This document shows, piece by piece, positions 1 to 64,000 of a DNA stretch of 64,000 nucleotides. The position numbers and the translations under genes are program-made. Source of the stretch: Brevinema andersonii. Lineage in GTDB: Bacteria; Spirochaetota; Brevinematia; Brevinematales; Brevinemataceae. The notes beneath the pieces are model-generated. The model saw nothing but the letters and a program-made list of their open reading frames with translations, was not told where the DNA came from and made no database searches. The stretch is from assembly GCF_900112165.1 (NCBI RefSeq), contig NZ_FOKY01000001.1, positions 372,001 to 436,000 on the forward strand, written 5' to 3'. How positions within the stretch are numbered: position 1 is the first letter of the stretch; every line of letters begins with the position of its first letter.

Positions 1-629
1 AATACTTCTGCTATGCTCGGAAATTCCGGAATACTTTCGACTTTCATGACTTCTATTTGCTCAGCAACTATTTTTGGTTCCATATAGTGCAGACTTGTAT
101 AATTGTAATTTTCAGGATTATATTCAATATATTCTTGGTAATTTTCTTCTATGTTATCTGTTATGCTATTTGTATTTTCATCGCTGGTGTTTTGATTTTG
201 ATCTTGTGTATATTCTTCGAGTGTTTTTTTGAGCGTTTCATCAAAAATCTGCTGAAAAAGTGTGTAATTGCTCACTTCTTCGTAGTATTTTATAAATTCG
301 CTTCCATAATTGGATATATTGATTTCCGGATTTTTTTGGAGTTCGGCGATGCGGTCAAACGAGGATAACGCAAATTCTGTAGTTAAGCGTCCCTTAATTA
401 CACCAATTACTTCGTCATCGGGGATGTAATAGTTGGTGCGCTGATATAATAGGATATTCAAATCAAAAACATCATTAGGACGTGTACCTTTTACCCCAGT
501 AAGGGTCGAACTCACTTGAGTCCCGATTTTACCTGGGGAATCAACTGAGCGTTCGAGGTAATTTTCAAAAAGCTGAGATTGACTGAATCCTAAAACAGGA
601 ACCACCAAAAAAATAAATAAAAACCGCAT
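1..629 (-). CDS. Exported protein of unknown function, 3' end outside the window
   Basis: An open frame runs without a stop from an ATG at 629 to the left edge (209 codons seen), so the C-terminus is missing. The first 16 residues (MRFLFIFLVVPVLGFS) look like a cleavable signal peptide. The mature part is hydrophilic, and residues about 140-180 are rich in Asn, Glu, Gln and Tyr, as in a flexible linker. An AGAGGC element lies just upstream of the ATG. The start is 10 bases after the fabH stop, so it is probably the last gene of a plsX-fabH transcript. I recognise no domain. It is likely periplasmic or surface exposed; the function is unknown. Confidence 0.75.
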   Translation of the reverse strand, partial: MRFLFIFLVVPVLGFSQSQLFENYLERSVDSPGKIGTQVSSTLTGVKGTRPNDVFDLNILLYQRTNYYIPDDEVIGVIKGRLTTEFALSSFDRIAELQKNPEINISNYGSEFIKYYEEVSNYTLFQQIFDETLKKTLEEYTQDQNQNTSDENTNSITDNIEENYQEYIEYNPENYNYTSLHYMEPKIVAEQIEVMKVESIPEFPSIAEV

Positions 630-639
630 AAAGCCTCTT

Positions 640-1569
640 TTACCAGCGAATTAAACTGGCTCCCCACGTAAAACCACCACCTAAAGCAACTGTTGCCACA
701 AGCATGTCTTTTTTGAGGATGCCTTGAGTCTCAGCATCAGCTAATGCCAATGGAATGGTGCAGCTGCTGGTATTGGCATACTTATCAACATCAACAAATG
801 CTTTTTTCTCAAGCCCGAGTCTTTCTCCGACTGCTTGTATAATTCTAAGATTGGCCTGATGCGGTACAAGAAGATCAATATCTTTGAGATTGATGCCTGC
901 TTGGGAGCAGACATTTCGAATTTGTTCGTCCATAATGCGCACTGCTTGTTTGAAAACAGCTGTGCCATCCATACGAATAAAGCATTCTCCGTTTGTTTCT
1001 TTTGCATAAAGCAAATCGCCAAAAGTCCCATCGCCACCGAAAACGGTCTTGATAATTTTGTGTTGTCCTCTGTCTTCCACCACAAATGCTGTAGCTGCAT
1101 CGCCGAAGAGCACACAAGTATTTCTGTCTGTCCAATCAATGATGCTACTGAGCCTTTCTGCTGTAATACACAAAACTTTTCGAGCGAATCCGCTTTTGAT
1201 ATAGGCTTCAGCAGCTGTAAGAACATAGATAAATCCAGCGCATGCAGGTCCTATGTCGAATGCTGGAATTCCTGGGATATTTAATTCCTTCTGAACCAAT
1301 GCCGCAATAGAAGGAAAACGGAAATCTGGAGTGACTGTCGAACAGACAATGAGATCAATACTATTAGGATCGCTATTTTCAAGAGCTTTCCGTGAGGCTG
1401 CTAAAGCCATATCTAAGGTTGTTTCGTCAGGATCCGCAATATAGCGTGTTTTTATGCCTGTGCGTGAAACGATCCATTCATGCGTTGTATCTACAATTTT
1501 TGATAAATCTTCATTTGTTTTAACATTTTTGGGTACATAGATTCCAATTTTATTAATTCCTATTCCCAT
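640..1569 (-). CDS. fabH: 3-oxoacyl-[acyl-carrier-protein] synthase III (KASIII)
   Basis: Condenses acetyl-CoA (or another short acyl-CoA) with malonyl-ACP to start each round of type II fatty acid synthesis in the cytoplasm. At 309 aa it has the usual length. The catalytic triad is readable: Cys110 in GPACAGF, His237 in VPHQAN, and Asn266 in YANTSS, with the glycine-rich GGGFTWG motif near the C-terminus. The ATG at 1569 has AGGAAAG upstream. It follows plsX after 8 bases; the plsX-fabH pairing is widespread and couples phospholipid and fatty acid synthesis. No missing residues are apparent. Confidence 0.96.
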   Translation of the reverse strand: MGIGINKIGIYVPKNVKTNEDLSKIVDTTHEWIVSRTGIKTRYIADPDETTLDMALAASRKALENSDPNSIDLIVCSTVTPDFRFPSIAALVQKELNIPGIPAFDIGPACAGFIYVLTAAEAYIKSGFARKVLCITAERLSSIIDWTDRNTCVLFGDAATAFVVEDRGQHKIIKTVFGGDGTFGDLLYAKETNGECFIRMDGTAVFKQAVRIMDEQIRNVCSQAGINLKDIDLLVPHQANLRIIQAVGERLGLEKKAFVDVDKYANTSSCTIPLALADAETQGILKKDMLVATVALGGGFTWGASLIRW

Positions 1570-1577
1570 ATTCTTTC

Positions 1578-2618
1578 CTAATTTCTACTTATTGATTCAA
1601 GCCAAGTCTGATTTTTTTCGAGTTTATTATTGATTTCTTGAATGACATTATTTTCTATGGTTCGAACGCAGGCATCGATTGCATTTTTGAATGCTAGACT
1701 GCCTGATGATCCATGTCCGATTAGCACAATTCCTTTAACCCCAAGCAGCGGTGCCCCTCCAAAAATTTCCGGATCGAGTGCGTCTTTCACACGCTGGAAT
1801 GCAGGTTTTGCTAGCAGGGCACCAAACAATGTTATAAAACTGTTTCGAAATGCGTTTTTAAGCATCGTTGAAAAGCCAGAAGCTGTGCCTTCGATAACTT
1901 TTAGTGTAATATTTCCAACAAAACCGTCGCAAACAATAACATGAGCTTTTCCTTTAAATAATTCTTTGCCTTCTATATTACCTTTGAAATTCAAAAATCT
2001 TGTCTGTTTCATTTTTTTGTAAGTATCACGTGCAAGTTTTGAACCTTTGTATTCTTCTTCACCTGTGTTCAGTAGCCCAACAATCGGTGCGGGAACGTTC
2101 ATCATGAGTTCATAATAAATCTGGCCCATAAGTGCAAATTTTACAAGATCTTCCGGAGTGGTTTCTGAGCTGGCCCCAACGTCTAACAACATCGACGTAT
2201 GACCTCCAATTCCTTTTGTTAGAAATGTCGCAAGTGCTGGTTTTTTAATACCGGGCGCTCTTTTCAAAATCAGGGCTGCTCCTGTCACAATTGCTCCTGT
2301 ATTGCCAGGAGAAAAAAATGCATCCAGTTCGCCATTTTTGTATGCCGTAAGACCTACAACTACACTAGAATTAGGTTTTGTGCGCACAGCTGATAAAGGC
2401 TCGTCATTCATGGTGATAATGTTATCTGCATGCATAATAGAAATATTTGAAGGTCGTTCTATTTTTTGACAGACATCATCCAAAAGAATGGCTAGTTGTT
2501 TTTTGTCGCCGATCATTATGATTTCAGCCTGAGGGTGCATTAAAGCTCCTTCGACGGCGCCTTTTACTAAGTACCAAGGATCCCGTTCGCCGCTAGCAAT
2601 GTCTACACCTATTCTCAT
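1578..2618 (-). CDS. plsX: Phosphate acyltransferase PlsX
   Basis: Makes acyl-phosphate from acyl-ACP and inorganic phosphate, the first committed step of the PlsX/PlsY route to phosphatidic acid; a peripheral membrane enzyme. At 346 aa it is typical. Diagnostic blocks are present: SPGNTGA at residues 103-109, the RTKPNSSVVVGL block at 79-90, and a C-terminal VLIGHGSS motif. The N-terminus is unusual: where the family normally has a DAMGGD-type motif, this protein reads VDIASGERDP. The start at 2618 has GGAGC upstream and sits behind its own promoter at 2648-2676. It is cotranscribed with fabH. Confidence 0.94.
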   Translation of the reverse strand: MRIGVDIASGERDPWYLVKGAVEGALMHPQAEIIMIGDKKQLAILLDDVCQKIERPSNISIMHADNIITMNDEPLSAVRTKPNSSVVVGLTAYKNGELDAFFSPGNTGAIVTGAALILKRAPGIKKPALATFLTKGIGGHTSMLLDVGASSETTPEDLVKFALMGQIYYELMMNVPAPIVGLLNTGEEEYKGSKLARDTYKKMKQTRFLNFKGNIEGKELFKGKAHVIVCDGFVGNITLKVIEGTASGFSTMLKNAFRNSFITLFGALLAKPAFQRVKDALDPEIFGGAPLLGVKGIVLIGHGSSGSLAFKNAIDACVRTIENNVIQEINNKLEKNQTWLESISRN

Positions 2619-2647
2619 GATAATGCTCCGTTTGCTTAAATTAACAT

Positions 2648-2676
2648 ATTATAAAGCAAGACGTGAAATATCGCAA
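2648..2676 (-). promoter_or_regulatory. Sigma-70-type promoter for plsX-fabH
   Basis: On the minus strand a -35 box TTGCGA (2671-2676) and a perfect -10 box TATAAT (2648-2653) are separated by 17 bases. It lies between the rpmF terminator and the plsX start, which shows that plsX-fabH is transcribed separately from rpmF. Confidence 0.75.
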
Positions 2677-2689
2677 GAAAAAACTTTAA

Positions 2690-2717
2690 ACACAAAAAAC
2701 GGGCGTTCCGCGCCCGT
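2690..2717 (-). terminator. Rho-independent terminator of rpmF
   Basis: A 7-bp perfect stem (ACGGGCG at 2699-2705 with CGCCCGT at 2711-2717) is followed on the minus strand by TTTTTTG. It ends the short rpmF transcript. Confidence 0.88.
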
Positions 2718-2741
2718 AAAATAAGAAAATGATTTGAAACC

Positions 2742-2933
2742 TTAAACCTCTTCTATACCTGCGAATACTTTTCGGCCCTTATAAGTTCCACACGAACTAC
2801 AGACACGATGCGGTAATTTAGATGCTCCGCAATGATCGCATTTGGTGAGATTAGGGGCTTCCATTTTGTAATAGCTGTTAGCTCTTCGGATGCGAGCATG
2901 GCATTTAGACATTTTCTTTTTGGGTACGCCCAT
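2742..2933 (-). CDS. rpmF: 50S ribosomal protein L32
   Basis: Small zinc-ribbon protein of the large ribosomal subunit, 63 aa. The start is placed at 2933 (MGVPKKK...), five codons inside the longest frame, because GGAG lies six bases upstream and family members begin this way. Four cysteines at 32, 35, 45 and 48 (CDHC and CSSC) form a zinc ribbon, so this is the C+ zinc-binding form. It stands alone between a perfect consensus promoter and a terminator, although in many bacteria rpmF is cotranscribed with plsX and fabH; here it is next to them but insulated. Confidence 0.95.
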   Translation of the reverse strand: MGVPKKKMSKCHARIRRANSYYKMEAPNLTKCDHCGASKLPHRVCSSCGTYKGRKVFAGIEEV

Positions 2934-2962
2934 GATCTGCTCCTTCAATAAAAATACGAAAT

Positions 2963-2991
2963 ATTATAACATGTTTTCTGATGTTTGTCAA
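2963..2991 (-). promoter_or_regulatory. Perfect consensus promoter for rpmF
   Basis: TTGACA (2986-2991), 17 bases, TATAAT (2963-2968) on the minus strand: both boxes match consensus exactly, as expected for a ribosomal protein gene. The -35 box starts four bases after the stop codon of the upstream TonB-like gene. Confidence 0.85.
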
Positions 2992-2995
2992 CTTT

Positions 2996-3850
2996 TCAAC
3001 GGGCAAGATAAATAAAATGAAAACGAATTTTAACTTCTTCTTCCTTAGCAAGCTCTTCGGGTAGAGGACCGAAATTTCGAGCAAATATAATAGAATTCAA
3101 ACTTGCATTGTCTACTGTATCTGATCCAAATGATGATACAATTCGCGCATCCTGCACCGATCCATCCCGGCCTATCGTGTATTCGACAATGACAACGCCG
3201 TCTTTTAGCAGACCTTGATAATACTGGTAAATAGGAAAAAATTCTCGGTGATATTTTTCAATTTTTTTCTGCATATCAATGAAATAGGATGCATATTCTT
3301 TTGCTTCAGTAGCAACACTGATACGACCATTGTTGTATAGGTTAACCAGAGGAGGTTTGCTGACATCAAACAGTAACGGTGCAGTGGTGCCTCCTCCGGC
3401 TTGTTTTTGCGACTGAGCAGTTGGTTTTTTACTGGCTGATTCACCTGCTTCGAGCTGATTTTTTCCTTTTAATGAGGCCTTTTCTTGAGGAATTCCCGAA
3501 TCATTACCGTCTTGTCCCAAGTCGGCAGCTTGATTTTGAGGTGCATAATTATAAGTTTTTTCTTTTGTAGAGTCGAAATTAAGACTACTATTGACATTGT
3601 TTTTGTCAGAAATCGATGCATTTTCATCTATTGTAGGAGTTTCTGTGCGTGTTTCAAGAATAACGTTCTGTACGGCCTGGCGCGGGATTTTTTCAAAATC
3701 AATTAAGCTCCGAAGATGAGGTGATAAGCTCATCAGCCAAAAAATATACATATGCACGGTCAAAGATAGCCATAAAAAAAGCAGTAAATATAAAGCGCTT
3801 TTTTTTGACTGTTCGGAAAGGTGAAAGATTTTTGTTTTTTCCCCGTTCAA
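2996..3850 (-). CDS. TonB-like energy transducer
   Basis: 284 aa with TonB architecture: a short cytoplasmic N-terminus, one transmembrane helix at about residues 19-42, a long low-complexity periplasmic spacer rich in Ser, Gln, Asn and Lys (about 60-165), and a C-terminal TonB-type domain (about 205-284) containing the EYTIGRDGSVQDARIVSS block. Proteins of this kind pass proton-motive force from ExbB/ExbD to outer-membrane transporters, or act in envelope integrity like TolA. The start is a TTG at 3850, with AGGA six bases upstream. No exbB, exbD or receptor gene is nearby, so the partner is unknown. Confidence 0.78.
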   Translation of the reverse strand: MNGEKTKIFHLSEQSKKSALYLLLFLWLSLTVHMYIFWLMSLSPHLRSLIDFEKIPRQAVQNVILETRTETPTIDENASISDKNNVNSSLNFDSTKEKTYNYAPQNQAADLGQDGNDSGIPQEKASLKGKNQLEAGESASKKPTAQSQKQAGGGTTAPLLFDVSKPPLVNLYNNGRISVATEAKEYASYFIDMQKKIEKYHREFFPIYQYYQGLLKDGVVIVEYTIGRDGSVQDARIVSSFGSDTVDNASLNSIIFARNFGPLPEELAKEEEVKIRFHFIYLAR

Positions 3851-3879
3851 AATGTTTCCTAATTTTTCTTTCTTTATAT

Positions 3880-3909
3880 ATAATATAATATCTGCATAAT
3901 TTTTGTCAA
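3880..3909 (-). promoter_or_regulatory. Probable promoter of the TonB-like gene
   Basis: On the minus strand a perfect TTGACA (3904-3909) precedes an AT-only stretch in which TATATT (16-base spacer) or TATTAT (18-base spacer) can serve as the -10 box. The exact -10 is uncertain. Confidence 0.55.
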
Positions 3910-3925
3910 CAAAAGGGGCAGAAAA

Positions 3926-4360
3926 ATGAAGAAATGGACCATTTTTATCTATATCCTGTTAGTTATCGTGGTTGGTATGTCTATTACCGTAATGCGTCAG
4001 GAGCTTAACTACAAACAAGCTTCATGGATTAATGGTACACCCAAGCTTTATCATGTTGGCAGAACAGTAGTTCGGGCTGTGTTTGAAGTAGATTCAGCAG
4101 CGGCGATTTACTGGCGGGTTTATCAGGTGGACGCTCCTGAACCGAAGCTTTCAGATTTCACCAATATCAATCTCGAAAGCTTCGAGGGTTTGACAGCTTA
4201 CGGAGGATCATTCAGCCAGGGTTCGAACAATAGTTATACCAACTTGGCAGATGGTCTCCTGCCTTGTACCGATTATATTTTGTATAGTGTTGCTATTTCG
4301 TATATTGGTCCGTTCCGAGGCAAAATTAAACGTGTGCCATTCCGGACAAAAAACGGTTGA
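3926..4360 (+). CDS. Membrane-anchored protein with a fibronectin-like fold, unknown function
   Basis: 144 aa. An N-terminal hydrophobic helix (about residues 5-23) acts as a membrane anchor or uncleaved signal; the rest is a single beta-rich domain whose spacing (RAVFEVD, IYWRVYQVD, TDYILYSVA, KRVPFRT) resembles a fibronectin type III or similar immunoglobulin-like sandwich. This is a resemblance by eye, not a family assignment. AGGGG lies upstream of the ATG. The next gene starts 48 bases after its stop. Probably periplasmic-facing. Confidence 0.7.
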   Translation: MKKWTIFIYILLVIVVGMSITVMRQELNYKQASWINGTPKLYHVGRTVVRAVFEVDSAAAIYWRVYQVDAPEPKLSDFTNINLESFEGLTAYGGSFSQGSNNSYTNLADGLLPCTDYILYSVAISYIGPFRGKIKRVPFRTKNG

Positions 4361-4407
4361 CTTCAAGCAGAAAATTTTTTATAATTAAAAAAAATCGGAG
4401 GTATATT

Positions 4408-5187
4408 ATGAATTGGATTATATTAGGTGTTTTGATGCTTTCTTCATTAAAGGCTTATACTGAAGATCCTCCAGCTCAAGAAGTAATAACTACTGAAGGA
4501 ACTGTAACCATTGAACAAACCAATTTAATTCCGATTTCTGTAGAATCTTCTAGCGATTTCAATCCCGAAGCAACGGCATTATTAATGGTTGCTGCTCGTA
4601 CTGGCGATCTGGATACCGTCAAAAAACAAATTACCAGAAATGCTGACGTTAATGCGCGTGCCTTTCCTAACGTAACAAATGGAGCTACAGCTTTGATGTG
4701 TGCGGCAGGGACTCGCCATTTTTTGGTGATGAAGTTTTTGTTAGATATGGGCGCTGGTGTTAACCTGACAGCGGAACGTGATGGAATTACAGGAATTACG
4801 GCGCTGATGGTGGCTGCACATAACGGGCCGGTCCAAAATGCTGAAATGTTGGTCAGTTATGGTGCCGATATAAATGCAACCACAGGTGGGCGTCTTGCTG
4901 GGAATACGGCGTTGATGTCTGCTGCATCAGGCGATAGGCCGGAGGTTATCAAATATCTTTTAAGTTTGGGTGTAGATGTCAATGCCCAGACTGATCAGGG
5001 TTTGACAGCATTAATGATTGCATCCCAAAAAGGGAGCATCGAAAGTGTAACAGCTCTTTTGGAGTCGAAAGCTATTAATTTGCAGATTCGTGATAAAAAT
5101 GGAAAACATGCTCTCAATTATGCGTTTGAGCAGGGTCATGAAGATGCGGTCGAGGCCTTAATCGAAGCGGGTGCTCGATTTAATTAA
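4408..5187 (+). CDS. Exported ankyrin-repeat protein
   Basis: 259 aa. I place the start at 4408, 17 codons inside the longest frame, because a strong GGAGG site lies just upstream and the resulting N-terminus (MNWIILGVLMLSSLKA) is a good signal peptide. After a linker there are about five ankyrin repeats, recognisable from the recurring TALMxAA, GADVNA and LLDMGA or LLSLGV patterns (residues about 60-255). Ankyrin repeats bind protein partners; an exported version probably works in the periplasm or at the surface. Its 3' end overlaps the convergent TPR lipoprotein gene by 8 bases. Confidence 0.86.
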   Translation: MNWIILGVLMLSSLKAYTEDPPAQEVITTEGTVTIEQTNLIPISVESSSDFNPEATALLMVAARTGDLDTVKKQITRNADVNARAFPNVTNGATALMCAAGTRHFLVMKFLLDMGAGVNLTAERDGITGITALMVAAHNGPVQNAEMLVSYGADINATTGGRLAGNTALMSAASGDRPEVIKYLLSLGVDVNAQTDQGLTALMIASQKGSIESVTALLESKAINLQIRDKNGKHALNYAFEQGHEDAVEALIEAGARFN

Positions 5188-5857
5188 ATCTCCATTGTTT
5201 ATAGAGAATTTCAGCTCTTACCTTCACTGGATTTATAGAAAGCTTGGGCGTATTTAATACGGTTTCTGGATTTTGTTTAGCTTTTTGCGGGTCTTTCTTA
5301 TGAATTTTGATAGCTTCTTCTACCAAAAAATGCGCGAATGACTGGTTGATAAAGTGTTTTTTACCTTTCGTTGAATGGAATGCTTTTCTATACATTTCGT
5401 GTGCGGTGCGGAAATCTTCAGCCTGACGAGCTGTCTGTGCGTAACCGTAATAATAGTAGTAATTTTTTGATTTAAGTGACTTTTCAAAGAAAATTTTTGC
5501 TGAATCGTAATCATTAAGACCGGCAAAAGATTCTCCAATATTAAAATTTAATTTTGCTTTTTGTTTAAGACTAGATTTTTTGTCCATAATGTTTGTGCCG
5601 ATATGAATTGCTTTCTTAAAGCAGCCGCTTTCTCTAAGATACGAAACTAAATCGAATTGAAGGCTTGTCGAATTTTCTAAGATGTTACTGTGATGACATA
5701 AAACCAGTGCTGCATGATAGGGATTGGTTTTTGATAAAGAATAAGTGTAACTTTTGAGCTGTTTTTCTTGAGAAAAGCTGGGAATGATTAAGGTATTTTC
5801 AGGTGACGTTCTATTGCAACTGATGAATAACAATAGTGGTAAACTTAGGTATTTCAT
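5180..5857 (-). CDS. TPR-repeat lipoprotein
   Basis: 225 aa. The N-terminus LPLLLFISCNRTS is a lipoprotein signal with cleavage before Cys14. The mature part is alpha-helical with tetratricopeptide-like repeats, clearest around GLNDYDSAKIFFEKSLK and AEDFRTAHEMYRKAF, where the TPR residues Y, A, A and F recur. It is probably attached to the inner or outer membrane facing the periplasm, as a protein-interaction scaffold. No good Shine-Dalgarno site precedes the ATG at 5857. The structured RNA at 5900-6050 is transcribed towards it and ends 42 bases upstream, so it could be translated from a read-through transcript. Confidence 0.75.
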   Translation of the reverse strand: MKYLSLPLLLFISCNRTSPENTLIIPSFSQEKQLKSYTYSLSKTNPYHAALVLCHHSNILENSTSLQFDLVSYLRESGCFKKAIHIGTNIMDKKSSLKQKAKLNFNIGESFAGLNDYDSAKIFFEKSLKSKNYYYYYGYAQTARQAEDFRTAHEMYRKAFHSTKGKKHFINQSFAHFLVEEAIKIHKKDPQKAKQNPETVLNTPKLSINPVKVRAEILYKQWRFN

Positions 5858-5899
5858 AGTTTTTTATTAAAAAATTGGCCTCACGGAGCTGGAGTTCTT

Positions 5900-6050
5900 G
5901 ACTATCTCTTTTTCTACCGATTATTATCTTGCCAGGCAAAACCACTAAAGAATGAATCCAAAACTCCTTGAGGATATTTACAGATTATCTTTAGTGGTTC
6001 AAAATAACTTGAGTTGATCAATTGTAAGATATAAATATAAAGAGATAGTC
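5900..6050 (-). ncRNA. Rod-shaped structured RNA, candidate 6S RNA
   Basis: No protein frame occupies this 151-base stretch, yet it folds end to end. The 5' end (6039-6050, GACTATCTCTTT) pairs perfectly with the 3' end (5900-5911). Inside that, TATCTT (6026-6031) can pair with AAGATA (5925-5930), then comes a large asymmetric internal bubble, then an 11-bp perfect helix (5989-5999 with 5940-5950), and a small apical hairpin at 5965-5974. A closing stem, central bubble and terminal arm in a ~150-200 nt RNA is the shape of 6S RNA, which binds the housekeeping RNA polymerase. A promoter at 6057-6085 would start transcription exactly at G6050. Alternative: a structured leader of the TPR lipoprotein gene. 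No terminator was found at the 3' end. Confidence 0.5.
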
Positions 6051-6056
6051 TGACTT

Positions 6057-6085
6057 ATTGTAACTGGGAATTTTCAAAAAGTCAA
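6057..6085 (-). promoter_or_regulatory. Promoter of the structured RNA at 5900-6050
   Basis: Minus strand -35 TTGACT (6080-6085), 17-base spacer, -10 TACAAT (6057-6062). The predicted +1, seven bases after the -10 box, is the first base of the closing helix of the RNA. Confidence 0.7.
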
Positions 6086-6101
6086 GAAAATATAAAAACT
6101 C

Positions 6102-6130
6102 TTGAGAAAAATGTTAAATTTTAGTATAAT
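6102..6130 (+). promoter_or_regulatory. Promoter of lysS
   Basis: TTGAGA (6102-6107), 17 bases, TATAAT (6125-6130). The TTG of this -35 box is also the first codon of the longest lysS frame, so that upstream start is not used. Confidence 0.78.
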
Positions 6131-6152
6131 AAGCAAAAATAAAAGGAATTTT

Positions 6153-7628
6153 ATGATGAACCATACGGAAAACAGTTCGGATGAGCGCAATATTCGCCTG
6201 CAAAAGCTTGATACTTGGAAGAAAAAAGGAGTTGATCCATTTCCCTCGCAGCCGGAAATTGCTAGGAATTTTTACTCGGCAGAGTTGATCGCGTTGTTTC
6301 AAGAAAATTCCGAAGAATCGGTTGAGGGTGTAATTGCAGGGCGTATTATTCTCAAGAGGGATTTCGGAAAAGCCGGATTTATTACACTTAAGGATGAACA
6401 AGGCACAATTCAATTGTATTTCCGCCAAGATGTTCTAGGTGACAACCTCTTTGAGTGTTATAAGCTGCTTGATTTAGGTGATATTGTGTCGGCAAGCGGA
6501 GAAATGTTTTTCACAAAACACGGGGAACCTACACTGAAAGTACAAGCATTCAACCTGCTGGCAAAGGCTTTAAGGCCTTTGCCAGAAAAATTCCACGGCC
6601 TCGAAGACGTCGAGACCCGTTATCGGAAACGTTATCTCGATTTGATTGCAAACCCTAGCGTGAAAGATGATTTTATCCTCCGTTCGAATCTTGTGTTTGA
6701 ATTGCGTGATTTTTTACATAAAGAGGGCTTTCTTGAAGTTGAAACACCTATGATGCATCCTGTCGCTGGTGGTGCTATGGCTCGTCCATTTGTTACGCAT
6801 CATAATGCTTTGGACATGGAATTGTATCTGCGTATTGCGCCTGAGCTGTATCTCAAACGGCTGGTAGTAGGTGGAATGCATAAAATATTTGAAGTCAACC
6901 GGAATTTCCGAAACGAAGGTATTGATACGAAGCATAATCCTGAGTTTACGATGGTGGAAATTTACGAAGCATATACGAATTGGCGTGGTATGGCGGATTT
7001 GTTTGTAAAAATTATGTGTCATTTGGGACAGGAGTTGAAAAATGCTACTCTAATAGAGTACCAAGGCCGTCAGGTAGATATCGGGAAATGGCATGAAATT
7101 TCCTATATGGAAGCGCTTCGGGAAAAGGGTGTTGATCTTATTACTTTAGCTGACGTTGGAGCTTTGAGAGGTGCTGCTGTGCAATATGGAGTGGAACTTG
7201 ACGGTGTAACGGAATATTGGGATATTGCTGCGTGTCTTTTTGACGAGCTTGTAGAGCCGGATCTTATTGATCCGACGATTGTTTACGATTATCCTGCAGC
7301 AATTTCGCCACTTTCAAAACGTAAAGCCTCTCATCCTGAACTGGCGGAACGTTTTGAAGCTTATGTGTTTGGGATGGAGCTGAGTAATGGATTTTCTGAG
7401 CTTAACAACCCACTAGAACAGTATAGAGTTTTTGAAGCTCAGGCACACCGCAAATTTGAGGGTGATCTCGAAGCGATGAATGTGGATGAAGATTTTATCG
7501 AAGCCCTCGAGCAAGGTTTGCCACCTACGGGAGGAATTGGTATTGGTATTGATCGTCTTGTGATGCTTTTTGCTGATAAATCTTCTATTCGTGATGTGAT
7601 TCTGTTCCCGGTAATGAAGCCTAAGTAA
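6153..7628 (+). CDS. lysS: Lysine--tRNA ligase, class II
   Basis: Charges tRNA-Lys with lysine in the cytoplasm. About 491 aa, normal for LysS. An N-terminal OB-fold anticodon-binding domain (GVIAGRIILKRDFGKAGFITL and following) is followed by the class II catalytic core: motif 2 around FRNEGIDTKHNPEFTMVE and motif 3 in GIGIGIDRLVMLF near the C-terminus. Transcription starts downstream of 6130, so the start is the ATG pair at 6153/6156, with AAGGA five or eight bases upstream. Either ATG is possible. It is the class II form, not the class I enzyme found in several other spirochaetes. Confidence 0.95.
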   Translation: MMNHTENSSDERNIRLQKLDTWKKKGVDPFPSQPEIARNFYSAELIALFQENSEESVEGVIAGRIILKRDFGKAGFITLKDEQGTIQLYFRQDVLGDNLFECYKLLDLGDIVSASGEMFFTKHGEPTLKVQAFNLLAKALRPLPEKFHGLEDVETRYRKRYLDLIANPSVKDDFILRSNLVFELRDFLHKEGFLEVETPMMHPVAGGAMARPFVTHHNALDMELYLRIAPELYLKRLVVGGMHKIFEVNRNFRNEGIDTKHNPEFTMVEIYEAYTNWRGMADLFVKIMCHLGQELKNATLIEYQGRQVDIGKWHEISYMEALREKGVDLITLADVGALRGAAVQYGVELDGVTEYWDIAACLFDELVEPDLIDPTIVYDYPAAISPLSKRKASHPELAERFEAYVFGMELSNGFSELNNPLEQYRVFEAQAHRKFEGDLEAMNVDEDFIEALEQGLPPTGGIGIGIDRLVMLFADKSSIRDVILFPVMKPK

Positions 7629-7695
7629 AAAAAATTAAAAAAAAACTCATAGAATTCAAGTTTATGCCGATTGTGCTCCGAAGTTAGAATAAAAT

Positions 7696-7724
7696 AACAA
7701 AGAACGGAATCTCACCTCTTTGTT
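7696..7724 (+). promoter_or_regulatory. Hairpin abutting the ribosome binding site of the next gene
   Basis: An 8-bp perfect stem (AACAAAGA at 7696-7703 with TCTTTGTT at 7717-7724) ends directly against the AAGGAGG site (7725-7731) of the small exported protein. It may protect the mRNA end or affect ribosome access. Confidence 0.45.
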
Positions 7725-7736
7725 AAGGAGGCTTTT

Positions 7737-8114
7737 ATGAAATATAAATTGCTTCTTCCTTTAAGTCTTGCGGCGACGGGTGCAGCATGTTCACAGGTAG
7801 CTCCTGAAGCAATTGATATGCAAGGGCTTTGGAAGTGGTCAAATGTTGATACTGGTGCAGAGGTGCCTGTTCTTAAAACTCACACACTGGTACTGAAAAA
7901 TAATTCTTTTGAGGAGTCGATTGAAGAAGGTCAAGCGATGAAATTATCTGATCAAGGTACTTATACTGTAAATCAGAGAGGTTCTGATATTTTGCTGCAT
8001 TTATCGGGTTCGACTCCGAAAGTTTATCACGGAAAGTGGACTGTTGGTCAGTTTATGGTTGAACAGACAAATAGTGTTAAGTTAGATTTACCAGCTCTTT
8101 TCAAAAGGCAATAA
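7737..8114 (+). CDS. Small exported protein, probable lipoprotein
   Basis: 125 aa. The N-terminus has a signal peptide (MKYKLLLPLSLAATGAACSQ); a Cys at position 18 in TGAAC could be lipidated, since spirochaete lipoboxes are loose. The mature part is a compact beta-rich domain of about 100 residues (DMQGLWKWSN, THTLVLKNNSFEE, GTYTVNQRG, YHGKWTVGQF), similar in layout to lipocalin-like stress or envelope proteins, but I cannot assign a family. It has a full AAGGAGG site and its own terminator, so it is monocistronic or the end of a lysS transcript. Confidence 0.78.
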   Translation: MKYKLLLPLSLAATGAACSQVAPEAIDMQGLWKWSNVDTGAEVPVLKTHTLVLKNNSFEESIEEGQAMKLSDQGTYTVNQRGSDILLHLSGSTPKVYHGKWTVGQFMVEQTNSVKLDLPALFKRQ

Positions 8115-8148
8115 CAAAACCCTTCCTATTTTAGGAGGGGTTTTGTTA
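8113..8148 (+). terminator. Rho-independent terminator
   Basis: A long stem (AACAAAACCC...TCCT pairing with AGGA...GGGTTTTGTT, loop ATTTT) starts at the stop codon of the small exported protein. The T-rich 3' arm provides the U tract. Confidence 0.8.
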
Positions 8149-8494
8149 TAAATGGTTATTGCTATTAAAAAATTGCAAGAATATTAAAGTAATTCACTAG
8201 AAACTTTGATAATATATCATATGTTGTGGGAAAGCAATAGTTTATATTTTACTAAATTATAAAGATTTTAATTAAGCTTTCTACGAATTAAAATAATATC
8301 CTATTTAAAAATAAGATTGAAACATTTATATTAATAAAAATAATATATTTTCAAGATGGATGAAATTTATATTCATGAAGAATCTAAAAGCATAACAAAC
8401 ATTTAGTTAATAGCTTTATAATTTTCCTTTTTAAGGATTTGTGCTACTGATAGAAGTTGATAAAGATTTCATGATTTCTCAATACTATAAATCT
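8149..8494. other. 346-base AT-rich gap with no recognisable gene
   Basis: Strongly AT-rich. The longest frames with a start are under 20 codons (one at about 8355) and lack ribosome binding sites. I see no tRNA, no repeat and no clear promoter. It lies between two convergent transcripts and may be relic sequence. Confidence 0.5.
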
Positions 8495-8935
8495 TCATAT
8501 GTTTTTAGGTTTGTTTGCTGCAATATACTTTCTAAGCAATAATTTTTTTTTGTTAAGATAGCGGCAGATATCTTTTGAAGCGGCGTCGATTGTTTCGATT
8601 TGCTTGACTGCTTTCAACAGCATATCTTCTGCAGGATCTTCGTCCAACCTAGGGATACTGAGAATAAATCCTAAGAGCCTATGATTGATCATTTGGAGTT
8701 GTTTTTTGTATTTGATGTTTTTACGGGACGCTTCAACTAGAATCATAGAAAATTGGCGTGCTGTTTCGATGAACGCCGTTTGTTCTTCGAGGCCGAGATG
8801 AGAAGCATTGAGAAATGGTTCGAGCAGGTCGAGTTTTTTAGTAAGAAATGTATGCTCTTCAGCAAGAAAACTTAGAGAGCGCCACCAATATATACCCACT
8901 CCAATAAAAATAATCAATATATAAATCCACATCAT
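8495..8935 (-). CDS. Small membrane protein of unknown function
   Basis: 146 aa. Residues about 3-18 form a transmembrane helix (MWIYILIIFIGVGIYWW), followed by a predicted all-helical, charged domain with heptad-like leucines. Size and topology recall LemA-like proteins, but the characteristic LemA motifs are not visible, so this is only a suggestion. Its ATG overlaps the stop of the upstream guanylyltransferase gene (ATGA overlap), which implies translational coupling. Function unknown; the neighbour suggests a link to surface polysaccharide. Confidence 0.7.
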   Translation of the reverse strand: MMWIYILIIFIGVGIYWWRSLSFLAEEHTFLTKKLDLLEPFLNASHLGLEEQTAFIETARQFSMILVEASRKNIKYKKQLQMINHRLLGFILSIPRLDEDPAEDMLLKAVKQIETIDAASKDICRYLNKKKLLLRKYIAANKPKNI

Positions 8936-9984
8936 AGCAAATCACTATGCTTGGATTTTATTGTTTCGAGAATATCTTGCATGGCTTGAGGATTGTTTTT
9001 ATCAACTATTAGAATACAATCTGGAGTCTCAATGACAGCAATATTTTCAACCCCTGCAAATGCAATAAGTTTACGTTGTGTTGAATAGCCAAGGCATCCT
9101 GATGAGTCAGCGGCAGTAATGATACTTTTCCCTGCAGCAACGTTACTTGAACCGTTTATGCTTAATGCTTCATGGACTGATCCCCATGTCCCGATGTCAC
9201 GCCAGTGAGTAGCAGGGAGCTTGAGGGTGTATAGATTATCTGCTTTCTCTGCGACCAGCTTGTCAAAAGGGATTTTGGGGATTGTAGAGTATTGTTTCAG
9301 GAAATCAGCATAGGAACTATTTATCCAAAGATCAAAAAGTTCAGGATTTGATTTTTTAATGGCTTTTTCGATTGATGCTGCAGAAAATCCGTAAATTCCT
9401 GAATTCCAGAAAAGTTTGCTTTGTGTTTTTAATGTGCTGTCTTTTGATAAATCAAACCATTTCTTTGCGGTTAAGGCATCGGGTTTTTCTTTGAAATTTT
9501 TTACTCTTTGAAGGCCGTTTTTAGCTTCTATTTCTATATATCCATACCCTGTTTCGGGGCGTGTTGGTGTAACATAAAAGCAAATGATTTTATCACTTAA
9601 ATCTAAAGTTAAATTTGGACGAAAGCTGCTGATATAATGATCACTAGGAAAAATATAAATCTGCTCGTTGTTTGAAGCGCCCTGTTCAAGTAGATATTTT
9701 ACACCCAGAAGCACAGCAGGTCCGGTGTTTTTTGCTTCGGGTTCAGCAATAATCGCACCTATTGAATATTGATTCCAGATGGTTTTCAGATCTTCTTTTT
9801 GTGATTCAGCAGTGATTAAGTAGATATTTTTAGAAGGAAATCCTGCTGTTTGAATGCGTTCGATGGTCATGGCAAGAAGGCTTTTATCCTCGCCTAGTGG
9901 AGCTAGCATTTGTTTAGGCATATTTTTCCGCGATAACGGCCATAATCTCGTTCCCTGGCCTCCTGCTAAAATCAATCCATACAT
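8932..9984 (-). CDS. manC: Mannose-1-phosphate guanylyltransferase
   Basis: Makes GDP-mannose from mannose-1-phosphate and GTP for glycan or lipopolysaccharide-like polymers. The N-terminal nucleotidyltransferase signature is clear: LILAGGQGTRLWPLSR at residues 4-19 followed by MPKQ. FPSDHYI (around 112) and a C-terminal ILIVDKNN segment fit the left-handed helix end of the family. At 350 aa it is the short form, without the phosphomannose isomerase domain of bifunctional ManC/AlgA. The start overlaps the pyrG stop by 13 bases, and the gene shares an ATGA junction with the next one, so the three form an operon. Confidence 0.9.
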   Translation of the reverse strand: MYGLILAGGQGTRLWPLSRKNMPKQMLAPLGEDKSLLAMTIERIQTAGFPSKNIYLITAESQKEDLKTIWNQYSIGAIIAEPEAKNTGPAVLLGVKYLLEQGASNNEQIYIFPSDHYISSFRPNLTLDLSDKIICFYVTPTRPETGYGYIEIEAKNGLQRVKNFKEKPDALTAKKWFDLSKDSTLKTQSKLFWNSGIYGFSAASIEKAIKKSNPELFDLWINSSYADFLKQYSTIPKIPFDKLVAEKADNLYTLKLPATHWRDIGTWGSVHEALSINGSSNVAAGKSIITAADSSGCLGYSTQRKLIAFAGVENIAVIETPDCILIVDKNNPQAMQDILETIKSKHSDLL

Positions 9985-11588
9985 GATTGTCTTCCACTAC
10001 GGAATTTTTCAGAGGCTTCCAGAAATGACAGAAAAAGTGGATGAGCTTTGAGAGGCGATGAAAGAAATTCTGGATGATATTGTACAGCAATATACCAGGG
10101 ATGACCAGCAATTTCAATAGCTTCTACCAAACCTGAAGGCCCTTGAGCTGAAATTTTCAAGCCTTTTTCTTCAAGATGTTCTACATAGACAGGATTTACT
10201 TCAAACCGATGTCTATGCCGTTCTTGAATTGTTTGAGTTTTGTAAATTTTTTCGAGAAGAGTGTCTGATTTCACAGTGGCTTTGTAAGCTCCCAGTCTCA
10301 TTGTACCGCCTAAATCTTTAATATTTTTTAGGTTGGATAACATTTCGATAACGGGGTGGGGTGTTTCAGTATCAAATTCGGTAGAATCTGCATCTAAGCC
10401 TAAAACATTCCGTGCAAATTCAATCACTGCACACTGCATGCCCAAGCAAATACCAAATGTAGGCTTATTATGTGTCCGCCCATATTGAAGTGTGTTGATT
10501 TTGCCTGAAATGCCGCGGTTGCCGAACCCGCCCGGCACGAAAACCCCGTCTACACATTCAAGAGTATCTAATGCTTCTTTTTTTTGATCTTCGAGGTCTT
10601 CCGGATTTAGAGTGTGAAAACGAATAGAAATTTTTTGTTCGGTAGCCGCATGCTGAAACGCTTCGAAAACTGACTTATAAGCATCTTTCATTTGAATATA
10701 TTTTCCAACAAATGCAATATCAACCGATTTTTTCGCTTTTTTGGTATTTCTAGAGATTTTTTTCCATGAAGCGAGATCGGCTTGTTTCGAGGGAAGATTG
10801 AATCTTTTTTCAATACATTCAAGCACGCCTTCTTGATGCAGAATTAGTGGTATTTCGTAAATATTTTCTGCGTCTGGCAAAGAAATTACCAAGCCTGTTG
10901 GTACACTGCAGAAAAGCGATAATTTTTCACGAATCTCTTGTGTGATCGGTTCTTTTGATCGGCATATCAGCATATCAGCATGGATTCCATCTGACATTAG
11001 TGTTTTTACCGAATGCTGCGACGGTTTAGTTTTAAGTTCTCCACCTGTAACTGTTGGTACAAGAGTTAAGTGAATACACATGGTGTTTTCGAAACCTTCT
11101 TCCAAAATAAACTGACGGATTGCTTCGATAAACGGCACGCTTTCGATGTCACCAACCGTACCTCCCAACTCAATAATACAAACATCCGAACGGTTTTTAT
11201 CGAACATGCGTATTCGTCTTTTGATTTCGTCTGTAATGTGTGGAATAACTTGAACCGTTTGCCCCAAATATTCGCCGCGTCTTTCAGCTTCGATGACTTT
11301 TTGATATACTTTGCCTGTTGTGATGGCTGAATCTTTTGACGTTTCGATCTGCAAAAAACGTTCATAATTGCCCAAATCTAAGTCCGTTTCTGTGCCATCT
11401 GCCGTAACAAAAACTTCGCCGTGTTCGTAAGGTCGCATTGTGCCAGCGTCAACATTGAGATAAGGGTCAATTTTCATCATATTTACACGGTAGTCAGCTG
11501 CTTGAATCAGCGCACCGATAGCTGATGCTGTAATACCCTTTCCTAATGACGATACCACTCCTCCGGTTACAAAAATATATTTTGCCAT
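9972..11588 (-). CDS. pyrG: CTP synthase
   Basis: Converts UTP to CTP using ATP and glutamine. The 538 aa contain the N-terminal synthetase domain (VTGGVVSSLGKG at 7-18) and a C-terminal class I glutamine amidotransferase. The amidotransferase triad is intact: Cys381 in GICLGMQ, His505 and Glu507 in QYHPEF. The ATG at 11588 has AGGAG upstream and a promoter at 11609-11637. It leads an operon with the guanylyltransferase and the small membrane protein; supply of nucleotide triphosphates may be the common theme. Confidence 0.97.
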   Translation of the reverse strand: MAKYIFVTGGVVSSLGKGITASAIGALIQAADYRVNMMKIDPYLNVDAGTMRPYEHGEVFVTADGTETDLDLGNYERFLQIETSKDSAITTGKVYQKVIEAERRGEYLGQTVQVIPHITDEIKRRIRMFDKNRSDVCIIELGGTVGDIESVPFIEAIRQFILEEGFENTMCIHLTLVPTVTGGELKTKPSQHSVKTLMSDGIHADMLICRSKEPITQEIREKLSLFCSVPTGLVISLPDAENIYEIPLILHQEGVLECIEKRFNLPSKQADLASWKKISRNTKKAKKSVDIAFVGKYIQMKDAYKSVFEAFQHAATEQKISIRFHTLNPEDLEDQKKEALDTLECVDGVFVPGGFGNRGISGKINTLQYGRTHNKPTFGICLGMQCAVIEFARNVLGLDADSTEFDTETPHPVIEMLSNLKNIKDLGGTMRLGAYKATVKSDTLLEKIYKTQTIQERHRHRFEVNPVYVEHLEEKGLKISAQGPSGLVEAIEIAGHPWYIAVQYHPEFLSSPLKAHPLFLSFLEASEKFRSGRQSCMD

Positions 11589-11608
11589 TCTCCTACTCCT
11601 TTGAAATT

Positions 11609-11637
11609 ATTTTAGCATATTTTTTTTCTTTTAACAA
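11609..11637 (-). promoter_or_regulatory. Promoter of pyrG
   Basis: Minus strand -35 TTGTTA (11632-11637), 17 bases, -10 TAAAAT (11609-11614), just upstream of the pyrG ribosome binding site. A second TATAAT further upstream (about 11647-11652) could be an additional start. Confidence 0.6.
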
Positions 11638-11800
11638 GATCCGTATTATAGAAAAAGACATAGAAAATCTTGCTATTTTCTGGAAAAAGATGTTAGTAAT
11701 AAGATTAGCAGGAATTTGATGTGTTGGTAGAATGGAAGCTTTATATATTGATCCTCACTGGAAAATCAACTTTTGCCTGTACTTTTTTAATTTTATATAT

Positions 11801-11829
11801 TTGCTTTTTGTGGTCATGTACTCTATAAT
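11801..11829 (+). promoter_or_regulatory. Promoter of lepA
   Basis: TTGCTT (11801-11806), 17 bases, TATAAT (11824-11829). The -10 box touches the ATG at 11830, so that codon cannot be in the mRNA with a ribosome site. Confidence 0.75.
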
Positions 11830-11850
11830 ATGAAAAAAACGAGAGCTGTT

Positions 11851-13656
11851 ATGTCTTACAAGTCGCATTTGAGAAATTTTTGTATTATTGCGCATATTGA
11901 TCATGGAAAATCAACCTTAGCTGATCGAATTTTAGAATTGACCGGATTGATAGATCCAAATAAAGCAGGAGCACAAGTATTAGATTCGATGGAGGTCGAA
12001 AAAGAACATGGAATTACGGTGAAAGCTCAGACAGTTTCAGCTCCATACAAAGCCCGTGATGGTAAAAATTATCTTCTTAATCTAATTGATACACCAGGAC
12101 ATGTTGATTTTTCTTATGAGGTCTCGCGTAGTTTGGCGGCATGCGAAGGGGCATTATTGTTAGTAGATGCCACCCAGGGTATTCAAGCTCAAACTCTATC
12201 AACGTTTTATCAGGCTTTAGAACATGACTTAGAAATTATCCCAGTTTTAAATAAAATTGATTTACCAAATTCACGGGTTGAAGAAGTTTTAGCACAGATT
12301 GAAAATGATTTAGGGTTGGATCCTTCAAAAGCCTTATGTGTCAGTGCAAAAACAGGTCAAGGCATGGAAGAACTGTTCGAGGAAATTGTTGCCTGTATCC
12401 CTCATCCTAAAGGCGATGCTTCCCACCCTTTGCAGGCTTTGGTCTATGATGCTTATTACGATATGTATCGCGGAATTGTGGTGAAGGTCCGTGTGATGGA
12501 AGGTACGCTCAAAAGAGGAGAAGAAGTTTTATTTATGCATTCGCATACGAAATATACTGCTGATGAAGTTGGTTTGATGCAAATAGCGTTTAATGCCAAG
12601 GATACTCTGAAAGCTGGGGATGTGGGTTATATTATGGCACAAATTAAGAGCTTAGCAGACATTAAAATTGGTGATACGATTACGTTGGTATCGAATCCTT
12701 GTCGAGAAGTGCTTGCTGGTTATAAAGAGCCTCAAGCTTTTGTATTTGCGGGTTTGTTTCCTGGTGATGGGGAAGATTTTTCTGATCTTGACAAAGCACT
12801 CCAAAAACTCAAACTGACTGATGCTTCGCTTCGCTTTGAAAAGTGGAATTCTGGTGCGTTAGGTATGGGGTTTAAGTGTGGTTTTTTAGGACTTTTGCAT
12901 CTTGAAATCATTCGTGAGCGCCTTGAAAAAGAACATAATTTGTCCGTTATCTCGACGGTACCTTCGGTCGAGTATAAGGTAACCCTCAATAGGGGTGAGG
13001 AAATCATGATAGAGAATGCAGTGGAATTTCCTGACCCTTCGCAGATTCGATTTGTAGAAGAACCTGTTGTCAAAGCTACTATTATTACTCCCAATGAATA
13101 TATGGGCACGCTGCTTAATCTGATCCAAGAACGGCGTGGTATCCAAACAAACCTTGTTTATATTGATACCAAACGTGTTCAAATCGATTGTGAACTTCCA
13201 TTGGCTGAGATTATTTACGATTTCTTTGATAAACTTAAAAGTTATTCGCGTGGATATGCATCATTTGACTATGAGTTTCTGGAGTTTCGTCAAAGCAAAG
13301 TAGTACGAATGGATATTCTTGTGGGTGGTAAACCTGTGGATGCTTTGGCACAGATGGTCTATGCAGATGATGTGCGCCGGCGTGGTTCGGCCATTGTCAA
13401 AAAGCTTCGCGAACTCATTCCAAAACATATGTTTCAAATTGCGCTTCAAGCAGCAATTGGCTCAACAATCGTCGCGCGTGAAACAATTTCTGCAATGCGC
13501 AAAGACGTAACCGCAAAATGTTATGGTGGCGATATCTCGCGCAAACGTAAGTTGTTAGACAAGCAGAAAGAAGGTAAGAAAAAAATGAAAATGATTGGTA
13601 GTGTTAATATCCCGCAAGAGGCTTTTATAGAGGTCTTGAAGCGTGATGAAAAATAA
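11851..13656 (+). CDS. lepA: Elongation factor 4 (LepA)
   Basis: Ribosomal back-translocase GTPase of the EF-G family. With the start at 11851 (GAGAG five bases upstream; the earlier ATG at 11830 lies in the promoter) the protein is 601 aa, the usual LepA length. GTPase motifs are present: G1 AHIDHGKST at about 14-22, DTPGH, and NKIDLP. The C-terminal LepA-specific domain ends with the basic tail region RKRKLLDKQKEGKKKMK and VNIPQEAFIEVL. Single-gene transcript with its own promoter and a terminator shared with pnp. Confidence 0.96.
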   Translation: MSYKSHLRNFCIIAHIDHGKSTLADRILELTGLIDPNKAGAQVLDSMEVEKEHGITVKAQTVSAPYKARDGKNYLLNLIDTPGHVDFSYEVSRSLAACEGALLLVDATQGIQAQTLSTFYQALEHDLEIIPVLNKIDLPNSRVEEVLAQIENDLGLDPSKALCVSAKTGQGMEELFEEIVACIPHPKGDASHPLQALVYDAYYDMYRGIVVKVRVMEGTLKRGEEVLFMHSHTKYTADEVGLMQIAFNAKDTLKAGDVGYIMAQIKSLADIKIGDTITLVSNPCREVLAGYKEPQAFVFAGLFPGDGEDFSDLDKALQKLKLTDASLRFEKWNSGALGMGFKCGFLGLLHLEIIRERLEKEHNLSVISTVPSVEYKVTLNRGEEIMIENAVEFPDPSQIRFVEEPVVKATIITPNEYMGTLLNLIQERRGIQTNLVYIDTKRVQIDCELPLAEIIYDFFDKLKSYSRGYASFDYEFLEFRQSKVVRMDILVGGKPVDALAQMVYADDVRRRGSAIVKKLRELIPKHMFQIALQAAIGSTIVARETISAMRKDVTAKCYGGDISRKRKLLDKQKEGKKKMKMIGSVNIPQEAFIEVLKRDEK

Positions 13657-13690
13657 AAGCATCGATTGAGATGCTTTTATTTTTTTTGAT
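13652..13690. terminator. Bidirectional terminator between lepA and pnp
   Basis: A 12-bp perfect stem (13652-13663 with 13670-13681, loop GATTGA) is flanked by T on the plus-strand 3' side and by A on the other, so it can stop both convergent transcripts. Both stop codons lie inside it. Confidence 0.9.
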
Positions 13691-15854
13691 TGTCATTTTC
13701 TGAATTTTGTTTTTTAAAATCTTTTCTTGGCGGACGTTTTTTATCATGAAATTCTTTTCGTACAGGTTCGATATCTTTGTTTATTTGATAAATATTAATA
13801 CGTTTTTTATCGTCTATATTTTTAAAGAAGACAGTAATTTTTTCTCCAATTTGGATATGATCTTTATTATCTTTCATTTTTGATGTATGAAGCAATGCCT
13901 GTATCCCTGGTAATACTTCAACAAATACTCCAAATGCTTCTTTTCGAGTGACAATACCAGTAATTTCTTCATCTTCTTTGAATCCTTCTGTCAGTTTGCG
14001 TATCATATCTGCAGTTGCTTGAATATTACCTAAATTTTGAGCCGAGATGACTACGTCTCCATTGTCTTCAATATTAATTTCAGTTCCAAAATCAGACATA
14101 ATTTTTTTTATGACTCGACCTCCTGATCCAATAACATTCCCAATTTGTTCCGGGTTTATTGATACTTTGAATAATTTTGGAGCCGATTCAGAAACTTCAA
14201 AACGTGGTTTTGCAATACTTTTTTCCATGATATCCAAAATGTGCATACGTCCTTCTTTTGCTTGAGAGAGCGCTATTTTCATGATATCGGCAGGCAAGCC
14301 AGCTGTTTTAAGATCCATTTGAATAGCGGTAATGCCATCTCTTGTGCCAGCAACTTTGAAATCCATATCGCCATGATGATCTTCCAAACCTTGGATATCG
14401 GAAAGTATAGTATAATTGTTGGTTTTTTTGTCCCAGACCAAGCCCATAGCAATTCCTGCAACTGCTGACTTCAACGGAACTCCTGATGCCATCATTGCTA
14501 ACGAACCCGAACATACACTGGCCATCGATGATGAACCATTGGATTCAGTAATTTCTGAAACAAATCGGATAGTATAAGGAAATTTTTCGTATGCAGGTAG
14601 TACGGGGATTAAGGCGCGTTCCGCAAGATGACCATGTCCAATTTCCCTACGTGAAAGTCCTCCTAAACGTTTGACTTCGCCGACGCTGAATGGTGGAAAA
14701 TTATAATGCAGCATAAATCGTTTTGTGAAAACTTGACTACTTTCGACCGAATCGATCAACATTTCGTCTTTAGGCATGCCGAGTGTCACTATTCCCAAAC
14801 TTTGAGTTTGGCCGCGTGTAAATAAAGCTGAACCGTGCAATCCAGGAAAAATATCTAATTCTATTTCGATAGGTCTGATTTCGGTTAATTTCCGGCCGTC
14901 GGTACGGATTTTTTCCACCACAATTTGATGCCTGATAATTTCCACTTCGACATCTTCAAATATATTTTTCAGTTCTTTATAAGCCTCATGATCTTTGTCA
15001 ATACCAAAATGTTCTGAAACTTGCTGAAATACTGCTTTAATATTGGAGGAACGCCGATTTTTATCGTTATCATTGGAAACCGCTTTGATTTTATCATACG
15101 CAAAAGTCCGAATTTCTGACAATCTGGTTTCTGAAAAAAAAGATGCAGTTTCCATAATCTCCATTTTTTGAGGATTGATTAATGCTGTTAATTCTTCGAT
15201 CATACTGATTTCTTCAAGAATAGCTTCATGAGCTAGCCTCAAGGCTTCGAGAATAATATCTTCGGATACTTCACTGCCTCCGCCTTCCACCATACAAATA
15301 CCTTCTTTCGTACCGCCAACAAGCAGATCCAAATGTGAAGATTCAATATCTGCAAGAGAAGGGTTTATTTTGTAACCAAAATCAGGACTCCAAATAATTT
15401 TGACTCCTCCAGCAAGCTCATCTAAGGGAATAGGAGAAATTGCTAATGCTGCAACAGCTCCGATAATTCCCATAGCCTCTGTGGTGTAGGTCATATCAGA
15501 AGAAAGTAAAGTCACAATAATCTGTACTTCATTACGGAATCCTTTTGGGAAAAGAGGACGGATCGGTCGATCAATTTGACGTGCCATAAGAGTAGCGTTA
15601 TCAGAAGGTTTTGCTTCACGCCGGAAAAATCCTCCAGGAATTCGGCCAACTGCATAAAACTTTTCTTGAAAATGCACAGTCAGAGGAAAGAAATCGCCTT
15701 CAATAGGTTCAGGAGAAGCACATGCTGTTACAAGCATTGCATTTCCTGCATAACGCACCAAAACACTTCCTCCTGCTTGACGTGCTAGTTTTCCTGTTTC
15801 AAGAGTAATTTCTTGGTCGCCGATTTTTCGGCTTACTGTTTTGACATCGAACAT
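13677..15854 (-). CDS. pnp: Polyribonucleotide nucleotidyltransferase (PNPase)
   Basis: 3'-5' phosphorolytic exoribonuclease of mRNA turnover, often part of a degradosome. The 725 aa show two RNase PH domains (residues 1-230 and 320-555 approximately; the second holds the GLSRREIGHG and ITESNGSSSMASVCSG blocks), a KH domain with the IGSGGRVIKK loop, and a C-terminal S1 domain (ITGIVTRKEAFGVFVE). The tail is Lys- and Asn-rich. AAGGAA precedes the ATG. It lies 76 bases after rpsO, the classic rpsO-pnp arrangement, with a hairpin between them. Confidence 0.97.
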   Translation of the reverse strand: MFDVKTVSRKIGDQEITLETGKLARQAGGSVLVRYAGNAMLVTACASPEPIEGDFFPLTVHFQEKFYAVGRIPGGFFRREAKPSDNATLMARQIDRPIRPLFPKGFRNEVQIIVTLLSSDMTYTTEAMGIIGAVAALAISPIPLDELAGGVKIIWSPDFGYKINPSLADIESSHLDLLVGGTKEGICMVEGGGSEVSEDIILEALRLAHEAILEEISMIEELTALINPQKMEIMETASFFSETRLSEIRTFAYDKIKAVSNDNDKNRRSSNIKAVFQQVSEHFGIDKDHEAYKELKNIFEDVEVEIIRHQIVVEKIRTDGRKLTEIRPIEIELDIFPGLHGSALFTRGQTQSLGIVTLGMPKDEMLIDSVESSQVFTKRFMLHYNFPPFSVGEVKRLGGLSRREIGHGHLAERALIPVLPAYEKFPYTIRFVSEITESNGSSSMASVCSGSLAMMASGVPLKSAVAGIAMGLVWDKKTNNYTILSDIQGLEDHHGDMDFKVAGTRDGITAIQMDLKTAGLPADIMKIALSQAKEGRMHILDIMEKSIAKPRFEVSESAPKLFKVSINPEQIGNVIGSGGRVIKKIMSDFGTEINIEDNGDVVISAQNLGNIQATADMIRKLTEGFKEDEEITGIVTRKEAFGVFVEVLPGIQALLHTSKMKDNKDHIQIGEKITVFFKNIDDKKRINIYQINKDIEPVRKEFHDKKRPPRKDFKKQNSENDNQKK

Positions 15855-15877
15855 ATCAAGTTCCTTTATGATATATT

Positions 15878-15920
15878 AAATAAAAATCCAAAATGCTTAA
15901 AGAAACACTTTGGATTTTGT
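15878..15920 (-). terminator. Hairpin between rpsO and pnp
   Basis: Ten perfect base pairs (AAAATCCAAA at 15883-15892 with TTTGGATTTT at 15909-15918), followed on the minus strand by TTTTTATTTA. It probably acts as a partial terminator or an RNase processing site between rpsO and pnp. Confidence 0.65.
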
Positions 15921-15930
15921 AATTTCTTTA

Positions 15931-16203
15931 TTAGAAAGAGGCTCGTATTCCTAAGCTTTCTAAAAGCTTATGAAAGCTTTCAATATCCGTATTGTGAAGA
16001 TATCTAAGCAAACGTTTTCGTTGACCAACTAGCTGTAAAAGACTGCGTTTTGATTTGTGATCTTTCCGAAAAGTTTGCAAATGTTGCGAAATATTTTCAA
16101 TACGAGCAGTAATTAAAGCAATCTGTACTTCCGGTGATGCTGTATCTTTATCATGGCGCCGATATTTTTCCATAACAGCTTTTTTTTGTTCGGCTCCTAA
16201 CAT
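15931..16203 (-). CDS. rpsO: 30S ribosomal protein S15
   Basis: Early-assembling small-subunit protein that binds the central domain of 16S rRNA. 90 aa, one residue from the common length. The signature DTASPEVQIALITARI and the LVGQRKRLLRYL segment are clear. GGAGGG lies upstream of the ATG at 16203. It sits between ribF and pnp, an order common in bacteria. Confidence 0.97.
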   Translation of the reverse strand: MLGAEQKKAVMEKYRRHDKDTASPEVQIALITARIENISQHLQTFRKDHKSKRSLLQLVGQRKRLLRYLHNTDIESFHKLLESLGIRASF

Positions 16204-16229
16204 AAGCCCTCCGCATTATCCAAAGCAGC

Positions 16230-17162
16230 CTACCTTTCGCACTCTGGGAATGGCGGTGCTTTTTGTATTTTATATCTCTCAGTTGCGAGACCTAAGGATA
16301 TTTCCTTATAATTATATAACATTTTGCGTAAATTTTCAAGCGATTCAAGAGTTTTTTCTTCTGAAATTTTCTCAATTAGCCGTAAAGCTGTTTGTGTGCT
16401 TTCAGGAATAGAGGGCACCGGCTTCCCGTCAATAATATGAGCTTCCATCCGCAAGTCTAACCCTCGAAGCGACGGACGCGTACCCACATAAGCTGCACAT
16501 GGTCGCGTTTCTCCAAAAAGTAAAATTTCTCCGAAATAAACTCCAAAACCTGGAGTTATCTGATTTGAAGATTGGAGATTAATAGTCGGGAAGTCAATCG
16601 TCCGCCCAACCTGCGAACCTGAAATTGTACGTCCGTAATATGTGTATTCATAACCTAAAAGTTTTGCTGCAACGTCTACGGATCCGTTCTTAATAAGATC
16701 CCGAATCACTGACGAACGGCATATGAAACCATTGATTATAATATCTGGTTCGTGAATAATATCGACGTTTTGACCTATATAACGTATTCCTTCCTTACAT
16801 CCAATATGAAAATCAGGACCTGCATAGAATATAACTTTTTCGGCATATTTTAAAAGCGATCGAATAAATTGATCCTCCGATAGATATCGGATATCTTTAA
16901 AATTTTCCACGATAAGAAAATTAGGATTTTGTTGGCTTAACATATATTGTTTTACAGAAGCAGGTAGCAGCCGGCCTTCGAATTTTTCATGAGGTAAGAC
17001 TTCTTTAGGAAGAGGTTCGAAAGTCAAAACGAGCGATGTATCATTATTTTTCGAAGCTTCGTCAACAACCCGGGCGATTAGTTTTTTGTGAGCTTTGTGC
17101 ACGCCGTCAAAAGCACCAATGGTCACATGCAGCGTAGATGTATACGGAATATTTAATTTCAT
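16230..17162 (-). CDS. ribF: Bifunctional riboflavin kinase / FMN adenylyltransferase
   Basis: Makes FMN and then FAD from riboflavin. 310 aa with both domains: the N-terminal adenylyltransferase with GAFDGVHKAHKKLI at residues 17-30 (the usual GxH is AH here), and the C-terminal flavokinase with GRTIDFPTINL. The ATG overlaps the murJ stop (ATGA), so it is translationally coupled to murJ. It is followed by rpsO after 27 bases. Confidence 0.93.
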   Translation of the reverse strand: MKLNIPYTSTLHVTIGAFDGVHKAHKKLIARVVDEASKNNDTSLVLTFEPLPKEVLPHEKFEGRLLPASVKQYMLSQQNPNFLIVENFKDIRYLSEDQFIRSLLKYAEKVIFYAGPDFHIGCKEGIRYIGQNVDIIHEPDIIINGFICRSSVIRDLIKNGSVDVAAKLLGYEYTYYGRTISGSQVGRTIDFPTINLQSSNQITPGFGVYFGEILLFGETRPCAAYVGTRPSLRGLDLRMEAHIIDGKPVPSIPESTQTALRLIEKISEEKTLESLENLRKMLYNYKEISLGLATERYKIQKAPPFPECER

Positions 17163-18697
17163 GCATCAGCCTGTTTTAAGGGGTATATCCCTAAAATTTT
17201 AGTGGAAGCTACGAACAATCCCAATCCTAGGAAAAAAATAGTTACCCCCAGCAGCAATGCCAATATGGGATTGGACAGTGTGAGATAGATAGAATGTAGA
17301 GGCTTAAGGATTAGCCAAGAGGTACCGCTGAGCAATATAAATCCGCTTGCCTGAGTGAAAAATTGACTACCATAGTGTGCAGGAACAAAAATAAGAATCA
17401 ATACCGTTTCAATTGCTAGAGTAGTCCATGCTGCAATAAGGTCAGCATAGATTAATCCTTTGGCCCCAAGCATGAAATATTTTGCTGCGATATAGCCACC
17501 AATGTTAAGAATGAAATTAATAATATAGAACATTAAAGGAAAATATGGTCGTTGTAATGAGTAAAAAATTTTGTTAATAATAAGGCTAAGTGACCATGGG
17601 ATTAAGATTGTTCCCATTAAACCGACGGCTTCGATAGTGAGAGCAAACAGTTCAGGGGTATATTTTCCGGTAGATCCTGAAAATGCCAAACTAATATCTC
17701 TGAAAACCAGATTGACTAGGACATCGGGATAAAATAAGAAAAATCCAGAAATTGGTAGTGCCGTGAACAACAAGAAAATAAAGCTTTGTTGCCAAGCTTG
17801 AGCTAGCAGAGAGTTATCATTTTTGACTTTAGCGAAGATAGGAAATACCGCTCCGGCAATTGCGGCTCCAATAAATCCCACAGGTGCATAGAGTATGGTG
17901 TTGGCGTTACGAAGATAAGTGATGGAACCGCGCGGTAAAAACGATGCAAAATATCCTAAGCCCATCGAAATCCCTGATTGTACTAAGTATGTGAATGCTG
18001 TCGGAAGAAAAACCTGCCAGAATTTTTTGACGTTTGGGTCCTTAAAGGTGATAAAAAAACGATAACGGAATCCGATACTATAGAGTTCGATGAATTCTGC
18101 GAGCGTCTGCAAAGCTGTTCCAATCACAATTGCCCACGCCAGTGACATAATGCCCATCGATTTGTAGGCAAAAATAGGAAAAATGACAAACACGGTATTC
18201 GATAAAATAGGAGCGTTGGCGGAGGTAATAAAACGCTCATGAGCGTTGAGGATTCCCATTCCTATTGAGAAAGTAGCAAAGAAAATGGTTGACAGCAGCA
18301 TCACTGAAGTTAGTTTTATAATGGATGAAAAAGCTTCAGGATCGTCGACAAAACCTGGTAAAAATGTTTTAGTCCACCACGGCGTAACAGCAATGCCAAT
18401 TGAAGTAACAACAATGGATACCAGAATGATTTGATTAATAATGTTGGATGCAAATTCATCTGCTTTGATAGCGTCGGTATTCTTTTCGCGACTAAAAATC
18501 GGAAGAAATGCATTGACTAGCGGACCTTCACCCAGCACTTTTCGCAGCGACAAAATATTGGCATTGGCACTGTAAAAAGTGTCTGCACCTGCCCCAAAAA
18601 GATAATTCACAACGTTAAATTTTACAATCCCCGACATCCTAGACAGAAAAGTACCGAAAGCATTGATAATTGTGTTTTTTATAGGTATGTATTTCAT
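17159..18697 (-). CDS. murJ: Lipid II flippase MurJ
   Basis: Polytopic inner-membrane protein of the MOP/MVF family that flips the peptidoglycan precursor lipid II. I place the start at 18697, giving 512 aa beginning just before the first helix (KNTIINAFGTFLSRMSGIVK), because the extra N-terminal residues of the longer frame are encoded inside pta and are not family-like. About 14 hydrophobic segments are visible. No strong Shine-Dalgarno site is seen; the ATG lies 5 bases after the pta stop, so coupling is likely. Downstream it overlaps ribF by 4 bases. Confidence 0.9.
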   Translation of the reverse strand: MKYIPIKNTIINAFGTFLSRMSGIVKFNVVNYLFGAGADTFYSANANILSLRKVLGEGPLVNAFLPIFSREKNTDAIKADEFASNIINQIILVSIVVTSIGIAVTPWWTKTFLPGFVDDPEAFSSIIKLTSVMLLSTIFFATFSIGMGILNAHERFITSANAPILSNTVFVIFPIFAYKSMGIMSLAWAIVIGTALQTLAEFIELYSIGFRYRFFITFKDPNVKKFWQVFLPTAFTYLVQSGISMGLGYFASFLPRGSITYLRNANTILYAPVGFIGAAIAGAVFPIFAKVKNDNSLLAQAWQQSFIFLLFTALPISGFFLFYPDVLVNLVFRDISLAFSGSTGKYTPELFALTIEAVGLMGTILIPWSLSLIINKIFYSLQRPYFPLMFYIINFILNIGGYIAAKYFMLGAKGLIYADLIAAWTTLAIETVLILIFVPAHYGSQFFTQASGFILLSGTSWLILKPLHSIYLTLSNPILALLLGVTIFFLGLGLFVASTKILGIYPLKQADA

Positions 18698-18702
18698 TGT
18701 TT

Positions 18703-19698
18703 TTATATTGCCTGCACCAGTGTCATTGCTGAAACTGTTACGATGTCTTCTACCGAGCAACCACGGGAAAGATCGTTAATCGGTTTGGAAAGCCCCTGAA
18801 GAACAGGTCCATAAGCTTCTGCCTTGGCAAAACGATGTACCAACTTGTAGCCGATGTTTCCTACACCAAGGTCTGGAAATACTAATACATTAGCCGTTCC
18901 TGCAACGTTGCTGTTCGGAGCTTTTAATGCTGCAGTTTCCGGGTCGATTGCCGCGTCAAGTTGTAGTTCACCGTCGAATTCGAAATCTACTTGGCGTTCT
19001 TTCAAAATATTTACAGCATCAATAACTTTTTGGGTTTCTGGAGAGTGAGCGCTGCCTTTAGTTGAAAAGCTCAAAAGAGCTACTTTCGGCTCGATTGCCA
19101 ACAAAGAGCGAGCCGCTTGAGCACACCCTATGGCTATATCCGCAAGTTGTTCAGGAGTTGGGTTAGGCACAACGGCACAGTCACCGAAGATCAGCTTTCC
19201 GTTCATTCCGTAAATCGACAATGGTACTTCCATGACAAACACGCCTGAAATGGTTTTGATTCCTGGTAATGGCTTTGCAAAGAAAATAGCTGCACGTAAT
19301 GTTTTGGATGTCGGTGAGAAACTTCCTGAAACCATTGCATCTGCAAAACCTTCTTCCAATAGCTTGCCACCGAAAAATACATCATCTGTCATTTCTTCGA
19401 GGGCTTTTTCTTCGGTCAGACCTTTGTGCTTGCGATGTTCGTAGTAGCTGTGCGCAAAGTCTTTTAAACGCGGATCGTTTGCATAATCAATGACATTGAT
19501 GTTCCGCAAATCAACACCATGTTCATCAGCAGTTTCTTTAATCATCAAAGGATTCCCTAAAATTGTGATTTCTGATGCCAATTTTTGTTTCTCGATTGTA
19601 TGTGCTGCTTTGAGAACACGTGGATCAATACCTTCCGGCAGCAGCAACCGACGTGGATTAGCTTTAGCTTTTTCGATAACTTCTTGTGCAAATGACAT
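18703..19698 (-). CDS. pta: Phosphate acetyltransferase
   Basis: Interconverts acetyl-CoA and acetyl-phosphate; with acetate kinase it yields ATP during fermentation. 331 aa, the short PTA_PTB form without the N-terminal regulatory domain. Diagnostic stretches are SFSTKGSA (around 210), DGELQLDAAI, and the C-terminal GLSKPINDLSRGCS. AAGGA precedes the ATG at 19698. No ackA in the window. The energy theme (fermentation plus V-ATPase) fits an anaerobic or microaerophilic life, which is inference. Confidence 0.95.
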   Translation of the reverse strand: MSFAQEVIEKAKANPRRLLLPEGIDPRVLKAAHTIEKQKLASEITILGNPLMIKETADEHGVDLRNINVIDYANDPRLKDFAHSYYEHRKHKGLTEEKALEEMTDDVFFGGKLLEEGFADAMVSGSFSPTSKTLRAAIFFAKPLPGIKTISGVFVMEVPLSIYGMNGKLIFGDCAVVPNPTPEQLADIAIGCAQAARSLLAIEPKVALLSFSTKGSAHSPETQKVIDAVNILKERQVDFEFDGELQLDAAIDPETAALKAPNSNVAGTANVLVFPDLGVGNIGYKLVHRFAKAEAYGPVLQGLSKPINDLSRGCSVEDIVTVSAMTLVQAI

Positions 19699-19734
19699 AA
19701 TTTTTTCCTTAATTCTAAATTATTTTTTTAACTC

Positions 19735-20427
19735 TTAATCATCACGGCGCATTCCGCCGGTCAGCATGATAATGCGCAACAGCTGGAGTAATGAAATCAC
19801 GGCCCCTGCAACATAAGTCAGTGCAGCAGCGTTAAGGACTTTTTTAGCACCGCTGAGCTCTTTCTTGTCGAGGAAGCCTTGGTTGAGGATCTGGATAGCA
19901 CGGTTGCTTGCGTCGAACTCCACAGGAAGCGTCACTACACTGAACGCAAATGTTGCCCCAAACGTATAGACACCAATTCTAAGCAGTTCCGGCATACGTA
20001 GGAAAATCCCTGCAATTACAATAAAAATCCATGCATTTGATGCGATGCTGACAATTGGGAAAATTGCATTTCGGAGCATCAATGGAAAGTAATGACGGTG
20101 GTGTTGGATAGCATGACCGGCTTCGTGGGCTGCGACAGCAATTGCAGCAACAGAATTGGCATGAAATGTCGACTCCGAAAGTCTGAGTGTTCGGGAGCGC
20201 GGGTCATAATGGTCGCTGAGCTGGCCGGGAGTAAATTCTACCCGCACGTCATGGACGCCGTTTTCCTGTAGAATAGTTTCCGCAACATCTTTAGCGGAAA
20301 GGTTGGTTGGTACTTCGGACCACTTGTTGAAGGTGTTTTGTACTTTTGCTTGAGCGATCATTGCCAAAATGATACCCGGCAGTATGATAATCATGGTCGG
20401 GTCGAAAAAAAACGGAAAAGGATACAT
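19735..20427 (-). CDS. Membrane zinc metallopeptidase, YugP-like
   Basis: 230 aa. The zincin motif HEAGH occupies residues 101-105 in AVAAHEAGHAIQHH. Hydrophobic helices lie at about 8-25, 115-145, 150-170 and 205-225, and the protein matches the neutral zinc metallopeptidase family (Zn_peptidase_2, YugP of Bacillus). Family substrates are unknown; it probably works on membrane proteins. AGGAG lies before the ATG. It is placed between coaD and pta on the same strand. Confidence 0.88.
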   Translation of the reverse strand: MYPFPFFFDPTMIIILPGIILAMIAQAKVQNTFNKWSEVPTNLSAKDVAETILQENGVHDVRVEFTPGQLSDHYDPRSRTLRLSESTFHANSVAAIAVAAHEAGHAIQHHRHYFPLMLRNAIFPIVSIASNAWIFIVIAGIFLRMPELLRIGVYTFGATFAFSVVTLPVEFDASNRAIQILNQGFLDKKELSGAKKVLNAAALTYVAGAVISLLQLLRIIMLTGGMRRDD

Positions 20428-20475
20428 AAATTTCTCCTGGTTTAAGATTTTGTCTTTATTATATTAAGGTCTTTT

Positions 20476-20973
20476 TTAAGCAGAAGAGTCTTTTTCAGGA
20501 AAAAATTTTTGCTTTAAAGCACGGCAAACAACTTCTGGTACTTTATCGAGCGTACATGCACCAAAACGGGCAAGTTCTTTCACTGTGGTAGAGCTCACAA
20601 ATAACTGCTTTTCTTGAGCTGTAAAAAAAATCGTATCAATCGAGGGATCAAGCCCACGGTTGGTAGAAGCGATCTGCAGTTCGTACTCGAAATCAGAAAT
20701 TGCTCGCAGACCTCGTACAATGAATCGAGCGTTGTTTTCACGAGCAAAATTCACAGCTAAGCCACCAAAAGCCAATATTTGAAGTCTTGGCTCGTTTGGA
20801 AAAATTTCCTGCCAAAGTCCAATCCGTTCTTCTTTAGAAAACAAAACATGCTTTAATGTATTGTCGGCAACTCCAATTATCACTTCGTCAAAGACTTCCA
20901 AAGCTCGACGTGCTATATCTTCGTGACCCTTTGTCGGTGGATCGAAAGTGCCCGGATATATTGCCCGTTTCAT
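20476..20973 (-). CDS. coaD: Phosphopantetheine adenylyltransferase
   Basis: Penultimate step of coenzyme A synthesis: 4'-phosphopantetheine plus ATP to dephospho-CoA. 165 aa, typical. The nucleotidyltransferase motif is GTFDPPTKGH (residues 8-17, T/HxGH type), and the second signature VSSTTVKELA (around residue 140) matches the ISSTxxR loop with Lys in place of Arg. The ATG overlaps the stop of the preceding gene by 4 bases. Confidence 0.95.
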   Translation of the reverse strand: MKRAIYPGTFDPPTKGHEDIARRALEVFDEVIIGVADNTLKHVLFSKEERIGLWQEIFPNEPRLQILAFGGLAVNFARENNARFIVRGLRAISDFEYELQIASTNRGLDPSIDTIFFTAQEKQLFVSSTTVKELARFGACTLDKVPEVVCRALKQKFFPEKDSSA

Positions 20974-21413
20974 TGTGTCTCCTCAACAGAAAACTTGATA
21001 GGCCTTGTTTTTTCGGCAGTTTCTGCGGGTATAAAAATACCGTAAATCCCTTCCGGCTCGACCGAAATAGAAATTTCATGCCGTTGTCCACCAAACATAA
21101 TTGCCTTAATATTCCAAGGTGTATCAAGCCCGTTTTGGAACAGCAACGAAAAACCTTTACGGTTGTTTTCTTCAACTGGTGTGTATTGAATAGTTCGTCC
21201 ACGTGCGATAGCTTGCACTTTTACAGGAGCCAGGCCCTGTTCACGCTGCATATAGGCATAACCAAAAAACATAAGCAACAGCATCCCGTAAAACATCCCA
21301 AAGTAATGTGGCTGCCGAGGTATTGAAGGCCCGCACGATAAACATTTTTTTTTAGGTTCGATGTATTTCAGTTGCCTATCAAGACGGATTTCAGGAGCAA
21401 GACGTTCTTTCAT
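20970..21413 (-). CDS. Single-span membrane protein, unknown function
   Basis: 147 aa. A basic N-terminal cytoplasmic part carries a Cys pair (KKCLSCG, residues about 22-28); one transmembrane helix follows (about 37-55), then a periplasmic beta-rich domain of about 90 residues. The helix plus immunoglobulin-like domain faintly recalls the C-terminal part of CcoG/FixG proteins, but the match is too weak to name. It is wedged between coaD (4-base overlap) and another envelope protein gene (8-base gap). Confidence 0.65.
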   Translation of the reverse strand: MKERLAPEIRLDRQLKYIEPKKKCLSCGPSIPRQPHYFGMFYGMLLLMFFGYAYMQREQGLAPVKVQAIARGRTIQYTPVEENNRKGFSLLFQNGLDTPWNIKAIMFGGQRHEISISVEPEGIYGIFIPAETAEKTRPIKFSVEETQ

Positions 21414-21421
21414 AATGTCTC

Positions 21422-22117
21422 CTATTTTGTGCTCCGTACCGGTGGCGTAATTTCATATAGTGGATGTTGGCTTCCGGAACTGTTTGTTTTGTTATCATTA
21501 TCGGGAACTTCTACTGGTTCTTGAATATTTTCTTCCATTTCCGACGAGGTTTCATGTATGTCCAATTTATGCCGCATAATTTGCATATTATTATTTTCTT
21601 CTGCCGAAATAATAATAATTTTTTCCACAACGTTCGGCAATGGAAAGTGCATCGAACTATAAATTCCCGGTAAATAACTGTCAATATCAAAAAAATACCC
21701 TAAATTATTGCGTTGGTATTGAACTTTTGCTGATGTACTGGTTTTTGTGGCACAGGCTCCTAGAAATTTCAACTCAGTAAGGTAGGGAATCGCACCTTTG
21801 TAAACAACCTGCCAAGATGCTGCTTCGAATTTCCAGCAGTCAGGCTCGAAAATCAATGTATTTCCTTGATACAAGATTTTGCTGCGTTTTAACACAGTAA
21901 TAGTGCGGATTTCCTCTTTGGGGTAGCCTAAATCAGGCAGCTGTACGAAGTCTATTTTCGCCGGAAAACCACGTATACCTTTGGATTCGGGTAAGGGGAT
22001 AATACTGCCGCTACCGTCCATCAAAATAACCGAAGCTTTTGATGAAGGTGTTTCTGCGGCTTGCACTTGGTAAAAAACATCCAGAAAAATTATCAAAATA
22101 AGTGGCACCAGCCGCAT
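21422..22117 (-). CDS. Exported protein of unknown function
   Basis: 231 aa with a signal peptide (MRLVPLILIIFLDVFYQVQAA). The mature protein is beta-rich up to about residue 180, with two cysteines (Cys93 and Cys116 approximately) that could form a disulfide, and ends in an acidic, Asn- and Pro-rich tail. No family recognised. AAGGGG precedes the ATG. First gene of a transcript that continues into the membrane protein at 20970 and coaD. Confidence 0.68.
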   Translation of the reverse strand: MRLVPLILIIFLDVFYQVQAAETPSSKASVILMDGSGSIIPLPESKGIRGFPAKIDFVQLPDLGYPKEEIRTITVLKRSKILYQGNTLIFEPDCWKFEAASWQVVYKGAIPYLTELKFLGACATKTSTSAKVQYQRNNLGYFFDIDSYLPGIYSSMHFPLPNVVEKIIIISAEENNNMQIMRHKLDIHETSSEMEENIQEPVEVPDNDNKTNSSGSQHPLYEITPPVRSTK

Positions 22118-22149
22118 AGTTTCCCCTTTCTATAAAAATAGCTGCAGTG

Positions 22150-22179
22150 ATTATAACATATTTTTATTTTTTTGCACAA
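22150..22179 (-). promoter_or_regulatory. Promoter of the exported protein-coaD operon
   Basis: Minus strand -10 TATAAT (22150-22155) with TTGTGC (22174-22179) 18 bases upstream. Confidence 0.6.
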
Positions 22180-22195
22180 TTTTTGAAAAAATTCG

Positions 22196-22224
22196 TAGAA
22201 AAATCTTTATTTGTACATTATAAT
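22196..22224 (+). promoter_or_regulatory. Promoter of holA
   Basis: TAGAAA (22196-22201), 17 bases, perfect TATAAT (22219-22224). Divergent from the promoter at 22150-22179. Confidence 0.55.
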
Positions 22225-22256
22225 ATAGTAAATTGTGTGGAAATTAAGAAGGTTTT

Positions 22257-23183
22257 ATGGAAAAAATCATTGTTTTGGGCGGCGAAAATACGGTATTTGC
22301 GCGCGAGGAGTTCGAAAAATTTTTAGCTGCCGCGCCCAAAGAAGGATTGCTTGTGCGCTACGGTGACGAAATTAATATTGAAGATTTTTTTTCTAACCTG
22401 CGCATGGGGTCGCTGTTCAGTACGGAGCTCTTGATTGCCGTTCGTAATGCTGATGCTAGTCCTGCAGGTTTTGAGAAAGCTCTGTTAGATTACATTAAAA
22501 ATCCTGTTGAAAGCACAGTTTTAATGCTCTGGTATGCAAAAATTCCGGCTAAAATTGAACGTGCTGTTTTGGATTTAGGGGCGGAAACCGGGCGGGTTCT
22601 GAATTTCAAAAGAGCTTATGCACAGGATCTTAGAAAATATGCCATTTCCAAGCTTGAGGAGTCTCAAGTTACTTATGATCCCAAAGTTCCGGAAATTTTA
22701 GTAGATATTTCCGGCGAAGATGCTGAAGAATTAGCAGGCATGTTAAATAAATTGCTGGATTATGCTGGCAGCAAGCGGATTTCTAGTGAAGATGTTTATT
22801 TTGCTCTTGAAAGAGCCCGTAATTCTTCTATTTTTGATTTTATTGATGCTATTTTTGCACGCAATATTCCTACAGCTCTTGAAGCGTTTTCTGATCTTGT
22901 TTACTCCGGAGAATCTTTGGTAGCGTTAAATGTTATGTTGTTGAGAGCAGCGCGTATTATGTGGGCAGCTAAAACCTCTCCGGGGTCAGCAGTACCTCAA
23001 GGATTAGATGTGTCGTCATTTGAGTGGAAAAAATATCAGAACGTTGCTCGGAATGTGCCTTTGAAATTTGTTTCACGGATGCTGGAATGTGTGTCATGTC
23101 TTGAGTTTGAAACAAAAACACGACCGGAAATTTTCAGTCGGCATGCATTAGAAAAATTTCTCTTTGAGATGGATCAGGTATGA
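22257..23183 (+). CDS. holA: DNA polymerase III, delta subunit
   Basis: Part of the clamp loader that opens the beta clamp onto DNA. 308 aa. The N-terminal AAA-like domain lacks a functional P-loop, as expected for delta; FFSNLRMGSLFSTELLIAVRNA (positions 43-64) is the beta-binding region, and the DISGEDAEELAGMLNKLLDYAG segment matches the family's nucleic acid-associated helical domain. The stop overlaps the next start (ATGA). HolA is poorly conserved, so the call rests on pattern and length. Confidence 0.88.
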   Translation: MEKIIVLGGENTVFAREEFEKFLAAAPKEGLLVRYGDEINIEDFFSNLRMGSLFSTELLIAVRNADASPAGFEKALLDYIKNPVESTVLMLWYAKIPAKIERAVLDLGAETGRVLNFKRAYAQDLRKYAISKLEESQVTYDPKVPEILVDISGEDAEELAGMLNKLLDYAGSKRISSEDVYFALERARNSSIFDFIDAIFARNIPTALEAFSDLVYSGESLVALNVMLLRAARIMWAAKTSPGSAVPQGLDVSSFEWKKYQNVARNVPLKFVSRMLECVSCLEFETKTRPEIFSRHALEKFLFEMDQV

Positions 23184-23992
23184 TCAATCCTAGAAAATTT
23201 GTGCTTTTGGGGGCCAAACAACAAATTTATAAAATTGCATCAACGATCCGTGTATCTGAAATATCATTGAAAAATGGAGGTTCACCCGACCTTAGGGAAA
23301 CGCTCTGCTATTGTGATGCAGTTCGGGAACTTCCAGGCAAAAAAATTGCTCAAGCCCTCGAGATAGCGGATTCAGTCCGCAATTTAGATCGCTTGGCTCC
23401 GAAAGAAAAAATGAAACGCCTTAATTTTGCATACCACAATTTGTTAGCGTTGCTGGACCGCCGAGAGGATGAAGATAAAAATTTCTCATTTGAACGTTTC
23501 GACAATCTGGAACGTGTTCCTAAACGTTATCCTTGGATTGGCATTCTGGATAATCTGAGGTCGCCGATGAATACGGGTTCTATTTTCCGATCTGCTGATG
23601 GTTTTGGGACGGGTGAGCTTTTTTTGACTGGAATTACACCTTCGCCACCAAATCCCAAAATATCGCGTACTGCGCTTGGGGCTGAGGAGTTTGTGCCATA
23701 TCGTTATTTTGCCGAAACGAGTGCATCCATCGCTGAAGCCAAGGCAGCCGGCTACCGAGTGGTGGCGTTAGAAGTAGTTGAGCCGGCACGGCATCTTCAT
23801 GAAATTCAAAGTTTTGAAAATCATGCGTTTGTGTTCGGCAACGAAGAATTCGGTATCACTGAAGAAACTTTAAGCCTTTGTGATGATGCGGTACGTTTGC
23901 CGCTTTCTGGGCGCAAAAATTCATTAAATGTAGGTAATGTATTTGCTGTGGTGGCATACGAAGCCTGGCGTTTTTTTTGGGGCGGTCCGTGA
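23180..23992 (+). CDS. SpoU-family RNA 2'-O-methyltransferase
   Basis: SAM-dependent ribose methylation of tRNA or rRNA. 270 aa: an N-terminal substrate-binding part and a C-terminal SPOUT knot. Motif 1 is LDNLRSPMNTGSIFRSAD (123-140, with Asn131 and Arg137), motif 2 FGNEEFGI, motif 3 LPLSGRKNSLNVGNVFAV. The exact target (TrmH-like or other) cannot be told. Overlaps holA by 4 bases and rsmG by 4 bases. Confidence 0.9.
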   Translation: MINPRKFVLLGAKQQIYKIASTIRVSEISLKNGGSPDLRETLCYCDAVRELPGKKIAQALEIADSVRNLDRLAPKEKMKRLNFAYHNLLALLDRREDEDKNFSFERFDNLERVPKRYPWIGILDNLRSPMNTGSIFRSADGFGTGELFLTGITPSPPNPKISRTALGAEEFVPYRYFAETSASIAEAKAAGYRVVALEVVEPARHLHEIQSFENHAFVFGNEEFGITEETLSLCDDAVRLPLSGRKNSLNVGNVFAVVAYEAWRFFWGGP

Positions 23993-24525
23993 ATAATCAA
24001 ATTGAACTCTGGCTTGGCGAACTCAAGCGTTGGAATTCGGTGCATAATCTTGTTTCACCGTATCAGATTCCGTTTCTGAACGAACATGTTGCTGATTCGT
24101 TGTCTTTGGCTCCGTTTCTGAAACAAAACCTTGTGGTTGATGCGGGTAGTGGTGGTGGATTTCCGGTGATTCCGTTGGCTATCTACTCGAAATATTATAA
24201 TTTACCAATTCGTTTTGTTGCTACAGATGTGGTCGATAAAAAAATAGCTTTTTTGAAGTGGAGCGTTAAACGATTTTATTTGAATGTCGATATTATAAAG
24301 GTTGATAAAAATTTTTTAATAGAGGAAGAATGTATGCTGATCAGCCGGGCATTTGCATCCGTTGAAAAGCTTGTTGCCTGGAAAAACAAGCATATACCTC
24401 TATGTTCTGAAATGTTTTTGCTGAAGGGCCAGAAAGCAGTGGAAGAAACAGCCCAGTTAGGAATGGAGAATGCTCAATTTATACCCAATCAGCGAGGATT
24501 TATTGTAAAAATATGTCTAAAATAA
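23989..24525 (+). CDS. rsmG: 16S rRNA (guanine-N7) methyltransferase RsmG
   Basis: Methylates G527 of 16S rRNA. I choose the GTG at 23989 (GTGA overlap with the preceding stop, GGGGCGG upstream), giving 178 aa. The SAM-binding motif VVDAGSGGGFPVIPLAI and the NLVSP... HVADSL region near the N-terminus identify it. It is about 25-30 residues shorter than most RsmG proteins at the C-terminus, where the sequence runs into the decayed maf gene, so a slight truncation is possible. Confidence 0.88.
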   Translation: MNNQIELWLGELKRWNSVHNLVSPYQIPFLNEHVADSLSLAPFLKQNLVVDAGSGGGFPVIPLAIYSKYYNLPIRFVATDVVDKKIAFLKWSVKRFYLNVDIIKVDKNFLIEEECMLISRAFASVEKLVAWKNKHIPLCSEMFLLKGQKAVEETAQLGMENAQFIPNQRGFIVKICLK

Positions 24526-25063
24526 TTTTAGCCTCCGGTTCGAAAGTACGCAGGGTTTTATTTGAATGCTATCTGGACTGTAATTTTGCTGTTTTTGTTT
24601 CTCATATTGATGAGACGGCTCTTCTGAAATTTCTGCTAGAGCATTGGCATTGTTGCTTGCCAAGAGCAAGTCGGATGCTGCTTTTTTGTCTTGTCCGGAT
24701 GCTTGTGTTTGTGGGTTTGGTACGGTTGTGGAATATGAAAATAATATTTTAGGGAAACCATCCGATCTGTAGCATATCCGCGAGATGCTGACTTTTCTGA
24801 GCAGAAAAATTCAAACAGTCTGGACGGGTTATGCATTGCGGATTGGTATGCAGAGTTTTTTGGGTGCAGAACATGCTAATTTGATTTTGAAAATGTACAA
24901 AACTCAAATAAATAATTACGTTAAACAAAATCCTGTATTAGAATTTGTAGGTGTTTACGGAATGCAGCACTTAGATGTTAATGCTACACTGTTATCTGGC
25001 CGTGCTGATATAGTAATTGGTGTGCTTATGCATAAGATCTTTTCTTTTATTCGCGCTTTTTGA
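24513..25063 (+). pseudogene. maf: Broken Maf-family nucleotide pyrophosphatase
   Basis: Three pieces in order match Maf/YhdE-type dNTP or UTP pyrophosphatases. Frame 1 (from 24513) gives KIILASGSKVRRVLFE and HIDETA; then the match moves to another frame near 24600-24626 (RALALLLAKSKSDAA, GTVVEYENNILGKPSD); then an in-frame TAG at 24770-24772 interrupts it, after which REMLTFLS, QTVWTGYAL, VYGMQHLDVNATLLSGR and ADIVIG continue to 25063. The catalytic Asp of the family's GADTVV motif is also lost (GFGTVV). Two disabling lesions plus a lost active-site residue mean a true pseudogene. It begins 13 bases inside the rsmG 3' end. Confidence 0.9.
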
Positions 25064-25096
25064 GAAAATCAATTATAATGTCGTCGAGGAGAAGGG

Positions 25097-26554
25097 ATGG
25101 TACAGTTGTTGTTGATTTTGATGATTGTTTCTACAATACAAGCCCAAGACGGGTTGAAGGGCAGGATGGTTGAAGATCCATACAAATCGGCTCCGTTATC
25201 ACTGGAGTATAGGCTTCCTGAGACCAATGACAAGCCTGTTACAGTAAGGGTTTTGGGTAAGACAAAAGATGCGATGATTGCTCATACTTATCCTGCAGGA
25301 TATGGTACAAAACTGGCTATTCATGGGTTGTATCCTGGGTGGACGAATACAGTAATCATTGAACAGGAAGGAAAAAGACGGATATTCAAGATACCGATCC
25401 CGCCGTTTCCGGAAGGCTTCAAAATCCGTACTCGCATCAATGTTGACCGTCTTCCAAGAGAAGATCCTTTTAATAGGGATTTATTTTTTATGTCTGTTGT
25501 GGGCTTGAAGACGATTATCGGGGTGGACAGGAAAGGCGATATTCGCTATATTGGCACCAACGACTATTATTATGCTATGCGTATGGATGTCGATAACGGT
25601 GAAATTGTGATCGAAAATATTGCTCAAAAGGGTGGATTTTCGCGGCGCACACTGTTAGGTAGGGATATTGTTGCGTTTCCGTTGCAGGCACATCATGATA
25701 AGGTGCCATTTAAGAAAAACTTTATTGTAGCTGCGTGTTCGCAGTGGGGCTGGGAAGATGCGATTGTCGAAATCGACAGACAAGGCAACGTGCTGAGAGA
25801 ATTGTTAATTGGAGATGTGCTGAGAAAAGCAATCGATCCAAAAGATACAGAGCTGTTGAATCGTACGGTGTTTGATGACAAAAATATTTATCAGCGCGCT
25901 GGCACCAATGTGCGTATGGATTGGGCTCATGTTAATTCTATTGTTTACGATCAAAAGAAAGATATTTTATATATGTCGCTGCGGCATCAAGGGGTGTTTG
26001 CAGTCAAGTACAAGTCATGGAAGCTGTTGTGGTGGATGGCCGACGATGACCGCGACATTGATGCAGGGTTTGGGTATGGCAAAGTTCCGAAGAATGTCAA
26101 AAGTATTTTAGATATTCCTTCACTTCAGAAGTACCGTAAAATAACTCAACCCGGTGAGGCGCCAAGGAATCAGCATGGTTTATTTTTGAGGAAAAACGGA
26201 AATGTCATCCTGTTTGACAATAACGGCGACACCAAAAATCCTGAAGGTTCGAGAGTATTGGAATTTGCATTTGAAGGCAAAAATGCTCGGCTTGTGCGCA
26301 GCTATACACATCCGGAAAAATATTTCTCTAAAATTGTGTCTGATGTTGATCTTACTGGGCAGAATCATGAAAATTTATTAATTTTATGGGGATCGAGCTA
26401 TCCCAATCATATTTCTGAGGTGGCGCCGGACGATTCGTTGGTATTTGACATGAAGATTCAAACTCGGTTACTGATTTATAGAGCTGACAAAATGCCTTTG
26501 TATCCTTATGCTGACCCCAAGAAAAAATATGCATTGGATGCATGGGAACTTTAG
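25097..26554 (+). CDS. Exported arylsulfate sulfotransferase-like protein
   Basis: 485 aa with a short signal peptide (MVQLLLILMIVSTIQAQ). The body matches the ASST beta-propeller family: an N-terminal domain to about 110, then blades with RMDWAHVNSIVYD (about 274-286), MSLRHQGVFAVKY, and NQHGLFLRKNGNVILFDNN; a His in the NQHG motif is a candidate for the catalytic histidine that carries the sulfuryl group. Known members transfer sulfate between phenols in the periplasm. GAGGAGAAGGG precedes the ATG. The two Cys near the N-terminus of classic AssT are not seen. The substrate is unknown. Confidence 0.82.
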   Translation: MVQLLLILMIVSTIQAQDGLKGRMVEDPYKSAPLSLEYRLPETNDKPVTVRVLGKTKDAMIAHTYPAGYGTKLAIHGLYPGWTNTVIIEQEGKRRIFKIPIPPFPEGFKIRTRINVDRLPREDPFNRDLFFMSVVGLKTIIGVDRKGDIRYIGTNDYYYAMRMDVDNGEIVIENIAQKGGFSRRTLLGRDIVAFPLQAHHDKVPFKKNFIVAACSQWGWEDAIVEIDRQGNVLRELLIGDVLRKAIDPKDTELLNRTVFDDKNIYQRAGTNVRMDWAHVNSIVYDQKKDILYMSLRHQGVFAVKYKSWKLLWWMADDDRDIDAGFGYGKVPKNVKSILDIPSLQKYRKITQPGEAPRNQHGLFLRKNGNVILFDNNGDTKNPEGSRVLEFAFEGKNARLVRSYTHPEKYFSKIVSDVDLTGQNHENLLILWGSSYPNHISEVAPDDSLVFDMKIQTRLLIYRADKMPLYPYADPKKKYALDAWEL

Positions 26555-26562
26555 GAGGATTA

Positions 26563-28515
26563 ATGGAAAATCATATTGAATTCGGAAAAAATTATATGCT
26601 TTCAGGCGAAAAGACATTTGCAGACGTGTTGAAAAAGCTGCGTGAAGATAGGGATTTGGCTAAAACGCTGGGTATTAATGACAAATTGGATCAAGCAGTT
26701 GCTGTAGTGGTTGCGGATGGTAAACCTTTGGATTTGAGTGCGGAAATTAGTGAGGTTAAAGCTTTTGAGTTCCTGACACCCGAAGACGAACGAGGTTTAC
26801 AAATTATCCGACATTCGACGGCACACTTGATGGCACAAGCTTTATTAAGGTTGCGGCCAGGTACAAAACCAACAATCGGGCCGGTGATTCGTGATGGGTT
26901 TTATTATGATTTTGATATTGAAGGTGAGTTTGGTGAAAATGATCTGCCCTTGCTTCAAAAAGAAATGGAAAAAATCGCAAAAGAAGCATTGCCAGTGATC
27001 CGCGAGGTTTGGAAAAAACAAGATGCCATCGATTATTTTACCGAGCAGGGCGATTTTTATAAAGTGGAAATTCTTACTGATATTATTCAAGGGGACGGGC
27101 CTGTCACAATGTATAGGCAGGGCGAGTTTTTGGATTTGTGTCGAGGTGTCCATGTGCCGAATACGAAGGCATTAAAGGTGTTTCAAGTGTTATCGTTAGC
27201 GGGTGCATATTGGCGAGGTGATGAAAAACGTAAAATGCTTACACGGATTTACGGGACAGCATGGCCTTCGAAAGAGCTGTTAAAAACTTATCTTAACAAC
27301 ATTGAAGAAGCAAAAAAACGCGACCACCGGAAGCTTGGAAGGGAATTGAAGTTATTTGGTTTCCATGAGGAATCTCCAGGCTTGCCGTTTTGGTATCCAA
27401 AAGGTTCTGTGCTCAAGCGTGAAATGCTGAAATATATGCGTGAAGAGCTAAACAAGCATGATTATTTGGAGATCGAGACTCCTATGATGCTTAAGACAAG
27501 TTTGTGGGAGACATCGGGGCATATGCAAAATTATAAAGAAAATATGTTTTTTTCATCGACAAAAGAAGATGAACATTTTGCGGTCAAGCCAATGAATTGT
27601 CCGGGTGGGATTTTGTGGTACCTCCATGAACCTCATTCCTACCGCGAACTACCGATCCGGTTAGCGGAATTTGGTTTAGTGCACCGCTATGAAAAATCCG
27701 GGCAACTTAATGGATTGTTGAGAGTTCGGGGATTTACGCAAGATGATGCCCATATTTTCATGATGCCCGACCAGATTGAAAGCGAAATTGTCCAAGTAAT
27801 GAGGCTCATTGATGATGTTTACCGTACTTTTGGATTTGAATATGAGATTGAGTTTTCAACGCGGCCAGAGAAGTCGATTGGTTCGGATGAAATGTGGGAT
27901 TTGTCACAGGGTGCGTTGAAAGCTGCGTTGGATCGTTTTGGTAAAAAATATACGCTCAACGAAGGTGATGGTGCGTTTTACGGGCCAAAAATTGATTATC
28001 ATCTCAAGGATGCCCTGGGTCGGACTCATCAATGTGCGACCATCCAGTTGGATATGAATCTACCTGAGCGTTTTGGCTTGAAATACAAGGGTTCGGACGG
28101 TGCGGAACACTATGTTGTGATGATTCACCGTACGATATACGGTAGTTTGGAACGTTTTGCTGGTGTTTTGTTGGAGCATTTTGGAGGTAAATTTCCATTG
28201 TGGCTGGCTCCTGTTCAGGTGAAAATTTTACCTGTGTCCGAAAAATTCAATGATTATGCACAAGAAGTAAAGCTTTTTCTGAAAGGGTTTGGGATTAGGG
28301 CAGAGGTAGATAGTTCCGACGAAAAACTAGGCTACAAGATTCGGCAAGCAACTCTCGAAAAAGTTCCGTACATGGCGGTGCTAGGCGAACAAGAGCTTCA
28401 AACAAAAACAATTTCCCCGCGTCATCGAGATCACGGCGAAGAACCAGCAGTTTTGTTAGCGGATTTTGCCGAGCGGCTCAAAAGAGCTTTGGATGAGCGT
28501 GATAATAACTTATAG
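26563..28515 (+). CDS. thrS: Threonine--tRNA ligase
   Basis: Charges tRNA-Thr. The start at 26563 is set by AGGAGG right upstream; the longer frame begins inside the preceding gene. 650 aa with a TGS domain, the editing domain (HSTAHLMAQAL), class II core (FWYPKGSVLKREMLKYMREE motif 1 area; RVRGFTQDDAHIF motif 2) and C-terminal anticodon-binding domain. Zinc ligands are recognisable in MNCPGG and in VMIHRTIYGS. The first start codon follows the ASST stop by 8 bases. Confidence 0.96.
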   Translation: MENHIEFGKNYMLSGEKTFADVLKKLREDRDLAKTLGINDKLDQAVAVVVADGKPLDLSAEISEVKAFEFLTPEDERGLQIIRHSTAHLMAQALLRLRPGTKPTIGPVIRDGFYYDFDIEGEFGENDLPLLQKEMEKIAKEALPVIREVWKKQDAIDYFTEQGDFYKVEILTDIIQGDGPVTMYRQGEFLDLCRGVHVPNTKALKVFQVLSLAGAYWRGDEKRKMLTRIYGTAWPSKELLKTYLNNIEEAKKRDHRKLGRELKLFGFHEESPGLPFWYPKGSVLKREMLKYMREELNKHDYLEIETPMMLKTSLWETSGHMQNYKENMFFSSTKEDEHFAVKPMNCPGGILWYLHEPHSYRELPIRLAEFGLVHRYEKSGQLNGLLRVRGFTQDDAHIFMMPDQIESEIVQVMRLIDDVYRTFGFEYEIEFSTRPEKSIGSDEMWDLSQGALKAALDRFGKKYTLNEGDGAFYGPKIDYHLKDALGRTHQCATIQLDMNLPERFGLKYKGSDGAEHYVVMIHRTIYGSLERFAGVLLEHFGGKFPLWLAPVQVKILPVSEKFNDYAQEVKLFLKGFGIRAEVDSSDEKLGYKIRQATLEKVPYMAVLGEQELQTKTISPRHRDHGEEPAVLLADFAERLKRALDERDNNL

Positions 28516-28530
28516 ATTATGGTAAATTAC

Positions 28531-28559
28531 TTGATTAAAAAAAAATATTATGTTATAAT
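28531..28559 (+). promoter_or_regulatory. Promoter of infC-rpmI-rplT
   Basis: TTGATT (28531-28536), 17 bases, TATAAT (28554-28559), 40 bases before the infC start. Confidence 0.75.
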
Positions 28560-28599
28560 TTCCCTGCTATAATGGATACTATGGAATAAGGATAGATAT

Positions 28600-29163
28600 T
28601 TGATGAAAAGATCAGAAAATCGAGATCAAACGAATATTAATGATCAGATTAAAGCTCCAGAATTACGTGTTTTGGGGCCTGAAGGTGAACCTTTAGGCAT
28701 TATGTCGTTGGAACAAGCTTTGGCAAAAGCTGACGATTTTGAATTAGATTTAGTTGAGATTTCTCCTACAGCTAATCCACCTGTTGCTCGCATTGTGAAT
28801 TACGGAAAATTTTTATATCAAAAGGAAAAAAAACTTAAAGAAGCTCAAAAAAATCAGAAAACAGTCGAGATGAAAGAGATAAAGTTTGGACCATATATTG
28901 ACAGTCATGATTTTGATTATCGTATGAAAAGAATACTTGAGTTTATCAAAAAAGGCGATAAAGTTAAAGTAAGCATACGATTTCGAGGTCGTGAAATGTC
29001 TCATACTAGTGTGGGGTTTGATATTATCGATAGGATTTTAGCTCAAATGGGTGATGCCGTTGTAGAAAAACCAGCAAAGCTGGAAGGCCGTCAAATTTTA
29101 ATGGTATTGACTCCTCCTAAATCACAAACCCCCCAAAAAAAATTAGCAAAAGAATCTCAGTAA
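28600..29163 (+). CDS. infC: Translation initiation factor IF-3
   Basis: Binds the 30S subunit, prevents premature 50S joining and checks the start codon. 187 aa with N-terminal domain (NDQIKAPELRVLGPEGEPLG), linker (NYGKFLYQKEKK) and C-terminal domain (KEIKFGPYIDSHDFDYRMK). The start is ambiguous: TTG at 28600 has AAGGA at the best distance (7 bases), and ATG at 28603 follows directly. IF-3 genes often use rare start codons for autoregulation, so I keep the TTG. First gene of infC-rpmI-rplT. Confidence 0.95.
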   Translation: MMKRSENRDQTNINDQIKAPELRVLGPEGEPLGIMSLEQALAKADDFELDLVEISPTANPPVARIVNYGKFLYQKEKKLKEAQKNQKTVEMKEIKFGPYIDSHDFDYRMKRILEFIKKGDKVKVSIRFRGREMSHTSVGFDIIDRILAQMGDAVVEKPAKLEGRQILMVLTPPKSQTPQKKLAKESQ

Positions 29164-29180
29164 CTAAAGGAGCACATCTC

Positions 29181-29378
29181 ATGCCCAAAATGAAAACAAG
29201 ACGATCTGTAGCAAAACGTTATTTTATTTCATCTTCTGGAAAAGTGCGGCGTTGTAAATGCGGAAGACGCCACCAACTTGAGCATAAAACACCTAAAATC
29301 AAAAGAACTAGTAAAGGGTTAGTTGAAGTTTTTCCTGCTTTGGCAAGAAAAGTTAGGTTAATGATGCCATACGTTTAG
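29181..29378 (+). CDS. rpmI: 50S ribosomal protein L35
   Basis: 65 aa, the standard length. PKMKTRRSVAKRYFISSSGKV at the N-terminus is characteristic; RRCKCGRRHQLEHKTPK contains two Cys and two His that may bind zinc, not usual for L35. AAGGAG precedes the ATG. Lies 17 bases after infC. Confidence 0.95.
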   Translation: MPKMKTRRSVAKRYFISSSGKVRRCKCGRRHQLEHKTPKIKRTSKGLVEVFPALARKVRLMMPYV

Positions 29379-29388
29379 TAGAAAAGTT

Positions 29389-29411
29389 CGGAACGGGAAG
29401 GGTGTCCGTTC
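29389..29411 (+). promoter_or_regulatory. Hairpin in the rpmI-rplT spacer
   Basis: GAACGG (29391-29396) pairs with CCGTTC (29406-29411). In other bacteria L20 represses its own operon by binding structured leader RNA; this hairpin could be a small processing or regulatory element, but nothing more can be shown. Confidence 0.35.
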
Positions 29412-29438
29412 AGAAAAAATATCTAAGGAGTGTTCTCT

Positions 29439-29795
29439 ATGAGAGTTACATCGTCCGTAACGACCCGTGCACGTCATAAAAAAATCTTAAAACTCGCAAA
29501 AGGTTTCACTGGAGCCCGACGGGTTCGATTCAATGCGGCTAATGAGGCTGTATTACATGCTATGCGTTTTGAATATATCCATCGACGCACCAAAAAACGT
29601 GATTTAAAACGTCTATGGATTACGCGTATCAATGCATTTACAAGAGCAGAAGGCCTTACGTATTCACGTTTCATTGAAGGTCTTAAAAAAGCTAATATAG
29701 CAGTTGATCGTAAAATTCTAGCATGGCTTGCGATGAATGATACATCTGCAATGAAAGCTTATGTTGAGTTGTCTAAAAAAGCATTAGGAATATAG
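29439..29795 (+). CDS. rplT: 50S ribosomal protein L20
   Basis: Early 23S rRNA-binding assembly protein. The start is set at 29439 (MRVTSSVTTRARHKK), with AAGGAG eight bases upstream, rather than the GTG at 29430; 118 aa is the usual length. The basic N-terminal arm (KKILKLAKGFTGARRVRF) and the C-terminal globular domain (LWITRINAFTRAEGLTYSRF) are typical. Last gene of the operon; a strong terminator follows. Confidence 0.96.
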   Translation: MRVTSSVTTRARHKKILKLAKGFTGARRVRFNAANEAVLHAMRFEYIHRRTKKRDLKRLWITRINAFTRAEGLTYSRFIEGLKKANIAVDRKILAWLAMNDTSAMKAYVELSKKALGI

Positions 29796-29805
29796 TTTGC
29801 TAAAG

Positions 29806-29836
29806 AAACCTCCTCTAAAATGAGGAGGTTTTGCTG
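29806..29836 (+). terminator. Terminator after rplT
   Basis: Ten perfect base pairs (29806-29815 with 29822-29831, loop TAAAAT), T-rich 3' flank. Confidence 0.82.
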
Positions 29837-29866
29837 TTATCTTTTCCTGGAATCAAGGAAAATCAA

Positions 29867-30748
29867 ATGAAAAAGTATACACTGATTTTATGGTTGGGAT
29901 TAGGATTCTTTTTCGGTTATATGTTTGGAATGACGATGGATCCTTTGGATCGTGCTGTACGTAAAGCTCAAAATATCAATAAAAATACATTAGCTAGATT
30001 TTCTACGCTACGTGTTGGCGAAAAAGCTTTTGAACAGCAACTAAAAGAAGATCCTAAAAAAATGAAGAAATATGTTAAAGCTATTTCCGAAAATATTTTT
30101 AATAAAGAAAAAGCAATAGGTGTGTTGGATGATGTTAATGCTTTTATTGATTTAGCGACAAAAAAAACGTTTATAGATAATAGTTTGCAGCAGTATTTGA
30201 CGTCGCTGGGATCGATCCAGCTACAGCATGGCATGGTTTACGAAGCGATTACTAATCTAAAGCGTGCATTTGAAATCAATCCTTATGATGCAGCTACGGT
30301 TCAATATTTGGGTTTGTCATATTTGGGTTTATATCAAATTTTACCCTCTGGTTCTGAAAAAAATATTATGGGTGATGAAGCTTTGAAATTTTTGCAGATA
30401 GGAATTAAAATTAATCCAGAAAATCAAGATGCATTATATGGTTTGGCATTGATTTATACAGACCAGGGCCTTTATGATAAGGCGTTACCTTATTTTTCTA
30501 GGCTTTTGGAACTCAATCCTTCAAATATCGATGCTTTGTTAGGAGCGGCACGTATTTATTATGATAACGGGGATCTTGACAAGGCCCGCAGGATTTATGA
30601 ACAAAGCGAATCAATTATTCTGAATCAGCAACGTCAGACTGGACTACTTCGTAAGTCTGTTACACAGGGAAATGTGCAGTTAAAACTTGATACTATCAGA
30701 AAAAATTTAGAAATTATTTATCAAAATTTGGGGCAGATTCGTGGATAG
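29867..30748 (+). CDS. Membrane-anchored TPR protein
   Basis: 293 aa from the ATG at 29867 (AAGGA upstream; the longer frame would start inside the terminator). A hydrophobic N-terminus (MKKYTLILWLGLGFFFGYMFG) anchors it. Tetratricopeptide repeats follow at about 120-270: GMVYEAITNLKRAFEINP, QDALYGLALIYTDQGLYDKA, IDALLGAARIYYDNGDLDKA. Likely a periplasm-facing scaffold. It overlaps dprA by 8 bases, so the two are cotranscribed; the functional link is not obvious. Confidence 0.82.
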   Translation: MKKYTLILWLGLGFFFGYMFGMTMDPLDRAVRKAQNINKNTLARFSTLRVGEKAFEQQLKEDPKKMKKYVKAISENIFNKEKAIGVLDDVNAFIDLATKKTFIDNSLQQYLTSLGSIQLQHGMVYEAITNLKRAFEINPYDAATVQYLGLSYLGLYQILPSGSEKNIMGDEALKFLQIGIKINPENQDALYGLALIYTDQGLYDKALPYFSRLLELNPSNIDALLGAARIYYDNGDLDKARRIYEQSESIILNQQRQTGLLRKSVTQGNVQLKLDTIRKNLEIIYQNLGQIRG

Positions 30749-31877
30749 TTTGTTTGCGTTGGCAGCTTTTTCAACGACAGATGTTATTAGTATCAGTAGG
30801 CTGAGAAAGATTAAAAATTCAGGAATAAGTCTTGAGGATTTTCTGAATTTTTCTGTAAATGATCAAATGAATATTCTTGAAGTTAAGTCAGAAAAAGCGC
30901 AAAAAGAACTCTTATCAATGAAATCAAAGGCTGATGCTGTTCTGCAGAGCTGTAAGAAAAAAAATATCAAATTATTACCTTATGATGATCCTTATTATCC
31001 TCAGATTTTACGATCAGTACCGGAACCTCCTTATTTACTTTATGTGAAGGGAGATTTTAATCCTCAGATTCCTTTGATAGCTGTTATTGGTACAAGAAAA
31101 TCCACTCATGAAGCCGAAGAAATTAATAGATGGTTTTGCCAGACGTTTGCGGAATACGGTTTTGGAGTAGTTAGTGGTTTGGCTTACGGACACGATTCTA
31201 TCGCTGCTCGGACCATGATACAGAGCGAAGGTTATACTGTTGGCGTTCTAGGAACAGCTATAGATTTAGTCTATCCTTCTAGCCTATACCGTTTGTATGA
31301 GGAAGTGGCTGAGTATGGAGCTCTTATTTCAGAATATCCTCCTGGTATGGTTGGTGCAAAATGGCGTTTTCCACGTTGGAATCGTATTGTCAGTGGATTA
31401 GCATATGCATTATGCGTGGTTCAAGCTCCAAAAAGTTCAGGTACCTTGATTACTACAAAAATTGCTGAAGAACAAGGGCGTGATGTCTATGCAGTGCCAG
31501 GGAATCCAATGAAAATGCAGTATCATGGTTCTAATAATCTTTTGGAGCTCGGAGCAAAAATGGCATTAAATCCTGAGGTAATTATTAATGATTTAATGCA
31601 ATCAATCCCTGATGCGGAGGTTCGTCGGTTTTTGAAATCGTTCCCTAGAATTTCCGAGAATGATAATTCGTCCCCAAAGCAGTATAAGCCTGATCCAGCC
31701 CTTCGTCCTGAAGAGCAAAAGGTACTGTTACTCACTGAAAATCCGATTTCTGCTGACGATTTGTTGAGGGAACTAGATATGAATCCAGCAGGGTTCAATG
31801 CAATGATGTCTATTTTAGAAATAAAAGGATTTTTACGTCAGATTCCTGGTGGTCTTTATCAAAGGATCGAAATATGA
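30741..31877 (+). CDS. dprA: DNA processing protein DprA
   Basis: Loads RecA on incoming single-stranded DNA in natural transformation; also widely kept in non-competent species. 378 aa, GTG start at 30741 with GGGG upstream. An N-terminal SAM-like domain, then the extended Rossmann fold with IAVIGTRKSTHEAE, GVVSGLAYGHDSIAA, the IVSGLAYALCVVQAPKSSGTLIT segment and DVYAVPGNP, then a C-terminal winged-helix domain. 4-base overlap with the next gene. Confidence 0.94.
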   Translation: MDSLFALAAFSTTDVISISRLRKIKNSGISLEDFLNFSVNDQMNILEVKSEKAQKELLSMKSKADAVLQSCKKKNIKLLPYDDPYYPQILRSVPEPPYLLYVKGDFNPQIPLIAVIGTRKSTHEAEEINRWFCQTFAEYGFGVVSGLAYGHDSIAARTMIQSEGYTVGVLGTAIDLVYPSSLYRLYEEVAEYGALISEYPPGMVGAKWRFPRWNRIVSGLAYALCVVQAPKSSGTLITTKIAEEQGRDVYAVPGNPMKMQYHGSNNLLELGAKMALNPEVIINDLMQSIPDAEVRRFLKSFPRISENDNSSPKQYKPDPALRPEEQKVLLLTENPISADDLLRELDMNPAGFNAMMSILEIKGFLRQIPGGLYQRIEI

Positions 31878-32794
31878 TAGGAATTATTGTTTTCACAGTT
31901 TTTCTGATTTTTGTTGTACTCTCAACTCAAACTCTTTTATTTCATCCTAGGCCGAGAAAAGATATTTTAACAACTTCATATTCTTCTAATAGAGATTTTT
32001 GGCTGAAAAACGGAAACTCAAAACTTTTGATTATGTTGCACGGGATGTATTCGTCCCCGGCAACTTTTGAACACTTTGCCCAATTGGCTCACCGCCAGCA
32101 TTGGGATGTATATGCCCCAGTTCTTCCCAATTCGTCTAATTCTGTTGATGAGCTTAAAAATCAACCGGCATTTTTATGGGAAGATAGTTTGCGTGTGGCA
32201 TTCCAAAAAATTATTGTCAGTACCGAAAACTATAAAGATATTGTTTTATGCGGACATTCGCAAGGTGGATCTATTGCACTCACTCTTGCTCCTAGTTTGG
32301 TGTTTTTGAAGGCAGTTGCTGTGGTTGCTGCACCGATGTATCTTATCGGTCCTCAGCATTCGTGGTTGCGTAATATTGGTATTTTTCTTTCAGGGTTTCT
32401 TTATTTTCTGCTGCCTAAACATGGCATGGATACACCAGTTCGATATCAAAAAGAACGAGCATTTGTGGAGGATACATTTGGTTCGGAAGGTTTTTACTAT
32501 GGATTGACGTTACATTCAATGAATCTGGGATTGGCAAAAACCAGAAAAAGATTAAATCTGATCAAACAACCTTTGTTTCTGGCCTATGAAAAAGGGGACC
32601 GTATTACAAATTTTAATGATTTTCTTCTGATCAAACGCAAAGTGGCATCATCTTTTATTCGGGAGATTGTTTTTGATACTCCTCGTTCTGAAGACCCTTA
32701 TTCAAAACGCCATAAATTGTTTAGTTATAAGCCTATAAAAGATAAGCTTTTTTATGAATTAGAGGCTTTTTTAAGGGAAATCGATGAGTTTTAA
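31874..32794 (+). CDS. Alpha/beta hydrolase, membrane anchored
   Basis: 306 aa. One N-terminal hydrophobic helix (residues 1-22), then an alpha/beta-hydrolase fold: oxyanion region LLIMLHGMYSSP, nucleophile elbow CGHSQGG (Ser in GHSQG), and a late acid/His region with RHKLF that may hold the catalytic His. Resembles carboxylesterase/monoacylglycerol lipase-type enzymes. The substrate is unknown. ATGA overlap with dprA, and its end overlaps the glycosylase gene by 11 bases. Confidence 0.8.
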   Translation: MIGIIVFTVFLIFVVLSTQTLLFHPRPRKDILTTSYSSNRDFWLKNGNSKLLIMLHGMYSSPATFEHFAQLAHRQHWDVYAPVLPNSSNSVDELKNQPAFLWEDSLRVAFQKIIVSTENYKDIVLCGHSQGGSIALTLAPSLVFLKAVAVVAAPMYLIGPQHSWLRNIGIFLSGFLYFLLPKHGMDTPVRYQKERAFVEDTFGSEGFYYGLTLHSMNLGLAKTRKRLNLIKQPLFLAYEKGDRITNFNDFLLIKRKVASSFIREIVFDTPRSEDPYSKRHKLFSYKPIKDKLFYELEAFLREIDEF

Positions 32795-33446
32795 AGAAGA
32801 TGTTCAATATTTTTATCGATTCTATAAAGATTCAGTACAAGCAAAGATACAGTCTTTTGAGGCATCGGATCCTGAAGTTATTTTTCGGGAAGCTGTTTAT
32901 TGTTTTTTAACACCTGCTACAAAAGCTGAATGTGCTTATGCCACACATAAGGTTTTGTTTACGGATGGATTTTTTTTTCGTGCCTCTCAAGAGGAAATTG
33001 CTGCCTGTTTGTGTGCCAAACCATATATTCGATTTCATAATCAAAAAGCTCAACGGTTGATTTTTTGGCGCGAACAAGGTAATAAAATTATTACTGATAT
33101 GCTAGCTATTTCTGCAGAATCAGATAAACGAGAATTTCTTGTAGAAAATGTTTATGGCATGAGCTATAAAGAAGTGTCTCATTTCTTGCGAAATATTGGT
33201 ATGGGTCGCAGTTTGGCTATTTTGGACCGGCATATTATTAATTTTATGAAAGAGAGTTTTATGTTGCCTGTTTCTGCTGATTTTTCTCAAGTTAACAGAA
33301 AGTATAAAGATTGGGAAAAAATATTTATTGATTTTGTTACTGCTCAGAATTGGACAGTGCCGGAAGCGGATTTTGCTGTTTGGGTAGTGGGAGTAAAGCG
33401 TAGCAATCCATATTTAACTTATGAAAAGATTTTGGAGTTAAAATAA
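32784..33446 (+). CDS. ogg: 8-oxoguanine DNA glycosylase/AP lyase, Ogg2 family
   Basis: Removes 8-oxoguanine from DNA and nicks the abasic site. 220 aa; helix-hairpin-helix glycosylase of the Ogg2 type first known from archaea. The family blocks are visible: CFLTPATKAECA (40-51), IRFHNQKAQRL (82-92), and the catalytic segment NVYGMSYKEVSHFLRNIG, with Lys129 as Schiff-base nucleophile and Asp148 in ILDRHI. Embedded in the dprA-folC operon. Bacterial Ogg2 proteins are scattered, so transfer is possible. Confidence 0.88.
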   Translation: MSFKEDVQYFYRFYKDSVQAKIQSFEASDPEVIFREAVYCFLTPATKAECAYATHKVLFTDGFFFRASQEEIAACLCAKPYIRFHNQKAQRLIFWREQGNKIITDMLAISAESDKREFLVENVYGMSYKEVSHFLRNIGMGRSLAILDRHIINFMKESFMLPVSADFSQVNRKYKDWEKIFIDFVTAQNWTVPEADFAVWVVGVKRSNPYLTYEKILELK

Positions 33447-33449
33447 ATA

Positions 33450-34718
33450 ATGAATTTTAAAGAATCTGCACAAGCAATTATGAATCTTGGAGTTTCTAAT
33501 AGAAATGTTGATTTATCTGTGTACCCACGTCGTGTTGCTGAACTTTTACAAAATCAAGGTTTTGATCCGAATCAATTTAAATTTTTTCATGTTACCGGTT
33601 CTAAAGGGAAGGGTTCTCTTTCGCGAACAATTTTTCAATTGCTTACAGCAGAGAGACATAAAGTTGGTTTATTTACATCACCTCATATCTTCTCTATTCG
33701 TGAGCGCTTTGAAGATAATGATGGACTGATTTCTGAGCAAGATTTTATCAATCTAGTCAATAAATATCTTCCTTTGTTTCGTCAATATGAGCTTCATTTT
33801 TTTGAAGCATGTCTTTTTTTGGCTTTGGTTTATTTTAGTAGCCGAAATCTTGAGTATGTTGTTTTGGAAGTTGGTATTGGAGGCCGTTTTGATCCTACTA
33901 ATTTCTGTGTTCCAGAATGTGCTTTGATTGGCCATATTTCTATGGAGCATCGTGATTTTTTAGGCGATACTATTCAAAAAATAGCTTATGATAAAGCAGG
34001 CATTATGAAACCTGGCATTTTAACATTTAGTGCAGATCAAAGTCATGAAGTCCGTAAAATTTTTGAGGACGAAAATAAAGGAAAATTAATTTTTTTTCAT
34101 GATGCCGTTTCTCTGGAAAATTTTGAAGTTTCGAAAAATGGTTGTTTTTTTGATCTCTATGTTAAATCAGGAAACAAGGTTGCTCAATTCCCTAAAATTT
34201 TTCTTAAACGTTTGTCTTATGCGAATGTGTATAATTTTTGTTTGGCTGTGGCCGCTGTAGAACATGTTTTAGGTTCCTTAAGCCAAGACAGTGTCAATAA
34301 AACAGCTGTACAATCGATCCCTTATCGTATGCAGCTGTTTGATGGTCCTGTTCTTGCAGATACGGCCCATAATGGGCAGTCTTTTTTGAATTTGTGCCGT
34401 ACTTTAGATGAATGGCTTCAATGGAAAGATGTTATTCTATATGTTTCTGTGATGGATAATAAAGAATTTCAGGATATTGCAGACGTATTAGCTGAATATA
34501 GGCATTTATGGTCTGAAATTCGTGTATTCGATTTTGAAACTCCTGGCCGTAAAATTTCAGGGGGCATCCAGCTCTATGAAAAGCTTGACAATATGGCTGC
34601 AGTGTATTTGGGTATTCTCGATGATTCCCAAATGGTACGATTGGTTCCTTATACATGCTGGGCCGGTTCTTTTTACTCTATTCCTTTGTTTGAAAGTATC
34701 CGTATGCTATCTTTATGA
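33450..34718 (+). CDS. folC: Folylpolyglutamate synthase / dihydrofolate synthase
   Basis: Adds glutamate to dihydropteroate and folates. 422 aa. Mur-ligase family fold: P-loop VTGSKGKGSLSRTIF, then the FTSPHIFSIRERF motif, the EVGIGGRFDPTN motif and the late DTAHN motif. 3 bases after ogg. Its last 46 bases overlap the convergent recF gene. Confidence 0.93.
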   Translation: MNFKESAQAIMNLGVSNRNVDLSVYPRRVAELLQNQGFDPNQFKFFHVTGSKGKGSLSRTIFQLLTAERHKVGLFTSPHIFSIRERFEDNDGLISEQDFINLVNKYLPLFRQYELHFFEACLFLALVYFSSRNLEYVVLEVGIGGRFDPTNFCVPECALIGHISMEHRDFLGDTIQKIAYDKAGIMKPGILTFSADQSHEVRKIFEDENKGKLIFFHDAVSLENFEVSKNGCFFDLYVKSGNKVAQFPKIFLKRLSYANVYNFCLAVAAVEHVLGSLSQDSVNKTAVQSIPYRMQLFDGPVLADTAHNGQSFLNLCRTLDEWLQWKDVILYVSVMDNKEFQDIADVLAEYRHLWSEIRVFDFETPGRKISGGIQLYEKLDNMAAVYLGILDDSQMVRLVPYTCWAGSFYSIPLFESIRMLSL

Positions 34719-35749
34719 AATGAATAGAATTGTGTTTCGTGTTCGATAAAATTGAAAAAATCTTTGTCTGTGCCTGTGAGGAATAATTGCAATTCAGAGC
34801 GGTGAAGAGCATTAAAAATAGATTTTCGTTTTTTCAGGTCGACTTCTAGTAGAACATCATCTAACAGCAAAATTGGTTTTCTTTTAAGGGTTTCTTCGAT
34901 AATTTGAACGGCGCCGATTTTCAAAACAAAAGCTAATGCTCGATTTTGACCTTGAGACCCTGATTCTGCTGCAGGTAGCTTATCGATTAAGATTGAAATT
35001 TCATCACGATGAGGCCCTTTAGAAGTGTGTTTTAGCTTTAAATCTTGAAATTTTGATGATTCTAATGCTTTTTCTAAAGACATTTCCCAACTTCCAGATA
35101 CTGAAAAATTGTTAAAATATGTTAATTTTGCTTCTCCTTCGGTGAATTCTTCATATAAGTTCTTTACTTTTTCTGCAAGTTTTCGTGCAAAGTTAATTCT
35201 TTTTTCAATTAATTTTGCACCATGGGTAACAAGCTGAGAATTCCAGATACCGCAGTTTTGAGGATCTTTTTTCAAAGAGCTGTTTCGTTGGCGCAATGCC
35301 CGCTCATAATGCAGCAAGTGAATATTATAATTGCTGTCTAAAAGTGCAATAGCAGAATCAAAAAATTTTCTCCGAATCTCTGATGAGCCACAACTGAGAA
35401 AAATATCATTCGGAGAAAAAGTAACAATAGGATTGTATGTGCGCAGCTCATTTGCAGTGATTGATGTTCCATTACATAGGAGTTTTTTCTTTTTTTCACT
35501 GATAATACGCTCAATTTTTTCGTTATTAAATGTACCACCTATATAAAATCCTTCAGAGTTATGTCTTGTTAATTTGTGCCTATCATTAGTACGAAATCCT
35601 CGATTTGAAGACAAGAGATAAATACCTTCTAGGAAATTTGTTTTTCCCGTGCCGTTTTCGCCTATTAAGCAATTAATATGTCCGAACGAATCAACTGTTA
35701 TTTCTTGAAAAGAGCGAAAATCAACCATCCTAATTTTTTCCAAAATCAT
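34673..35749 (-). CDS. recF: DNA replication and repair protein RecF
   Basis: SMC-like ATPase that helps load RecA at gaps. The start at 35749 (MILEKIRMVDFRSF, AAGG five bases upstream) is preferred, since the longer frame begins inside the preceding terminator; 358 aa. Walker A GENGTGKTNFLEG, signature SQGQNRALAF, Walker B ILLLDDVLLEVD. Not next to dnaA-dnaN, so this is not the usual origin arrangement. Its 3' end overlaps folC by 46 bases. Confidence 0.93.
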   Translation of the reverse strand: MILEKIRMVDFRSFQEITVDSFGHINCLIGENGTGKTNFLEGIYLLSSNRGFRTNDRHKLTRHNSEGFYIGGTFNNEKIERIISEKKKKLLCNGTSITANELRTYNPIVTFSPNDIFLSCGSSEIRRKFFDSAIALLDSNYNIHLLHYERALRQRNSSLKKDPQNCGIWNSQLVTHGAKLIEKRINFARKLAEKVKNLYEEFTEGEAKLTYFNNFSVSGSWEMSLEKALESSKFQDLKLKHTSKGPHRDEISILIDKLPAAESGSQGQNRALAFVLKIGAVQIIEETLKRKPILLLDDVLLEVDLKKRKSIFNALHRSELQLFLTGTDKDFFNFIEHETQFYSFHKDSIRILSNKGIE

Positions 35750-35760
35750 GAGTGACCTTA

Positions 35761-35790
35761 AAAATACGGAAAGCATTATGCTTTCCGTAT
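35761..35790 (-). terminator. Terminator of the LysM lipoprotein gene
   Basis: Perfect stem ATACGGAAAG/CTTTCCGTAT (35764-35773 with 35781-35790), followed on the minus strand by a T run that also carries the recF ribosome site. Confidence 0.85.
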
Positions 35791-35796
35791 AAATTT

Positions 35797-37185
35797 TTAT
35801 CTAATATTTTGAGGTGCTGGTGGAATACGGAAGTTTTGTCCTGGATAGATTAAGTCTGGATCTTTAATAATTAATTTATTTGCACGCCAAATGTTCGGCC
35901 AGAGCCAATAGCGCCGATTTTTGTAAATTTTTCCAGAAATATCCCATAAAGTATCACCTTTAATTACCCGATGCATTGTAAGTGTTTGACCAGAAAGATA
36001 TAATTCAGATAATCTTAGTCCTTCCCGTGCTAAATCTGTAGCATTGATATAGTTACCATCTTTATATGATGACTGTGCATTACTGTAGTAATTTTCTATC
36101 AATTGAATAGTAATAATATCAGGGTCTTTGTAATTAAAACTTTGTGCTTTTAATTCAGTTTTGTGAAAGTTTAATCCTATCATATCGATCACTTGATATT
36201 CTTCTTCATAATCGTCCGGTGTTATTTTCTCTTCTTCAAAAAGAATTAATATTTCAGATTCTTCATTATTTTGTATTTGGGAAGAGTTAGTAATATTTGA
36301 AATACTTATGCTACGATTTTTAGGAGTAAATTGTTTTTTAGGAGTTGATGTTGCATTAGGATAAACATCATTTGTATACCCTTGACTCTTTAAAGAATCA
36401 ATAGTTTTCCCTAAAAGTCTGATAAGATTATATGCTTGCAGTTGAAGATCATCATCATTTACTTTAAGTTTAATTGATGAGGTATTGGGATATCTTGATA
36501 ATGCATCTTGTAAAATGTCAATAGCTTTATTTGAATATTCTAAACTACTATTATAATCGCCATTATTATATGCTTCTGCAGACATTTCAATATAGTTTGA
36601 GGCTTCGTCAATCATAGGCTGAGAATCTTTTAAATCAGTTGCTTTAAGTGCACGCTCGTGCAATTCTCTTGCTCGATTTAAATTAGCAAGCGCTGTAGCT
36701 GCTTGTCCGCTAAGTACTGTCTCTAAGATTTGAATTCCAGATTCTGCAGCTTGGATTGCTTTTTCGAAATCATTATTATTAAGGAATCCGTTAGCATCAA
36801 TAAGTGCTTGATTAGCTTGATTGTAGGTATCCGGATCGCTTTTATCCAAACCTAACTGTTGTGCTTGATCCAGCAGCTGCTCTAAACGCGTGATTTGTTG
36901 TTTTGCTTTGTTTTCACGCGCTTTTCTTGCTGCTTCGTTAGCTGCATCAATCACTTCTTCAGCTAATTTGTTAGCTTCTTTGTCTTGACCGTTTTCCATA
37001 GCCAAGCGCATAGCTCTATAAAGGTTTTCCGCTGTTCCAAATTCATCCGGCGCGTAAGTGGGAGCTTCAGCAGCCCGAGCTCTTTCCATTGCTTGAACTG
37101 CAAGATCTGTGGGTTTTGCTCCGCGTGCGCAGCTCACAGCTCCGAAAAGAATCAAGCATAGATATGTTATAGTAAGTTTTTTCAT
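35797..37185 (-). CDS. Lipoprotein with TPR-like repeats and a C-terminal LysM domain
   Basis: 462 aa from the ATG at 37185 (GAGGTG upstream). Signal peptide with lipobox LFGAVSC, Cys at about 19. The first 240 residues are a helical, Ala-rich repeat region (TPR-like, e.g. NDFEKAIQAAESGIQILE and NNGDYNSSLEYSNKAIDIL), then an acidic linker, then a LysM domain at about 405-455 (VIKGDTLWDISGKIYKN and DLIYPGQNFRIP) which binds peptidoglycan. Proteins of this build are common in spirochaetes. It follows the flagellar genes and could help position the periplasmic flagella against the cell wall, which is inference. Confidence 0.85.
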   Translation of the reverse strand: MKKLTITYLCLILFGAVSCARGAKPTDLAVQAMERARAAEAPTYAPDEFGTAENLYRAMRLAMENGQDKEANKLAEEVIDAANEAARKARENKAKQQITRLEQLLDQAQQLGLDKSDPDTYNQANQALIDANGFLNNNDFEKAIQAAESGIQILETVLSGQAATALANLNRARELHERALKATDLKDSQPMIDEASNYIEMSAEAYNNGDYNSSLEYSNKAIDILQDALSRYPNTSSIKLKVNDDDLQLQAYNLIRLLGKTIDSLKSQGYTNDVYPNATSTPKKQFTPKNRSISISNITNSSQIQNNEESEILILFEEEKITPDDYEEEYQVIDMIGLNFHKTELKAQSFNYKDPDIITIQLIENYYSNAQSSYKDGNYINATDLAREGLRLSELYLSGQTLTMHRVIKGDTLWDISGKIYKNRRYWLWPNIWRANKLIIKDPDLIYPGQNFRIPPAPQNIR

Positions 37186-37228
37186 ACCAATACACCTCAA
37201 TTTTATAATTGTTCCGCATTATTTATAT

Positions 37229-37257
37229 ATCTTAATAAATTTTCTGAATAATGTCTA
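37229..37257 (-). promoter_or_regulatory. Possible promoter of the LysM lipoprotein gene
   Basis: Minus strand TAGACA (37252-37257), 17 bases, TAAGAT (37229-37234). Confidence 0.45.
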
Positions 37258-37266
37258 CTTTTATGC

Positions 37267-37506
37267 TCAATTCTTTTTTTTATTTTTTTGCGAAAAAAAA
37301 TCCTTCAAAGCACCAATTGATCGTGGTTGCTGGGCTTCCTGATTTTCTTTCAGAATAGCATCGAAAATCTCTCTGCGGTATATTTTGACTTCTTTCGGAG
37401 CAATAATTCCGATTTTTACCTGGTCTGGCTTAATATGGACAATTTTAATTTCTATTTCATCGTTGATCACGATCGATTCATTTTCTTTTCTTGATAAAAC
37501 AAGCAC
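37267..37506 (-). CDS. csrA: Carbon storage regulator / translational repressor CsrA
   Basis: RNA-binding dimer that blocks ribosome sites holding GGA motifs. 79 aa with the standard N-terminus MLVLSRKENESIVIND and the RNA-contact segment VKIYRREIFDAI. The C-terminal extension is Gln/Lys-rich. Placed 12 bases after fliW, which encodes its protein antagonist; the FliW-CsrA-flagellin switch is well described in Bacillus and likely here. Confidence 0.95.
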   Translation of the reverse strand: MLVLSRKENESIVINDEIEIKIVHIKPDQVKIGIIAPKEVKIYRREIFDAILKENQEAQQPRSIGALKDFFSQKNKKKN

Positions 37507-37518
37507 ACCGCCTCCTTG

Positions 37519-37971
37519 CTACCGGGTTTCTACAGCAACAGCTTGTGGCAAAAATAAACGGCATTTGGTGCCATAATGCGTGCAGTTGGAAATGCTTTGA
37601 ATGCCGAAGCGATTTTTTGTATTGATCACAACAGGTCCAAGGATATTCATGGTCATTTCCTCGATATTTTCTGGAATTGTGACAATCGCAAAATCGATCA
37701 AATCGCTATGATCCGTAAACTCCAAAAGCCCGGCATCGTTATCGTCTATGTCCAGAACATAGTCGCTGATAAACTGTCGCGGTTCCGTCAGAATAAACGA
37801 TATGTTGTATTCTTCTTTACTTTGCAGCAGATAGAAAGAGCTTGGTTCTTCCAGCTGCAGCAGATAAAATTCTTTCAAGTCTTCAAAGCCGAAAATAGGC
37901 TTCTTGAACGTGATAAGACTGTCTTTCGAAACTGTAACTTCGCCGAAATCGCGTGTTTTTATGGTTTCCAC
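37519..37971 (-). CDS. fliW: Flagellar assembly factor FliW
   Basis: 150 aa. Binds flagellin and CsrA in turn, coupling flagellin translation to export. Family blocks: GEVTVSKDSLITFKKPIFGFE (minus its last residue at positions 10-30), the FYLLQSKEEYNISFIL segment and NILGPVVINTKNRFGIQ. Between flgL (29-base gap) and csrA (12-base gap) in the hook-filament junction operon. Confidence 0.95.
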   Translation of the reverse strand: METIKTRDFGEVTVSKDSLITFKKPIFGFEDLKEFYLLQLEEPSSFYLLQSKEEYNISFILTEPRQFISDYVLDIDDNDAGLLEFTDHSDLIDFAIVTIPENIEEMTMNILGPVVINTKNRFGIQSISNCTHYGTKCRLFLPQAVAVETR

Positions 37972-38000
37972 AAATATTCCTCCAGATTTTTATCGAGATT

Positions 38001-39254
38001 TTATCTTAAAAAGTCGAGCAGCGTTGTCGGAATGATCTTTGCTCCTACATTCAATGCCGTTTGGTGTGCGAACTCTGCCATTTTAAGTTCGGTAATCGTC
38101 TTAGCATAGTCAGTGCCTGTTGCATTTGCTGCGGAATCTTTCAAATATAACGCTTCTGTCTCATTGCGTGCAAACGTTTTTTCTAAACGCTCTGCAACAG
38201 CCCCTGTATAGGTGCGATAACGTAGAATATTCGAAATACTTTGATCAAGCAGCCCTAAAGATTCTCCGCCGATCCGATAAACATCATCATTCATCAATTG
38301 ATCACGCATCCGTATCAGCGTATTAAAAATAGTATTTCGTTGGATGGTTGCTGCTGTGGCGTAGTTACGTGGTGCTTCGGAACTGGGATTCAAAATTCCC
38401 AAATCTTGAAAAACTGTACCTCCCGCAGTGTCTTGAAGCCAAGGTTCACGTGCGGAAATAGCTTCCAGTCGAAACCGCGCCGAACCGTCAGCTTGCGTTT
38501 GAATAGAAGCTCTAACTGTCAAATCAGAGTCGTTGATTTTTTGTGCAATCGTTTCCAAATTATCGCCTGTCAGAATATTAATTTCTGTGCCTTCAATCAT
38601 GATTTTTGCATCCTGCGTTGCAACATATCCAGAAATATCACGTGTCCCTTGAATAATTGTTTTTGTTGTTTCAAAAATATTCGTGCCTGGCATCACTGAG
38701 GTAATTCTATCATTTCGTCCTATGTCCATAACACGTTCTTGTGCATTGCCAAAATAGTCAATACGACTCACAAACGGCATATTCATGTTTTCTTCGAAAT
38801 TTTCTGTAATGCGGTAGGGCTGTAAGTTCGTCGACGTGCCCCCGAAAACCGGCATGCCTTTATATTCTGCGTTGCCTGTCGAAACAATTTGCCGGATCAG
38901 CTGATCGACTTCTCCTGCTATAACAATTCGGTCTTCCTTAGTATAAATTCCATTTGCAGCCTGAACTGTCAGTTCTCGTATGCGCTGTAAGCTCTGCGTT
39001 ACCGAATCCAAATGCCCGTCTACAAAATTTAATTTGTTTTTATAGGCTCCAATAATTTCGTTGTATTTGTTCAAATCCTGCGTTTTTCCTGTCCATTTCA
39101 TATAATTAATTGTGTTTGCGGGATCATCACTGGGAAGTAGGATTTTCATGCCGCTGTTCAACTTACGCTGTGTCCGTTGTAAGTTTTCGTTATTGTTTTT
39201 CAGGTTTTGAAGAAAATCATCCTTCATAAAACCTTGTGTTACTCGTCCTATCAT
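38001..39254 (-). CDS. flgL: Flagellar hook-associated protein 3 (FlgL)
   Basis: Second junction protein between hook and filament. 417 aa; the flagellin-like N-terminus (IGRVTQGFMKDDFLQNLKNN, LNSGMKILLPSDDP) and C-terminus (TELKMAEFAHQTALNVGAKI) form the coiled-coil export and assembly ends. Spirochaete flagella are periplasmic, so it would act in that space. 15 bases after flgK. Confidence 0.95.
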   Translation of the reverse strand: MIGRVTQGFMKDDFLQNLKNNNENLQRTQRKLNSGMKILLPSDDPANTINYMKWTGKTQDLNKYNEIIGAYKNKLNFVDGHLDSVTQSLQRIRELTVQAANGIYTKEDRIVIAGEVDQLIRQIVSTGNAEYKGMPVFGGTSTNLQPYRITENFEENMNMPFVSRIDYFGNAQERVMDIGRNDRITSVMPGTNIFETTKTIIQGTRDISGYVATQDAKIMIEGTEINILTGDNLETIAQKINDSDLTVRASIQTQADGSARFRLEAISAREPWLQDTAGGTVFQDLGILNPSSEAPRNYATAATIQRNTIFNTLIRMRDQLMNDDVYRIGGESLGLLDQSISNILRYRTYTGAVAERLEKTFARNETEALYLKDSAANATGTDYAKTITELKMAEFAHQTALNVGAKIIPTTLLDFLR

Positions 39255-39269
39255 AATGTGCCTCCTTTA

Positions 39270-41177
39270 TTACGCGCCCATGCGGTTGATGATGATGTCT
39301 AGCAACCTGTCAGTAGTAGAAACCAAACGTGCTGCAGCGTTGTAAGCATGTTGTAAGGTGATCATCTTGGTCATTTCTTCATCAACGTTAACGCCAGAAA
39401 CTTTGCTCCGCAGTCCCAAAAGCGATGCCGTCAAAGCATCGGTTTTTTCGTGGGATCTGATCGCTTGTTCGCTGAGCGTGCCTGATAATGATACGGTTTG
39501 CTGGAAGTAGTCAGCAAAAGTTTCAGCATTGCCGGTCATGATCGTCTGATAACGAAGGTTCGCCACTGCAAGTGCGTTTCTGTTGTCATTGAAACCTGTC
39601 AGTTGATCAGGGTTACCATCTCCTATTGTGTCGAAACCTTGAGCTGCAGCAATGCCTTCTGGCCTGTTGTTGACGGAATCATCTAATGCCATCCAACCTG
39701 CGGCATTTTCTTCCGGCGTAAGAGAAATCAAATTGCGTGGTGTTCTAAGCATTGTAATTGCATCGGGACTTTGCCAGTCGAATGCGGCGTCTTGACCAGA
39801 ATTGGCAAGAACCCCCGCAATACCTGTTAAAAAATCTCCGGAATCTTCAATATGCCTCAATGCAAAATTAATATGATTCTTGTCTGAAGATTCCTGCGCC
39901 TTAAAGGAAAGCCTTCCCGCAAAATCCAAATAAGCTGTTACTTCGGCATTTGAACGATTAATGCGTTCAATTACTTTTTCAACAGTATCTGTTGCACTAT
40001 AAGTGACTGTTATATCACGACCTCCTGGTCTGTTAGGTCCAAAATTTAGTACACCATTTGCTGCTAAAACTGTGTCATTTGTCAGCTTTTCTGAACCCGT
40101 AATACGAAACAATGCTGTACTATCAAGGGTGCCATCTTCATTTAGGTCGATTGAACCTTCAGCATTTTTTGCGAGGGCAATTTCTTTAAAAAAGTTATTA
40201 TCGGTAGTGCCGTCGAGACTAAAACCATCACGATGGACTGAGTTCACAGCATCGGCAATCCCGAATGAAAGTCCGTTAAGCCTTGTCAACATTGTGTCTA
40301 TGTCTTTATCTCGAACTTCAACTAGTCCGGAAATTTCGCCCGGACCTAAATTGATATTTTCTCCGGTCTGTTGCCAGCGCGCTGTTACAAAACCATGATT
40401 TTCAGGATCAGAAAAAGCTTGTACACGGGCGGCATGCTCCCCTTGAACCAATTTCTCTGCACCGATATATACGATAAATTCTTTAGGATTGTCCCGCTCA
40501 AGTCGAATATCTGCAAACTTCGATAATTCATCGATCAGTTTATCACGTTTGTCGTAAAGATCATTTGGGTTGTCACCTAAAAGTTCTTGTTTTTGAATTT
40601 GTTTATTAAGTTCTGCAAGTGTTTCAGTAATGTTGTTTAACCGAGTAATTTTTTGTTCGACCAAAACATTCGTTTGAACCTGCATGTCCTTCAGTGCCTG
40701 ATACTGAGCCTTGAAACTTTGATTCAAAGTCTTTGCCCGTTCTAGCAAATGAATTCGACCTGCGTCGTCGGCTGGCATTTCTGCAACTGTCTGCCATGCT
40801 TCCCAAAATTCTTCAAGATCTGTCCGTATGTTAGATGTGCCAGGTTCGTTCAGCAGCATTTCCATTTGGTGAAGCATAGTTTTTTTCTGCTTCCAGAAGC
40901 CTAAACCGCCGTTTTCGAAAATAATTCTGTCGTCTAGATAAACGTCACGGATCCGGATTACTTCCTCTACCGTAACTCCAGTGCCTAGTTGCCCGGGAAT
41001 GGTAGGTTTGTTGATCCCGGGGGGAAATAAAGCCGGCATTGTCTTTTGTGTAACCCGTTGTCGTGAAAAGCCTTCCGTATTGAGATTATTAAGATTATGC
41101 CCGACAGTTTGGAGGCCTTTCTGCGATGTCTGCAGTGCTCCTTTGCCCATTTCCAAACCTAAAAATGATGAAATCAT
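39270..41177 (-). CDS. flgK: Flagellar hook-associated protein 1 (FlgK)
   Basis: First hook-filament junction protein. 635 aa from the ATG at 41177 (GGAGGAG upstream; the longer TTG frame begins in that site). N-terminal ISSFLGLEMGKGALQTSQKG and GHNLNNLNTEGFSRQRV, C-terminal GVNVDEEMTKMITLQHAY are the conserved D0/D1 ends; the middle is longer than in enterics. First structural gene after flgN in the sigma-28-type operon. Confidence 0.96.
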   Translation of the reverse strand: MISSFLGLEMGKGALQTSQKGLQTVGHNLNNLNTEGFSRQRVTQKTMPALFPPGINKPTIPGQLGTGVTVEEVIRIRDVYLDDRIIFENGGLGFWKQKKTMLHQMEMLLNEPGTSNIRTDLEEFWEAWQTVAEMPADDAGRIHLLERAKTLNQSFKAQYQALKDMQVQTNVLVEQKITRLNNITETLAELNKQIQKQELLGDNPNDLYDKRDKLIDELSKFADIRLERDNPKEFIVYIGAEKLVQGEHAARVQAFSDPENHGFVTARWQQTGENINLGPGEISGLVEVRDKDIDTMLTRLNGLSFGIADAVNSVHRDGFSLDGTTDNNFFKEIALAKNAEGSIDLNEDGTLDSTALFRITGSEKLTNDTVLAANGVLNFGPNRPGGRDITVTYSATDTVEKVIERINRSNAEVTAYLDFAGRLSFKAQESSDKNHINFALRHIEDSGDFLTGIAGVLANSGQDAAFDWQSPDAITMLRTPRNLISLTPEENAAGWMALDDSVNNRPEGIAAAQGFDTIGDGNPDQLTGFNDNRNALAVANLRYQTIMTGNAETFADYFQQTVSLSGTLSEQAIRSHEKTDALTASLLGLRSKVSGVNVDEEMTKMITLQHAYNAAARLVSTTDRLLDIIINRMGA

Positions 41178-41247
41178 ATCTTTTCTCCTCCTCAAAACTC
41201 CTTGAGAATCTAACCAACAAACCTCTTACTTTTTGCTGGTTTCTATC

Positions 41248-41754
41248 TTATATAGTTTGGTCTAACACATACAAAGGTATAGGAGTTTCCGCAGCAGCAG
41301 AACCGTAACGATCGTAATGTTGGCCTAAATTTCCGCCTGCAATTTCAAGAATCTGTGCAATAATTTCGGCATTATTGTTGAGAATATAGCTGTTACGTTC
41401 TGTGGCAATACTGATACGTTCTGCCAATATGCGTATTTGTTCTGATTCTGACAATAAAATATCTGCCTGAGGCTGCGGAATTTTTGCAGCAAACTCAGAC
41501 AACGATAGTGATGCATCAAAACCAAGCATCAATGATAATGTTTCGACATGGTCTTGGCGTACTTTCTCCAAAATCTCAAAGGAAGATAATAATTCTTCTT
41601 GAATTTCATTGCTCTTGATGAGCTTGTATATATCAATACTGCGCAGTGCGTCGTACTTGTTATCTTCTGATTCGAGAAGACCATGCATGAGATTTTTTAT
41701 TTCTTTCAAAACAGTAGCAAACATCATAAGCGTATGGTCCGAATTGTGCGTCAT
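41248..41754 (-). CDS. flgN: Probable FlgN-type chaperone for FlgK and FlgL
   Basis: 168 aa, entirely helical, starting at the ATG at 41754 with GGAGG five bases upstream; the longer frame has promoter sequence in it. FlgN proteins are poorly conserved but helical, of 140-170 aa, and lie just before flgK; this fits position, size and pattern (TVLKEIKNLMHGLLESEDNKY start, C-terminal Gly-rich tail with an NNNAEIIAQILE segment). It would escort FlgK and FlgL to the export gate. Confidence 0.7.
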   Translation of the reverse strand: MTHNSDHTLMMFATVLKEIKNLMHGLLESEDNKYDALRSIDIYKLIKSNEIQEELLSSFEILEKVRQDHVETLSLMLGFDASLSLSEFAAKIPQPQADILLSESEQIRILAERISIATERNSYILNNNAEIIAQILEIAGGNLGQHYDRYGSAAAETPIPLYVLDQTI

Positions 41755-41794
41755 AAAAACCTCCAATGGGTATTTTAATTTGTTCTGCGTTATA

Positions 41795-41821
41795 AAATCG
41801 GCGTGTTTTGCAAAAACTTTA
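41795..41821 (-). promoter_or_regulatory. Sigma-28 (FliA)-type promoter of flgN-flgK-flgL-fliW-csrA
   Basis: On the minus strand TAAAGTTT (41814-41821), exactly 11 bases, then GCCGATTT (41795-41802). This matches the classic flagellar sigma-28 consensus TAAAGTTT-N11-GCCGATAA in 14 of 16 positions. It lies about 40 bases upstream of the flgN start, in front of the late flagellar genes where such a promoter is expected. Confidence 0.85.
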
Positions 41822-41848
41822 TGAAAAACAATATTTTCAGAAATAATA

Positions 41849-41877
41849 TTGAAAACCAATATCGAATATGTTATAAT
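41849..41877 (+). promoter_or_regulatory. Promoter of rplY-pth
   Basis: TTGAAA (41849-41854), 17 bases, TATAAT (41872-41877). The longest rplY frame starts on this -35 box, which rules out that start. Confidence 0.78.
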
Positions 41878-41959
41878 ATTCAGTAGAAGCCGTACACTAT
41901 TCTTCCTACATTTTAGGAAGCTGGTTGTAGGTTGTCAAACCGATACCCAGGAGGAAAAT

Positions 41960-42520
41960 ATGTCAGGATCAAAATGGTCCACTACGCGCTTAGAAGCTCA
42001 GGCGCGGGCGTTGGGCACCAAGAGTGCCAATGCAAAACTCAGAGCAGCATTTCGTTTGCCTTCAGTGCTTTACGGACCTTCGATTAAGGAAAATATCAAT
42101 CTATCGGTAGATTATGTTGCTTTTGAGAAATTGTTTGCAGTCAACGAGCGGCATCAGCTTTTTGCATTGGTTTTGAATGGTAAGGAATATCAAGTGATCG
42201 TCAAAGATTACAAAATAGACCCTATATCACGGCGTTTTATGAATGTGGATTTTTATGCGGTCGAAAAAGGAAGAGAATATCAAACTTTTATTCCTATTGA
42301 ATATGTCGGTGTGCCGATCGGCGTACGTGAAGGTGGTAATCTCTTAACATACAAGCGTAAAGTTTTGGTTGAGGCGATGCCTGAAAAGATGCCTCAAAAA
42401 ATTACTGTCGATATTTCGAAGCTCCAAAAAAAACAATACGTCATTGTGCGTGATCTAGAGGTTGCTGATGGTATAGCTGTCCGCACCAACAAAGGAGCTG
42501 TACTTGCCGAAGTAAAATAG
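41960..42520 (+). CDS. rplY: 50S ribosomal protein L25/CTC
   Basis: 5S rRNA-binding ribosomal protein of the longer CTC type, 186 aa from the ATG at 41960 (AGGAGG upstream). N-terminal L25 domain (RLPSVLYG, VIVKDYKIDPISRRFMNVDF) and a C-terminal TL5/CTC beta domain. Followed by pth after about 30 bases, a common pair. Confidence 0.9.
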   Translation: MSGSKWSTTRLEAQARALGTKSANAKLRAAFRLPSVLYGPSIKENINLSVDYVAFEKLFAVNERHQLFALVLNGKEYQVIVKDYKIDPISRRFMNVDFYAVEKGREYQTFIPIEYVGVPIGVREGGNLLTYKRKVLVEAMPEKMPQKITVDISKLQKKQYVIVRDLEVADGIAVRTNKGAVLAEVK

Positions 42521-42552
42521 TTAATAGAACGCGTCCCATGAGGAGGTCTTAG

Positions 42553-43140
42553 GTGAAATTAGTGGTAGGACTTGGTAATCCTGGTGACAGGTATGAAAAG
42601 ACCAGGCATAATTTGGGGTTTTTGGTGTTGGATAGGTTGGCCGAACGCCATAAAATAGCGATTGATATTAAAAAGAAAAAATCGCTCATTGGAAAAATGA
42701 AGCTCAATAATGATAAAATTATTATTCTTAAGCCTCAAACATTTGTAAATCTCAGTGGGGAAGCAGTACTTTATATGGCCAGTTTTTTGAGAATACAACC
42801 TGAAAATATCATTGTCGTTTGTGATGATGCTAATTTGGATTTGGGTAAGCTTTCAGTTCGTAAGTATGGATCTTCAGGTGGACATAATGGTATAAAGTCG
42901 TTAATTAAATTTCTGAAGGCAGATAATTTTCCGAGAATCAGAATTGGGATAGGACGTCCTGATCCTTCTGTTAGTTTGGAGTCTCATGTCTTAGGTTTTT
43001 TTTCGAAGGACGAGTTGAATTGTTTGGCACCAATTATTGATGAATCGTGTGATATTATTGAAAAAATTCTTGCGGGAGATATAGATTCCTGCATTGCAAA
43101 TCGTGAAAAGCAGATGCTACACTTTGAAATGGGTACTTAA
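42553..43140 (+). CDS. pth: Peptidyl-tRNA hydrolase
   Basis: Recycles tRNA from drop-off peptidyl-tRNA. 195 aa with GTG start at 42553 behind GAGGAGG. LVVGLGNPGDRYEKTRHNLGF (split at 3-22) carries catalytic His20, and VVCDDANLDLGKLSVRKYGSSG with GGHNGIKSL is the second active-site block. Ends at a strong bidirectional terminator. Confidence 0.96.
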   Translation: MKLVVGLGNPGDRYEKTRHNLGFLVLDRLAERHKIAIDIKKKKSLIGKMKLNNDKIIILKPQTFVNLSGEAVLYMASFLRIQPENIIVVCDDANLDLGKLSVRKYGSSGGHNGIKSLIKFLKADNFPRIRIGIGRPDPSVSLESHVLGFFSKDELNCLAPIIDESCDIIEKILAGDIDSCIANREKQMLHFEMGT

Positions 43141-43175
43141 AAAACACCTCCCAACCAAATGGGAGGTGTTTTTTA
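43138..43175. terminator. Bidirectional terminator between pth and fliN
   Basis: Twelve perfect base pairs (43141-43152 with 43161-43172, loop AACCAAAT), T run on both exits. Confidence 0.92.
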
Positions 43176-44201
43176 AACGCCACCTTTTCCATGCAGGTTT
43201 TCTCTATCAAAAATACGTTCCATTGGTGTTACTACTTTTGTAACACGGACGGAGAAGTTTTCGTCGATAATAACAACTTCACCTAGCGCGATTAATTTAT
43301 CATTTACCAAAACATCGACAGGTTCACCGGCAAGTTTTTCGAGTTCGATGATTGACCCTGCACCAAGATTCAAAATATCTTTAATAGTCATACGAGTTCT
43401 TCCTAATTCTACAGTAACACGCATCGGCACATCTAGAAGCAAAGCTAAGTTATCCAGTGGCTCAATATTGTTGAGAGGCGCAAATTGCTGAAACTGTGCT
43501 ACCTGAAGTGGTACGGTTCCATTTTGGTTGGAATTGTTGGTATTTTGTTGATTATTTTGTGCAGCGTTTGGTTTAGGCAGTAACAGATCAGTGATGTTTT
43601 TTGCAGTTTTTATGGGTGTTACAATGTAAAACGGAATTGTTCTTCCATTCATATTAAATACAAATGAAAGACGCACCAATATTCCGATTGCCGTGATCAG
43701 CGACTCACCGTTTGTGTATGATTGTGCTTTTCCTGGTGTCGTGGAAATTTCGTTTTTAAGCTGCTCCGTAAGAATCCGTATATCAGAACCTAACGCATTA
43801 TTTAACACTTCAGAGAAAGCATCGATAATTTCCTCAGAAACTTCGGTATTTTCCTGATTCATCATGGCGCCAGTCACTTGAAGAACCGTGCCTGACGGAG
43901 CAAAAATCGTCCAATCGCCGGTAACAATGCCATTTAAGGAATTTTTCGAACCAATAATCTGGTCTGTCAAGTCCTCGGTAATTTTTGCGGACGAGCCAGT
44001 AGTAAATGTGGCCTGTTCCAATGTGACAGTGGTGCCAGTTAATTCGGATAGCTGGGCAGCCCGTGCCGATCCCAAAGCCGTACAAAGCTTAGAAAGTGCA
44101 AGTTCTTCGGCATTGCTGAAAGAGTTGTTTGCAGTGCTTTCGATGGGTGTGCCTTGGAGCAGTGCATCGAGTTCGTCTTGTGATAATTGTGAATCGCTCA
44201 T
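43173..44201 (-). CDS. fliY: Flagellar motor switch protein FliN/FliY
   Basis: C-ring protein that controls rotation direction. 342 aa, three parts: an N-terminal LSQDELDALLQG segment (residues 6-17) like the CheY-P-binding peptide of FliM and FliY; a CheC-like middle (about 30-205); and a C-terminal FliN/SpoA domain (about 250-335: LLLDVPMRVTVELGRTRM, LGAGSIIELEKLAGEPVDV). In Bacillus FliY the CheC part is a CheY-P phosphatase; its catalytic residues were not confirmed here. AGGAGGG precedes the ATG. Downstream of the structured RNA at 44284-44549. Confidence 0.9.
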   Translation of the reverse strand: MSDSQLSQDELDALLQGTPIESTANNSFSNAEELALSKLCTALGSARAAQLSELTGTTVTLEQATFTTGSSAKITEDLTDQIIGSKNSLNGIVTGDWTIFAPSGTVLQVTGAMMNQENTEVSEEIIDAFSEVLNNALGSDIRILTEQLKNEISTTPGKAQSYTNGESLITAIGILVRLSFVFNMNGRTIPFYIVTPIKTAKNITDLLLPKPNAAQNNQQNTNNSNQNGTVPLQVAQFQQFAPLNNIEPLDNLALLLDVPMRVTVELGRTRMTIKDILNLGAGSIIELEKLAGEPVDVLVNDKLIALGEVVIIDENFSVRVTKVVTPMERIFDRENLHGKGGV

Positions 44202-44283
44202 ATTCCCTCCTGTGTTGGAAATCCTCTTCGTATATAAGTTTCGGATTTTTCGGAAAATATATTAGGAAATATTTTAAAATATA

Positions 44284-44549
44284 TTAAAAAACACCCCGTT
44301 GCAAACATGCAGCGGGGTGTCCCATGAACACCCAAGGAAACCTATGAAGAAGAGTGTTAACCTTGCAGCGCACATACCCAAAAAGCCTGTAGGGTTATGT
44401 ACGTTGCTACATCTCTACAACTAAACTACACTCTTCTTGCACATGCTCGTCCTCGAAAACGTACAAACCGCTACAGGCGATTATTTCGTCCGAAATACGA
44501 GAATGTGTAGGCTTTTATATAGCAGTGCAGAAATCGGTAGAAATGTAGC
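44284..44549 (-). ncRNA. Pseudoknotted non-coding RNA of unknown class, about 266 nt
   Basis: A minus-strand transcription unit with a perfect promoter (44556-44584), predicted +1 at 44549 and a strong terminator at 44291-44320, but no plausible protein. It contains long complementary segments: a (44537-44549, at the very 5' end) with a' (44406-44418), 13 pairs with one G-U; b (44471-44478) with b' (44385-44392), 8 perfect pairs; c (44428-44438) with c' (44347-44357), 11 perfect pairs. Local hairpins: 44497-44507 with 44440-44450 (one mismatch), enclosing b; and 44372-44379 with 44392-44400, whose loop holds b'. Pairs a-a' and b-b' cross c-c', so the RNA is pseudoknotted. It lacks the RNase P, tmRNA T-loop and SRP motifs. 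It could be a trans-acting RNA or an attenuating leader of fliY, 83 bases downstream. Confidence 0.7.
44285..44320 (-). terminator. Terminator of the pseudoknotted RNA
   Basis: ACACCCCG (44291-44298) with CGGGGTGT (44313-44320), extended by TGCA/TGCA and closed by AACA on the plus strand; five T follow on the minus strand. One of the strongest hairpins in the window. Confidence 0.92.
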
Positions 44550-44555
44550 ATAATA

Positions 44556-44584
44556 ATTATACACTGTAAAATATTTTATGTCAA
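44556..44584 (-). promoter_or_regulatory. Perfect consensus promoter of the pseudoknotted RNA
   Basis: Minus strand TTGACA (44579-44584), 17 bases, TATAAT (44556-44561): exact consensus, pointing to high expression. The +1 falls on the first base of helix a. Confidence 0.85.
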
Positions 44585-44628
44585 GAAAAATTTTAAAAAC
44601 TTATGATATAATATATTAATGCTTTTTT

Positions 44629-44657
44629 TTGACATTTTTTTTTGATTTTTCTATAAT
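44629..44657 (+). promoter_or_regulatory. Perfect consensus promoter of the GIY-YIG gene
   Basis: TTGACA (44629-44634), 17 bases, TATAAT (44652-44657), divergent from the RNA promoter 45 bases away. Confidence 0.82.
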
Positions 44658-44685
44658 AGTTTATTATATTTTGAAGAGATTATTC

Positions 44686-44937
44686 ATGTGGTTTGTTTAT
44701 ATGATCGAGTGCGAGAATGGCAGTTTATACACTGGGATAGCAAAGGATCCTCAAAAACGTTTTGTTGTACACGCTACTGGCAAAGGTGCGCGTTATACGC
44801 GTATTAATCGGCCACTTCGTATTGTTTATACGGAACCATGCAATGATATCAGTGCGGCGCTTAAGCGTGAACGCATGATTAAATCGCTACCTCGTAGTAG
44901 AAAATTGAAATTGATTGGGGAAAAACACATTTTATAA
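44686..44937 (+). CDS. GIY-YIG endonuclease-domain protein (UPF0213/YhbQ-like)
   Basis: 83 aa from the ATG at 44686 (the longer frame starts on the -35 box). The single GIY-YIG domain shows VYMIECENGSLYTGIAKDPQKRF (in two parts, 4-26), RPLRIVYTE and the basic C-terminus AALKRERMIKSLPRSRK. Stand-alone proteins of this family are small nucleases of unclear role, perhaps in DNA repair. Confidence 0.9.
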   Translation: MWFVYMIECENGSLYTGIAKDPQKRFVVHATGKGARYTRINRPLRIVYTEPCNDISAALKRERMIKSLPRSRKLKLIGEKHIL

Positions 44938-44954
44938 ATTATTAGGAGGTAGAA

Positions 44955-45479
44955 ATGAAACGGTTTGTTTTATTTTTAGCATTAGGTGTGTCAATGTTAG
45001 GAGTTTCAAGTAGGGCTCGAGCTGCACAAAATTATAGTGTTGGCAATTTGCTAGTGGGCATTGGTATCGGTGGTGGTAATGCTAATTATACTTATGGTGT
45101 GAACGGTTTTGTTTTCAACCCTTCGGTTGAAATTATTTTTGGAGCATGGGATGCTAACGGCATTGGCTTGGCGTTAGGCGGGACTGTAAACTCAAGTATT
45201 TTGTTTGGTGCTGCGGTTACAGGATCTTTGACAGTTAATCCGACGTTCCATGTTACTATGGCAAATCGTCTGGACTGGTATGTCGGGCTAGGATTTGGAC
45301 AAACACTTCAAGGGAGTTGGGTACGTTATGGTGCTGCTTTCCAGACAGGCTTTAATATTTTGACTCTTAACTGGCTTTTGGTTAATATTGGTTTAGAGCT
45401 TCAAGGTACGCAATTCTTTGGTGTTGCGGGTGTGAAATTCCGATTTGGAAACTTTGCAAAACCTAGACCAACTCGATAA
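44955..45479 (+). CDS. Small outer-membrane beta-barrel-like protein
   Basis: 174 aa; signal peptide ending near ARAA (residue 24), then alternating Gly/aromatic strands typical of an eight-stranded barrel (NLLVGIGIGGG, IGLALGGTVNSSILFG, RLDWYVGLGFGQTL, FGVAGVKFRFG). AGGAGG before the ATG. I recognise no family; 17 bases after the GIY-YIG gene. Confidence 0.75.
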   Translation: MKRFVLFLALGVSMLGVSSRARAAQNYSVGNLLVGIGIGGGNANYTYGVNGFVFNPSVEIIFGAWDANGIGLALGGTVNSSILFGAAVTGSLTVNPTFHVTMANRLDWYVGLGFGQTLQGSWVRYGAAFQTGFNILTLNWLLVNIGLELQGTQFFGVAGVKFRFGNFAKPRPTR

Positions 45480-45507
45480 AAAATGCCCTATTTTGGGGCT
45501 TTTTTCT
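45478..45507. terminator. Terminator between two convergent beta-barrel genes
   Basis: A-tract, GCCC (45485-45488), loop, GGGC (45496-45499), T-tract: works in both directions. Confidence 0.75.
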
Positions 45508-46052
45508 TAGAAAGTCAGCAGTGCACCTATAGTGAACAAGATACCACCCTGGTCTGACTGCTTTGAAGAAAGGTGCTTAATACCTATGTTATATTTGAGT
45601 GCAGCCCTGAGGCCTACACCAATATGCGGGTTAATTTTATAAATGCTGTTGAAGCCCAAACCAACTCCGTAATATAATACAGTATCGGTGTAACCAGTTT
45701 CGCTGTTAAGGAAATAAGGGTTGAAGTAGCCGAAAAGATCCATACCCAAATCCCAGCCAGATCTTTTGTATGCAGCGTTCATAAAGCGGTAGCCTATTCC
45801 TGCACCCATATCCATACCCCAGCCTAAGTTGCCGGAAGATGCGCCGCGTGTGAAGACGAATTTGCCAAGCAGATTGTAGTAAAAATAGATACGTGTCGGT
45901 GTAGACCCGATGATGCCGACGGATAAATTATCGGCTTGAGAGTCGAGAGGGACGGCAGGATTGCTGAAAGATTCCCACCCTAAGAACACTCCCGTAAAAC
46001 CATATACTCCTGCAGGTGTGAGCAGGAGAAAAATAACGAACAAATGTTTCAT
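45507..46052 (-). CDS. Small outer-membrane beta-barrel-like protein
   Basis: 181 aa; signal peptide MKHLFVIFLLLTPAGVYG, then amphipathic strands (YYNLLGKFVFTRG, GWGMDMGAGIGYRF, WDLGMDLFGYF, YYGVGLGFNSI, IGVGLRAALKYN) and a C-terminal phenylalanine (FTIGALLTF), the usual signal for the BAM complex. Convergent with the barrel at 44955. Function unknown. Confidence 0.75.
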   Translation of the reverse strand: MKHLFVIFLLLTPAGVYGFTGVFLGWESFSNPAVPLDSQADNLSVGIIGSTPTRIYFYYNLLGKFVFTRGASSGNLGWGMDMGAGIGYRFMNAAYKRSGWDLGMDLFGYFNPYFLNSETGYTDTVLYYGVGLGFNSIYKINPHIGVGLRAALKYNIGIKHLSSKQSDQGGILFTIGALLTF

Positions 46053-46107
46053 AAAAACCTCTATGCCTCTTTAAAAATAAAACGAGGCGAATTTAAAAAT
46101 AAAGACA

Positions 46108-46129
46108 TAAAGAAGATTTTTCTTCTTTA
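46108..46129 (-). terminator. Hairpin after the small protein gene at 46149
   Basis: Nine perfect pairs (46108-46116 with 46121-46129, loop TTTT); weakly T-rich downstream on the minus strand. Confidence 0.55.
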
Positions 46130-46148
46130 AAAAGTGTGGGGTTGGAAG

Positions 46149-46382
46149 TTATTTGTTAATCATTTCGTAAATTTCTTCAAGTGACTCTTGGACTTTTATA
46201 GAAGAGGTGCCTGAATTAAAAATTATCTGCGTGACGCGCGAAGATTTTGCTGGACCTGTGAGAACAGTAGTAGTGTTGATTACCCTGATACTGGAAACAG
46301 GAATAATAACTTTATCATTTGATCCGAAATAAGTCAACATTAGTGCTGCGCCGAACAGCAGATGACTGAAAGAATGTTTCAT
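46149..46382 (-). CDS. Small exported or membrane protein, unknown
   Basis: 77 aa. A hydrophobic N-terminus (HLLFGAALMLTYFG) is followed by a compact alpha/beta pattern (VIIPVSSIRVINTT, VTQIIFNSG, SIKVQESLEEIYEMI). The last part is reminiscent of FlbD-like small flagellar proteins, but too short to assign. GGAG before the ATG. Confidence 0.6.
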   Translation of the reverse strand: MKHSFSHLLFGAALMLTYFGSNDKVIIPVSSIRVINTTTVLTGPAKSSRVTQIIFNSGTSSIKVQESLEEIYEMINK

Positions 46383-46476
46383 AGTTTCTCCTTTATGTTA
46401 AAGATATTCCGTATTAAGAATAAATTATTTCGATTAAATAATCAAGATTTGGAAATTAATTTGTGAAAAATAAAAT

Positions 46477-46505
46477 TTGCAAAAGTAAAAAAAACATTTT
46501 ATAAT
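46477..46505 (+). promoter_or_regulatory. Promoter of the V-ATPase operon
   Basis: TTGCAA (46477-46482), 17 bases, TATAAT (46500-46505), about 50 bases before the first gene. Confidence 0.72.
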
Positions 46506-46556
46506 ATTGAAAAAAATTATTAATTTTTATAATTAGGTCAGGCAAGGAGGACTTTT

Positions 46557-46883
46557 ATGGATGAACAAAAACTCCGCGAGATCCGTGATGCCGAACAAAT
46601 GGCACGGAATATTTTAGCAACTGTAGATGAAGAAAGTCAAACGATAATCCGTAATGCACATAACGAAGTCAATAAATTGATGGATGAAACAAAAACCTAT
46701 GTCCGAAAAGAGGAAGACAGAATCCTTGTTGAGTACAGCAAAAAAGGTACGGAACAAGCGGAAACTATTTTATCAATGCTGAAAACTGATTTAATGCACG
46801 TTGATAAAAAAGCAGATGTCGGCGAAAAAGAAGCAATAGCATTTGTTTTGTCGGAAATGAAGGTGTCTTATGGCAATCGTTAG
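46557..46883 (+). CDS. V-type ATPase subunit G/H-like stalk protein (NtpF position)
   Basis: 108 aa, nearly all charged helix (REIRDAEQMARNILATVDEE...), the composition of the peripheral-stalk subunit that pairs with subunit E as a coiled coil. AAGGAGG precedes the ATG. In the E. hirae operon the first gene, ntpF, has the same place, size and character. It overlaps the next gene by 14 bases. Confidence 0.8.
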   Translation: MDEQKLREIRDAEQMARNILATVDEESQTIIRNAHNEVNKLMDETKTYVRKEEDRILVEYSKKGTEQAETILSMLKTDLMHVDKKADVGEKEAIAFVLSEMKVSYGNR

Positions 46884-48909
46884 GATGAAGAAATTGACTC
46901 TGGCTGTTGACGACAGTATCAGAGATGAATTACTCAATGAGTTACAAGCTACAGATTCAATACATATTGATATTTTGGATTATCAAGATGTTGAAGAAGC
47001 TAAAGCTAAAGATGCTTGGGCGACTGATTTGAAAGTAGTTCAAGCTGATACTATGGGACTTGAAGAAATACGCCGTGAAATTGCAGGTGCATTAACGAGA
47101 ATTAAAGAATTATATAATATTGCTGCTCCTGAGTTTGAAATAACTTCGCAAGAGACTTTAGATAAGCTTCAGTCAAAATATAATTTTGAAGAGGTGGCGA
47201 AAAAATTAAAAGCTCTCGATCGTGAGACCCGTGAAAGTGAAGTTGCTATTGCTGCTCTTAAGCAGGAACATGATGCAGTAGCTCAATGGGCGGGTGTTGT
47301 TGATAATTTTGATCCGATTCAAGGGAAAAGTGAATTTTTACGCGGAGCTATCGGTCAAATTTCCGAAGCGGTATTTGAAGATTTTCGTTATTCTCTTGCA
47401 GAAGAGACAGATCTTGTGGATGTTTTGATTGCTTGGACCGCCGATCGTGAAGTTTTTTGCTATGTTTTGACATCTATTGATGCTTGGGATTCGGTCAGTA
47501 CAGTGCTTCGTGAAAAACCATTCAATGTTTTAAATGTAACGCGTCGTTCTGGGGAGACGGCTCAGATTCTCAAAGATCTCAATGCGGAAATTGAGCACAA
47601 TGTTCAACGTTATAATAACGCTCTTCAAACTTGGAAGTTTTATTCGGAAAAAATCAAAGAATTAGCACTTATTCACGATATACTGGAGATTGAACTTCAA
47701 AAGAAAAAAGCTGGCGGCTTGGCCTTATCTACTGACTCAGTAAGCTTTTTCAGAGGATGGGTGCCTGAAGAGGCTTTACCGAAAGTTGAAGCAATTCTTT
47801 CAATGTATAAAAATATTGATATTTCAATTTCTGATCCTTCTGAAGATGAATATGATAAAGTACCTGTCTCACTAAAAAATAACGGACTTACGCGCCCTTT
47901 TGCCGTGCTCACTACTATGTATGGTACTCCTATGTACGGCGAAACTGTCGACCCTACGCCTCATTTGTCGCTTTTTTACTTTGTGTATTACGGTATGTGT
48001 ATGGGTGATGCATTATATGGGGTTGTATTACTGCTTTTTTCACTGATTATGATGTTCCGCAATAATGCCAATAAAAATGCAGCTAATTTTTATGCGTTGC
48101 TTGCATGGAGCGGATTTTCTGCCATAATCGCAGGAGTTTTATTCGGTTCGTATGCTGGAGATCTATTTACAAAATACATTCCTGTGACTTTCCTTGAAAA
48201 TCTCAGCTTTAAGTTTAATGATGGTTCTGCATTCTTTGATAAACCTTTGTTTGTTTTGTTTATTTCTTTGCTTATTGGCGCAGTGCAGCTTTGGTACGGT
48301 TATTTTATTAAATTTGTTGTAAGTCTCAAACGAAATGGATTAACTGCTTTGTTTTCTGAATTGTCTTGGCTTATTCTTTTAGCAGGATTCTTCGGATGGG
48401 CTGTTTTTGTTTGGATTGCAGGAATGGCAGGTTTGCATCTCGTCTCTGAAAGTACAGCACAAATATTCTTCCTATTAATGAAAATAGGTGCTGTATTGAT
48501 TATTGTAAACGCGATACGTGTTGGGTTTCAGAAAAATTTTGTATCGGGAATTATTGGACCTCTTGCCGGATTATGGGATTTATATGGACTATCAGGCTAC
48601 CTTAGTAATTTATTGTCTTATGCGCGGCTTTTGGCATTAGGTTTGTCGTCTGGCATCATTTCTAACGTTTTTAATCAACTTGGGTTTGGAATGATTGATT
48701 TTCTCTCTGCAATTAATCCTATATTGAGTATTTTCGGTGTTGCGTTGTTGGTTTTCTTGCATACGTTCAACCTAGTTTTAGGTGGCTTTGGTGCTTTTGT
48801 GCATGCACTGCGTCTTCAATTTGTCGAGTTTTTCGGCCAGTTTATGGAAGGTGGGGGCAAGGATTATAATCCTCTTGCACGTCGGGGTTCTCATTATACT
48901 GTTAAATAA
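46870..48909 (+). CDS. atpI: V-type ATPase membrane subunit I (a)
   Basis: 679 aa. A cytoplasmic N-terminal half with coiled coils (to about 350), and seven to eight transmembrane helices in the C-terminal half. The LLSYARLLALGLSSGII segment (about 577-593) contains the conserved Arg that faces the ion-binding Glu of the K ring. Provides the ion half-channels of the stator. The ATG at 46870 has AAGGTG upstream. Confidence 0.93.
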   Translation: MAIVRMKKLTLAVDDSIRDELLNELQATDSIHIDILDYQDVEEAKAKDAWATDLKVVQADTMGLEEIRREIAGALTRIKELYNIAAPEFEITSQETLDKLQSKYNFEEVAKKLKALDRETRESEVAIAALKQEHDAVAQWAGVVDNFDPIQGKSEFLRGAIGQISEAVFEDFRYSLAEETDLVDVLIAWTADREVFCYVLTSIDAWDSVSTVLREKPFNVLNVTRRSGETAQILKDLNAEIEHNVQRYNNALQTWKFYSEKIKELALIHDILEIELQKKKAGGLALSTDSVSFFRGWVPEEALPKVEAILSMYKNIDISISDPSEDEYDKVPVSLKNNGLTRPFAVLTTMYGTPMYGETVDPTPHLSLFYFVYYGMCMGDALYGVVLLLFSLIMMFRNNANKNAANFYALLAWSGFSAIIAGVLFGSYAGDLFTKYIPVTFLENLSFKFNDGSAFFDKPLFVLFISLLIGAVQLWYGYFIKFVVSLKRNGLTALFSELSWLILLAGFFGWAVFVWIAGMAGLHLVSESTAQIFFLLMKIGAVLIIVNAIRVGFQKNFVSGIIGPLAGLWDLYGLSGYLSNLLSYARLLALGLSSGIISNVFNQLGFGMIDFLSAINPILSIFGVALLVFLHTFNLVLGGFGAFVHALRLQFVEFFGQFMEGGGKDYNPLARRGSHYTVK

Positions 48910-48948
48910 CAATAAAAAATAAATTTCTCAAAAAATCGGAGGTTTTCC

Positions 48949-49509
48949 ATGAAGAAAACACTTACTCTTTCAATTTTTGCTACAGTTTTTGCTGCACCTT
49001 TATTTGCTCAAGAAATAGGGATTTCTTCCCCAAGTATGCTCAGTCAAGTCAATTGGGGATTGGTTTTTGCGATCTTAGGAGCTGCGCTGGCAACTTTCGG
49101 CGGTGGTTATGGATCTAGTATTGGCGTAGGTATGGCCGGTGAAGTTGGAAATGCTGTTCTTACCGAAGATGCTAAAAAATTTGGTAGCGTTCTGGTTTTG
49201 CAAGCCCTCCCAATGACTCAGGGAATTTATGGACTTCTTTATACGTTTATGGTACTCGGCCGTGTTAGCGATCTGACACCTGATGCGGCTGGTTTTACGG
49301 TAGGGTTAGGACTGCTTTTTGCTGCTTTGCCTGTTGCTGTTTCTGGTTATATTTCTGGTCTGTGGCAAGGGAAAATTTGCGCTACGGGGATGCAATTGAT
49401 TGCGCGCCGTCCGAAACAAATGGGTCAAGCAATTATTCTTCCTGCGATGGTTGAAACTTTTGCGGTGTTTGGGTTGCTGGCATCGATACTTCTTATGGGG
49501 CTCTTGTAG
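48949..49509 (+). CDS. atpK: V-type ATPase proteolipid subunit K
   Basis: Rotor ring subunit made of two fused c-type hairpins (four helices), 186 aa. The residues that bind Na+ in E. hirae NtpK (Leu61, Thr64, Gln65, Gln110, Glu139) appear at Leu87, Thr90, Gln91 (LPMTQG), Gln140 (GLWQGK) and Glu169 (AMVETF), with the same 29-residue gap between the last two. This points to Na+ as the coupling ion. An extra signal-peptide-like N-terminus (to about FAQ, residue 21) accounts for the added length. Confidence 0.93.
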   Translation: MKKTLTLSIFATVFAAPLFAQEIGISSPSMLSQVNWGLVFAILGAALATFGGGYGSSIGVGMAGEVGNAVLTEDAKKFGSVLVLQALPMTQGIYGLLYTFMVLGRVSDLTPDAAGFTVGLGLLFAALPVAVSGYISGLWQGKICATGMQLIARRPKQMGQAIILPAMVETFAVFGLLASILLMGLL

Positions 49510-49527
49510 GACCGTAAGGAGAAAAGC

Positions 49528-50103
49528 ATGAGCTTAGAAGATATCAGAAAAAAAATTATTGCCGACGCAGAAAAGAAAAGAGCTAAACTTTTGGAGATTA
49601 CGCAACAAGATGCTGACAAAATCATACAGGCTGGCAAAGAAAATGCTCGGATTTATAAAGAAGAACACGAACGTAATATTCAAAATATAGCGGAAAATCT
49701 CGAGCGTGGTTTGGTCATTGATGCCAGACGGACTGTTGCTAATAAAATACTCGAACAAAAACGTTTCCGAATTAATCAAGTTTATACTAAAGCAAAAGAT
49801 GAATTTTTGTCCTCGGCAGATTATCCCGAAATTATGGAAAAACTTGTGCTTCAATCGGTAGAAACAAAAAAAGAAACTATTATTGTGGGCAAAAATGAAA
49901 AAAGACTTGATGCTCAATGGCTGGAATCTGTCAATCAGTCCTGTAGTGGACAGTTGACTTTTTCAAAAGAATCCGGGGATTTCGAAGGAGGAGTTCTCCT
50001 GAAAGAAGAAGATTCTTTTGTTAATATTACAGCAGATATATTATTTGCGCTTATCAGAGAAAAAACTGAAAAACCTGTAGCTGATCTGCTCTTTGTGAGG
50101 TAG
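49528..50103 (+). CDS. atpE: V-type ATPase subunit E
   Basis: 191 aa. Long N-terminal helix rich in Lys/Glu (ADAEKKRAKLLEITQQDADK) and a C-terminal alpha/beta domain; forms the peripheral stalk with the G/H-like subunit. GTAAGGAG upstream. 18 bases after atpK. Confidence 0.88.
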   Translation: MSLEDIRKKIIADAEKKRAKLLEITQQDADKIIQAGKENARIYKEEHERNIQNIAENLERGLVIDARRTVANKILEQKRFRINQVYTKAKDEFLSSADYPEIMEKLVLQSVETKKETIIVGKNEKRLDAQWLESVNQSCSGQLTFSKESGDFEGGVLLKEEDSFVNITADILFALIREKTEKPVADLLFVR

Positions 50104-50106
50104 TTT

Positions 50107-51111
50107 ATGTCGACTTGGGGATATTTAAGCGGACTTTTACGCGCTGGAAAAGTTTACGCACTAACGGATAGTGATTTTGTGGCGCTTGCTGAAACTCCCA
50201 ATGCTGAAACATTAGCAAAGTCTCTTGAAGATACTGTTTATGGACCGTTGTTTCAAGGGCACACTTTAAAGGATTTTGCCGAGATTTTCGACAATTTTTA
50301 CCGTACAAGGTTTAATGAGATTAAATCAATGATTCCTGATCCAGGCATCATAAAAGTTCATGCTCTTAAAATGGATTTGAACAATCTTAAACTTTTGTAT
50401 AAGGCTAAGTCGATGCAAAAGGAAGTTGTATGGGATAGGCTATCAGATGAAGGGGCTATTCCTGCTGAAAAAATGTATACAATTGTTGAGCATGAGCTTT
50501 ATAATGAACTTCCAAAGCCCGTGGAGCAAGCGTTAATTGAATTAAAGCAAATATCTGGAGATGATGTGCGGCAGATAGATTTTTTAATAGATCGTGCTTT
50601 TTATATTTATAGGCTTGATTTACTTAAAGAAGCTTTCATTCAAAATGCGCATGATTATAGTCAGATTTTAGATTTGTATAGAAAAGAAATTGACTGTGAA
50701 AATATAAAAAATATTTTTCGTGCCAAAAAAATGGATCTAGAACGTGATCAAATACTTGAAATTATTATACCTGGTGGGTATATTAGCTCGGAATTACTTT
50801 TTGAAGAGGCGGTTCTTCCTGCAGAAGATTTTATTGATTTTGTTCGAGAAACTGCTTATGCAGAAACACTTAGTGAGGGCATAGATTTTTGGGTGAACAC
50901 GCGGTCTTGTACTATTCTAGAAAAACAAATAGACGAATTTTTGATAAAAATAGTCCGTAATTTTTCATTTATTGGTCAAGGTCCTGCGGTAGTTGAAGAA
51001 ATGTTACGCTTACTTGATATCGAACTCAAGAACTTAAAGTTGATTATTATCGGCAAACTTAATAGTATGAGCGTCGAATCTATTAAAGGTAGGGTGCGTC
51101 ATGTTGAATAA
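50107..51111 (+). CDS. atpC: V-type ATPase subunit C (d)
   Basis: 334 aa, mostly helical, with the V-ATPase subunit C/AC39 pattern (VHALKMDLNNLKLLYKAKS, IDFLIDRAFYIYRLDLLKEA, ELKNLKLIIIGKLN). Forms the funnel between the central shaft and the K ring. 3 bases after atpE and 11 bases overlap with atpF. Confidence 0.88.
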   Translation: MSTWGYLSGLLRAGKVYALTDSDFVALAETPNAETLAKSLEDTVYGPLFQGHTLKDFAEIFDNFYRTRFNEIKSMIPDPGIIKVHALKMDLNNLKLLYKAKSMQKEVVWDRLSDEGAIPAEKMYTIVEHELYNELPKPVEQALIELKQISGDDVRQIDFLIDRAFYIYRLDLLKEAFIQNAHDYSQILDLYRKEIDCENIKNIFRAKKMDLERDQILEIIIPGGYISSELLFEEAVLPAEDFIDFVRETAYAETLSEGIDFWVNTRSCTILEKQIDEFLIKIVRNFSFIGQGPAVVEEMLRLLDIELKNLKLIIIGKLNSMSVESIKGRVRHVE

Positions 51112-51439
51112 AAAAATAGCCGTCATTGGTGGTCAAGATACTGTGTTGCCGTTTCGTACGATAGGCGCGGATTCGTTTCAAGCGGAATCGCCTTTGGAAT
51201 TAGCAGAAACACTCCGACGTTTGGCTTCGGAAGGCATTTATGGTATTATTTTTGTTGAAGAAAATCTTGCTGAACCTGTTATTGATGTGGTAGCAGATGT
51301 TAATAATCATTATCGAGATGTGTCTGTTACCCCTATTCCTGGTGCTAGCGGTCAAGGTGGTATTGCTTTGAAGCGGCTAGGCGAACAAGTGACGCGTGCA
51401 ATCGGGATAGATATTTTTGCCCAAAAGGGAGGAAACTAA
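51101..51439 (+). CDS. atpF: V-type ATPase subunit F (NtpG position)
   Basis: 112 aa. Central-stalk subunit with a Rossmann-like fold: KIAVIGGQDTVLPFRTIGAD at the N-terminus, YGIIFVEENLA, VTPIPGASGQGGIALKRLGE. The atpA ATG follows the stop directly. Confidence 0.88.
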   Translation: MLNKKIAVIGGQDTVLPFRTIGADSFQAESPLELAETLRRLASEGIYGIIFVEENLAEPVIDVVADVNNHYRDVSVTPIPGASGQGGIALKRLGEQVTRAIGIDIFAQKGGN

Positions 51440-53221
51440 ATGAAAGAACAAGGACAAATAGTCAAAGTGACAGGTCCTCTTGTTGTTGCCAGCGGGATGA
51501 CCGGTACAAAAATGTATGACATGGTTAAAGTCGGCAATATGCAGCTGATTGGTGAAATTATTCGCTTGGACGGAGATAAAGCATTTGTTCAGGTATACGA
51601 AGATACATCCGGTGTTGGACCTGGAGAACCTGTGATTTCTACTGGACAGCCGTTATCAGTAGAACTTGGTCCGGGACTTATCGGCAACTTTTTTGATGGG
51701 ATTCAGCGTCCGCTTGAAGCGATCGAAGAAGCTTCCGGTAGTATTTTTATTGCCCGGGGGATTGATGTTCCAGCTTTGGATCGTGAGAAAAAATGGGAAT
51801 TCAAACCTACTGTAAAAGAAGGAGATGTTCTTGAAGCTGGTGATATTTTAGGTACTGTCCAAGAAACTGCTTTAATTGAAACAAAAATTTTAGTTCCATA
51901 TGGTGTGAAAGGCGTATTGAAAAAATTAAATAGTGGCTCGTTTACAGTGCGTGAAGTTGTTGGCATCATTGCAGATGAAAAAACAGGTAAAGATGTTGAG
52001 GTTCATTTGTCACACTACTGGCCGGTGCGGATTCCTCGTCCGGTTAAGAAAAAGCTTTCTCCTCGTGTTCAAATGATTACAGGCCAACGTGTTATTGATA
52101 CGTTTTTTCCCTTGGTTAAAGGCGGAACTGCTGCTATTCCTGGACCTTTTGGATCCGGTAAAACCATCACACAGCATCAGTTGGCAAAATGGTCCGAAGC
52201 ACAAGTGGTGGTTTATGTTGGATGTGGTGAGCGTGGAAATGAAATGACTGACGTATTAAAAGAATTTCCTGAATTGATCGATCCGAAATCTGGCAAACCT
52301 TTGATGGATCGGACAGTGTTAATTGCAAATACGTCCAATATGCCGGTAGCAGCTCGTGAAGCTTCTATTTATACTGGAATCACTTTGGCAGAATATTTCC
52401 GTGATCAAGGATATCATGTTGCCATTATGGCCGACTCTACTTCACGTTGGGCGGAAGCATTGAGAGAAATGGGTGGACGTCTTGAAGAAATGCCTGGTGA
52501 AGAAGGTTATCCGGCATATTTGGGGTCACGTCTTGCTACTTTCTATGAAAGAGCGGGTATTGTTGAAATTCTCGGAAAAGAAGGTAAAGAAGCTTCTGTT
52601 TCGGTTATTGGTGCAGTGTCACCTCCAGGAGGAGACTTCTCTGAGCCTGTCACTCAAAACACTCTCCGTGTTGTTAAAGTATTTTGGGCTTTAGATTCAT
52701 CTCTGGCTTATCAACGCCATTTTCCTGCGATTAATTGGATCCAAAGTTATTCGCTTTATGTGGATCAGCTGTCAGATTATTGGCGTATTAATGTTTCGGA
52801 AGATTGGTCTGAGACGCGTGCGGTTGGTATGAGACTGCTTGAAGAAGAAGCACAGCTGAGAGAGATTGTACGGCTTGTTGGGATTGATTCGCTGACCCGT
52901 GAACAACGTTTAGTTTTGCATGTATCGAAACAAGTTCGTGAGGATTTCCTCCATCAAAATGCTACTCATGATGTTGATACCTATACATCTATTCAAAAAC
53001 AGGTAGCGATGCTTTCAGCTATTGTTAAATTCTATAATAAAGGTATGGAAGCAATTAAATCAGGAGTAGAATTTTCTCAAATTGAAGCGTTAGAATGTAA
53101 TAAATTTTTTCCTGAAATGAAATATGTTTTGGAAGCCCAAAAGGACGAATTTTTCAAAAAACTAAATGACAGTATCGATAAAGAATTTGCCGGCTTAAGT
53201 ACAGGAGGTAATAATGCTTAA
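51440..53221 (+). CDS. atpA: V-type ATPase catalytic subunit A
   Basis: 593 aa. Hydrolyses or makes ATP at the A/B interface. P-loop GPFGSGKT at residues 235-242, the family's bulge domain (about 115-190), and the [20 protein letters not shown] block (split in 353-372). Full length, so the complex should be active. Overlaps atpB by 8 bases. Confidence 0.97.
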
Positions 53222-54608
53222 AGTATACCGCACAATCCGCGGGGTTGAAGGGCCTCTTCTTATTGTTGAAAAAATTTCTGATGTTAAATATGAGGAACTT
53301 GTAGAAATCGAACTTGCTGATGGTACAAAACGAAACGGTAAAGTTTTAGAAACTCAAACTGATCGAGCGTTAGTTCAGGTATTTGAAGGGACTCAAGGAA
53401 TTGATGTTGCTAATACGAAAGTAACCTTTTTAGGAAAAACATTATCTGTTCCGGTTTCGTTGGATATGTTAGGACGAGTTTTTGATGGTTCCGGCAAACC
53501 TAAAGATAATGCTCCTGACTTAATTCCTGATCAGTACTTGGATATTAATGGTGCATCAATTAATCCGTTCAGTCGGGATTATCCGGACGAATTTATTCAA
53601 ACAGGGGTTTCGTCCATTGATGGGATGAGTCCTTTAATTCGTGGGCAAAAACTACCGATTTTTTCTGGTTCGGGATTACCTCATGCTCGTCTTGCAGCGC
53701 AAATTGCTCGTCAAGCACGAACTCTTAAAGATGGTGATAATTTTGCGGTTGTGTTTGCAGCCATGGGTGTTACTTATGAAGAAGCTGAATTTTTTATGGA
53801 CGACCTTAGGAAAACTGGTGCTATTGAACGTACTGTTATGTTTATTAACTTAGCTGATGATCCTTCAATTGAGCGTATCTCTACACCACGTATGGCATTA
53901 ACAGCAGCAGAATATCTTGCATTTGAACATAACATGCACATTTTGGTAATTCTAACTGATATGACAAATTATGCAGAAGCGTTACGCGAAATTTCAGCAG
54001 CACGTAAGGAAGTTCCAGGGCGCCGTGGATATCCTGGATATTTATATACAGATTTAGCCACTCTTTATGAAAGAGCTGGGAAAGTCAACGGTAAAACAGG
54101 CTCAGTAACAATGATTCCGATTTTGTCGATGCCTGAAGATGATAAAACACATCCTATTCCTGACCTTACTGGTTATATTACTGAAGGTCAGATTATTTTA
54201 TCGCGTTCGCTGCAAGCAAAAGGGATTTATCCTCCTGTAGATGTTTTGCCGTCGTTGAGCCGACTTCGGGATAAGGGCATTGGTAAAAACAAGACACGTG
54301 AAGATCATGCTGATGTTGCGAACCAACTTTTTGCGGCATATGCGCGTGGAAAGGAAGCAAAAGAACTTGAAGCAATTTTAGGTGAAGGTGCATTAACACC
54401 GGATGATCAGAAATTTGCTAGCTTTGTGGATGGGTATGAACGTCGTTTTGTGGCGCAAGGGGAGTCGGAAAATCGTGATATTATTAAGGATACATTGCGT
54501 ATTGGTTATGAACTTCTGGCAAAATTGCCAGTTGCTGAACTCAAACGTATCCGACAAGAATATAAAGATGCCTATTTGAAAGAATATACCGACAAAGAAA
54601 AAAAATAG
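53214..54608 (+). CDS. atpB: V-type ATPase non-catalytic subunit B
   Basis: 464 aa. Lacks the P-loop, as expected ([18 protein letters not shown] in its place), has the [13 protein letters not shown] segment and the [18 protein letters not shown] block. The Arg in [19 protein letters not shown] is near the nucleotide site. AGGAGG precedes the ATG inside the atpA end. Confidence 0.97.
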
Positions 54609-54617
54609 GAGTAGCAA

Positions 54618-55241
54618 GTGATACAAGCGAATCCTAATCGGATGGAACTGCAAAATCAAAAAGCAAAACTTCGTACAGCAACGCGTGGTCATAAATTATT
54701 AAAAGATAAACAAGATGCATTGACGAAAATGTTTTTGGAAAAGGTGCATAAAGTAAAGGAACTCCGTGAACAGGCAGATCGTGAACTTAAAAGGGCATAT
54801 TCATATTTTATGATTGCCCGAGGGGTTATGGATCAGGCAACAGCAGATATGGTATTTGAGTCTTCGCGTGCGGAAATTAAATTGCAAGTGCATGTTGTTA
54901 ATACATTAGGTGTTCGGTCGCCTGCTTTTGAATTTGAACAGGAAGGCTCAATGCATGAATATGGTCTTGTCGGGACTTCGGCAGAAGTTGATTCTGCTTT
55001 GGATATTTTTTCTGGTGTTACGCTTAAATTAATTGAGCTTGCTGAAGCTGAAAAATTAGTAGAGTTGCTTGCTATTGAAATTGAAAAAACCCGAAGACGT
55101 GTTAATGCCTTAGAATACAGACTAATTCCTCATACTAAGGAAATGATTCTATTCATTACAATGAAGCTCGATGAAATAGAACGTTCTAATCTTTCCCGTT
55201 TGATGAAAGTTAAAGATATTGTCAGAAAGGAAAATACATAA
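54618..55241 (+). CDS. atpD: V-type ATPase subunit D
   Basis: 207 aa, GTG start at 54618 (AGGAG upstream). Two long helices with the family blocks QANPNRMELQNQKAKL (residues 3-18) and RRRVNALEYRLIPHTK near 155-170; forms the rotating central shaft with subunit F. Last gene of the operon; a weak hairpin with a T run follows at about 55246-55272. Confidence 0.93.
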   Translation: MIQANPNRMELQNQKAKLRTATRGHKLLKDKQDALTKMFLEKVHKVKELREQADRELKRAYSYFMIARGVMDQATADMVFESSRAEIKLQVHVVNTLGVRSPAFEFEQEGSMHEYGLVGTSAEVDSALDIFSGVTLKLIELAEAEKLVELLAIEIEKTRRRVNALEYRLIPHTKEMILFITMKLDEIERSNLSRLMKVKDIVRKENT

Positions 55242-55282
55242 AAATTCCCCTCAGACGAGGAAGATTTTTTTGGAGAATCTGT

Positions 55283-56186
55283 GTGGGATTTTTATTGATA
55301 TTGCTTATACTGAGTGTTTGTCATGATGAATCAAAAATTCAAGATAGAAATTTATCTTGTTTTCTTAAAATGGAAATTCCATAGAAGGAACAAGGAATTA
55401 TAAAAACTGAATCTTTTTATTCCAAAGAGCTGGGACGAAATGGGGATTATTTTATATATTATCCTAAAAACTACTCTATAGATAAAAATATCCTGTAATT
55501 TTTATATTTCATGGTGCTTATGGTACTCATAAGACATGGACCTGTAAAGGAAAAGCTAAAAAAAAATTTTGGATCGGGCTATTCCTGCTCAACTGATTCC
55601 AGAAACGATTGTAATTTTTCCACGTTCCCATGATACTTGGTATGCAGATATTCAAGGTACTAATATGCAGTCTGCTTTTATTAATGATTTGTTTCCTTAT
55701 GTTGAAACGAACTTTCCTGTGTTTAATAAAAGATCAGCGCGTGCTCTTGGAGGTTATTCGGTGGGGGCATGGCGCATTGATTTTTGCATTGAATGATCCC
55801 AGGTATTTCGAAATGGTGTTTATTTTTTCGTCGGCAATAACAGCTCTTGGAAAGCCACCTACAAAAGCTTTAAATATTTTGCTTAGCCTTCCTTAGCGGC
55901 GTTATGTTTATGGTACACCGATTAATCAAAAATTGTGGGATAAAAACAGTTATCATGCTTATTTTGAAAATGTACTCAAAAATAAAAATATACCCAATTT
56001 TTTTATTGCTGTAGGTGCAAATGATATTATTATGCTAAAACAAGATAGTTTGGATTTAGTTGATATGCTTGATAAAAATAAAATTGAATATGAGTGTCTT
56101 GAAGTGTCAAAATTTGGACGTTCTTGATGCTTGTGGATTTTGGCATTGCTGGTTGCTTTAGAATTTGTCGGCAAAAATTTTGTTTA
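55283..56186 (+). pseudogene. Decayed secreted esterase (putative esterase/EstD family)
   Basis: Pieces of one exported alpha/beta-hydrolase lie in order but in different frames. A GTG at 55283 (GGAG upstream) opens a lipoprotein signal (LLILLILSVCHDES) that hits TAG at 55382-55384; the same frame goes on with SKELGRNGDYFIYYPKNYS; then VIFIFHGAYGTHKTW, then AIPAQLIPETIVIFPRSHDTW and ALGGYSVGAW follow in new frames; the nucleophile elbow is broken near 55760, after which HGALIFALNDPRYFE and NFFIAVGANDI continue. At least one stop and three or more frame changes. It sits between atpD and the SNF2 gene. Confidence 0.88.
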
Positions 56187-58991
56187 TTAACTTTGTTCAA
56201 GGAAATCGTCACTCAACAAGGATAGTAAATCTTCCTTGGAAAATGCTCCGAAATTGGCATCTTCCTGCATGATATTTTCAAATAAAAAGTCTTTTTTCCG
56301 TTGTAAATTGTAAATTTTTTCTTCTATCGTACCTTTTGTCATCAACCGATAAACATTGACGGTTTTTTCCTGCCCAATGCGATGAGCTCGGTCTACTGCT
56401 TGATTTTCTACAGAGGGATTCCACCATGGATCAAATAAAACAACTGTATCTGCTCCCATTAAATTCAAGCCAACTCCTCCGGCTTTCAGCGAAATCAAAA
56501 ATACTGGAATTTCTGCTTGGTTGAACGAATCTGCTAATTCTACTCTATGAGCTGTTTTTCCATCGATGTAGAGGTATGAAATTTGTTCTTTTTCTAATTC
56601 TTTTTTAATGAGCTGTAGCATGGATACAAATTGGCTAAAAATGAGAACACGGTGTCCAGAATCAAATGCTTCATCAAGAAGTTCCTTGAGTGCTGACATT
56701 TTAGATGAAATTATTTCGGGTTCTAAATTTTCTAGTTCGGGATAAACCAGTGCTGGATGCAATGCGATTTGTCTGAGCTTTGTGAGAGCAGAAAGAAAAT
56801 CAATTTGTGATTGATTAAATCCTTTTTCCTCGATCATGGTGAAAAAATGATTTTTAATTCTTGATAAAGTTTGAATATAAAGGCTTTTTTGTTTATCTGT
56901 AAGTTCAGTAACAATAGTTTGTTCAATTTTAGGAGGCAATTCTTTGGAAACTACTGCTTTTGTTCGCCTAATAATGAACGGACTGGTCATATTATGCAGC
57001 TGTAATAAAGTATTTTTTCGTTTTTCAAGGTCAAATTGTTTTAAAGGCTCTTCGAAATCGTGAGAAAAACTCTTTGCTGATCCCAAAAATTCCGGCATTA
57101 CAAAATCGAAAATGGACCAAAGTTCTGAAATATTATTTTCAAGAGGGGTTCCACTGACTGCAATTTTTGTTCGGGCTTTGATTTTTTTAACACTTTTAGA
57201 ACGTTTGGATTTTTTATTTTTAATATGCTGAGCTTCGTCGATGATAAAAAATCCAAAATTCAGATCTTTATATTGTTCTAAATCAATACCCAACATATGA
57301 TAGGAAGTAATAATGATATCGGCATTTCTGCTTTTTTTTATTTTTTCTTCACGTTCCGTTTTTGTACCGTTAACAATTAGTGTTTTGAAACGGTTGGGAA
57401 AAAATTTTTCAATTTCAGCCTGCCAGTTGAAGGTAAGAGAGCTGGGCGTGACAATTAATGTTTGACCTTGTGTTTGTTGTAAGTCCAGGAATGCCAAAAC
57501 TTGAAGTGTTTTTCCGAGTCCCATTTCATCAGCAAGCACGGATCCAAATCCAAAATGATGCATCAAAGATAAACGTTTAACTCCGATTTTTTGATAGTCT
57601 CGTAGAATAGTCTCTGCATATTCCGAAAGATAGATTTCCGGGACTTTGTGTTCATGAACGAAATCACGAAGCGCTTGCCATTCTGTTGGAATTTCTGCGT
57701 TGGGATAGAGCGTTAAAATCCATGGCAGAAATGAGCCTTGTACTTGGATTTCCTCGTCTTTTGGATTTTTTTTGCCAAGGCTAAGCAATTTTGCAAGATT
57801 GTCATTTTCTTCTTCAGGAAGCGCAATTAATGTGCCGTCCTTTTCGATGAAGCCTTGATGTAGTATTTTTTCTAAATCTTTCAATGATAGTTTAATAGAC
57901 CGACTGTCATATGAAAAATCAATCGAGAGCCAGTCTGTGCTGCCAAACAAAGGTACTGAACTTTTATTTTTGATCACAATGGATGCTTGATCTTGAACCA
58001 AAATAAAATGAAGTTTTGTATTTTTGTTTTTACGGTAGATTTCCGTATCGTTAGAAATTTTAGGCAGATATTGCCCAAAAAGATTACTGCGGTCGCTTGT
58101 CACAATTTTATTACCTTGGATTTCCCCTAAAACGCTGTAAAAGTTTTGGAAACTTTGTTTGGTAATATTTTCAATATTGTGGTATGCGGGATGATTTTTA
58201 TCTATTTTTACTAATATTTCTGTGTTTCCAAATGTTAAAGGTAATTTCTGATTAATATTTTTTTGAGTTCGTTCTAGATCTAAAAAAAAATGTTTTTTTT
58301 GATTATTTATTTCTGCTTCGATAAATAAACTAAGTTCATATTTTTTGTCGGTGGAGTAGTTAAATTCAAGTATTGGATTGATTTTTGGTGGTTCGACAAT
58401 ACGAGGAGCCGAGAGCATTTTTGCGAATAATTTTGGTTGTTCTTGTAATTTCCGAATGAGCATTTCTGATTCTTCCCAGCTTATGCTGTAAGAACCTTGA
58501 TATAAATTTTCCAATTGTTCGGGCATAAGAAATGTGTAGACAGGGTAAAGAGTATTATTTTTAATAACATAAGGCTGGAATAGATGGGGTATCAAGAGGG
58601 AATCGTTTTTAAGCAACTGTAATGTTCCAACGGATGCGTTAAGGAATATCCGAGGACAGTATAGTCTAGGAGAGCGTTCTATCGAAATAGCCGGACTCCT
58701 GTCAATAGAAAAATAAGTAGGTACTGTTCCGATAAAATCTAGGATTTCAGATTCAAAAGGGGCATCAAAAATAATGTAATTTTTTTTTACATTTTTGAAT
58801 TTTTTTTTGTAAAAATTTAAAAAACTGTGTTCATGTAAAGAAAGCTCGGGAAACTTTGAGAAAATTTGAATTGAAGAGTTTTGATTAAGCAAATCTAAAA
58901 GCTCGGGAGTGATATCAGCAGAAATCGTTATTTGTTTTATGGTTTGCCCGGAGAGTTGAGCTTGTATGTTCATACGTAATGATTTTTCCAC
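56187..58991 (-). CDS. SNF2-family DNA-dependent ATPase/helicase
   Basis: 934 aa, GTG start at 58991 behind AAGGAGG. The N-terminal 450 residues are poorly conserved; the C-terminal 480 hold the Swi2/Snf2 motor: DEMGLGKTLQV (motif I), DEAQH (II), SGTPLENN (III), then the second RecA lobe with VLIFSQFVSML, VFLISLKAGGVGLNLMGAD and PWWNPSVENQAVDRAHRIGQ. Bacterial members of this type remodel protein-DNA complexes, as RapA does with RNA polymerase; the exact role is unknown. Its 3' end meets the esterase pseudogene. Confidence 0.92.
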   Translation of the reverse strand: MEKSLRMNIQAQLSGQTIKQITISADITPELLDLLNQNSSIQIFSKFPELSLHEHSFLNFYKKKFKNVKKNYIIFDAPFESEILDFIGTVPTYFSIDRSPAISIERSPRLYCPRIFLNASVGTLQLLKNDSLLIPHLFQPYVIKNNTLYPVYTFLMPEQLENLYQGSYSISWEESEMLIRKLQEQPKLFAKMLSAPRIVEPPKINPILEFNYSTDKKYELSLFIEAEINNQKKHFFLDLERTQKNINQKLPLTFGNTEILVKIDKNHPAYHNIENITKQSFQNFYSVLGEIQGNKIVTSDRSNLFGQYLPKISNDTEIYRKNKNTKLHFILVQDQASIVIKNKSSVPLFGSTDWLSIDFSYDSRSIKLSLKDLEKILHQGFIEKDGTLIALPEEENDNLAKLLSLGKKNPKDEEIQVQGSFLPWILTLYPNAEIPTEWQALRDFVHEHKVPEIYLSEYAETILRDYQKIGVKRLSLMHHFGFGSVLADEMGLGKTLQVLAFLDLQQTQGQTLIVTPSSLTFNWQAEIEKFFPNRFKTLIVNGTKTEREEKIKKSRNADIIITSYHMLGIDLEQYKDLNFGFFIIDEAQHIKNKKSKRSKSVKKIKARTKIAVSGTPLENNISELWSIFDFVMPEFLGSAKSFSHDFEEPLKQFDLEKRKNTLLQLHNMTSPFIIRRTKAVVSKELPPKIEQTIVTELTDKQKSLYIQTLSRIKNHFFTMIEEKGFNQSQIDFLSALTKLRQIALHPALVYPELENLEPEIISSKMSALKELLDEAFDSGHRVLIFSQFVSMLQLIKKELEKEQISYLYIDGKTAHRVELADSFNQAEIPVFLISLKAGGVGLNLMGADTVVLFDPWWNPSVENQAVDRAHRIGQEKTVNVYRLMTKGTIEEKIYNLQRKKDFLFENIMQEDANFGAFSKEDLLSLLSDDFLEQS

Positions 58992-59051
58992 AGATCCCTC
59001 CTTATCTTATATTATAATCAGAAAATTTCTTTTTCGCAAGCGTTCGCAATT

Positions 59052-59080
59052 TTGATTTTTTTGAATATTTATGTTAGAAT
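59052..59080 (+). promoter_or_regulatory. Promoter of the M20 peptidase gene
   Basis: TTGATT (59052-59057), 17 bases, TAGAAT (59075-59080). It covers the ATG at 59071 and so rules it out as a start. Confidence 0.65.
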
Positions 59081-59106
59081 TTTTTCAGATAAATAAAGAG
59101 GCAGTT

Positions 59107-60231
59107 ATGTCAGAATATTTTCAAGAAAAAGTTGTTTCGTTATTTTTAGAACTTGTAAAAATTGCATCACCATCATTTGAAGAAAAACCTGTATTCGATT
59201 TCATTGAAAATCATCTCAAGGGAAAACATGCAGAAGTTCGAAGAATCTCTTACGTTTCTTCAAAATTTGACGGACGTTGTACCGAAAATATGATCATTAA
59301 ACTGCCAGCAACAGATGCATCTAAAAAGTCATTATTTTTTGATGCACATGCTGATACAGTCTTGCCATGTCATAATGTTTTGCCGGTTGTTGAAGACAGC
59401 ATTATCCGTTCTAGCGGTGCTACAATCTTAGGAGCTGATGATAAATGTGGCATTGCATCGATGCTGTGCGCGTTGGATATTATTTTAGAAAAAAAATTAC
59501 CACATGGAGATTTAGTTTTCATTATTTCTTCTGCTGAAGAAGTTGGATTAGTCGGTGCGCAAAATATTCCTCAAGAGGAACTTTTGGGAATCGACTATGG
59601 TTTTGTATTGGACAGCGGCGGTCCTGTAGGAACCATTACCACAAAAGCGCCTTACCACTATGATTATCGTATTACAATTACAGGTCGAGCAGCTCACGCA
59701 GCAATGAATCCCGAAAAAGGTATCAATGCAATTAAACTGGCTGCTGAAATTATTATGCAGCTTCCTTCCGGGCGTTTGGCAGATGATACGGTTGCAAATG
59801 TCGGTATTGTTGAGGGTGGGCAAGCAAGGAATGTTGTGCCTGCAGAAACCTTAATTATTGGTGAATTTAGATCTTTAATCCATGAAAAATGTTTTCCGAT
59901 TCGAGATCAAATTTTAGAAATTGTCGATGCAGTCAAACCGAAAGCAGTTTCGATTGAATGTATGATCAATAAAACCAATGACGGTTATAATTTTGATGAG
60001 TCGACCCCTATTGTTGAATTTGCAGCCCGTGCGTTGCGTGAAGTAGGTATTGAAGCTTCTTATGAGGCATCATGCGGTGGCACTAACGCAAATATTTATG
60101 CTGGAATGGGTATCCCGACTACCGTATTGAGTGTTGGCATGGAAGAAATTCATAGTACAAAAGAATATATCCGTATTGTGGATTTGGTTGATACGGTGAG
60201 GATCATTCTCAAAATGGTAGAATTATCATAA
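59107..60231 (+). CDS. M20-family metallopeptidase, PepT-like
   Basis: 374 aa from the ATG at 59107 (AGAGG upstream). Di-zinc exopeptidase: metal ligands in FFDAHADT (His), LGADDKCG (Asp), the catalytic Glu pair in SSAEEVGLVG, and late ligands in FVLDSGGP and EIHSTKEY (His). A dimerisation domain is inserted at about 175-285 (ITGRAAHAAMNPEKGINAI). Similar to tripeptidase T/aminoacyl peptidases; provides amino acids from peptides in the cytoplasm. Ends at a terminator. Confidence 0.9.
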   Translation: MSEYFQEKVVSLFLELVKIASPSFEEKPVFDFIENHLKGKHAEVRRISYVSSKFDGRCTENMIIKLPATDASKKSLFFDAHADTVLPCHNVLPVVEDSIIRSSGATILGADDKCGIASMLCALDIILEKKLPHGDLVFIISSAEEVGLVGAQNIPQEELLGIDYGFVLDSGGPVGTITTKAPYHYDYRITITGRAAHAAMNPEKGINAIKLAAEIIMQLPSGRLADDTVANVGIVEGGQARNVVPAETLIIGEFRSLIHEKCFPIRDQILEIVDAVKPKAVSIECMINKTNDGYNFDESTPIVEFAARALREVGIEASYEASCGGTNANIYAGMGIPTTVLSVGMEEIHSTKEYIRIVDLVDTVRIILKMVELS

Positions 60232-60235
60232 CTCA

Positions 60236-60272
60236 AAACTCTTCTTTTCCAAAAAGGAGGGGGTTTTTTTTA
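60236..60272 (+). terminator. Terminator after the M20 peptidase gene
   Basis: AAAACTC-TTCTTTT pairs with AAAAGGAGGGGGTTTT using several G-U pairs; a run of eight T follows. Confidence 0.7.
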
Positions 60273-60282
60273 GAGAGGATTT

Positions 60283-61308
60283 ATGGAGTATTTTTTGGAT
60301 TTTGATCTTCCTGAAAATCTCATCGCTACAAGCCCTGCTCCGGAACGTGATGGCGATCGTTTGATGCTAATAAATCACAACAAACTCAATCATTATATGT
60401 TTACAGAATTGCCGTTGTTCCTTAATGAAGGGGATGTTTTGGTAGTCAATAATAGTAAGGTTTTTAAAGCCCGTCTATCAATTCGGCTGGTCCGGAGTGA
60501 TCTTGAATCAGAAATGCTGCTAATTGAAGCCGAAAATCCTTACACCTGGACAGCAATGCTGAAAAAAGCCCGACGTTTCAAGAAAGGAGATCTTATTATT
60601 GTTGCTAACTGCGTAAGGGCTAAAGTTATGGAAGTGTTAGATAGTGGTCTTCGGCGCATCCGATTTGAAGAACCTTTTAGTGCAGAAAGGGCTGATCAGA
60701 TAGGTTTGGTGCCTTTGCCCCCGTATATCATCGAGCAGCGCAAAAAGCGTTCTGAAGTATTATATTCATTTCAGGACGAAGAGCGTTATCAGACATTGTT
60801 TGCTAAATATTATGGGTCGGTAGCAGCTCCAACTGCTTCGCTTCGTTTTTCTCAGAAAATCCTTGAATCCCTTAAAAATAAAGGGGTTCAGGTTGCCGAG
60901 TTGACACTTCATGTCGGATTAGGTACATTTAAACCGATGGATCAGCTTCCCGAAAATTTTAAAATGCATAAAGAAAAAATTTCTGTGCCCTATGAAACAA
61001 TACAATTATGTCTGCAGGCAAAAAATAAAAAAAAACGTGTCATTGCTGCCGGAACAACAGTCTGCAGGGCTTTGGAGGCATCTGGAAATAAAGCGTTTTG
61101 TGGAGAGACTGATATTTTTATCAAACCTGGCTACCAATTTCGTATGATTGATGGCCTGATCACGAATTTTCATCTTCCTCAATCTACTTTATTACTACTT
61201 GTGCAAGCTTTCGCTGGAATTGATAACATCCGCCATGCTTATGCTGAAGCGATTCTTCAGCAGTATCGTTTTTTCAGCTACGGAGACGGAATGCTTATTT
61301 TACAATGA
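60283..61308 (+). CDS. queA: S-adenosylmethionine:tRNA ribosyltransferase-isomerase
   Basis: Makes epoxyqueuosine in tRNA by transferring ribose from SAM. 341 aa. Family blocks: DFDLPENLIATSPAPERDGD (residues 6-25), GDVLVVNNSKVFKARL, TASLRFSQ (APTASLRF motif) and LTLHVGLGTFKPM. GAGAGG precedes the ATG. The P-type ATPase gene follows after 22 bases. Confidence 0.96.
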   Translation: MEYFLDFDLPENLIATSPAPERDGDRLMLINHNKLNHYMFTELPLFLNEGDVLVVNNSKVFKARLSIRLVRSDLESEMLLIEAENPYTWTAMLKKARRFKKGDLIIVANCVRAKVMEVLDSGLRRIRFEEPFSAERADQIGLVPLPPYIIEQRKKRSEVLYSFQDEERYQTLFAKYYGSVAAPTASLRFSQKILESLKNKGVQVAELTLHVGLGTFKPMDQLPENFKMHKEKISVPYETIQLCLQAKNKKKRVIAAGTTVCRALEASGNKAFCGETDIFIKPGYQFRMIDGLITNFHLPQSTLLLLVQAFAGIDNIRHAYAEAILQQYRFFSYGDGMLILQ

Positions 61309-61330
61309 AAATATCCTTAAGGAGAACCTT

Positions 61331-63247
61331 ATGAATTGTTGTTGTACAAATAATCAAAGTTGCGAACCTGAAAACCAAAATCATGAAACTCTTAAGAAAG
61401 TCTGGCCTGCAGTGCTTTCGTTTTTAATGATTGCATCCGGTATGGTAATAGAGCATTTACAGCTGGACTTTTTCCAGCCGTTTGAAGTGCGTTTGGTGTG
61501 GTATTTTGGAGCGTTTTTATTGGTAGGCCTGCCAGTAATTCGTGAAATGTTAGTTAGTATTCGTAGCCATGATTTTTTTAACGAACTTACTCTGATGGTT
61601 ACGGCAACCCTAGGAGCCTTTATTATCGGAGAATTTTCCGAAGGTGCTGCTGTGATGCTTTTTTACACGGTAGGCGAATTATTTCAAGAATTGGCAGTTA
61701 ACAAAGCAAAACGTAGTATTAAAGCACTTCTTGATGTACGTCCTGATGTTGCATATGTAGTGGAAAACGGTGTGATTTCTGCTCGACCTCCTCAGGAAGT
61801 GGTGATCGGTGAGATACTTGAGGTTAAAACTGGTGAACGTGCCCCCTTAGATGGGATTTTGGTGACCAATGAAGCTCTTTTTAATACGTCAGCCTTGACC
61901 GGCGAGAGTATGCCGCGTTCAATAGAAAAGGGTCAGCCTGTGCTGGCTGGTATGATTGCGTCTAATAAAACAATTACAATGCAAGTTACTAAGCTTTATG
62001 CCGACAGTACTTTGTCCCGGATTTTAGATATGGTTCAGAATGCATCCCAGCATAAAGCACCTACAGAAACTTTTATTCGTAAATTTGCGCGAATTTACAC
62101 TCCCACTGTCGGAGCTTTAGCGTTGTTGATTATTGTTGTTCCTTACTTTGTTGTACCGAATTATATTTTCAAAGACTGGCTCTACAGTGCATTAATTTTT
62201 TTAGTAGTGTCGTGCCCCTGTGCGTTGGTGATTAGTGTGCCGCTGGGCTATTTTGGCGGGATAGGCCTGGCATCACGGAATGGTATTTTATTCAAAGGAG
62301 GTAATTATCTCGAAGCAATGACAAAATTAACCATATTGGTCTGTGATAAGACAGGAACAATGACGAAAGGTGTGTTTACTGTCCAAGATATCAGAACAAA
62401 AGATGTCAGCAATGAAGAATTTGTATCCATGGTGGCTTCTTTAGAGAAAAAAAGTAATCATCCTATTGCACGTGCTGTCATTGAGTATGCAGAAACTCAT
62501 AATATACCGTTATTAAAGCTTTCAGAAACCGAAGAAGTGGCAGGTCATGGGCTTAAAGGATTTCTCAATGGAGTTGAATTGCTTGCTGGAAATGCAGGAT
62601 TGATGAAGAAATATGGCGTTCAAATTCCAGAAGATCTTGTTAAAACAGTCAAAACAACGGTTTTTCTTGCTCGAGACGGCCAATTTTTGGGTTCGTTGGT
62701 GTTGTCTGATGAAATTAAGGAAGATGCTTTTCAGGCGGTTCAAAAGCTGCATGAATATGGGATTAAAATTGTGATGCTGTCCGGTGATAAAACTCAAATA
62801 ACTCAGGAAGTTGCTCGTGAAATAGGTATTGATGAAGCTTATGGCGATTTGTTGCCTATCGATAAAGCTGATTTTGTCTCTAATTTGAAACAGGAAGGAC
62901 ATCAAGTAATTGCATTTGTTGGGGATGGTATTAATGATGCACCGGTATTGGCTCTCAGTGATATCGGCATTGCAATGGGAGCTATGGGGAGTGATTTGGC
63001 AATTGAAACAGCAGATATTGTTATTCAAACGGACCAACCCTCTAAAATTCCAGATGCAATTAAAGTTGCAAAATATACACGTCAGGTAGTACTTCAAAAT
63101 GTTATTTTAGCATTCACTGTGAAGATTTTAGTGATGGTGTTGGGAGTTTACGGGCTAGCGACGCTTTGGGAAGCTGTTTTTGCAGATGTTGGTGTTGCTC
63201 TGCTAGCGATCCTTAACGCTGTCCGTATCCAGAATAAAAAAATATAA
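61331..63247 (+). CDS. Heavy-metal P-type ATPase (Zn2+/Cd2+/Pb2+ class)
   Basis: 638 aa from the ATG at 61331 (AAGGAG upstream; the longer frame lies inside queA). Exports divalent metals. A Cys-rich N-terminus (MNCCCTNNQSCEPENQNH) replaces the usual HMA domain. Motifs: TGES actuator, CPCAL in the metal-binding helix, DKTGTMT phosphorylation site, NHPIARA (HP locus), GDGINDAP hinge. CPC with the LVSG-type C-terminal helix region (DVGVALLAILNAVR with Asp) indicates the zinc/cadmium (PIB-2) group. Confidence 0.93.
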   Translation: MNCCCTNNQSCEPENQNHETLKKVWPAVLSFLMIASGMVIEHLQLDFFQPFEVRLVWYFGAFLLVGLPVIREMLVSIRSHDFFNELTLMVTATLGAFIIGEFSEGAAVMLFYTVGELFQELAVNKAKRSIKALLDVRPDVAYVVENGVISARPPQEVVIGEILEVKTGERAPLDGILVTNEALFNTSALTGESMPRSIEKGQPVLAGMIASNKTITMQVTKLYADSTLSRILDMVQNASQHKAPTETFIRKFARIYTPTVGALALLIIVVPYFVVPNYIFKDWLYSALIFLVVSCPCALVISVPLGYFGGIGLASRNGILFKGGNYLEAMTKLTILVCDKTGTMTKGVFTVQDIRTKDVSNEEFVSMVASLEKKSNHPIARAVIEYAETHNIPLLKLSETEEVAGHGLKGFLNGVELLAGNAGLMKKYGVQIPEDLVKTVKTTVFLARDGQFLGSLVLSDEIKEDAFQAVQKLHEYGIKIVMLSGDKTQITQEVAREIGIDEAYGDLLPIDKADFVSNLKQEGHQVIAFVGDGINDAPVLALSDIGIAMGAMGSDLAIETADIVIQTDQPSKIPDAIKVAKYTRQVVLQNVILAFTVKILVMVLGVYGLATLWEAVFADVGVALLAILNAVRIQNKKI

Positions 63248-63248
63248 T

Positions 63249-63277
63249 TTGACCTTCTAAGTGCCTTTCATTATCTT
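63249..63277 (+). promoter_or_regulatory. Possible promoter of the ECF sigma factor gene
   Basis: TTGACC (63249-63254), 17 bases, TATCTT (63272-63277), 30 bases before the start. Confidence 0.45.
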
Positions 63278-63306
63278 TATTATAGAAAGATTGGGAGGGC
63301 ACGGAA

Positions 63307-63894
63307 TTGGTTGCAAATCAGATTGAGGAAATTACCGAACTTGAAATTCAAAATGCTATCGAGCGCGTAAAAGATGGCGATAATGAAGCATTTAGTATAA
63401 TTTACGAAGCGTATTATAAAATGGTAGTGTCAATTTTGCGTCGTATTTTGAAGCTGCCAATGAATGAGTTGGATGCTTATGTTAATGAAGCCTTTTTGCT
63501 GATCTATAAAGGCTTGAAAGGCTTTAAAGGTGATGCAAAATTTTCTACTTATGCATACCGTATTGTGTTGAATTACGCGTTTAAGGTATCGAAAAAGCGC
63601 GCTAAAGATAAGAAAAATATTGCCGTCTTCGGTGAAAATGAAGAAGGTATCGAAACAATTCCCGACTCTGGTGATACAGAAAGTAGCGTTGTTGTGCGCT
63701 CGTTTTTGGATTATGCGATCGGGTCTCTGACCAAAGATATGCAAGAAGTTATTGATCTCTATTATTATGAGCGCTATCCGATTAAGGAAATTGCTAGTAT
63801 GTTAAATACTACAGAAACCGCTATCAAAAACCGCTTGTATCAAGCACGTTCAAAAATTAAAAAGCTTATGACCGAAGGAGTCTATCATGCATAA
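63307..63894 (+). CDS. ECF-type RNA polymerase sigma factor
   Basis: 195 aa, TTG start at 63307 with GGGAGG eight bases upstream. Sigma region 2 (EAFSIIYEAYYKMVVSILRRIL, in two pieces about 25-46; AKFSTYAYRIVLNYAFK) and region 4 (LTKDMQEVIDLYYYERYPIKE, in two pieces; MLNTTETAIKNRLYQARSKIKKL helix-turn-helix). Drives a stress or envelope regulon, not identifiable from here. Its stop overlaps the next start, a typical sigma/anti-sigma arrangement. Confidence 0.92.
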   Translation: MVANQIEEITELEIQNAIERVKDGDNEAFSIIYEAYYKMVVSILRRILKLPMNELDAYVNEAFLLIYKGLKGFKGDAKFSTYAYRIVLNYAFKVSKKRAKDKKNIAVFGENEEGIETIPDSGDTESSVVVRSFLDYAIGSLTKDMQEVIDLYYYERYPIKEIASMLNTTETAIKNRLYQARSKIKKLMTEGVYHA

Positions 63895-64000
63895 CAAAGA
63901 ATACCGGCTGATCGACCATACTATGGACGAACTGCTAAAAGAATTTTATCGTAATCATCACAGTGATATACCTGCTCCTACTGAAGAACAGAAAAGATAT
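63887..64000 (+). CDS. Probable anti-sigma factor, 3' end outside the window
   Basis: The first 38 codons (MHNKEYRLIDHTMDELLKEF...) from the ATG at 63887, GAAGGAG upstream, overlapping the sigma gene by 8 bases. The part seen is hydrophilic, with no Cys yet. The position just after an ECF sigma gene makes an anti-sigma factor most likely; the rest of the gene is needed to confirm. Confidence 0.6.
   Translation, partial: MHNKEYRLIDHTMDELLKEFYRNHHSDIPAPTEEQKRY

Follow-up and report, generated by a model that had tools for sequence, protein, structure and literature searches.

The window, a 64,000-nucleotide stretch of the Brevinema andersonii genome, carries between a fliY-like gene and a divergent GIY-YIG gene a segment (44549-44284, minus strand) whose sequence is organised like a transcription unit for a predicted structured RNA, a member of a multicopy family. 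The features of this locus are as follows.

44629..44937, plus strand: GIY-YIG gene, the divergent flanking gene upstream of the RNA
44556..44584, minus strand: sigma-70 promoter TTGACA-17-TATAAT of the RNA, 12/12 consensus match
44284..44549, minus strand: structured RNA, predicted transcript from P1 to the terminator, 266 nt
44315..44333, minus strand: possible anti-terminator hairpin GGGUGUUCAUGGGACACCC, -10.5 kcal/mol, overlapping the terminator 5' arm (putative role)
44284..44323, minus strand: terminator hairpin and U run, stem ACACCCCGCUGC...GCAACGGGGUGU and then UUUUUU, -20.4 kcal/mol
43173..44201, minus strand: fliY-like gene with a FliMN_C domain (Pfam PF01052, 90 bits), downstream of the RNA

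The promoter consists of TTGACA (44584-44579), a 17-nt spacer and TATAAT (44561-44556), and the terminator stem lies within 44323-44288, with the T run directly after it. A perfect promoter, a strong terminator 266 bases on and no credible reading frame between them had been claimed in a preliminary description of this DNA, and all three were confirmed: the longest ORF listed within 44549-44284 has 41 amino acids, and no gene lies inside. The MFE of the segment is -97 kcal/mol, against -70 +/- 5.2 kcal/mol for 200 dinucleotide shuffles (z = -5.2), none of which folded equally well. Two small outer-membrane-type protein genes lie near the RNA locus (44955-45479 and 45507-46052), and in the relative G001 more outer-membrane-type sequence is seemingly present between fliY and the GIY-YIG gene.

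Searching the B. andersonii genome at the DNA level led to a second site with a 28-nt match. The second full copy, at L002 (contig C27), has its own promoter (TTGACA-17-TACAAT) with P1 at equal distance; its core is the same as that of the window copy, and its arms are altered yet still complementary. A covariance model built from these two copies (R1) detected two more in B. andersonii (contigs C28 and C4) and others in genomes of the same family, and a model of six sequences (R2) detected many further copies. The window RNA itself scores 112.7 bits with R2, a model that contains the window copy. The last model (R3) gave 10 hits in B. andersonii (G000) and, in three related Brevinema-type MAGs, 2 (G001), 12 (G002) and 26 (G003), counts that are approximate because G002 and G003 are fragmentary MAGs; E-values from these home-made models are rough. 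Besides its two hits, G001 holds one antisense echo. Four near-identical contig-end hits in B. andersonii are best read as two assembly-split loci (a G/A variant), and a weak extra copy (L069:3371) brings the total in this genome to about nine loci; L032 and L037 are genuine family copies. Judged from these sequence matches, the family numbers about fifty copies across the four genomes. A promoter matching the consensus at 11/12 or better lies upstream of 39 of 43 copies, as against 2% of shuffles. Tandem partial core copies lacking a P1 of their own were also seen at L092 (2389-2753, minus strand), where the partial copy precedes a secreted-protein gene, and at L096 (305-544, plus strand).

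Among the genomes searched, the family is restricted to Brevinemataceae, one small spirochaete family: only 4 of 345 genomes were positive in the covariance search, the 341 other Spirochaetota genomes yielding no member. Homologues had been expected upstream of fliY in related spirochaetes. This expectation failed, both in those 341 genomes and in G001, where fliY and its neighbours are syntenic and the RNA is absent. Phage and plasmid collections held no similar DNA. In viral contigs the exact pattern GCGGTTTGTACGTTTTC matched four times, never followed by d' and b', and a degenerate core pattern matched once, without model support; in genome contigs the degenerate pattern matched 13 times, with a strong model score only for three Brevinema MAG contigs. 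Narrow, poorly sampled lineages can evidently harbour large RNA families missed by existing libraries.

The pairing elements of the window copy are listed below.

44537..44549, minus strand: a, 5' strand of P1, beginning at the predicted +1 and pairing with a'
44406..44418, minus strand: a', 3' strand of P1, pairing with a
44524..44530, minus strand: P2 5' strand CUGCACU (MFE structure, window copy only)
44426..44432, minus strand: P2 3' strand AGUGUAG (MFE structure, window copy only)
44497..44501, minus strand: P3 5' strand CUCGU (covariation across copies)
44446..44450, minus strand: P3 3' strand ACGAG (covariation across copies)
44466..44482, minus strand: P4 hairpin AAUCGC-CUGUA-GCGGUU with b in its loop (covariation across copies)
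44458..44465, minus strand: d, UGUACGUU, 5' strand of the pseudoknot helix, 8 bp with d'
44398..44405, minus strand: d', AACGUACA, directly 3' of P1, 8 bp with d
44471..44476, minus strand: b, CUGUAG, the P4 loop and first stem base, pairing with b'
44387..44392, minus strand: b', CUACAG, pairing with b
44370..44402, minus strand: alternative hairpin g (GUACAUAACCC / GGGUAUGUGC) of the MFE structure, absorbing d', with b' in its loop
44428..44438, minus strand: c, 11 bp with c', copy-specific
44347..44357, minus strand: c', 11 bp with c, copy-specific

P1 was examined in 42 copies by matching the DNA just 5' of d' to the upstream DNA. The median own-copy pairing score was 19.7, compared with 8.8 for arms combined across copies, and 41 of the 42 copies lay above the 95th percentile of this cross-copy control. 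The P1 arm comes directly after the TTGACA-17-TATAAT promoter in almost every copy, so that the placement of helix a at the predicted first transcribed base, originally remarked for the window RNA, holds for nearly the whole family. P3 was paired in 99.5% of alignment cells (41 distinct rows), with two-sided changes in all five of its pairs, and P4 in 82.8%, with two-sided changes in two pairs. The alignment model includes P3 and P4, but neither d-d' nor b-b', both of which RNAalifold predicted unprompted from six copies. The pseudoknot helix d-d' is among the best-conserved pairings (91.7% of cells paired, compensatory change in four pairs), and b-b', previously put forward as a contact between loops, was paired in 89.4% of cells with two-sided changes in three pairs. 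Whole-structure covariation measures beat 500 of 500 shuffles and all slid controls (41 distinct rows). Compensatory changes between copies thus uphold P1, P3, d-d' and b-b'.

Since d' adjoins P1, P1 may stack on d-d'. The equivalent of b' sits in the terminator hairpin in copies C and D, and hairpins similar to g occur in some copies of the sister genus. The core sequence is kept within a genus, and few unpaired positions are invariant across genera.

The three complementary pairs a-a', b-b' and c-c' noted at the outset are present in the window copy, in an arrangement slightly different from the one described, in which two of them cross the third: their strands follow in the order a, b, c, a', b', c', and all three cross one another. 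The argument that such pairs exceed chance was vindicated for a-a' and b-b', which show compensatory changes in paralogues, and not for c-c', which does not recur among copies (median own-copy pairing 9.1 versus 8.8 in the cross-copy control). In the window copy c-c' falls between the 95th and 99th percentiles of that control. Its own pairing being equal to the control across the family, we rejected c-c' as a conserved helix and leave it outside the fold in which it had been placed.

The d-d' pseudoknot, the multicopy family and the frequent position before accessory genes all go beyond the preliminary description. The next gene downstream in the sister genus lies on the RNA strand in 16 of 25 copies and on the opposite strand in the other nine. 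A simple hydropathy rule predicts secretion for the products of 12 of the 16 same-strand downstream genes and of 42 of 306 genes in the background (Fisher p = 1.7e-7), with less enrichment among upstream genes (7/24) and opposite-strand downstream genes (2/9). Accessory genes downstream in this genus mostly encode predicted secreted proteins or lipoproteins. No homologue in G001 was found for 29 of 43 neighbours, as against 76 of 306 background genes (p = 6.5e-8), and for 13 of 14 same-strand downstream genes; the G001 site search covered about 94% of the genome. The p-values for neighbouring genes are approximate because the neighbours include paralogues and a tandem copy. When 20 same-strand downstream genes were tested for promoters of their own, two reached 11/12 and the remainder 10/12 or less.

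A recurrent hairpin, C[TC]CATA(G)...TATG[AG]G, is found downstream of the core in 10 of 32 regions of the sister genus, where 0.0037 are expected per 350 nt, an enrichment of about 90-fold. This platform hairpin usually precedes a U run; the 3' arm serves as the ribosome site at L097 and L100 and lies immediately next to the start codon at L101 and L084. The 5' arm, T5, repeats the b-loop sequence CUCAUAG, so that, as the sequences read, b' can pair with either b or T5. A second choice of partners concerns the 5' arm of P3, which in the sister genus pairs fully with its local partner in 23 of 32 copies (14% in the cross control) and fully with a distant partner also in 23 of 32. Copies with both partners comprise 14 different arm sequences, and the retention of two mutually exclusive helices despite sequence change is the mark of a switch. 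The sequences of the sister genus therefore contain an expression platform with mutually exclusive pairings. The window copy has neither the CUCAUAG platform nor a full double partner for P3. The two-state switch suggested for the window RNA is accordingly borne out in part, by P3 covariation in the sister genus but not in the window copy, and read-through control of fliY by this copy, from behind its own strong terminator, is only possible; at this site the RNA may be a leader or may act in trans. The family offers some fifty naturally occurring versions, with helices that covary and partners that exclude each other, for direct tests of fold and switch.

The fold, the platform, the gene linkage and the double partner of P3 lead us to favour a reading of the family as a riboswitch-like 5' leader that also exists as free-standing copies, a reading to which we give about an even chance. 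When the pseudoknotted domain is formed, the P4 loop b would hold b', leaving the downstream hairpin T5:T3 free to form and thereby to terminate transcription or cover the ribosome site. When the domain is not formed, b' would pair with T5 and the downstream gene would be read; in many copies the gene so controlled would be one for an accessory exported protein. Copies with a terminator only, one of them in a prophage, would act alone or be relics. Fold, platform and gene linkage are steps seen in the sequences, from which we infer the exchange of b' and any signal response. In about a third of the copies the next downstream gene lies on the opposite strand, and these copies cannot be simple leaders. 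Also counting against a leader is copy D, since proS downstream of it has its own promoter-like sequence: a similar TTGCAT-17-TATAAT lies upstream of proS in B. andersonii and in G001, where proS and its upstream gene are syntenic and the copy D site is empty. With such a sequence before proS in both genomes, proS can probably be transcribed without copy D.

More tentatively, the family may represent a new class of regulatory RNA with two states, limited to Brevinemataceae, amplified to up to 26 copies per genome and travelling with accessory genes. It would place whole sets of acquired exported proteins under one RNA-sensed signal, with P3 exchanging strands and b' switching between the pseudoknot and the hairpin at the terminator or ribosome site. 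If there were such a common switch, it would show a spirochaete lineage bringing acquired surface or secreted proteins under one regulatory signal.

Some copies have no same-strand gene to control. In B. andersonii the next gene downstream of copies B and C is on the opposite strand, and copy C lies antisense in a prophage tail region, flanked by a tail gene and the tape measure gene. Such copies, together with the promoter and terminator that most copies possess, would suit a free-standing structured RNA acting in trans as a scaffold, an RNA-protein particle or a regulator, a doubtful though possible alternative in which the linkage to genes would reflect landing sites and the terminator would merely end the RNA. 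The conserved genes fliY and proS, which stand behind copies here and are transcribed in the relative without the RNA, also agree with it, and b and b' are common to the copies of one genome, so that contacts between copies are possible. It explains less well why many same-strand downstream genes of the sister genus have no other good promoter and why a ribosome-site hairpin replaces the terminator in several copies; moreover, no consistent partner protein was found. (The contig L070 1-9025, G000:C28, carries a prophage tail and baseplate region whose tape-measure gene is broken into two frames.)

The riboswitch-like leader has a further competitor in a non-autonomous mobile repeat, a unit of promoter and RNA that would spread with prophages or integrase regions and whose fold would mainly serve its own spread or maintenance. 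We consider this unlikely. Copy number varies from 2 to 26 among congeners, accessory neighbours are far above background, and B. andersonii contains two nearly identical copies of a repeat some 370 bp long; family copies lie next to tyrosine recombinases (L090, L102), a Type ISP restriction enzyme (L086), GmrSD (L074) and prophage tail genes. A DNA repeat, however, needs no RNA-level covariation accompanied by a promoter and a terminator, and neither defined ends nor target duplications were seen. Reverse transcriptase and TnpB are absent from the four genomes, and B. andersonii has just two tyrosine recombinases, on stretches away from the copies, for which reason we rejected them as a general mobiliser in this genome. 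Long (GA)n / (TC)n dinucleotide runs near gene fragments of B. andersonii, at L002 383-418 and L019 1562-1604, were noted separately as possible phase-variable sites.

The window RNA had been described as unrecognised and as distinct from RNase P RNA, tmRNA and SRP RNA, and the Rfam check agrees. No family reached its gathering score in the window and, tRNAs excepted, none did so at 20 other copy-bearing loci. At relaxed thresholds the terminator hairpin was matched by trpB, on the opposite strand (31.6 bits, cut-off 59), and by His_leader (RF00514; 25.2 bits, gathering score 49). Neither ARAGORN nor Rfam returned a tmRNA match for the window RNA, and Rfam returned none to 6S RNA or SRP RNA. 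RNase P RNA is likewise excluded, since that of B. andersonii lies on another contig (G000:C14:2034-2376, 227 bits, RF00010). Strong divergence from a known family (6S, tmRNA, SRP, RNase P, His leader or one of the described riboswitches), to which those two weak sub-threshold matches could point, is a very improbable explanation given the lack of gathering-score matches, the RNase P RNA found elsewhere and the many copies per genome, which argue against a housekeeping RNA and, with the pseudoknot, against a divergent 6S RNA in particular.

By its sequence and predicted fold this is a new RNA family with no Rfam entry, closest in kind to the riboswitches, and a search of titles and the first parts of abstracts returned no description of such an RNA. 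It shares with riboswitches a structured, pseudoknotted 5' region followed by a hairpin acting as terminator or masking the ribosome site, the competing pairings b:b', b':T5 and T5:T3, and, in many copies, an adjacent same-strand gene without its own promoter. It differs from them in matching no Rfam class, in having few invariant unpaired bases, unlike most aptamers, in its promoter-proximal P1 of 12-24 bp, in the many copies without a gene to control and in its confinement to one bacterial family. GOLLD, ROOL, OLE and raiA are large, ornate structured RNAs with pseudoknots or kissing loops, some of them on mobile elements. No Rfam match to these was found here (only Rfam models were compared), and the Brevinema core, of about 120-165 nt, is multicopy and often directly before genes. 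TnpB/IscB omega RNAs, retron RNAs and group II intron RNAs are likewise structured RNAs that spread with mobile elements, but the four host genomes have no TnpB-type (PF07282) and no reverse transcriptase (PF00078) gene. Retron and group II intron RNAs were ruled out by the absence of reverse transcriptase; we also abandoned the ribozyme and omega RNA readings, as neither gene is present and a promoter fixes the 5' end. Multicopy pseudoknotted RNA families tied to genes for accessory exported proteins are unusual.

Two other repeated elements were seen downstream of the core. Hairpins such as AGAGATATAGGAGCGAAAGCGACTAATAGCTCTTACTC recur after the b' site in several copies of the sister genus, directly behind the RNA at L074, L081, L087, L078, L088 and L099. 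A second repeated hairpin, with TGGRATTGGS in a terminator-like stem, occurs at L074, L075, L076, L077, L079 and L081, that is, 90-250 nt downstream of the core in 6 of 32 copies of the sister genus, against a background of five matches in 381 kb (both strands). It is possibly a second RNA element, and its sole match in the window lies at 32526 (plus strand).
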